Positions 1-23,679 of a stretch of DNA of 23,679 bases are shown piece after piece. Both the position numbers and the translations under genes were made by a program. Each line of letters starts with the position of its first letter. The stretch's first letter is position 1. Source of the DNA: a virus. Where the stretch lies: the IMG/VR virus record IMGVR_UViG_3300031920_000058, positions 1-23,679 of that record. One strand, given 5' to 3'. The notes under the pieces were generated by a model, which saw only the letters and a list, made by a program, of their open reading frames with translations, did not search any database and was not told where the DNA came from.

Positions 1-702
1 GTAGCAGCCATTGGATGCGCCACTTGTGCCTGCCCTCTTTTTGTCGATCCTTTGCGTGGTGTCAGGGTAAGTCAGAGGCGCGTCGAACTCATTATCATGC
101 ACTGAGATCCGCAAAATGATCGCGGGGGCCGTTGTCGTAATCGCTGGCGCTATCGGTGCGTTATCTGTCCCAGTTGCCAACGATGTTATACTAACGAGAG
201 TTGTATCGACATCTGAATAGGCGAGAATGCAGCCAAGCCAATCATCTCCCATGTCGGTTGTGAAGGTGTAGGTTGCCGGTTCACTTCCACCCGCCGTTCT
301 CGTAAAAATCCAAACAGATGGAGTTGAGGAAGTTGCCGGAAGGTCAGTGTTGCCTGAGTTTTGCAACGTCCACCCAGACGGTGTTGTTAGGTTGGCCGCG
401 TTGCCTGTGCCGTCGCCTGCGTCCATGAGAACGGCGAGAAGTAGGTCACCAGACACAACATCGGCCGGCACTGTCACGGCCAGGGTTAGGCTTGTGGTAG
501 CCTCATCATCCTCAATCGATCTGAACTCACCGAAAAATTCAGGCACCTTGAGTCTGTCACCTACGAGCCGATTCATTTCGACCGAACTACCGCCCGCCGA
601 CGGCGTCTCAGGCGCAAAGATCCCGGCTGCATTGTCCCACGTAACAACCTGGCCATCGGTAGCGCCTGATTGATCCAACTGGCTTAACTTTGGTTTTGTC
701 AT
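1..702 (-). CDS. Tail fibre/receptor-binding-type protein, C-terminus cut by window edge
   Basis: The minus-strand frame from ATG at 702 is open without a stop to base 1, giving 234 residues of a longer protein. The start codon overlaps the TGA of the upstream 452-residue fibre gene in an ATGA arrangement, which supports both the start and translational coupling. The N-terminus (KLSQLDQSGATDGQVVTWD) resembles short N-terminal segments seen in phage tail appendage proteins. From about residue 55 a beta-sandwich-like segment follows, with motifs of the type SGDLLLAVLMD, TTPSGWTLQN, VWIFTRTAGGSEP and YTFTTD. Similar segments are common in phage and bacterial surface proteins. The likely role is virion attachment to the host surface, inferred from context. 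No enzymatic motif is visible. Full length and C-terminal function cannot be judged. Confidence 0.85.
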   Translation of the reverse strand, partial: MTKPKLSQLDQSGATDGQVVTWDNAAGIFAPETPSAGGSSVEMNRLVGDRLKVPEFFGEFRSIEDDEATTSLTLAVTVPADVVSGDLLLAVLMDAGDGTGNAANLTTPSGWTLQNSGNTDLPATSSTPSVWIFTRTAGGSEPATYTFTTDMGDDWLGCILAYSDVDTTLVSITSLATGTDNAPIAPAITTTAPAIILRISVHDNEFDAPLTYPDTTQRIDKKRAGTSGASNGCY

Positions 703-2057
703 GATTGATACACCGCAACGAGATCGTCGCCCGTTGTCATATCAACGGCCGTGCCAGTCGAAGCGAGCCAGGTTATCGTAGAACCGCTAATCGTGTAATC
801 CTCCCCCGCGCCCTGAATTTGCTGAACACCGTTGAAGAACAGAACAACGGCAGAATTGCTAATCGGTGTTTGTGCCAACGTATCGGCCAAGGCAGTATCA
901 GACCCAGTGACCGCCTCAGTCGTAACACGCTCTTGTTGTGGCGTGTTGACTGTCGCGCCCGTCGAGACGCCATTCAGTTTCGTCTTATCGGCCCCCGTCA
1001 TAAACCCATCGGCCCCAGCGGCAATCACGTCGGCGTGTTGAGTCCCACCACCTCGAACCCCATGTTGCGCATCGGTTGCGAGAATACCGACTTGCACGTC
1101 GTCGGCCCCAACAACGATCGAGCCATCGGCGTTGGCTGTAACGTCAAGGGCATTCCCATTTAGTAGAAGCCCATCACCGGCTGAGCGAGGCGAACCCGAA
1201 CCGACTTGCGAAACACTCAACCCGTCAGTGCCGATTACATCAGAACCCTCGTCGTCGATAACTAGCCAGGTCGAATCGCCGTTGGCCGTGCCCTCTTCCA
1301 CGGCAAAGAACGATCCGGCGGCTCCATCACCGGCAACGAAGTCGGCAGAGCGAGCCCATGCGCCGCCTGTATCGACAACATAAATACCGTCTTCGGTCAC
1401 GGTGGTTTGGAGGAAGCAGCCGACGCGATCTCCCGTGGCGAGCACAATATCATCAACAGTAGCAGCGCCTGTCAGTGAGCGGTTGCCCGTTTCCAATGCA
1501 CGAACAGAGTCTTTAGGTGTGCGGTAACGCGGGTCGATCAACGCGTCGAGTTTGAGTTTGTCGGCCGCTGACATAAAACCGTCGACCGATGTTGTTGCGT
1601 CGGCGTGAAGAGCACCACCCGACCTTGTGCCGTGTTGAGTGTCATCGACGGCAGTCGTGCCTGCTAACGTTGTGCCGCTACGTTCGACAAGTTGCCCATC
1701 CGATATTGCGCCCAGCGTAAGCTCTTGAGCCCCTGATTCTGAAATAGTGTGGTCGTGATCTGCCCTCGCAAACGACGTGCTTGAACCTTCGGTGTTCGCC
1801 GCACCAATTCCGTTGGACGGAGCGGCCGCAACAATCGCGTGAGTGTGGTCGGACCTCGAAACACCCCCAGAAGAACCAACGGCGGCTGCATCATCAGGCT
1901 GGATTGTGGAAGGAGTGCCTGTGTTGGAGATAGCGTGTTGATGGTCTCGACGTGATACACCTTCCCCCGTTCCTTCGGAAGCACTATCCCCCGAGTTGAT
2001 TGTAGAAATAGTTCCCGTTGTGGTGTCAAGCTGACTTGCTCTGATTGATGTTGGCAT
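699..2057 (-). CDS. Tail fibre protein with HxH motifs
   Basis: This 452-residue protein has several modules typical of phage tail fibres. Three SRxDHxH-type motifs occur near residues 39-41 (HQH), 71-73 (HTH) and 101-103 (HDH). In known trimeric fibres such histidine pairs can coordinate metal along the threefold axis. Two copies of a QHGxRxGGxxHAD...DGFMxxADKxKL segment lie at about 141-171 and 331-361. Between them, about 180-275, is a fibre domain with the signature ATGDRVGCFLQTTVTEDGIYVV followed by FFAVEEGTANGDSTW. The C-terminus (400-452) is a small beta-rich domain also present in the neighbouring 111-residue protein. An AGGGG SD lies upstream of ATG at 2057. Its likely role is host recognition; the target is unknown. 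Confidence 0.88.
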   Translation of the reverse strand: MPTSIRASQLDTTTGTISTINSGDSASEGTGEGVSRRDHQHAISNTGTPSTIQPDDAAAVGSSGGVSRSDHTHAIVAAAPSNGIGAANTEGSSTSFARADHDHTISESGAQELTLGAISDGQLVERSGTTLAGTTAVDDTQHGTRSGGALHADATTSVDGFMSAADKLKLDALIDPRYRTPKDSVRALETGNRSLTGAATVDDIVLATGDRVGCFLQTTVTEDGIYVVDTGGAWARSADFVAGDGAAGSFFAVEEGTANGDSTWLVIDDEGSDVIGTDGLSVSQVGSGSPRSAGDGLLLNGNALDVTANADGSIVVGADDVQVGILATDAQHGVRGGGTQHADVIAAGADGFMTGADKTKLNGVSTGATVNTPQQERVTTEAVTGSDTALADTLAQTPISNSAVVLFFNGVQQIQGAGEDYTISGSTITWLASTGTAVDMTTGDDLVAVYQS

Positions 2058-2066
2058 TGCGAACCC

Positions 2067-2402
2067 CTATTGGTAACGAACAACCATGTTATCAGTGGTT
2101 GTCAAAATAAAATTATTGAGCCAAGTGATTGTCGCGCCGCTCCGAATGTAATCTTTTCCGACGCCTTCAACGTAATCAACCCCGTTGATCATCAACTCAA
2201 CCGAATCCGCATCCGAAGGGAGGGCCGATAGAATGAAAGAAATTTGAGCAGCCGTCGGTGTGAACTCCTCTTCGGCCCAAGAAGTATGCCCGCTCGGCGT
2301 TGACATAACCAGCGCGTTAGAGCCGTCACTGGTAGGCACAGTCCCGGCCGCGCCCGCTGTTCGCAAATTTTCGACTGTTGAAAAAACTGGCTTTGCTGTC
2401 AT
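2067..2402 (-). CDS. Small tail-appendage protein sharing the fibre C-terminal domain
   Basis: This 111-residue protein lies between a membrane-anchored C1q-like protein and the large fibre. Its N-terminal half (about 1-48, ending TPSGHTSWAEEE) looks like a short attachment segment. Its C-terminal half, with MINGVDYVEG, DYIRSGATITWL and MVVRY, aligns by eye with the last 53 residues of the 452-residue fibre (FFNGVQQIQG, DYTISGSTITWL, LVAVY). This implies domain duplication or exchange within the fibre cluster. The SD before ATG at 2402 is weak, and the gene starts 12 bases after the preceding stop, so coupling is likely. A virion tip or fibre accessory role is inferred. No signal peptide is visible, unlike the two genes upstream. 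Confidence 0.8.
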   Translation of the reverse strand: MTAKPVFSTVENLRTAGAAGTVPTSDGSNALVMSTPSGHTSWAEEEFTPTAAQISFILSALPSDADSVELMINGVDYVEGVGKDYIRSGATITWLNNFILTTTDNMVVRYQ

Positions 2403-2414
2403 GTTATCAACCGA

Positions 2415-3167
2415 TCATTTTTTTTCAATCGTGCCGCGAAAATATCGCATAACAAAATTCCCGGTCCCACTTGTATTTTTCATTCCAAAGGAAATCACAT
2501 CGCCAACTGCTAGGTCAACATAGGCGGCACCGCTCGAAGACATGTAATCCCCAATCCCTGGAGAAGTATTTCGCCGCTCCGATGGCTTAACCACTGTGCC
2601 GTTTTTGAAAATCGATTGATCTATAACATCATTATTTGAGGCAGGAGAGAATGAGGATTCGAATTCAACCTCGTGCATTCCCGCCATTGCGGCAATTGCG
2701 GAGCCGGAACGATTGATCGTCCCCGTTGCATCATCGGCAACCCAAGTATCAGTTATCTGGAACGTATTGGTTGCCGCGTTTTGTACCTCAAAAATACCGT
2801 TGGCGTTTGTCGTGCCTGTAATCGAGACCCATTGATCGTCAAGAAGCCCGTGCCCTGCCGACGTGACAGTTGTAAGCCCCCCGCCAGCATCGGCCAACAC
2901 TGTTATGGCACTGGTGAGACCGGGCAACATTGTATCGTTGGACGTGCATTCACCGGCATCCCATTTGCCCTCCATTGAAACAAAATGCCACGCCCCCGTT
3001 GTGTCAATAACAGAGGCGTCCGTGTTTTCGAAAACGTAGGTTTCGCAGAGAATAGGGCCGAACCTTTCGGCGCTAGGGAACAGCGCCCCGTCGTATCGAA
3101 ACCCGATTAGCGAAACAATGCAAACCAACAAAACAAATGAGACCAGAGCAATTTTCCTGAATAACAT
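2415..3167 (-). CDS. Membrane-anchored or exported protein with C1q-like C-terminus
   Basis: The start is set at ATG 3167 because the SD GGGAGAGG sits 2-3 bases upstream, immediately after the stop of the previous gene. This gives 250 residues, and an upstream in-frame start adds only a few unconvincing residues. Residues 1-22 are Met-Leu-Phe-Arg-Lys followed by a long hydrophobic run (IALVSFVLLVCIVSLIGF), a signal anchor or signal peptide. No clear lipobox is present. The middle (about 85-150: GLTTVTSAGHGLLDDQWVS...NTFQITDTW) matches a widespread phage beta-rich repeat resembling the E1 FCCH-type fold. The C-terminal 100 residues (SIFKNGTVV, YVDLAVGDVISFGM) look like a C1q/TNF-type jelly roll, often trimeric. 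An N-terminal export signal on a protein in a tail cluster is unexpected for a virion component. Confidence 0.82.
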   Translation of the reverse strand: MLFRKIALVSFVLLVCIVSLIGFRYDGALFPSAERFGPILCETYVFENTDASVIDTTGAWHFVSMEGKWDAGECTSNDTMLPGLTSAITVLADAGGGLTTVTSAGHGLLDDQWVSITGTTNANGIFEVQNAATNTFQITDTWVADDATGTINRSGSAIAAMAGMHEVEFESSFSPASNNDVIDQSIFKNGTVVKPSERRNTSPGIGDYMSSSGAAYVDLAVGDVISFGMKNTSGTGNFVMRYFRGTIEKK

Positions 3168-3177
3168 TGCCTCTCCC

Positions 3178-3660
3178 TTAGTTCGACAACCAAGCGTCAA
3201 TTGATAAAATGTCGCCAGCGCCAGGCGTGTTATCGTGAGCGGTCACGCACTTGATAACTGGCCAAGCCGAGATCCCAATCTCTTGCGTGTATTCGGTGCT
3301 CGCCGATAGTGAAATCGTTTTCATAACTCCCGCCCCCGTAATGTTCAGAGTACACACACCAGCCGCGACGGTGCAGGTTGTCATTGTTGCCGTCGCAGTC
3401 CCTCGCAGTCGACCGACTGTACATGTTGTCGAAATAACGCCGCTCGTAATACGCGTGAAGTTTACGATCATATGCAGCTTAGTGTACCCACCCAACCTGT
3501 TATCGGAAGAACGATCGACGTAAAATGTCAAGGTCGCGGGCTCCCCGTTCATAGGCTTTTCGTTGACAACGGTCCCGAGGTCCCAGCGCTTGAACGTGAT
3601 TTGCTCCGCTTGGGCTGGGAGTGCGAAGAAAAGGCAAAGAATTACGAGGATTGTTTTCAT
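3178..3660 (-). CDS. Secreted protein with Sec signal peptide, function unknown
   Basis: ATG at 3660 is preceded by AGGAG at 5-base spacing. The longer upstream reading overlaps the previous gene and hides this site. The resulting 160-residue protein begins with Lys, a hydrophobic core (ILVILCLFFAL) and PAQA before Glu19, a textbook signal peptidase I site. The mature part (about 142 residues) is predicted by eye to be beta-rich. It has four cysteines in the segments TTCTVG, TTCTVA, GVCTLN and IKCVTA, consistent with disulfides in an oxidising compartment. No catalytic motif was recognised. It sits between two C1q-like proteins in the receptor-binding cluster. It could be a periplasmic or surface-displayed phage product, or a virion protein whose export signal has another meaning. 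Confidence 0.82.
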   Translation of the reverse strand: MKTILVILCLFFALPAQAEQITFKRWDLGTVVNEKPMNGEPATLTFYVDRSSDNRLGGYTKLHMIVNFTRITSGVISTTCTVGRLRGTATATMTTCTVAAGVCTLNITGAGVMKTISLSASTEYTQEIGISAWPVIKCVTAHDNTPGAGDILSIDAWLSN

Positions 3661-3670
3661 GGTGCTCCTA

Positions 3671-4540
3671 TCAGGACTTTGATCCGAAAAAGTAAGTATG
3701 CGCAACTGATGCAATAATGGTGGCCGTTCCTGTCCCGCCAACATAATTGTGTGTTGTCCGAAAATCGATCACGTCTCCGCGCAACAGATAGACGTCGGGG
3801 GCTGTCACCGGGACAGAGGTGGCCGTGCTCGACCCCATTGTGTTTGCGGCACCGAACCAAATAACTCCATTTTTATAAAGTGCCGCCTGTAACTGCGTCC
3901 CATCCGGTGTCCCGGTTGCATACCAAACAGAACCGGAGAACGAATAGAGACCGTTCGACGGCGCGGTAAATGAATAGTTTCCGGCACTGTTATCATAGAC
4001 CGATCCGTAATCGTGAACCTCTGTTGCGTTTGCGACAATGGCCCACACGCCTCCTGTGATTGTTTGGTTGCTCGCGAGATAGGCGTGAAACGCAATTGGC
4101 TGACTGACAATCGATGCGCTCGAAAAGTAAGCCGTGAATGCAACGTTGTTTTTTCGAATAAGTTTTTTGGCAAAACCCGCATTGGCGGGGGCGGTTACGA
4201 TGCCGGACAATTCATACCAAGTATCAACGGATGGAAGAGCGGCGGTGTATATAGAAACGGCAGAAATATATACGCCCGCACTTGTGTACCAGTGAACATA
4301 GAAACTTACCCACGACGTTCCAGCGATTGAATCAGCCCGTATAATAGCCCGCGCAAGATATGGGCTTCCGGGTTCTACTGGCTGCACGTCGCTTAGCAAT
4401 GTAGGATCGCTTGCGGGAGTTGTGTTCTTGAATTCTACTGAAAATTCGCCGTCGTAAACGACCGAATCATTTTGAGCGAAGTCGTCGGCCCAAGTGCTTG
4501 ATCCACTAATCTCATACCCATCAGGAGGATAAGTTGTCAT
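3671..4540 (-). CDS. Tail appendage protein: beta-sandwich plus C1q-like domain
   Basis: This 289-residue protein begins at ATG 4540, with AAGGGG 8 bases upstream. The N-terminal half (about 1-145) has the look of a carbohydrate-binding beta-sandwich: YEISGSSTWADDF, YDGEFSVEFKN, YLARAIIRADS, WYELSGIVTAPANAGFA. The C-terminal half (about 150-289) carries a C1q/TNF-like pattern: IAFHAYLASNQTI, YDNSAGNYSFTAPSNGLYSFSG, LYKNGVIW, VYLLRGDVIDFRT. The family is usually trimeric and used for receptor or glycan binding. The likely role is host surface recognition at the tail tip. It follows the hub-like gene by 3 bases. Unlike its two downstream neighbours it has no signal peptide. Confidence 0.85.
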   Translation of the reverse strand: MTTYPPDGYEISGSSTWADDFAQNDSVVYDGEFSVEFKNTTPASDPTLLSDVQPVEPGSPYLARAIIRADSIAGTSWVSFYVHWYTSAGVYISAVSIYTAALPSVDTWYELSGIVTAPANAGFAKKLIRKNNVAFTAYFSSASIVSQPIAFHAYLASNQTITGGVWAIVANATEVHDYGSVYDNSAGNYSFTAPSNGLYSFSGSVWYATGTPDGTQLQAALYKNGVIWFGAANTMGSSTATSVPVTAPDVYLLRGDVIDFRTTHNYVGGTGTATIIASVAHTYFFGSKS

Positions 4541-4543
4541 AGT

Positions 4544-7078
4544 TTAGCCCCTTGTCCACATTGAGAAATCATCGTTCCGAATTGCGAGTTTTGCGCTCGA
4601 AACTGTTTGGTGCGTGCCTATCGATGCTTTTGCAATCTTGAGAGACGTGACTGCGTTCGCGCCAATCTTCGCGGCAGTTACGGCAAGCGTGCCAAGCTTG
4701 GCTTCTGTAACTGAGAGTGAGCCGAGTTTCGCCTCAACGACGGACCCCGTATCAAGCTTGGCAGTAGTCACCGCGAGCGATCCGAGTTTCGCCTCAACCA
4801 CTGCACCCGTGCCAAGCTTCGCCTCAGTCACGGCAAGAGCAGCAAGTTTGTCTTCTGTTACCGCAAGCGCCCCAAGTTTCGCTTCAACAACAGAACCCGT
4901 TGCAAGTTTCGTCTCAGTCACAACCCCCGTATCAAGCGACGCCTCTTGTGCCAGATGCGCCGCATCCACACCGACCAACCGTCGATACGTCGACCCGTCT
5001 TGAATGTCATCCAATGATCGAGACTCGATAAGATCTAGCGAGTCGAACGGGTGTAAGGTTCGCACGCCGTCAAGTGCCGTTATGTCAACGGCGCTGGTTG
5101 TCACCCAACCAAGTTGTACTTCATCGTTTGGATAATCCGGCTCGCCCGCCCCAACTGCCACCGAGTCAAAAATCATGCTCGCGGTATCGACGTTGATCCT
5201 GATGTAAGTATCCATTGTCGCTGGAAGGTTACGCGATGTCACCTCTGCGATCGATTGCCTGAAAGTCCCGTTCGATAGAGACCCAGCCGAGATCTCAATA
5301 TCGCGCCCGCCTTCATCAGATATAACTAAACCGAACTCAACGAAAACCTGAGTGACTGACTGATAAAGGGTTTGCGCCAATGCCATCGCCCCTCGTGTCC
5401 CTCTGCCGAATTGTGCGTGAGCTACTCGTGTCACTGCCTCATCGCCAGCGTGAGCTAGCACCCATGCAATCGACGGCTCGCCTTCAAACGTTCGCGGTTC
5501 CTTCCCAACTATTTCAAACTTCTCATCACTCAATCCGTCGAGCCCATAAGCAAGGAATTGCTTTTTGGTGAGAGCTATCATGTCCCCGGTTTGATATTTG
5601 TATTTCGTCATCAAGGTTTGAAATTCGACAATCGGAGCTCCATACTTGAACCTTGCAAGCAACTCGTCGAACAGAATCACCAGCGGTGTGATGTCATAGA
5701 CCCAAGTCTGAGAATTTTCGTGAGCGCTTGCCGTTGTCCCAAGTTGCGCCCTGTTAATGGTGTTCAGTGAAATATTCCCGACCCAACCCTCTTCGTGGTG
5801 CCAAGTTCCATCGGCGGGGTCGAGTACTTGCACCGCACCAATCGCGCCAGTGTTTCGTGTGATGCTCGTAACGCTTACGATCTCCACATTTCCGTTGCCC
5901 GAAATGTGCGACGAGTCAAGCAGCAACCACAACGGCTGAGTCGCGCTAATTGCTGCGAACCCGTCCGAGCGGTTGCCTGACATCGCGTGTAACTCTGCCC
6001 GGAACAAAGTCGCGGAAGTTGCAACGGCATCAATTGCACCCGAGAAGTAGAAGTGAGAATCCAACCAATTCGTGACAAGACTTTTGGCGAGCACCCTGAT
6101 TGACGCGCCGGGATAGGCATACGCTGTCTGAGAATCCGAATCGTCGACCTGATAGGTGTGCTTGTGGTTCCCGTCCGGGTCACGGCCAAACGTTGCAATC
6201 AATCTGTTTACGATGTTCGAGTCGAGTGCTTTTTGTTCGAACGTTCCAGGTAGAATGTCGTCGTCGTCCCAAGAGTCGACGGTAGCAGCGCTCGCGTCAA
6301 AACGTTTGAATGCGATCGAGCCGTCCTCGTCAATCACAAGTTGGCCGTTTAGAAGCTGCACAATTTCGTTGGCGAGCCGCAGAGCCGAGATAGGTTTGTT
6401 GATGCCGCCCCAGTCGGCTGTTCTTCCAGTCTCGTCCCCGACATATTGCGCCCATGCCCCATTCAGTTTTGAATCGAGGCGCGACAATATGAGGTGACCA
6501 ATGTCGTCGGTGTAGTTGGAAGGATCGAATGATGCCGTGTTAAACGAGGTCAGCCCGCCCTTTTCAAGCACTCCCGAGCCGTCGCCGAGGTAGAGAATTT
6601 CGAGCGGGTTTTTATTCAGCCAGTACCCGGTGATCTTGTTCGAGTCGAGAATGGCCATCGGGTCAAGTGACGATATTGCCACCGAACCATCATCACGCGG
6701 CAGTACTTCGGAAATCGGTCCGGTGAAGAACTCCACATAATCAGCTTCGTCGAGTGAGGCTTCGCCGATCTTGACGGTCAGCTTTTGCCCTGCGATCCTG
6801 TTGTTAACAATAATTGGCCTAATCCAAGCATCATGCAGCGAAACGAATACTTCCCCGATCCTTGTGACGCGTGTGAATGGATCTAGCTCAGTGCCGACGG
6901 GTTCGACAGATACGACGCCTTCCGGGTGATCTGAATCGCGCAAGTCGCTTGTGGCCGCAACAGAGCGCGTGATTGCCGCCCAATGTGTTGTGCCGTCGTA
7001 AATATCCACAAGATAAGTGACCTTGGCACCGCTTCGCAAAAACGCGGCGTCAAACGCTGCTGTTGTCGAGAGTGTCAT
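4544..7078 (-). CDS. Large tail-tip/hub-like protein with decapeptide repeats
   Basis: This 844-residue protein starts with an ATGA overlap on the preceding tail-tip gene. Residues 1-160 (FLRSGAKVTYLVDIYDGTTH, YVEFFTGPISEVLPRDDGSV) look like a hub-type domain found in siphovirus tail-tip proteins. The central region (about 200-560) includes ALRLANEIVQLLNGQLVIDEDGSIAF, typical of central tail or baseplate hub proteins that sit below the tail tube. Residues 720-819 consist of ten decapeptide repeats with consensus VTEAKLGTLA. The last 25 residues (ending FSMWTRG) may be an interface for the fibre genes that follow. Its order after the tape measure and a Dit-position gene fits a hub or tail-associated protein. 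No peptidase or lysozyme motif was recognised. Confidence 0.8.
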   Translation of the reverse strand: MTLSTTAAFDAAFLRSGAKVTYLVDIYDGTTHWAAITRSVAATSDLRDSDHPEGVVSVEPVGTELDPFTRVTRIGEVFVSLHDAWIRPIIVNNRIAGQKLTVKIGEASLDEADYVEFFTGPISEVLPRDDGSVAISSLDPMAILDSNKITGYWLNKNPLEILYLGDGSGVLEKGGLTSFNTASFDPSNYTDDIGHLILSRLDSKLNGAWAQYVGDETGRTADWGGINKPISALRLANEIVQLLNGQLVIDEDGSIAFKRFDASAATVDSWDDDDILPGTFEQKALDSNIVNRLIATFGRDPDGNHKHTYQVDDSDSQTAYAYPGASIRVLAKSLVTNWLDSHFYFSGAIDAVATSATLFRAELHAMSGNRSDGFAAISATQPLWLLLDSSHISGNGNVEIVSVTSITRNTGAIGAVQVLDPADGTWHHEEGWVGNISLNTINRAQLGTTASAHENSQTWVYDITPLVILFDELLARFKYGAPIVEFQTLMTKYKYQTGDMIALTKKQFLAYGLDGLSDEKFEIVGKEPRTFEGEPSIAWVLAHAGDEAVTRVAHAQFGRGTRGAMALAQTLYQSVTQVFVEFGLVISDEGGRDIEISAGSLSNGTFRQSIAEVTSRNLPATMDTYIRINVDTASMIFDSVAVGAGEPDYPNDEVQLGWVTTSAVDITALDGVRTLHPFDSLDLIESRSLDDIQDGSTYRRLVGVDAAHLAQEASLDTGVVTETKLATGSVVEAKLGALAVTEDKLAALAVTEAKLGTGAVVEAKLGSLAVTTAKLDTGSVVEAKLGSLSVTEAKLGTLAVTAAKIGANAVTSLKIAKASIGTHQTVSSAKLAIRNDDFSMWTRG
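4622..4921 (-). repeat. Ten tandem 30-bp units encoding decapeptide repeats
   Basis: Residues 720-819 of the hub-like protein are ten units of exactly ten residues of the form V[TV]-x-A-K-[LI]-G-x-x-[AS]. Examples are VVEAKLGALA, VTEDKLAALA, VTEAKLGTGA, VVEAKLGSLA and VTAAKIGANA. At DNA level the units share a GAGGCGAAGCTTGG-like core but have diverged at synonymous positions. They are therefore old and probably maintained for structure. A trimeric stalk or fibrous connector is a reasonable inference. Repeat-number variation between relatives would be expected. Confidence 0.9.
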
Positions 7079-8025
7079 TCTTGTGAAAGGAAGAGCCGTT
7101 CAGGCCCTTGCTCCGATCCTTCGATCGTCGCGACTCTCGTCTTCCACCCATCTGAAGTCGATGGGAAGTCGAGATCTAATTCTCGCGTCATAAAGTGCCA
7201 CTCATCAGGTGCCGAGTTTGGTTTGTAAATCCACACAAACGAACCCGCTGAAGCCTTGTGCCATGCGATGATTGCCGCGATCTCATTTGCATCGGCAGAT
7301 AAAATAGAAGCCGATAAATCATAACGTCCTTCGTGATGAATTATTCGGTGAGTGATCGCTGATCCGGAACGAGCAGCGTTTGAATCCCCGTGCAACGAGG
7401 TGGGATCGAACGGCGATACAGGCTCGTTTTTGAGTTGACAGGACCGGCCCAAAATCGCTTCTGTAATCTCTGGCGTGATGTTCGTCCCGGTCTTGTCGAA
7501 CTTCAGGCGAGCGTACCGAACGCCAGTGTATCGGTAGGTTGCGCCCGCCCCGGTGTGGTCGAGATCTAAAACCATTCTCCGCGTATCGTCCGAAGGAGTA
7601 GCCACCAATGGAATCGAAACCACATTCGCAAACGTGCCATCAGGGGAAGAGGGGGCAGTCGGATACGCAACACCGCCATTGTCTAGCTCCAAGGTTTCCG
7701 CGTCGAGCGCGATGGTTCCCAGATTATCGCCAATAGAAGCGTAAAAGTCGAACTCAATCCCACCAACACCGAAGTCGAAAACCAAATACCAAACGTCGTC
7801 GGTAGTCGTATCGTGTTTCGTGATGAAGTTAACAAACCCATCGTTGATCCTATTCGCCGGGTTGGCGGCAAGTGTTCGGTCGGTCGATCCGATTTGCCCG
7901 ACTTCCGACCAACGAGAAACGTCGGGGGGGTTCGGTATGGACTGCGCCCCGAGAAGAGGTCGATCGGCCGCTCTTGCCGTTGTTTCCCACGAGGCGAGCG
8001 CGGCATAAGTCCATTCGTTGGCCAT
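7075..8025 (-). CDS. Tail-tip protein in the distal-tail (Dit) position
   Basis: This 316-residue protein lies directly after the tape measure and before the large hub-like protein, the position usually held by distal tail or baseplate-ring components. ATG at 8025 has GAGGGGG 7 bases upstream, overlapping the tape-measure stop. The sequence is beta-rich and acidic. About residues 75-190 form a jelly-roll-like segment (VWYLVFDFGVGGIEFDFYASIGDNLGTIALD, split by turns, then RYTGVRYARLKFDKTG). A C-terminal portion (about 225-316: SAITHRIIHHEGRYDLS, IAAIIAWHKASAGSFVWIYKP) has a tail-tip flavour. No named family was recognised with certainty, so the Dit assignment rests mainly on synteny. A carbohydrate-binding role for the jelly-roll-like part is possible. 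Confidence 0.75.
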   Translation of the reverse strand: MANEWTYAALASWETTARAADRPLLGAQSIPNPPDVSRWSEVGQIGSTDRTLAANPANRINDGFVNFITKHDTTTDDVWYLVFDFGVGGIEFDFYASIGDNLGTIALDAETLELDNGGVAYPTAPSSPDGTFANVVSIPLVATPSDDTRRMVLDLDHTGAGATYRYTGVRYARLKFDKTGTNITPEITEAILGRSCQLKNEPVSPFDPTSLHGDSNAARSGSAITHRIIHHEGRYDLSASILSADANEIAAIIAWHKASAGSFVWIYKPNSAPDEWHFMTRELDLDFPSTSDGWKTRVATIEGSEQGPERLFLSQE

Positions 8026-10152
8026 TTAGAACCCCCTCGCTCGTGAACGAGTTAACATCTTGGCGAGTTGCCGGGCAGACCTCGACGCCTCTGCTCCGGT
8101 GATCGGCTGAACTGACTCGTACTTGACATGCACGATCTGATTGCCCTGCATCCCCAAGCCACCAACATTCTCGGCGTTGTCTGCGATGCGCTGGATTGCC
8201 GACGTCTGCCCGTCTCGAAGGACACCCTCGCCGTGTTGAACAAGAGTGCCGACAGAATCGACGCCTGGAATTCCACCCATGACAACCCCGCCCATCGCAG
8301 CGGAAGGGAGTTGGCTAACGTAAGCCTTAACCATACCGAAAGCTGTTGCCGCCGCCGCTGTTCCGATCGCAATACCGACAAAGGGCATGAACGTATGAGC
8401 CGCAAGTGCCGCCCCTGCGGCCTGTGCGGCGTAGGCGAGCAGTGACTGTTCTACAAATGAGACAATACTTGCACCCAAATTTTTGACGACGTTTGCCATA
8501 ATCGCGTCGAGACTTTCCCCCGCGATAATCATTCGAGCGATTGATTGCCCGAAGGCATCGCCCATCGCACCGGCGGCCATAACGCCCGCTTCACCTAGAG
8601 CCCGAGCCTTCTCGGCAAATTGCGCTTGGGTTATTATTCCTTCTTTTTGTTTCTTTTCGAGTGCCGAATATCCTGCACCGACTGTAGCAATCATTCCCAT
8701 AAACGAATCGCCGCGGGAGGTGTTTGCCGCCTTCTCGTTGTCGATTTCTATCTCTCTTTCAGAACGCTGCTTCTCTTCTAATGAGGCTACTCGCTCAAGA
8801 TTCGCCATTACTATCGACATTTTCTTTTGCTCAAGATCCATTTCTCTTTTTGCTATCTCCTCTATTCGTTGGAGCCTTTTCGTTTCTCGTTCTAACCTAT
8901 CCCGGTATGTTTCCTTTTCCAGCTTCTCGACTTTCTTAATTGCGGCGGGTACATCCTTGCCGAGTGTTTTCGCCGTCGCCTTCACCTTGTCGTGATATTT
9001 ATCAATCGCGGCAGTTGCCTTGTCGGTCGTGTTCGCAACGTCAACCATGCTTTGTGCACCTTCGGCGATGCTCGTCTTGAGTGTTTCTGCTAGATTTTCC
9101 GTGGTCTCGTTGATTACGTCAAAAGCTTTTGCCAGTGGGTTCACATCCCAATGGCCAAGCTTGACAAGAATTTCGGCGGCATCTTTTAACGGCGATAGAA
9201 TAAACTGAATGGACCTAGTTAGCAGATCAAACCCGGTGACAAGACCAAGAAGCACCACTTCTGCGACAATCTTAATTCCCTTGAAAATATTGATTATAAA
9301 TCCCAACACATGGACAACAGCCTTCGCCGCTGTTGTCAGGCTGTCGAAAATCGATTCCATCGAACTGAACTCTGAATTGCTCTCTGCAACAAGCCCGGTC
9401 AATTGATTTACAAGAACGACGAGTTCGAGAATGCTGGCGCGGAACAACTTGCTTTCAGTGGTCGACTTCCCAATCTCTTCTCGGAAGTCTCCCCAGGCGT
9501 TGCTCAATTGTTTCATCGCGCCAGAGTAGGACTCTGCCTGTGCCTTTGCTGCTCCCCCAAACTTCTTGTTGATGGCATCGAGCGCGGCGGCAAACTGTTT
9601 CGCCTTCGGTAAAGACGTGTTGACCACGATACCGTATCGACTCAACATCGATGCGCCACGCTCTGATGAAATAGCCAACAGCTTCATTGCACCGTTTAGA
9701 TCTCCACCCGTCGCAGCCGCCATGTTTGCCGCCGCCAAGGTTGTTTTCTTGAGCTGCTCTCCGACGATACCGAACCGCACTGCCATTGCCGCCGCTGCGA
9801 TTGTTCCCTCGTCGCCGAGTATTGTGACTGCCTGAAGCTCGCCGGCGAATTTAACAAAGTCCTCGGTCACCGCCTTAACGTCGCCTCCCAGAGTTTGCTT
9901 GTACGCCGCCGATAGACTGAGCACCGCGTCTTGCTGGATGGATGCGAGCCGCGTGCTCTCTTTGAGCCACTTGGTTATCCCGCGTGCGACCATTATGCCG
10001 ACGAAAGCGACAAGCCCCGCCGCTAGGTTCTTCGCCGTGTTACCGACCCCTTCGAGTTTCTTCCCGAATTTCTCGGCATTCTCACTTGCTGATTTGAAAC
10101 CGGTTGCCGTCTTATCGTCGGACGTAATCTCTATTCCTACATTTTCAGGCAC
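8026..10152 (-). CDS. Tail tape-measure protein
   Basis: The 708-residue product starts at GTG 10152 with AGGAG about 6 bases upstream. It is the longest helical protein in the tail module and lies after the G/T chaperone pair, the standard tape-measure position. Features visible are an N-terminal helical segment with a hydrophobic stretch at about 43-58 (LAAGLVAFVGIMVARG) and alanine-rich helices to about 230. A membrane-like stretch follows near 280-310 (VVHVLGFIINIF, VVLLGLVTGF), then a charged coiled coil at about 405-480 rich in Glu/Lys/Arg. A hydrophobic Ala/Gly-rich region lies near 555-615. The protein sets tail length. At roughly 0.15 nm per residue, a general rule for these proteins, the tail would be about 105 nm. 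The hydrophobic segments may insert into the host membrane during DNA ejection. Confidence 0.93.
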   Translation of the reverse strand: MPENVGIEITSDDKTATGFKSASENAEKFGKKLEGVGNTAKNLAAGLVAFVGIMVARGITKWLKESTRLASIQQDAVLSLSAAYKQTLGGDVKAVTEDFVKFAGELQAVTILGDEGTIAAAAMAVRFGIVGEQLKKTTLAAANMAAATGGDLNGAMKLLAISSERGASMLSRYGIVVNTSLPKAKQFAAALDAINKKFGGAAKAQAESYSGAMKQLSNAWGDFREEIGKSTTESKLFRASILELVVLVNQLTGLVAESNSEFSSMESIFDSLTTAAKAVVHVLGFIINIFKGIKIVAEVVLLGLVTGFDLLTRSIQFILSPLKDAAEILVKLGHWDVNPLAKAFDVINETTENLAETLKTSIAEGAQSMVDVANTTDKATAAIDKYHDKVKATAKTLGKDVPAAIKKVEKLEKETYRDRLERETKRLQRIEEIAKREMDLEQKKMSIVMANLERVASLEEKQRSEREIEIDNEKAANTSRGDSFMGMIATVGAGYSALEKKQKEGIITQAQFAEKARALGEAGVMAAGAMGDAFGQSIARMIIAGESLDAIMANVVKNLGASIVSFVEQSLLAYAAQAAGAALAAHTFMPFVGIAIGTAAAATAFGMVKAYVSQLPSAAMGGVVMGGIPGVDSVGTLVQHGEGVLRDGQTSAIQRIADNAENVGGLGMQGNQIVHVKYESVQPITGAEASRSARQLAKMLTRSRARGF

Positions 10153-10210
10153 GTTCGACTCCTAGGTGCAGGGCAACGGTAGACTAAGAGGACAAGGCGA
10201 AACTCTCTAT

Positions 10211-11061
10211 CTACCGCCGCTCCTGCGAATTCTGCGCTTCTTTCTGTTTCTCAAGTGCGCGTTGTCTGTTCTTTTCTTGCTCCGACTGTTGCACGATGCT
10301 CGCCTCTCCTTCACAGATGTGGATCGCCTCGTAAACATATGCCGGTTGATCTCCGATGCCACCGGCATGTGGAAGAGAGTTGTACTTTTTCCAATCGATC
10401 CACCACCGGACGGCCTCCCACACATCCGGTGTTAGGATTGAGTTTGGGCAACGGTTCACTTCTGTATCCCACGACAAGTAGAACGCCTTGTTCTTGTCGT
10501 TGTCGCAATTCCGAGCGTGCCTCTTTTGCGCATCCGATAGACGGACTTCCGGGTCCGACGATGTTTCGTCGCCTTCCTGGTCCTCTGGTATTTCCGGATT
10601 GCAGCGAGAGCACGTCCACCTCTTTTGTTCTGGCGTTGCTAGATAGATGTATCGGATTGCGAATCGGATTTTCCCGCGATGCCTTCTTCCATTAACGACT
10701 GGTCTTTGATCGAGCTTAGAATGTCGTCGAGTATCTCGTCCGGAGCGTACTTAATCAGATCATCGCTAGACTCAATCGCAACCTTGCTCTTGACGCCCCC
10801 CTTCGAAACAACCAGCGTGAGGTGATGCACCTCTGTTATGCAACTCGATAAAATCTCCGTCCTCATCTTGTTGTACCGCTTGATGTAATTGACCTTCCCG
10901 CTTCTCGACAACTGGCTGTGTTTCTCTTCGAGTCTGTGAAGTTGCTTTCGTGACATCGGGAGAATGCAAACAGAGAATTGTTGATCGTCGGGAAGGTCCC
11001 GATTCTCCTTGTAGTCAGGAGAATACCAAACGCTGTCCTCTTCGTAACTGTGAATGTCCAT
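10211..11061 (-). CDS. Tail assembly chaperone G-T fusion made by -1 frameshift
   Basis: If ribosomes slip -1 on GGGAAAA (10675-10669), the first 131 residues of the G-like protein are joined to 152 residues read in the next frame, for 283 in total. That frame is open from the slip site to the stop at 10211, although it has no well-placed independent start. After the slip it reads IRFAIRYIYLATPEQKRW, then a possible metal cluster CSRC ... RHARNC, then WDTEVNRC, VWEAVRWWIDWKKY and AGGIGDQPAYVYEAI. The GGxxDQP-type segment followed by a charged helical tail resembles T-like regions of other siphoviruses. In lambda, G and G-T recruit the tape measure and tube protein and then leave the virion. 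The gene pair lies between tube and tape measure exactly as expected. Confidence 0.82.
10639..11061 (-). CDS. Tail assembly chaperone, G-like (unshifted product)
   Basis: This 140-residue product of ATG 11061 has AAGGACGAGG upstream. It lies immediately after the tail-tube gene, where gpG-like chaperones sit. It is mostly helical and charged, with SRKQLHRLEEKHSQL, KVNYIKRYNKMRTEI, IKYAPDEILDDILSSIK and a Ser/Asp-rich C-terminus ending SDTSI. Proteins in this position keep the tape measure soluble and promote tube polymerisation around it. The last codons contain the slippery heptamer, so this is the normal-frame partner of the G-T fusion. Family identity comes from position and frameshift layout; the sequence itself is not strongly diagnostic. 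Confidence 0.85.
   Translation of the reverse strand: MDIHSYEEDSVWYSPDYKENRDLPDDQQFSVCILPMSRKQLHRLEEKHSQLSRSGKVNYIKRYNKMRTEILSSCITEVHHLTLVVSKGGVKSKVAIESSDDLIKYAPDEILDDILSSIKDQSLMEEGIAGKSDSQSDTSI
10669..10675 (-). promoter_or_regulatory. Programmed -1 ribosomal frameshift site GGGAAAA
   Basis: On the coding strand the heptamer reads G GGA AAA in the zero frame, exactly the X XXY YYZ phase needed for tandem -1 slippage. It closely resembles the GGGAAAG of the lambda G/T pair. The normal-frame stop lies about 28 bases downstream (10641-10639). The -1 frame stays open for 152 codons. No convincing stimulatory stem-loop or upstream SD-like enhancer was identified by eye, so efficiency cannot be estimated. 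Confidence 0.82.
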
Positions 11062-11085
11062 AGCCTCGTCCTTGTCTTTTCTTTG

Positions 11086-12270
11086 TTAAGTGTGCTTCCA
11101 AGTGAATGCGTCGTTACCGGCCGATTCCAAAAGCATGAATGGGATCGATACAGTTGCGACGCCTGATTCTGGGATTGTCACGTTCGTGAAATCCATCTCG
11201 CAATAAGGCATGCTTAGCTCTGCCCGTGTACCCAACGCAGCGGCCGACGTTCCGAGAATGACAGTCAGGGCCCTCGTTGCAAACGTTTTGCGGTCGAGTA
11301 GTTTCACCAGCATGTCTTTTCGAAGTCGAAGATCAATCTTGCCGGTGAAGTCGAAGAACCCAGGCGTGGCGTCGGATAGGTCCTGTTGGAAAGCCGCATT
11401 ATCATGGTACTCGTTGTTGGCCTTCGCAGTCAGCTCAAACCCGGTGACAATCTCAGATAAATCCAAACCATCCCAAGTCAGCGAGCCGGTGATTCCAGTC
11501 GCCGGAGATCCGATTGCTCCATGTGCTGGCGTGTGTGGGACAACAATCGCATCGTCTGCGGCAGCGATAGACACAACTCCTGCACTGTCAACGATGGTGA
11601 AGGTCGGGGCAGAAGTATCGACGGAAACCCTATAACCGAAGTCTCCCGTTCCATCATCGGCTGCAATCTTAACGACGCTGTTCTCTGCGAACATATTCGC
11701 GTCGGCTGCCTGAACAATCATCGCGTCGGTTGCAACCATTGCGGCAGACAATGTGCCGTAACCTGTTGCGGCAAAGCCCATTGCACGGCCGTCGAAGTGG
11801 ATCTGGGGCTCGTCGCCACCGGCACACTTGATAGTCATTGTATCGACTAGCGCGCCCCACATTGCCTCCTGATAGATATCCTGGAAGTTCCGAACGAGAG
11901 TGAGCGTCCTGAGTGTCTGACTTGAGCTTTGAGAATACGTGATGTCATCGGCGTTGTCATCGCGTGTGCCAAGCAGAGCGTGTATGAACGGCCCGCAGTC
12001 GGGATCTGTATCCTTATCGCCGCTCGGAGTATAGAAAGCGTCTACACTCCAACCGTACTCGCTCTTCCCTGTGATTCGCTCAAACGTTCCGCGAGTTGCC
12101 TGGTAGGCATCGCGTCTGTTTTTGCGAACGATCGATGGAGTCATGTCGGCTGTCTTGACATCCATCCCATCGGTTGTCGCAAGTGGGAACTCGAAAGTGC
12201 CTGGCGTTGTTTCGTCTTTGACGAAGAACTCGCACCGCTCTCCAAGAATGTCCTCGTAGTTTATGCCCAT
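11086..12270 (-). CDS. Major tail tube protein with an inserted beta domain
   Basis: This 394-residue protein starts at ATG 12270 with GAGGAG upstream. The N-terminal part (CEFFVKDETTPGTF, VRKNRRDAYQATRGTFERITGKSEYGWSV) and C-terminal part (GLDLSEIVTGFELTAKANNEYHDNAAFQ, FTGKIDLRLRKDMLVKLLDR, VTIPESGVATVSIPFML) match the pattern of siphovirus tube proteins. These form stacked hexamers around the tape measure. Residues about 175-250 look like an extra domain inserted between the strands: AMIVQAADANMFAENSVVKIAADDGTG and TFTIVDSAGVVSIAAADDAIV. Such insertions usually project from the tail surface. The position before the G/T pair fits a tube gene. Confidence 0.85.
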   Translation of the reverse strand: MGINYEDILGERCEFFVKDETTPGTFEFPLATTDGMDVKTADMTPSIVRKNRRDAYQATRGTFERITGKSEYGWSVDAFYTPSGDKDTDPDCGPFIHALLGTRDDNADDITYSQSSSQTLRTLTLVRNFQDIYQEAMWGALVDTMTIKCAGGDEPQIHFDGRAMGFAATGYGTLSAAMVATDAMIVQAADANMFAENSVVKIAADDGTGDFGYRVSVDTSAPTFTIVDSAGVVSIAAADDAIVVPHTPAHGAIGSPATGITGSLTWDGLDLSEIVTGFELTAKANNEYHDNAAFQQDLSDATPGFFDFTGKIDLRLRKDMLVKLLDRKTFATRALTVILGTSAAALGTRAELSMPYCEMDFTNVTIPESGVATVSIPFMLLESAGNDAFTWKHT

Positions 12271-12276
12271 CGGACC

Positions 12277-12609
12277 TTACTCCTCGCCGTCGATTAGAGT
12301 GTCTTCTGCCTCTGACGGAGTTGATTCTTGTGGTGGATCTTCCGATACAGATTTGGGAACTTCCAACTCTTGTGTTTTGGTTCCCCGATACTCTTCCCTC
12401 GTTGCGCCGAAACATGGGAGTTTTGCGAACGAGTCAAATACCTGATCGGGAACATCACCGCGTTCAATCGTTTCGCCAGCTTTGAACTTGCGCAAACCGC
12501 CGTCCAGGTGGACTCGCACGGTCCCGACGAACGTTTCTTTTAGCGTGATCGATTGCTTCCCGCTCTTGCTCTGCTCGTCTTCCAACTTGATGAACTTCAT
12601 CCTTGCCAT
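12277..12609 (-). CDS. Small unknown protein in the head-tail joining region
   Basis: This 110-residue protein starts at ATG 12609 with GGGAG upstream, next to the stop of the terminator-like gene. It ends 6 bases before the tube gene. The middle (VRVHLDGGLRKFKAGETIERGDVPDQVFDSFAKLP, quoted in part: KFKAGETIERGDVPDQV) has a KFxxGExIxRGD-like turn similar in style to YEPGDIL in the 205-residue protein near the capsid genes. The C-terminus is acidic and Pro/Ser-rich (EDPPQESTPSEAEDTLIDGEE), probably disordered. Function is unknown. A minor tail or head-tail joining accessory role is inferred from position alone. Confidence 0.75.
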   Translation of the reverse strand: MARMKFIKLEDEQSKSGKQSITLKETFVGTVRVHLDGGLRKFKAGETIERGDVPDQVFDSFAKLPCFGATREEYRGTKTQELEVPKSVSEDPPQESTPSEAEDTLIDGEE

Positions 12610-13074
12610 TTAGCTACTCCCTGGGCTGCGATGGTAAACTACATTGATCTTGATAACCAGCGTACCCCCGGCCCCGTTGTGATCTGTTGAGTCCGGATCG
12701 CCGATATCGTCTTGTTGAGAAATGAGCCGTGTGAATGTTGCGTTGCCGCCCCTCGTTGTGTCGAGCGATAGGGCATCAACAATGTCATCCTCGAGGTCGG
12801 TCAGTGCGTCGTCTGCTAGGTCCTCTGTTGCTGCGACGATATGCGCTGCAATTAGGATCGGAAGAGTGACTCGAAGATTGCCGAACGAATGCGCTTCGAA
12901 TAACTGAACTTGCGGCATGAACCCGATCCATGGCCTTGAGCCGGACCCGGTATCTTGCCAGTCGCGTATCACCTTCTCGACAAGTTCGACGTTGGTTCTG
13001 TATCCATTCGCCACGGTAATCGTTTCAAGGACGGTCTTTACATTGGCGAGGATCAAGCTCTTTTGAGTAGCCAT
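12610..13074 (-). CDS. Tail terminator-like protein
   Basis: The 154-residue protein starts at ATG 13074 with AAGAAG upstream and is directly coupled to the gp10-like gene (stop TAG followed by ATG). Its pattern is an N-terminal helix (LILANVKTVLETI), then strands around RPWIGFMPQVQLFEA, LRVTLPILIAAHIVA, a helical segment DDALTDLEDDIVDAL, and LVIKINVVYHR at the end. This matches the general layout of tail terminator proteins, which form a ring capping the tail tube and joining it to the head. The position between a gp10-like gene and the tube gene supports this. Residue-level identity was not established. Confidence 0.78.
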   Translation of the reverse strand: MATQKSLILANVKTVLETITVANGYRTNVELVEKVIRDWQDTGSGSRPWIGFMPQVQLFEAHSFGNLRVTLPILIAAHIVAATEDLADDALTDLEDDIVDALSLDTTRGGNATFTRLISQQDDIGDPDSTDHNGAGGTLVIKINVVYHRSPGSS

Positions 13075-13557
13075 CTATTTCTTCTTCGGCATTTTCGGGC
13101 GACTGATTGAAACGCCAATCTCTCGGCCCATGATCTGATTCACGCCTGGAATTGATGCCTTGGCTGCTCTGACAACGTATCCCTTCCCTTTGATTGTCAC
13201 CGATGCCACGGTTGCCCATCCTCGCGAGCCCTTGAACCGTAACCACTTGTTGGGTGGTATCGGGTAAATAGTGCCGCCGCGATCTTGGATGTCGGCATAA
13301 ACGAGGTTAAGAAATGCCCCTGCTGATTTGATTCTTCCACGAGACTGCAACAGCGTTGCTTTCGGGTTCCTGGAAAGTTGACCCGTTCCACCTTGCGAAA
13401 ACGACGCCGAAATATCCGACTTCAATTCGCCTTCTGCATGAGTGGCTGCCCGGAGCAATCCTTTTACTGTTGCCGGGTCAATGGTTGCAGCGACGTCTCG
13501 GATATATTGTGCGGCGTCATCATCAGTCAGGACCGCTATCCCGGGCCCCTTAGCCAT
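13075..13557 (-). CDS. HK97 gp10-like head-tail/tail completion protein
   Basis: This basic 160-residue protein starts at ATG 13557 with GGGGCAGGA upstream, overlapping the connector gene by 8 bases. The N-terminal helical part (AAQYIRDVAATIDPATVKGLLRAATHAEGELKSDI) is followed by LQSRGRIKSAGAFLNLVYADIQDRGG and Pro/Lys-rich segments with IPPNKWLRFKGSRGW. The pattern of an amphipathic helix, then a VYADIQDRGGTIYP-like turn and beta strands, is typical of gp10-like proteins that complete the head-tail interface. The C-terminus ends in PKMPKKK. The placement between connector and terminator-like genes agrees. Confidence 0.75.
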   Translation of the reverse strand: MAKGPGIAVLTDDDAAQYIRDVAATIDPATVKGLLRAATHAEGELKSDISASFSQGGTGQLSRNPKATLLQSRGRIKSAGAFLNLVYADIQDRGGTIYPIPPNKWLRFKGSRGWATVASVTIKGKGYVVRAAKASIPGVNQIMGREIGVSISRPKMPKKK

Positions 13558-13954
13558 TGTTCCTGCCCCAACCTATCGCGATCCCAACTTGCTTGTAGTC
13601 TGTATCGCTGTTGATCGAATCCTCTAGCGAAACCGACACACCACCGAGGTCCGCCTCCGCGACGAGTCCCGATCCCTTTTTGAGATCTTTGAGAAGGTCG
13701 CGATAGTGTGTGGTCATCTGGGATCTGGTTGCGCTCATCCCGACGTTGCTTCGATCTACATCGCGAGCAATCTTGGCGAGAATATCCTTAACGCAAGTTA
13801 CGGAAGCTGCCGCAACGGACTGACTATGTTGTGTGAGTCGAAGCTGGATCTGTTCGTCAGACAGAACTTCCTTCGGTTCGGAAGTATCGCCAATCGTCAT
13901 TCGAACTTGAGCAAGAGCCGTCGAAAGATCTGTTTCGTCGAATGTGAAGGTCAT
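13550..13954 (-). CDS. Head-tail connector (adaptor) protein
   Basis: This 134-residue helical protein starts at ATG 13954 with an AGGACAGGG SD. The sequence begins with a short acidic segment (FDETDLSTALAQVRMTIGDT) followed by EVLSDEQIQLRLTQHSQSVAAASVTCVKDIL, then helices around the DLLKDLKKG segment. The RxxxGDT...LSDEQIQxxL pattern is characteristic of gp6-like/SPP1 gp15-like adaptor proteins that dock below the portal. It lies between the capsid genes and the gp10-like gene, the normal position. The C-terminus ends in GWGRNNG. Confidence 0.85.
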   Translation of the reverse strand: MTFTFDETDLSTALAQVRMTIGDTSEPKEVLSDEQIQLRLTQHSQSVAAASVTCVKDILAKIARDVDRSNVGMSATRSQMTTHYRDLLKDLKKGSGLVAEADLGGVSVSLEDSINSDTDYKQVGIAIGWGRNNG

Positions 13955-13973
13955 GCCCTGTCCTCACGACGTT

Positions 13974-14591
13974 CTACTTTTTCGAACGCGTCTTTTTGGT
14001 TCTACCCCATGTCCTGGTTTTCTTTGGTGGATCGATGCTCGGGATGTCCTCTACCTCTGGCATCTCCGGAGCTTCGTTGATCTCGACATCCTGTTTGGTG
14101 CTCTCTTGCTTATCGGGTTTCGGACCAGTAGCAAAGAGGCCGCCTGGCTGAACTCTCTTCTTTTCGTGGTCGCCTTGCTGTTTCTGAAGAAGCTTGGCCT
14201 CTGCGTCTTCAATGCTCATCCCGTCCAACACAAGAAGAACGATATCCTCCGCACTGTCGCGAGAGAAACCCTTCTGAATGATTTCATCCACCGTTGCCGG
14301 TGTCTCGACTTCCGCTTCCGGAGGCGCTGGCGGGTGAGCAGGGATGGCGGTCTGCCCTTCTCGCCGAGGCGTCGCCGGATCGGAATGGTCAACAGAAGGA
14401 TCGCCTACTTTTCTCGGGGGAGCACTTCCAGGAACCAGTAGCTCCTTACCGTGTTCGTCGAGCACTGTATCAACCCATCGGATCTTTCTGGTAGACAACA
14501 TGGACCTCTTCGGCTTCTTGACGTCCAGAATGTCGCCAGGCTCATATTGCTTGCCCGCATAAACCATGGCCTTCAGTACTTGGTAAGGCAT
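13974..14591 (-). CDS. Proline-rich protein of unknown function beside the capsid gene
   Basis: The 205-residue protein starts at ATG 14591, with AAAGG 6 bases upstream, about 30 bases after the capsid gene stop. Residues 1-60 form a small folded-looking part (VLKAMVYAGKQYEPGDILDV, KIRWVDTVL). It is followed by a Pro-rich, charged linker (residues about 65-100, for example AIPAHPPAPPEAE). A helical segment comes next (TVDEIIQKGFSRDSAEDIVLLVLDGMSIEDAEAKLLQ), then a second disordered stretch and a basic C-terminus (RTWGRTKKTRSKK). The layout suggests a small capsid- or connector-binding domain with a flexible tail. The family is not recognised, and the basic end could touch packaged DNA. Confidence 0.75.
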   Translation of the reverse strand: MPYQVLKAMVYAGKQYEPGDILDVKKPKRSMLSTRKIRWVDTVLDEHGKELLVPGSAPPRKVGDPSVDHSDPATPRREGQTAIPAHPPAPPEAEVETPATVDEIIQKGFSRDSAEDIVLLVLDGMSIEDAEAKLLQKQQGDHEKKRVQPGGLFATGPKPDKQESTKQDVEINEAPEMPEVEDIPSIDPPKKTRTWGRTKKTRSKK

Positions 14592-14620
14592 AATGACCTT
14601 TCAGGAAGTTCGAACGAAAA

Positions 14621-15580
14621 TTACGATGCGTTGATCAACAAAATGCCGCTTGCCGAAGAAGTGACCTTCGCCTCAAACGCGGCTTCGGCTTTGAGCCACT
14701 CGCCTTCCGGATCGTTACTTGTCCAACGCTTGATAAGTGCTCCACCTTCGCTTGCTGCGTCGTATTCTTTCCAGGAGAACGTGTACATCGCGCTGGGATT
14801 GTACTTCGATGCTTCTGGCGCGACGTAGCCGATCCACATGAAGTTCCCGCCCATGTTCGCCATGACCGCAGTATCGCCAGCAGCAGCGGTGTTGCGGACT
14901 GAATCAGCGACAAGATACTGCTCGACACCGAAAGCGCGTGCAAGAAGCGCGTTCTGAACAATCGCCTCTTGTGTGTATTTGATCTTGTCGAGTGTGTCGT
15001 CATGCTCTTTGAGGTAATCGTCGACCTGGCCACCAACGACGATTGTGTTCGGGTAGAACCCACCGGCTTGTTTTTGGCAAGTGCGGGAGTACGTTCGAAC
15101 GGTCTGAAACGGAACCGATGAGGAGTCGCTAAACCAAACAAAGTCGGAGCCCGAAGCGGCTCCAGTGTAGGTTGTGTCCCAATTCGCCGCAGTGAACAGC
15201 TTCGAGACAACCTCATGATCCCGTCTCAACAAGATCTGCTGAGTCAGGAACTTGGTGGTTGCTTCGTCGATGTCAACGTCCCCGTCGGTGCGGTCTTTGG
15301 CCAAGATCAATTTCTTGAGCGGCCACTCTTCGCACGTATAGGTTTCATTCGACATCGTGAAGGTTGCTTCCGGCGCAGGCGCGTATCGATTTGTTTTCAC
15401 GGTCTGCATTCGAAGGAAGTCGGCGGCCGCCCATGTTGGGTACTTGTCGCTCGACTTGTCGACACCGTAAATCGGTGAAACCTTATCGGCGATGAATCGT
15501 TCTTGATCTTGAACGTAGCCGATTGAAATGTCCGTGAGCAGCTTGTCGACATGAACTGAAGATCCGAGAGGTCCTGGCAT
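14621..15580 (-). CDS. Major capsid protein
   Basis: The 319-residue product starts at ATG 15580 with AAGGAG 8 bases upstream. Its motifs match a widespread family of tailed-phage capsid proteins: FIADKVSPIYGVDKSSDKYP, then DEATTKFLTQQILLRRDHEVVSKLF, then NWDTTYTG. Later come FYPNTIVVGGQVDDYL, DKIKYTQEAIVQNALLARAFGVEQYLV and YNPSAMYTFSWKEYD. The length and lack of an N-terminal delta-like extension fit a capsid subunit made with a separate scaffold, here supplied by the nested gene upstream. The protein forms the icosahedral shell and is expected to adopt the HK97 fold. Confidence 0.93.
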   Translation of the reverse strand: MPGPLGSSVHVDKLLTDISIGYVQDQERFIADKVSPIYGVDKSSDKYPTWAAADFLRMQTVKTNRYAPAPEATFTMSNETYTCEEWPLKKLILAKDRTDGDVDIDEATTKFLTQQILLRRDHEVVSKLFTAANWDTTYTGAASGSDFVWFSDSSSVPFQTVRTYSRTCQKQAGGFYPNTIVVGGQVDDYLKEHDDTLDKIKYTQEAIVQNALLARAFGVEQYLVADSVRNTAAAGDTAVMANMGGNFMWIGYVAPEASKYNPSAMYTFSWKEYDAASEGGALIKRWTSNDPEGEWLKAEAAFEAKVTSSASGILLINAS

Positions 15581-15635
15581 TTTGAATACTCCTTAGCGAC
15601 CTACGCCGCTACAGTGCAAAGATTAAAGCTCAATC

Positions 15636-16763
15636 TCATTGATAACCGCACTCAAAATGTTTGAGCAGGAAAGCGCCGGTTTGAGCAACATTGGCTTGCA
15701 AGAAGAAAATGCAAGGATGGACTTGATCGCCCAAATCGAAAGTGAAGGCAGCGGTTGCCGTAGGAGCAGCGAGAGTGCCTGGGGTCGTAACGTCATGTTG
15801 AAGCGTACAGACACCGGCGGCACTTACGAGCACTTTGATTGTCAACGCTGTTGCGTCGGCGATCGTGTCTGTCGTGTCCGTGTTGTCGGTTGCGGCATTG
15901 TTCAAAGTGTTTCGGACTTTGAGTGCCATCGGAGAAGCGGCGGTGTTCGCCCCGAGCCCGAAGACGTCGGTGTAATCCTCGAACGCCGCCTCGTAAAGCT
16001 GGGCTTTCTTGAACCCGACAAACAGATCATCTGTCCCGTTGGCGAGTGTCATCAAGATTTTCGCTTGCATGTAGAAGGCGTTGTCCTGCCCGATAACAAA
16101 CGGGCGGCCCGATGCTTCTCGCCAGTTGGAATAATATTCGAAACCGTCGTTGTCGGTTTGATCGCCACCAATATCAATCCCGCCGACTGCTCCGACAGGC
16201 CCCAGAATAGTTTGGGTTCCATGAGCGATGTACCCTAACCGGTTCCCGCTTGCGAGTTGAGCGATGTGATACGCGCCGGTGGTTCCAGGGGCGACAGTGA
16301 AGTCGTTCTCGGACAAAACCGGGTCGGTTGTCGCAAGATAATCGTCGAACGTTTCGTAGAGCACCTTGGCGTTGGCTGGCGTCACAACGGACGAGGCCGG
16401 GTTCAGGAACATCGGGATCCGTTGGCCCGCCGTGCCTGCACTAAGAGCGGTTCCAGCAACGAACTCTTGAGTGTCGGACTGTGTAACAAATGCGGAATTT
16501 GCATCGACGACAAGAGCGGCGTTCTGTAGGACGGTTCCACCGAGAACAACCTGGACGATTCCCTGAATCGCTACGGCAGCGGCAATCCCGCTTGCATCCG
16601 GAGCGTCCTGCAAAACTCCGAGAAGGTGCTCGCCTGCGGAGCTGCACTTGACGATCAGGTCGGACGAGAGTTTAACCGCCTTGTATTGGTAGGATGAGAG
16701 ATCCTCTCCGGCTACTGCACCGGGGACAAGTCGGACATCAGATTCGAAAGCTGTAATTGCCAT
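15636..16763 (-). CDS. Capsid decoration protein (DUF2190-like) fused to a jelly-roll-like domain
   Basis: This 375-residue protein starts at ATG 16763, with GAGGA about 10 bases upstream. Residues 1-115 look like a DUF2190/decoration-type domain: YKAVKLSSDLIVKCSSAGEHLLGVLQDAP, quoted in part, then GIVQVVLGGTVLQNAALVVD and GTAGQRIPMFLN. Such proteins usually end near this point. Here a further 260 residues follow, beginning near VLYETFDDYLATTDPVLSENDF, with FYMQAKILMTLANGTDDLFVGFKKAQLYE, LTIKVLVSAAGVCTLQHDV and the C-terminus LLKHFECGYQ. This has the strand pattern of a concanavalin/LamG-like jelly roll. It lies directly before the capsid gene. The fused domain is probably displayed on the capsid exterior and may bind glycans. 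Confidence 0.8.
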   Translation of the reverse strand: MAITAFESDVRLVPGAVAGEDLSSYQYKAVKLSSDLIVKCSSAGEHLLGVLQDAPDASGIAAAVAIQGIVQVVLGGTVLQNAALVVDANSAFVTQSDTQEFVAGTALSAGTAGQRIPMFLNPASSVVTPANAKVLYETFDDYLATTDPVLSENDFTVAPGTTGAYHIAQLASGNRLGYIAHGTQTILGPVGAVGGIDIGGDQTDNDGFEYYSNWREASGRPFVIGQDNAFYMQAKILMTLANGTDDLFVGFKKAQLYEAAFEDYTDVFGLGANTAASPMALKVRNTLNNAATDNTDTTDTIADATALTIKVLVSAAGVCTLQHDVTTPGTLAAPTATAAFTFDLGDQVHPCIFFLQANVAQTGAFLLKHFECGYQ

Positions 16764-16823
16764 GGGTTTAGTTCCTCAGTTTGAAGAATAGTCTCTTGCT
16801 TTGTGCTTTTCGTTCGCGTCCTC

Positions 16824-17474
16824 TTACAGCTCGCGGCTCTCTTCCCTGTATTTCTTGTACAGCTCTGGATTCTCTTTCGTTGCCTTGGCGTTGGCCTGTG
16901 CACCAGTCAGCTTCGGGTCTGCTTCCCTCAAGCTCTTGCCGATTGCCACAATCTGTGCCTCGGCACTGTTCTCTGCGTCGCCTCCTGCGTTTCCTTCGTC
17001 AGTGAACAGAGTGCTTCCCTTCACAACTTCATTGGCGTTGGAGAGCAATTTCTCGATCGTCCCGTACTCTTCTTTTGTCAACGACTCGTCGGCCGCACGA
17101 AGAGTTTTTGCTATCTCAGTTTGCGACTTGCCGGCGAGGAATTGCAGTCTCCCGGCCTTCTCTTGGAACTTCGCAACTGCGTCCCTCTCCTCGATGTCAT
17201 CAAGGCGTTTTTTCAACTCCTTCGCCTCTCCAACCTGTTTTCGGATCTCCTCCGGAAGATCTGAAATCATCTTCTTGATCTTCTCTTGCTCCTCCAACGT
17301 GGGATCTGGTGGCGGCGCGTTCGGATCTACCGGAGGCACAACCGGATCAACCGGTGGGTCCGCAGGATCGGCCGGTGGCTGAACGGGCTCAGCCTTGGCT
17401 GTTGCGATTGCCTCAAGAATTGCTTTTTGTTCGTCTTCGGAAAGCTTGGCGAGAACTTCGTCGAGAGTAGGCAT
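16824..17474 (-). CDS. Nested scaffold protein (internal in-frame start)
   Basis: Inside the protease gene an ATG at 17474 is preceded by GGAAAGGG with 7-base spacing, a better SD than either start proposed for the full gene. Translation gives 216 residues beginning MPTLDEVLAKLSEDEQ. It has a Pro/Asp-rich linker (ADPADPPVDPVVPPVDPN) and then a long charged helical region (EEQEKIKKMISDLPEEIRKQV, EAKELKKRLDDIEERDAVAK) and a C-terminal helix-rich tail ending KYREESREL. This matches an internal scaffold as in the lambda C/Nu3 arrangement, in which the short product outnumbers the protease fusion. The basic C-terminus would bind capsid protein. Confidence 0.72.
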   Translation of the reverse strand: MPTLDEVLAKLSEDEQKAILEAIATAKAEPVQPPADPADPPVDPVVPPVDPNAPPPDPTLEEQEKIKKMISDLPEEIRKQVGEAKELKKRLDDIEERDAVAKFQEKAGRLQFLAGKSQTEIAKTLRAADESLTKEEYGTIEKLLSNANEVVKGSTLFTDEGNAGGDAENSAEAQIVAIGKSLREADPKLTGAQANAKATKENPELYKKYREESREL

Positions 17475-18074
17475 TGATATTCCCTTTCCGAATATTTTCC
17501 GGAGTTTGGAAAGGAACCACGAGGCGTCAGCTTTGCGGTTCGGTTGATCTTTCTTTTTGGCGAGAACAATCTTCGGCTTCACGTCCTCGTTTCCGCTCGC
17601 GCCCTCATCGACAATTGACACCTCGTCAACGTCAAGTTCGGTCAGACTGTACACGTCGCGGCCGTTGCGTTTTCCGCAGAGCACGCGCTTACCATAACCG
17701 TGCAGTGATAACTCAGGGCGTTCACCGGCATTGTAACGTTCGACCGCTCCTTTGTCTTGGAGCTGCAGACTTACGATCCATCCTTCTGTTTTTGATTCGC
17801 CAAGGCCAAGAGCTTCTGCTTTCTCTTTGCTCAACACAAGCGACTCAACAACATCGCCGACGCGTTGCCCGTGCATCTCTCCGGCCTTGCCTTGGCCACC
17901 CGCAGCAACGAGCGCATGGCCCGCCTTCTCAAGCTCGGACGGAAGAATCACATCATCGTGATAATCGACAACATGCTTATCCTCGAAAGAGGATATGGCA
18001 GCCCATCCTGTGATGGTATTTTCGTCTTCGTTGAATTTTGCAATCGGTAGTCGGAAGTTAAATTCAGTGGGCAT
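16824..18074 (-). CDS. Prohead protease (XkdF-like) fused to scaffold
   Basis: The ATG at 18074 (product 416 residues, MPTEFNF) is preferred to an upstream GTG at 18122, although neither has a strong SD. Residues 15-175 match XkdF/S78-type prohead proteases: ITGWAAISSFEDKHVVDYHDD, EMHGQRVGDVVESLVLS with candidate catalytic His68, and ERPELSLHGYGKR with candidate Ser123. LTELDVDEVSIVDEGASGNE closes the fold. The C-terminal 216 residues are the scaffold region and also carry an internal start. The protease matures the prohead by cutting scaffold. The position between portal and capsid genes is standard. Confidence 0.85.
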   Translation of the reverse strand: MPTEFNFRLPIAKFNEDENTITGWAAISSFEDKHVVDYHDDVILPSELEKAGHALVAAGGQGKAGEMHGQRVGDVVESLVLSKEKAEALGLGESKTEGWIVSLQLQDKGAVERYNAGERPELSLHGYGKRVLCGKRNGRDVYSLTELDVDEVSIVDEGASGNEDVKPKIVLAKKKDQPNRKADASWFLSKLRKIFGKGISMPTLDEVLAKLSEDEQKAILEAIATAKAEPVQPPADPADPPVDPVVPPVDPNAPPPDPTLEEQEKIKKMISDLPEEIRKQVGEAKELKKRLDDIEERDAVAKFQEKAGRLQFLAGKSQTEIAKTLRAADESLTKEEYGTIEKLLSNANEVVKGSTLFTDEGNAGGDAENSAEAQIVAIGKSLREADPKLTGAQANAKATKENPELYKKYREESREL

Positions 18075-18159
18075 ACTTGTTTTGTCTTTTGCGTTTGATA
18101 GGCACGTAAGACAGAAGGCCACTTATATTTTTCAGATTGCTCAGTTTCCTACGATATTG

Positions 18160-18300
18160 TCAATGTGTTTTTGACGATGGGTTATTTTCCGTCTTGCATC
18201 GACTGCAAACAATCATCCACGGCCTTGTCAGGTAAATTGCGAAAAGCTTGTTACACTTAGAACATCGCGGCTTTTCGTCTAACTCGTGAGTCCCATGCAC
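18160..18300 (-). CDS. Com-like zinc-ribbon regulatory protein
   Basis: The protein has RCSKCNKLF, then about 15 residues, then VCSRCKTEN. This C-x2-C...C-x2-C arrangement, with an N-K-L-F after the first pair, resembles the Mu Com zinc finger that binds mom mRNA and turns on its translation. The start is uncertain. GTG at 18300 gives 46 residues, with the cysteines near the N-terminus as in Mu Com, and overlaps the portal by 22 bases. An ATG at 18408 (82 residues) has a strong SD (AGGAGG, 7-8 bases) but lies deep inside the portal HTH region. No Mom-like gene is in the window. A regulator of late-gene translation or an RNA/DNA-binding role is inferred. Confidence 0.72.
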   Translation of the reverse strand: MHGTHELDEKPRCSKCNKLFAIYLTRPWMIVCSRCKTENNPSSKTH

Positions 18301-19901
18301 GTTTCTAAGTCGCGGCGCAGTATTTTGTAATTCATCCCAACCTTGACTCCTGGAAGCTTCCCATTTCGGATCGCTCTCATGATTGTGCTCTTTGGAACTT
18401 TCAACCATCTTGCCGCCTCCTCTGCGTCCATAACGGACGGAAAACCATCATCGTCTAACAGTGAATCGTCGATCGGATCTTCTATCGGTGGTTCAGGTAC
18501 GGGCGGCACTACCGTTTCAGGTGTCTCTACCGTTGGCCCGAGTGGCCCATCTCCGAACACATCGTCGCCTCCGGAGGGAAGTAGATCGTCATCATCGCCG
18601 CGTTGTTCGAGACCGAGCTTCTCTCGGATCTTAGATTCGTCGGATGCCGTTGGGACAATGAGCCCACCAGTTGCGGCCGCCGCGAACCCAGTGATCCACT
18701 CCGTGATGTTTTCCTTCTCGACGTCGCCATGAGATAACGTCGGCCATAAATGTCGAGGTATCTTGTTTAGGATACACCACCTTGCAATCGTCGATATGTT
18801 CAGTGTCTCGGTCATGATATCCATCATGCCACCGAGAGCAACCGATGCCAGTTGAGTCTTGTCCGAAGAAAGAGATCTTGATCCGTTTTCCATTGCACCG
18901 AGCAAAGCGAATTCCCACAGCAAGGAAATCAATTCATCAACTCTGTCGCGAGTGATCGACTTGTCGATATCAATCGCTCTGGACCCACCGCTTGACATCA
19001 ATCGAAATTTGTAGCCCGTGGGTTCGCCGTCGGGGCCAATCTCGCAAGGGATAACCAAGCCCTCCAATTGATCGCGCTTTACCTTGCGGACGATGTTGAA
19101 CATCAGATTGCGGATCGCTACTTCATCAGCTGTTGCGCCCGGTCCTAGAATTGCAACCGGGACCTCCATCACCGGGTAGCCTGCTAGATCTCTCGCGATA
19201 CCGGTTCCTTCAATCTCCTCTTTCATGGTCTTGAGATAGTACGGCCGATAAGCGTTTCTTAAACCGCTCCGACCTTCGGGACTGCCGCCGGCGGGTTCGA
19301 AACGTAGATGCGCCATTCTGGAAAGCGGGAGATAGGTGCGCTTGTAGTTTGGAGGAGATCGCTGGTAGCACCCGAGCAAAGTCTTGCCGTCCTCGGAATA
19401 CTTCCACCCCTCAATCGTGTCTTGCTTTCGTATTTCGAGAGATCGCCAACCATAGAGCCCGTCGTTGTACTGGCTGTTGAATAACGCGCTTGGATTGTCA
19501 CCACGTCGGATCTTGTTCTTCTCCCACAACAAACAGAATCCGTATTGCCCCACTGTGAACATATCATCGACGGTCTGACGCCACGGCGTTTCCATGTCAT
19601 ACATGCACTCGTCGAGCTTATCGCCCCAGTAGTGCGCTTCGCTGCTTTCGTTCGCGGGCATGACCGGCCAAGGTGCTTGGCGAATCAACATTCGCATCCC
19701 GCGCAATGCCCCACCGAGCAACGGGTCGTTGTCTCCCATCTCCCGGTACACCCTTGCGGCTTTTGTTCCTTTTAGATCTGTATGAAACTCTTCCGAAACA
19801 ATCCCGCCGAACCTCTTAAACCCTGTGTATCCAACGTCAAGAAGCGCCGGGATGTCATCGTTGGTTTGTTTTGCTTTCGATAACCTGTGTTTCTTGCTCA
19901 T
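18279..19901 (-). CDS. Portal protein with C-terminal helix-turn-helix domain
   Basis: This 540-residue protein overlaps the MuF gene by 4 bases (ATGA). Residues about 55-420 have portal character: DPLLGGALRGMRMLIRQAPWPV, MFTVGQYGFCLLWEK, YLPLSRMAHLRFEPAGGSPEGRSGLRNAYRPYYLK (quoted in part: PAGGSPEGRSGLRNAY), LLWEFALLGAMENGSRSLSS. It may belong to the Mu gp29/DUF935-like group, but this is not certain. After an acidic/proline linker (about 430-490) the last 45 residues, beginning DAEEAARWLKVPKSTIMRAI and continuing NGKLPGVKVGMNYKILRRD, form an excisionase-like HTH. Portals form the dodecameric DNA channel. The HTH could contact DNA from the clip or crown, or act separately after cleavage. The fusion is in one frame without an obvious internal start. 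Confidence 0.88.
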   Translation of the reverse strand: MSKKHRLSKAKQTNDDIPALLDVGYTGFKRFGGIVSEEFHTDLKGTKAARVYREMGDNDPLLGGALRGMRMLIRQAPWPVMPANESSEAHYWGDKLDECMYDMETPWRQTVDDMFTVGQYGFCLLWEKNKIRRGDNPSALFNSQYNDGLYGWRSLEIRKQDTIEGWKYSEDGKTLLGCYQRSPPNYKRTYLPLSRMAHLRFEPAGGSPEGRSGLRNAYRPYYLKTMKEEIEGTGIARDLAGYPVMEVPVAILGPGATADEVAIRNLMFNIVRKVKRDQLEGLVIPCEIGPDGEPTGYKFRLMSSGGSRAIDIDKSITRDRVDELISLLWEFALLGAMENGSRSLSSDKTQLASVALGGMMDIMTETLNISTIARWCILNKIPRHLWPTLSHGDVEKENITEWITGFAAAATGGLIVPTASDESKIREKLGLEQRGDDDDLLPSGGDDVFGDGPLGPTVETPETVVPPVPEPPIEDPIDDSLLDDDGFPSVMDAEEAARWLKVPKSTIMRAIRNGKLPGVKVGMNYKILRRDLETCMGLTS

Positions 19902-20740
19902 TGTTTTTTACCCTTTGCCAACACAGCGCGAATTCCACACCGGCACCTGATTACTTCGATTAGTGGTGCGGATGGATCGCCCGGATGTTTCAATTCGTTT
20001 CCTAGAGGCGTGATGAAGTTCTCTCCGATATCAACTTCCTGCCCGTCCATTTCCTCGTGGTGCCGTATCCCGCTTCGTCCGTCTTGTTTCGAAAACCATG
20101 CAAGACGCTCGACTCCAACGGCCTTGTAGCCTTCGAACGATCCGATGTTTTCTGCTTGAGCAAGTTGCGTTCTTGCGATCGTCATTGCCCGCTTGTTATT
20201 CCATGCGTGCGCTATCTTTGCCGGGTCCGACCCATGGAACGCCGTGTGTATTCTAGCGGCCATGTTCGCAGCGGACGGCATCGGTTGCTCTCCGGCTGCG
20301 TTTGCGAGAATGCGATTGATTGAATCCTCCGCAAGATCCATCGTTGTTCCGGTGATCAACTTCGCTTGCTTGCGTGCGAACTTCCGCAGCTCATCGCTTA
20401 CTTTGCTTTTGTGCTTCAGTGAGGTGAGTTGTGTCTTGAGTATTTGAGGATCGATGATTCTCTTGACGCTCTTGATACTACCTATCCGGATGCTCGCCTC
20501 TTGCGCCTGTGCAACACCAAAACGACGGAGAAGACCGGCAAGTTCTTTATCGACAGGATCGGCCGCCTTGGATACGCGTGACTTCTTGAGCTTCCAGGTA
20601 TCGCCCTTCTTTATGATTCGCTTAATCTGTTTGGCTGATTCCTTGCGTGCGCGGCGCAACATCCAAGCTTGGATGGCCTTTGCGAGTAGCTTTGTGCGTC
20701 CAGACAACCGGCGTGCTTGCTGTTGGACTTCGCCGCTCAT
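19898..20740 (-). CDS. Minor head protein (Mu gpF / SPP1 gp7-like)
   Basis: The 280-residue basic protein starts at ATG 20740 with AAGG upstream. The C-terminal half carries MuF-type signatures: AMTIARTQLAQAENIGSFEGYKAVGVERLAWFSKQDG (quoted in part: ARTQLAQAENIGSFEGY), then RSGIRHHEEMDGQEVDIGENF, GDPSAPLIEVIRCRCGIRAVL near the end. The N-terminal half is lysine/arginine-rich and helical (LRRARKESAKQIKRIIKKGD). These proteins enter the prohead attached to the portal and may be ejected with DNA. The family usually follows the portal; here it precedes it. The gene is coupled to the portal start by ATGA. No toxin-like C-terminal extension is visible. Confidence 0.88.
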   Translation of the reverse strand: MSGEVQQQARRLSGRTKLLAKAIQAWMLRRARKESAKQIKRIIKKGDTWKLKKSRVSKAADPVDKELAGLLRRFGVAQAQEASIRIGSIKSVKRIIDPQILKTQLTSLKHKSKVSDELRKFARKQAKLITGTTMDLAEDSINRILANAAGEQPMPSAANMAARIHTAFHGSDPAKIAHAWNNKRAMTIARTQLAQAENIGSFEGYKAVGVERLAWFSKQDGRSGIRHHEEMDGQEVDIGENFITPLGNELKHPGDPSAPLIEVIRCRCGIRAVLAKGKKQ

Positions 20741-20802
20741 TGATCGCCTTGCTCGAAACCGTTTGTCATGTGCCGATTAACTACGCCACGCAATGGAAAC
20801 AA

Positions 20803-21171
20803 TCAAGTTAGGCCAAGAACACCTCGAACAACTGCGCCGAAAAGTATATCCTTCACCTTTTGCCTGACCGGCAGTTCGTCGAATGGAACCATGCACGGGT
20901 GTTCCTTTTTCGAAGCGTCCTTCACCGGGCCATAAATCCAACACTCTGCCCTTTTTTTCGCACACCACCCCTCGTGGCTTTCGCTCGCCGAGGTTTCAGG
21001 ATCTGCCAATATATGTTTTGCTCCGGCAATCGCGGACTCTCTTTGCCACGCAGGAGACTCTTCCCATGTTTTCTGAGTCCAATCACCGAGCCCTTCACAG
21101 TATGCCCTGTTCACTTCGTGCGCTGTACGTGCGGCCAACTCGACTATGCTCGTAGTTGATTCATCTTCCAC
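20803..21171 (-). CDS. RyR-domain protein
   Basis: The start is GTG 21171, with AGGAG overlapping the terminase stop, giving 122 residues. Nearly the whole protein matches the ryanodine-receptor (RyR) domain pattern: ARTAHEVNRAYCEGLGD (residues 14-30), W-x-Q-ES spacing around residues 42-48, SHEGWCAKKRAECWIYGPVKD (65-85) and KKEHPCMVPFDELPVRQKVKD (88-108). RyR domains are recurrent in phage genomes, with unknown function. A role in binding a small molecule or protein is speculative. It lies between large terminase and MuF, where accessory head genes often appear. No membrane segment is visible. Confidence in the family is high; function is unknown. Confidence 0.87.
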   Translation of the reverse strand: MEDESTTSIVELAARTAHEVNRAYCEGLGDWTQKTWEESPAWQRESAIAGAKHILADPETSASESHEGWCAKKRAECWIYGPVKDASKKEHPCMVPFDELPVRQKVKDILFGAVVRGVLGLT

Positions 21172-21180
21172 GGTCGTCTC

Positions 21181-22428
21181 CTATCTTCTTCGCGCCCATG
21201 GGTTGGCTATATCCAACATTCCGACTTCCGGATCAATGTTCGTGCTCTTGTGTTTGGTGAGAGGAGTGAGCGCATACCGGATCGCGTCAATGCAGTGATT
21301 ATTCTTGTCGACGATATCGGGCAACACGTCGCCTGTTTTCTTATCGATCTTGTGAGAATAAAGCGTTGCCTCCTCTTTCGTGTGAACGCAACGAGGATGG
21401 ATTGTGATTTTAGAATATCCACGAAGGTGAGAGATCCCATCCTCGATACTCCCCGGCCACTTCTTTGTCGCAATGACATTCGGGTAGCCGTGGCTGTTCA
21501 TGTGGCTAATCGTTTCCGGCCTGGCATTGTCGGCACGTATCACATAGGCCCTCGCCCGCGGCACCTTGTCAAATAGGGCCGGGAGCCTATCGTTGTCGAC
21601 TCTCAATCCCCATGCCTCGCGCTCAATCCATAGCTCTCTTTTTAGGCTCTCCTGCGCTCCGCTAACCCAGCTCTTGATAAGCGTTGTCGGGTCTGCCGAG
21701 AATCCCCAGTCAGCCCCGAGGTATGGGCCGAACCAATCCTCTTGGGGTTCGAAGAAATCAACACACCATTTTCCGTGGAGTATCTGTGCCTCGCTTATCG
21801 TCTCAAGCCCGCCGCCCCATACGTGGTCTGCTTCCTCTGGATTTGTTTTATAGAGATGGTCCTTCTCGGCCTTGAGCACATCGGGGAACCATGGGTTGTC
21901 CTGCCATCCAACTTTTACGACCGTCGACTCTGGTGGCTCATGAGTGACGAATCGATTGTACGTCGGGTCGGCTGCATAACGCGGGTTGAACGTTACCCAT
22001 ATTTCACTGCCTGGTTTCCTGATTGTCGGGATCAGTGTTTTCCAACTGAATGCAGAAACAGACTCGGCCTCTTCCACCCAAACAATATCGATTCCCTCTT
22101 TCGACTTGATCGAGCCTATGTTCATGTGGAGTCCGCTGAATATAATCTCCGAACCCGACGTGCATCGAATGATGTTGTCTGTCGTGTCGAAGTATTCAGA
22201 AAATCCCATCTTCTCGATTTGGTCTTGGAGTAGTCTGTGAACTGAATCCTTGATTGAGTTCTGTATCTCTCTTGCGCACAATATTCTGAGTTTACTCTGA
22301 AGCGCGAGGATTATCAGAACAATAGCGAACGACCACGACTTAGCTGCGCCGCGTCCACCGTAGAAGACTTTGTATCTCGACTTTTCGAAGAGGGGTTGAA
22401 ACTTATTTGGTATCTGGACTGTCGGCAT
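21181..22428 (-). CDS. Terminase large subunit (Terminase_3/PBSX-type)
   Basis: This 415-residue protein overlaps the small subunit by 26 bases, and the SD is weak. It has a Walker A motif GGRGAAKS at about 24-31, a Walker B IDIVWVEE at about 113-120 and the coupling segment VTFNPR at about 145-150. The nuclease domain shows LGADWGFSADPTT (Asp about 239), VIRADNARPETIS (Asp about 299) and DKNNHCIDAIRYAL (Asp about 380), which are the metal-binding acidic residues. This combination is the SPP1/PBSX-type large terminase, which translocates DNA into the prohead and cuts it. With the small subunit it forms the packaging motor at the portal. The residues look intact, so it is probably active. Confidence 0.96.
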   Translation of the reverse strand: MPTVQIPNKFQPLFEKSRYKVFYGGRGAAKSWSFAIVLIILALQSKLRILCAREIQNSIKDSVHRLLQDQIEKMGFSEYFDTTDNIIRCTSGSEIIFSGLHMNIGSIKSKEGIDIVWVEEAESVSAFSWKTLIPTIRKPGSEIWVTFNPRYAADPTYNRFVTHEPPESTVVKVGWQDNPWFPDVLKAEKDHLYKTNPEEADHVWGGGLETISEAQILHGKWCVDFFEPQEDWFGPYLGADWGFSADPTTLIKSWVSGAQESLKRELWIEREAWGLRVDNDRLPALFDKVPRARAYVIRADNARPETISHMNSHGYPNVIATKKWPGSIEDGISHLRGYSKITIHPRCVHTKEEATLYSHKIDKKTGDVLPDIVDKNNHCIDAIRYALTPLTKHKSTNIDPEVGMLDIANPWARRR

Positions 22429-22966
22429 TTTCTGGTTTTACAAACTCTATCTTCGTTATAATTGGTCCACCTTTATCTCCGACGATTTCGTTCCGCACTT
22501 TCACTCCCCAACGTCCGGGATGTTTTCTCTCTAGCCGCCAAGCCGCTGCCTGCCACGTTCTCCGCGATGCTCTTGCGATTGTTGCGACGTCCAATAACTC
22601 GGATTGTCCGATGGCTTTGTTGATAGCGTCAGAAAAAATCAGATACTTTTCCTCCTTCTCGATGGCATTCGACTTCGGGTTTTTACTCAATCGCTCCTTT
22701 TCTTTCTTGCCCCTCCTCAACCACTCATAGAATGTTTCCTTTGTTAAACCCGCCGCTGCTGCTGCTGTCTCAACGTATGCCCCAATCAGGATTGACTTCA
22801 CAATCTCGGCATGGACCTCGGGAGTCAGCTTCTCCGGTCGTCCGAGTACAGGTTGCTTCCATGGCTTTGTGACATCGTGTTTATTTTCAAGCGATTTCTT
22901 CGCTTGCTTTTTCTTCGCTGTCTTCTTTTTGGAGGTCGTCTTCTTCTTTGCTTTCTTGACTGCCAT
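22403..22966 (-). CDS. Terminase small subunit with lysine-rich N-terminal tail
   Basis: The 187-residue protein starts at ATG 22966 inside the end of the Cro-like gene. Residues 1-25 hold 13 lysines (VKKAKKKTTSKKKTAKKKQ), a histone-like basic tail. Residues about 40-105 form an HTH-type DNA-binding segment: GRPEKLTPEVHAEIVKSIL, AAAAAGLTKETFYEWLRRG, KKEKERL. A C-terminal part follows: YLIFSDAINKAIGQSELLDVATI, then RTWQAAAWRLERKHPGRWG. The AAxxAGLxxxTFYEWLRRG...FxDAxxKAxxxxE pattern is typical of small terminases that recognise the packaging site. Neighbour order and function are standard. The basic tail is additional to the usual fold and may bind DNA non-specifically. Confidence 0.9.
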   Translation of the reverse strand: MAVKKAKKKTTSKKKTAKKKQAKKSLENKHDVTKPWKQPVLGRPEKLTPEVHAEIVKSILIGAYVETAAAAAGLTKETFYEWLRRGKKEKERLSKNPKSNAIEKEEKYLIFSDAINKAIGQSELLDVATIARASRRTWQAAAWRLERKHPGRWGVKVRNEIVGDKGGPIITKIEFVKPENADSPDTK

Positions 22967-23186
22967 CTTCAGTTATCCAATCTCTGACTGTGACCGTGCC
23001 ACAAGTTATATCGGAAATAGCAATTGCTTGCTTCAGTGTTGCACACCTCCTACCAGTTAGGAGATGTGATAATTGCGAAAGTGTCAAGCAAGCCGATTTT
23101 GCGAATCGCGTCTTTGGACCCGGACCTCCGTCGCACGAAATACAATCAATATAGGAACGCAACTTCTTTCGGCCTGTTGTTGTCAT
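22887..23186 (-). CDS. Cro-like DNA-binding protein with acidic tail
   Basis: This 99-residue protein starts at ATG 23186, where a probable promoter would make the transcript nearly leaderless. Residues 26-71 have a Cro/YdaS-like helix-turn-helix appearance: RFAKSACLTLSQLSHLLTGR, LKQAIAISDITCGTVTVRDW. The N-terminal part holds a CISC pair and other cysteines (C15, C18, C33, C48, C62). The last 26 residues are very acidic (12 Asp/Glu) and overlap the terminase gene. It is the first gene of the leftward operon and may autoregulate the divergent region or bind DNA for packaging. Direct evidence for either is missing. Confidence is good for the HTH and limited for its role. Confidence 0.75.
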   Translation of the reverse strand: MTTTGRKKLRSYIDCISCDGGPGPKTRFAKSACLTLSQLSHLLTGRRCATLKQAIAISDITCGTVTVRDWITEDGSQESKEEDDLQKEDSEEKASEEIA

Positions 23187-23192
23187 GTGGCT

Positions 23193-23220
23193 AGTTTACA
23201 TCATGTGCGGTCTAGGTCAA
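23193..23220 (-). promoter_or_regulatory. Probable sigma70-like promoter for the leftward operon
   Basis: On the minus strand TTGACC (23220-23215), a 16-base spacer and TAAACT (23198-23193) fit a sigma70-type promoter, 5 of 6 and 4 of 6 matches. The predicted transcription start is about the A of the Cro-like ATG at 23186, so the first mRNA would be leaderless. A perfect TATAAT further upstream (23279-23274) lacks a good -35 and is an alternative. Confidence 0.5.
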
Positions 23221-23375
23221 TCGGTTTTTCCCGGCCCGTCGTCTGGTGTCTGGATTTGGGCGCGATTTGTATCATTATATACGTGTAGTCCACTGTTTTT
23301 AGGCGCTAATTTCAAACTATCTCAAAACCCGAACGATATGGCACCCTTACAACTGTATGATTTGGTCGTATTGTG

Positions 23376-23404
23376 TGGACAGTTGGCGCTACAAATAAGA
23401 TAAT
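23376..23404 (+). promoter_or_regulatory. Probable sigma70-like promoter for the rightward genes
   Basis: TGGACA (23376-23381), an exact 17-base spacer and GATAAT (23399-23404) give 5 of 6 matches at both boxes. The predicted start point, about 7 bases after the -10, coincides with the ATG at 23411, and no SD precedes it. The promoter probably drives the 63-residue gene and the gene beyond the right edge. Confidence 0.6.
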
Positions 23405-23410
23405 AATCAC

Positions 23411-23602
23411 ATGAACAACAACACAACAGCAGCAACCCTATCCGCACTGCACCGCAGGATCGCGAATGCCCGCGCTAACCGTTACCCCTATGCTTACAGG
23501 GGCGCATTTGGAGACGCTATCGAGTTTGCAAAAAAGAGGTATCCAAAAAAATACAGCGCAATAATTATATGTGAGTGCCTCGGGATCAGTACCGACAAGT
23601 GA
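23411..23602 (+). CDS. Small basic protein, possibly leaderless, function unknown
   Basis: This 63-residue reading frame is the only plausible plus-strand gene. It follows a strong promoter-like sequence at the distance expected for a leaderless transcript, and has no SD. The protein has an N-terminal helical part (LSALHRRIANARANRYPY) and a second part rich in Lys and Tyr (AIEFAKKRYPKKYSAIIICECLGIS). It looks like a small phage-encoded regulator or host-directed protein, but no family was recognised. A hairpin follows 27 bases after the stop. It may instead be a short leader peptide for the downstream gene. Confidence 0.5.
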   Translation: MNNNTTAATLSALHRRIANARANRYPYAYRGAFGDAIEFAKKRYPKKYSAIIICECLGISTDK

Positions 23603-23629
23603 ACGTTTCATAAACACAACCAACGCAAC

Positions 23630-23658
23630 GGGGAGGTTGCCTCTTGAGCAACCTCCCC
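23630..23658 (+). terminator. Perfect 11-bp hairpin after the small gene
   Basis: GGGGAGGTTGC, a 7-base loop CTCTTGA and GCAACCTCCCC form a perfect 11-bp stem. No T-run follows on either strand, so it is not a classic intrinsic terminator. It could be a weak terminator, an mRNA-stabilising element or an attenuator controlling the gene beyond the right edge. The left arm itself contains a GGGGAGG SD-like core. Confidence 0.5.
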
Positions 23659-23671
23659 CACCACAACCGTT

Positions 23672-23679
23672 GAGGAGAG
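23672..23679 (+). promoter_or_regulatory. Probable ribosome binding site for a gene past the right edge
   Basis: The window ends in GAGGAGAG, a strong Shine-Dalgarno core. A plus-strand gene is therefore expected to start within about ten bases beyond the edge. It would share the promoter of the small gene, with the 11-bp hairpin between them. Confidence 0.45.

Follow-up and report, generated by a model that had tools for sequence, protein, structure and literature searches.

Predicted Sec export signals on two proteins of a phage tail-fibre gene cluster and on fibre-type proteins of other phages

The fibres of tailed phages are assumed to be assembled in the cytoplasm, and the locus described here raises the question of what two proteins with predicted Sec export signals do within a tail-fibre gene cluster. 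The window, by which we mean the whole stretch of DNA that was analysed, corresponds to an entire IMG/VR record (23,679 bases), and its minus strand carries a phage morphogenesis operon made up of terminase, portal with a Mu-F-like head protein, scaffold, major head protein, tape measure, hub, and fibre genes. The two genes of interest, P0001 (3178–3660, minus strand, 160 aa) and P0002 (2415–3167, minus strand, 250 aa), are placed in the distal tail module by the tape measure gene at 8026–10152 (minus strand), and both are flanked by fibre-type genes whose products have no signal peptide. On the upstream side this neighbour is P0003 (3671–4540, minus strand), which has weak matches to CBM_4_9 and to C1q (E=0.034 for the latter) and no Cys, and which is preceded by the likely tail hub of 844 aa (4544–7078, minus strand), with tail-fibre repeats at its C-terminus and a PHROG tail fibre match (E=1.7e-14). 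On the other side are a fibre-cluster protein of 111 aa with no Cys (2067–2402, minus strand), a fibre protein of 452 aa with one Cys and with PHROG matches to tail fibre and head decoration families (699–2057, minus strand), both lacking a signal peptide, and a further fibre-type protein that is interrupted by the contig end (1–702, minus strand; PHROG match of unknown function, E=1.1e-11). Three features of the operon are recorded in passing: the hub repeats, at residues 708–830, are of the VTEAKLG[ST]LAV type common to cyanophage and Lactobacillus phage tail fibres; residues 180–329 of the 452-aa fibre protein match the head-decoration family phrog_2647 (E=9e-19); and the portal protein (18279–19901, minus strand) has a C-terminal helix-turn-helix or excisionase-like domain at residues 482–533 (PHROG 10045 and 66), an unusual fusion.

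The stop codon of P0003 lies 10 nt before P0001, the gap between P0001 and P0002 is also 10 nt, and no promoter or terminator separating the two genes from the structural operon was found beyond chance. Signals for a dedicated promoter and terminator were no higher than chance, and the possibility that the two are separate morons was rejected.

The original prediction had assigned strong Shine-Dalgarno sequences to both genes, a clean signal peptide to P0001, and a signal anchor to P0002, and each of these assignments is borne out. The sequences TAGGAGCACC-ATG and AAGGGAGAGGCA-ATG precede the chosen starts of P0001 and P0002, respectively, whereas no Shine-Dalgarno sequence stands before the longer alternatives at 3744 and 3200. 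From this start codon P0001 has the positive n-region, hydrophobic h-region and AxA site of a Sec and signal peptidase I substrate, as judged from a heuristic rule, the Shine-Dalgarno sequence, and shuffles; its N-terminus, MKTILVILCLFFALPAQA followed by EQ, is predicted to be a cleavable signal peptide of residues 1–18 that ends at an AQA/E site and leaves a mature part of 142 aa. P0002 begins with a hydrophobic stretch at residues ~6–23 behind positive residues, with no good AxA cleavage site, as in a signal anchor; in its AlphaFold2 model a helix of high confidence (pLDDT ~90) spans the first ~20 residues, and the rest of the chain is modelled poorly. The AlphaFold2 model of P0001 alone is unusable (pLDDT 37). 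The signal-peptide rule, a home-made heuristic, is passed in the window by P0001 and P0002 only, and among composition-preserving shuffles just 0.02% (P0001) and 0.04% (P0002) reach the hydrophobicity and pass the rule. Neither protein contains a lipobox.

The cysteines point in the same direction. The four Cys that had been counted in mature P0001 are present, at residues 80, 96, 103, and 138, and P0002 has Cys at residues 16 (in the membrane segment), 41, and 74, two of which lie outside the anchor, so that the mature counts are even in both proteins. Taken together, the mature parts contain 6 Cys in 370 residues versus 2 in 2,697 for the other tail genes (odds ratio 22, p=6.7e-5), with p=0.018 against all other minus-strand genes, both p-values being only indicative because residues within one protein are not independent. 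The mature parts therefore differ from their neighbours in Cys, which argues against export being merely apparent, and this concentration fits real export into an oxidising compartment. With signal sequences and Cys concentrated in exactly these two proteins, the predicted Sec export of both is backed, and we consider it very probable from the sequence that P0001 and P0002 are exported; in a diderm host P0002, held by its signal anchor, would face the periplasm. A different explanation is that the hydrophobic N-termini serve in the virion, in assembly or membrane contact, and not in export, with both proteins folding in the cytoplasm. The position of the genes inside the structural operon is compatible with this, as is the fact that export is a prediction from sequence; the canonical n-, h-, and c-regions, the AQA site, and the Cys concentration all argue against it, and we regard it as improbable.

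As to what the exported parts may be, P0002 has an FCCH-like stretch at residues ~87–153 (PHROG 9998, E=1.5e-4), for which the Pfam family E1_FCCH (PF16190) gives 16.1 and 18.1 bits, below its curated cut-off of 29.5 bits. This stretch is 58% identical over 66 aa to part of a 776-aa protein without a signal peptide in the structural cluster of another phage, which from our own reading of its sequence we take to be a P22 gp10-like tail protein. The C1q-like domain proposed earlier for P0002 holds at the level of fold, since a low-confidence model of the protein repeatedly matches C1q/TNF domains in the PDB (E about 1e-3, probability 1.0), but not at the level of family assignment, where the Pfam C1q family (PF00386) has no match to P0002 at its curated cut-off. 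A C1q/TNF-like tip at the C-terminus is thus probable on the model, and P0002 looks like a membrane-tethered protein built of fibre parts. A role for either protein in lysis, as spanin or SAR endolysin, was rejected, the mature parts being low in charge and fibre-like and matching no lysis family.

No relatives of P0001 were found in IMG/VR and INPHARED, nor any homologues of P0002 in these two collections apart from its FCCH domain; a match to P0001 in one genome (G019) was dropped as weak (13.6 bits) and containing an internal stop. The phage is an orphan in the databases searched, since neither hub nor capsid relatives were found in IMG/VR, nor capsid relatives in genomes; distant capsid and TerL relatives do exist, but in those TerL relatives that were examined the tail module is unrelated. 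With the FCCH domain the only part of either protein to have a homologue in IMG/VR or INPHARED, what is learned from other phages applies to P0001 and P0002 by analogy.

A scan of fetched related phages and prophages found signal peptide-bearing fibre-type proteins in several unrelated structural clusters. These include an IMG/VR phage with three such proteins (L102/L103), a podovirus-like pair with the head gene on one side and the adaptor on the other (L108, L149), a protein of 1,935 aa (L115), a run of three genes behind a tail hub (L127), a 614-aa protein directly after the tail-fibre gene of Bdellovibrio phage phi1422, which also has one of 170 aa, and two consecutive genes after a tail protein in Bradyrhizobium phage ppBdUSDA122-1, the second being annotated as tail fibre. 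In this phage the predicted mature forms begin VQNELVPP in a 482-aa protein and EQSSYVTP or AEQSSYVTP in the 865-aa tail fibre. In a Methylobacterium oxalidis prophage the signal peptide-bearing protein ends in the Pfam Gp53-like_C tail-fibre domain (51.8 bits versus a cut-off of 24.9). The presence of a signal peptide on a protein with this curated domain makes unsafe the premise of the original prediction, that virion fibres fold in the cytoplasm and that exported ones are displayed on the cell. A separate observation concerns the middle of three consecutive exported fibre-cluster genes in another locus (L184:4873–5988, plus strand), whose product begins MISRRQLLRSSLASATLIAMPAIARA, looks like a Tat rather than a Sec substrate, and has 11 Cys. 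Among 12 cultured phages from spread-out genera, no signal peptide-bearing fibre-type proteins were present in the regions sampled, and the plausible genes that passed the rule were only lysis, lipoprotein, or immunity genes. Such proteins are a recurrent minority trait, with a frequency in our survey that is biased by the loci having been found partly by tracking signal peptide-bearing hits. In a full-text literature search of incomplete coverage, no paper was found that describes Sec signals on the fibres of tailed phages.

The Cys signature extends to this wider group. In a rule-selected set of fibre-like proteins that probably includes false positives (a capsid-like protein in L010 and two short transmembrane hits in L154/L156), Cys content is 1.02% in those with a signal peptide (n=22) versus 0.56% in those without (p=0.0013), and even Cys counts occur in 16 of 20 versus 60 of 145, respectively (p=0.0011); a smaller, earlier rule-based set gave weaker results, with p=0.036 for content and a borderline p=0.05 for parity. 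The 221-aa C-terminal domain of one signal peptide-bearing fibre, that of L127, occurs on fibres without a signal peptide in many contigs and on signal peptide-bearing fibres in three different N-terminal settings.

The most informative comparison is provided by an N-terminal fibre domain, here called xQ, which an HMM search found to be common to 16 proteins with a signal peptide and 64 without. In 30 of the 64 the protein begins with the domain itself, as M-[SA]-Q, and in all 16 of the signal peptide-bearing members xQ is directly behind the signal peptide, at a mostly AxA-like junction such as ALA/AQ, ARA/DQ, APA/SQ, or AFA/VQ. The clearest pair is APA/SQYDFGTI in L240 and M-SQYDFGTI in L243, where the APA/S site was read by eye and the rule placed the cut earlier, after residue 14. 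These two genes (L240:2983–4203 and L243:2953–3804) have homologous N-domains, each directly behind a hub gene, with the signal peptide present in one and absent in the other, and so make a natural test pair. Since the signal peptide ends where the relatives without one begin, cleavage would leave a mature product with the N-terminus of an ordinary fibre, and from its place in the latter fibres the xQ domain would be the part that docks the fibre to the tail. Two Cys are present in the ~85-residue domain of 15 of the 16 members with a signal peptide versus 1 of the 64 without, the others of which have no Cys (52) or one (11). On a tree of the domain the signal-peptide status needs five changes, of which well-supported branches force at least two; because most signal peptide-bearing members form one group, the Cys pair represents a few evolutionary events and not sixteen. 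Within this class the signal peptide sequence varies while the junction and the Cys pair are kept, which speaks further against the hydrophobic N-termini having a virion role in place of export.

The signal peptide-bearing xQ family (L127, L184, L211-L221, L240) shares with P0001 and P0002 an export signal on fibre-type proteins, as well as consecutive genes after the tail hub and even Cys numbers. It differs in that the xQ domain belongs to the family only and there is no sequence match, and P0001–P0003 (searched via L001, a stretch of the window) are not listed by the HMM search among its signal peptide-bearing members. In the family, the signal peptide precedes the exact N-terminus of fibres that otherwise lack one, and being exported and being virion-bound are therefore not alternatives.

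We tentatively favour, at somewhat less than even confidence, the reading that P0001 and P0002 are late-made proteins of the fibre class, adhesin-type, that are routed through Sec, mature outside the cytoplasm, and act at lysis. P0001 would be cut by signal peptidase and fold with disulphides in the periplasm, P0002 would be tethered by its anchor, its FCCH/C1q part lying on the periplasmic side of the inner membrane, and the resulting extracytoplasmic pool of adhesive subunits would meet virions, or the receptor of the virion, at lysis. Such a pool acting at lysis is the most likely arrangement because both proteins are made from the structural operon, and maturation outside the cytoplasm is favoured because the mature chain of the xQ family keeps the normal fibre N-terminus. 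The export signals, the location in the fibre cluster, the Cys signature, and the recurrence of the architecture elsewhere are well supported at the sequence level; we infer the disulphide folding, location, release, and function at lysis. Counting against the favoured reading, the xQ-family sequences are not independent and the structure models of P0001 and P0002 are poor, and P0002, with an anchor that looks uncleaved, could not reach virions unless cut.

Exported proteins are known from other phage loci of this kind. Lambda Lom is encoded within the tail-fibre gene cluster and is an outer-membrane β-barrel of the Ail/OmpX type; it resembles P0001 and P0002 in being exported and in its location, and differs from them in not being a fibre-type adhesin. 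A second example is T5, in which llp adjoins the pb5 gene on the downstream side and its product, which has an intramolecular disulphide, blocks T5 from the periplasm (PMC9586334). On the pattern of Llp and Cor, P0001 and P0002 could act in superinfection exclusion or receptor masking: from within the infected cell's envelope they would block the receptor that the phage itself uses, or the entry of its DNA. Sec-exported phage proteins encoded beside receptor-binding genes are an established arrangement, as with llp and pb5 (PMC9586334), the anchor of P0002 would hold that protein in the envelope, and two of the cultured phages that we sampled have annotated superinfection-immunity genes inside the tail gene cluster. 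The latter genes, in pIS4-A (L138:15064–15363, minus strand) and Bas81 (L141:16342–16536, minus strand), lie on the opposite strand between the major tail and tape measure genes. However, Llp and Cor are small lipoproteins with a lipidated Cys and without fibre-type domains, whereas P0001 and P0002 lack a lipobox, the former being cut at a standard AxA site by prediction and the latter being anchored; they have fibre-type domains rather than the form of a small plug, no separate promoter was found that would make them early, and the normal fibre N-terminus kept in the signal peptide-bearing families of other phages is needless for a pure blocker. By analogy with T5, superinfection exclusion is a real possibility, nearly as likely as the favoured reading, above all for the anchored P0002.

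The mosaic adhesive trimer (MAT) fibres of Bdellovibrio combine a signal peptide with phage-tail-fibre-like parts and adhesive tips that include TNF/C1q-type folds with disulphides (PMC10769870), and they suggest a third role for P0001 and P0002, as surface adhesins or modifiers that alter what the infected cell or its debris sticks to. MAT proteins, with their signal peptide, phage-fibre-like shaft, and TNF/C1q-type tips, show that proteins of this make-up can work on a cell surface (PMC10769870), and signal peptide-bearing fibre-type genes are present in a Bdellovibrio phage. P0001 has the signal peptide and P0002 an anchor instead, and both are phage-encoded, whereas MAT fibres are encoded by the bacterium, are typically ~1000 aa, carry an invariant N-terminal domain of ~130 aa as well as a trimeric shaft, and have been shown to be located at the surface. 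With mature lengths of 142 and 228 residues, P0001 and P0002 are short and leave no room for a long trimeric β-prism shaft, none being visible in what are poor models, and a surface adhesin would also need a route across the outer membrane, so that this role seems rather unlikely. The decoy, superinfection-exclusion, and surface-modifier roles proposed originally are thus possible for both proteins, with extracytoplasmic maturation and action at lysis the reading that we prefer.

The recurrence of this architecture suggests that, in some phages, adhesive fibre proteins are exported from the host cytoplasm ahead of lysis. It is conceivable, if doubtful, that in one group of tailed phages true tail fibres travel via host Sec, form their disulphides in the periplasm, and dock onto tails only at lysis. 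Each would be an ordinary fibre with a signal peptide added in front and, once mature, with the N-terminus of a virion fibre, and P0001 and P0002 would be further independent cases of extracytoplasmic fibre-class proteins. A recurrent fibre-type class with Sec signals, exact junctions, and paired Cys would add an extracytoplasmic route of maturation or display to tail-fibre biology, would link phage fibres to bacterial surface fibres such as MAT, and would open part of the question of superinfection exclusion to experiment in phages that can be cultured.
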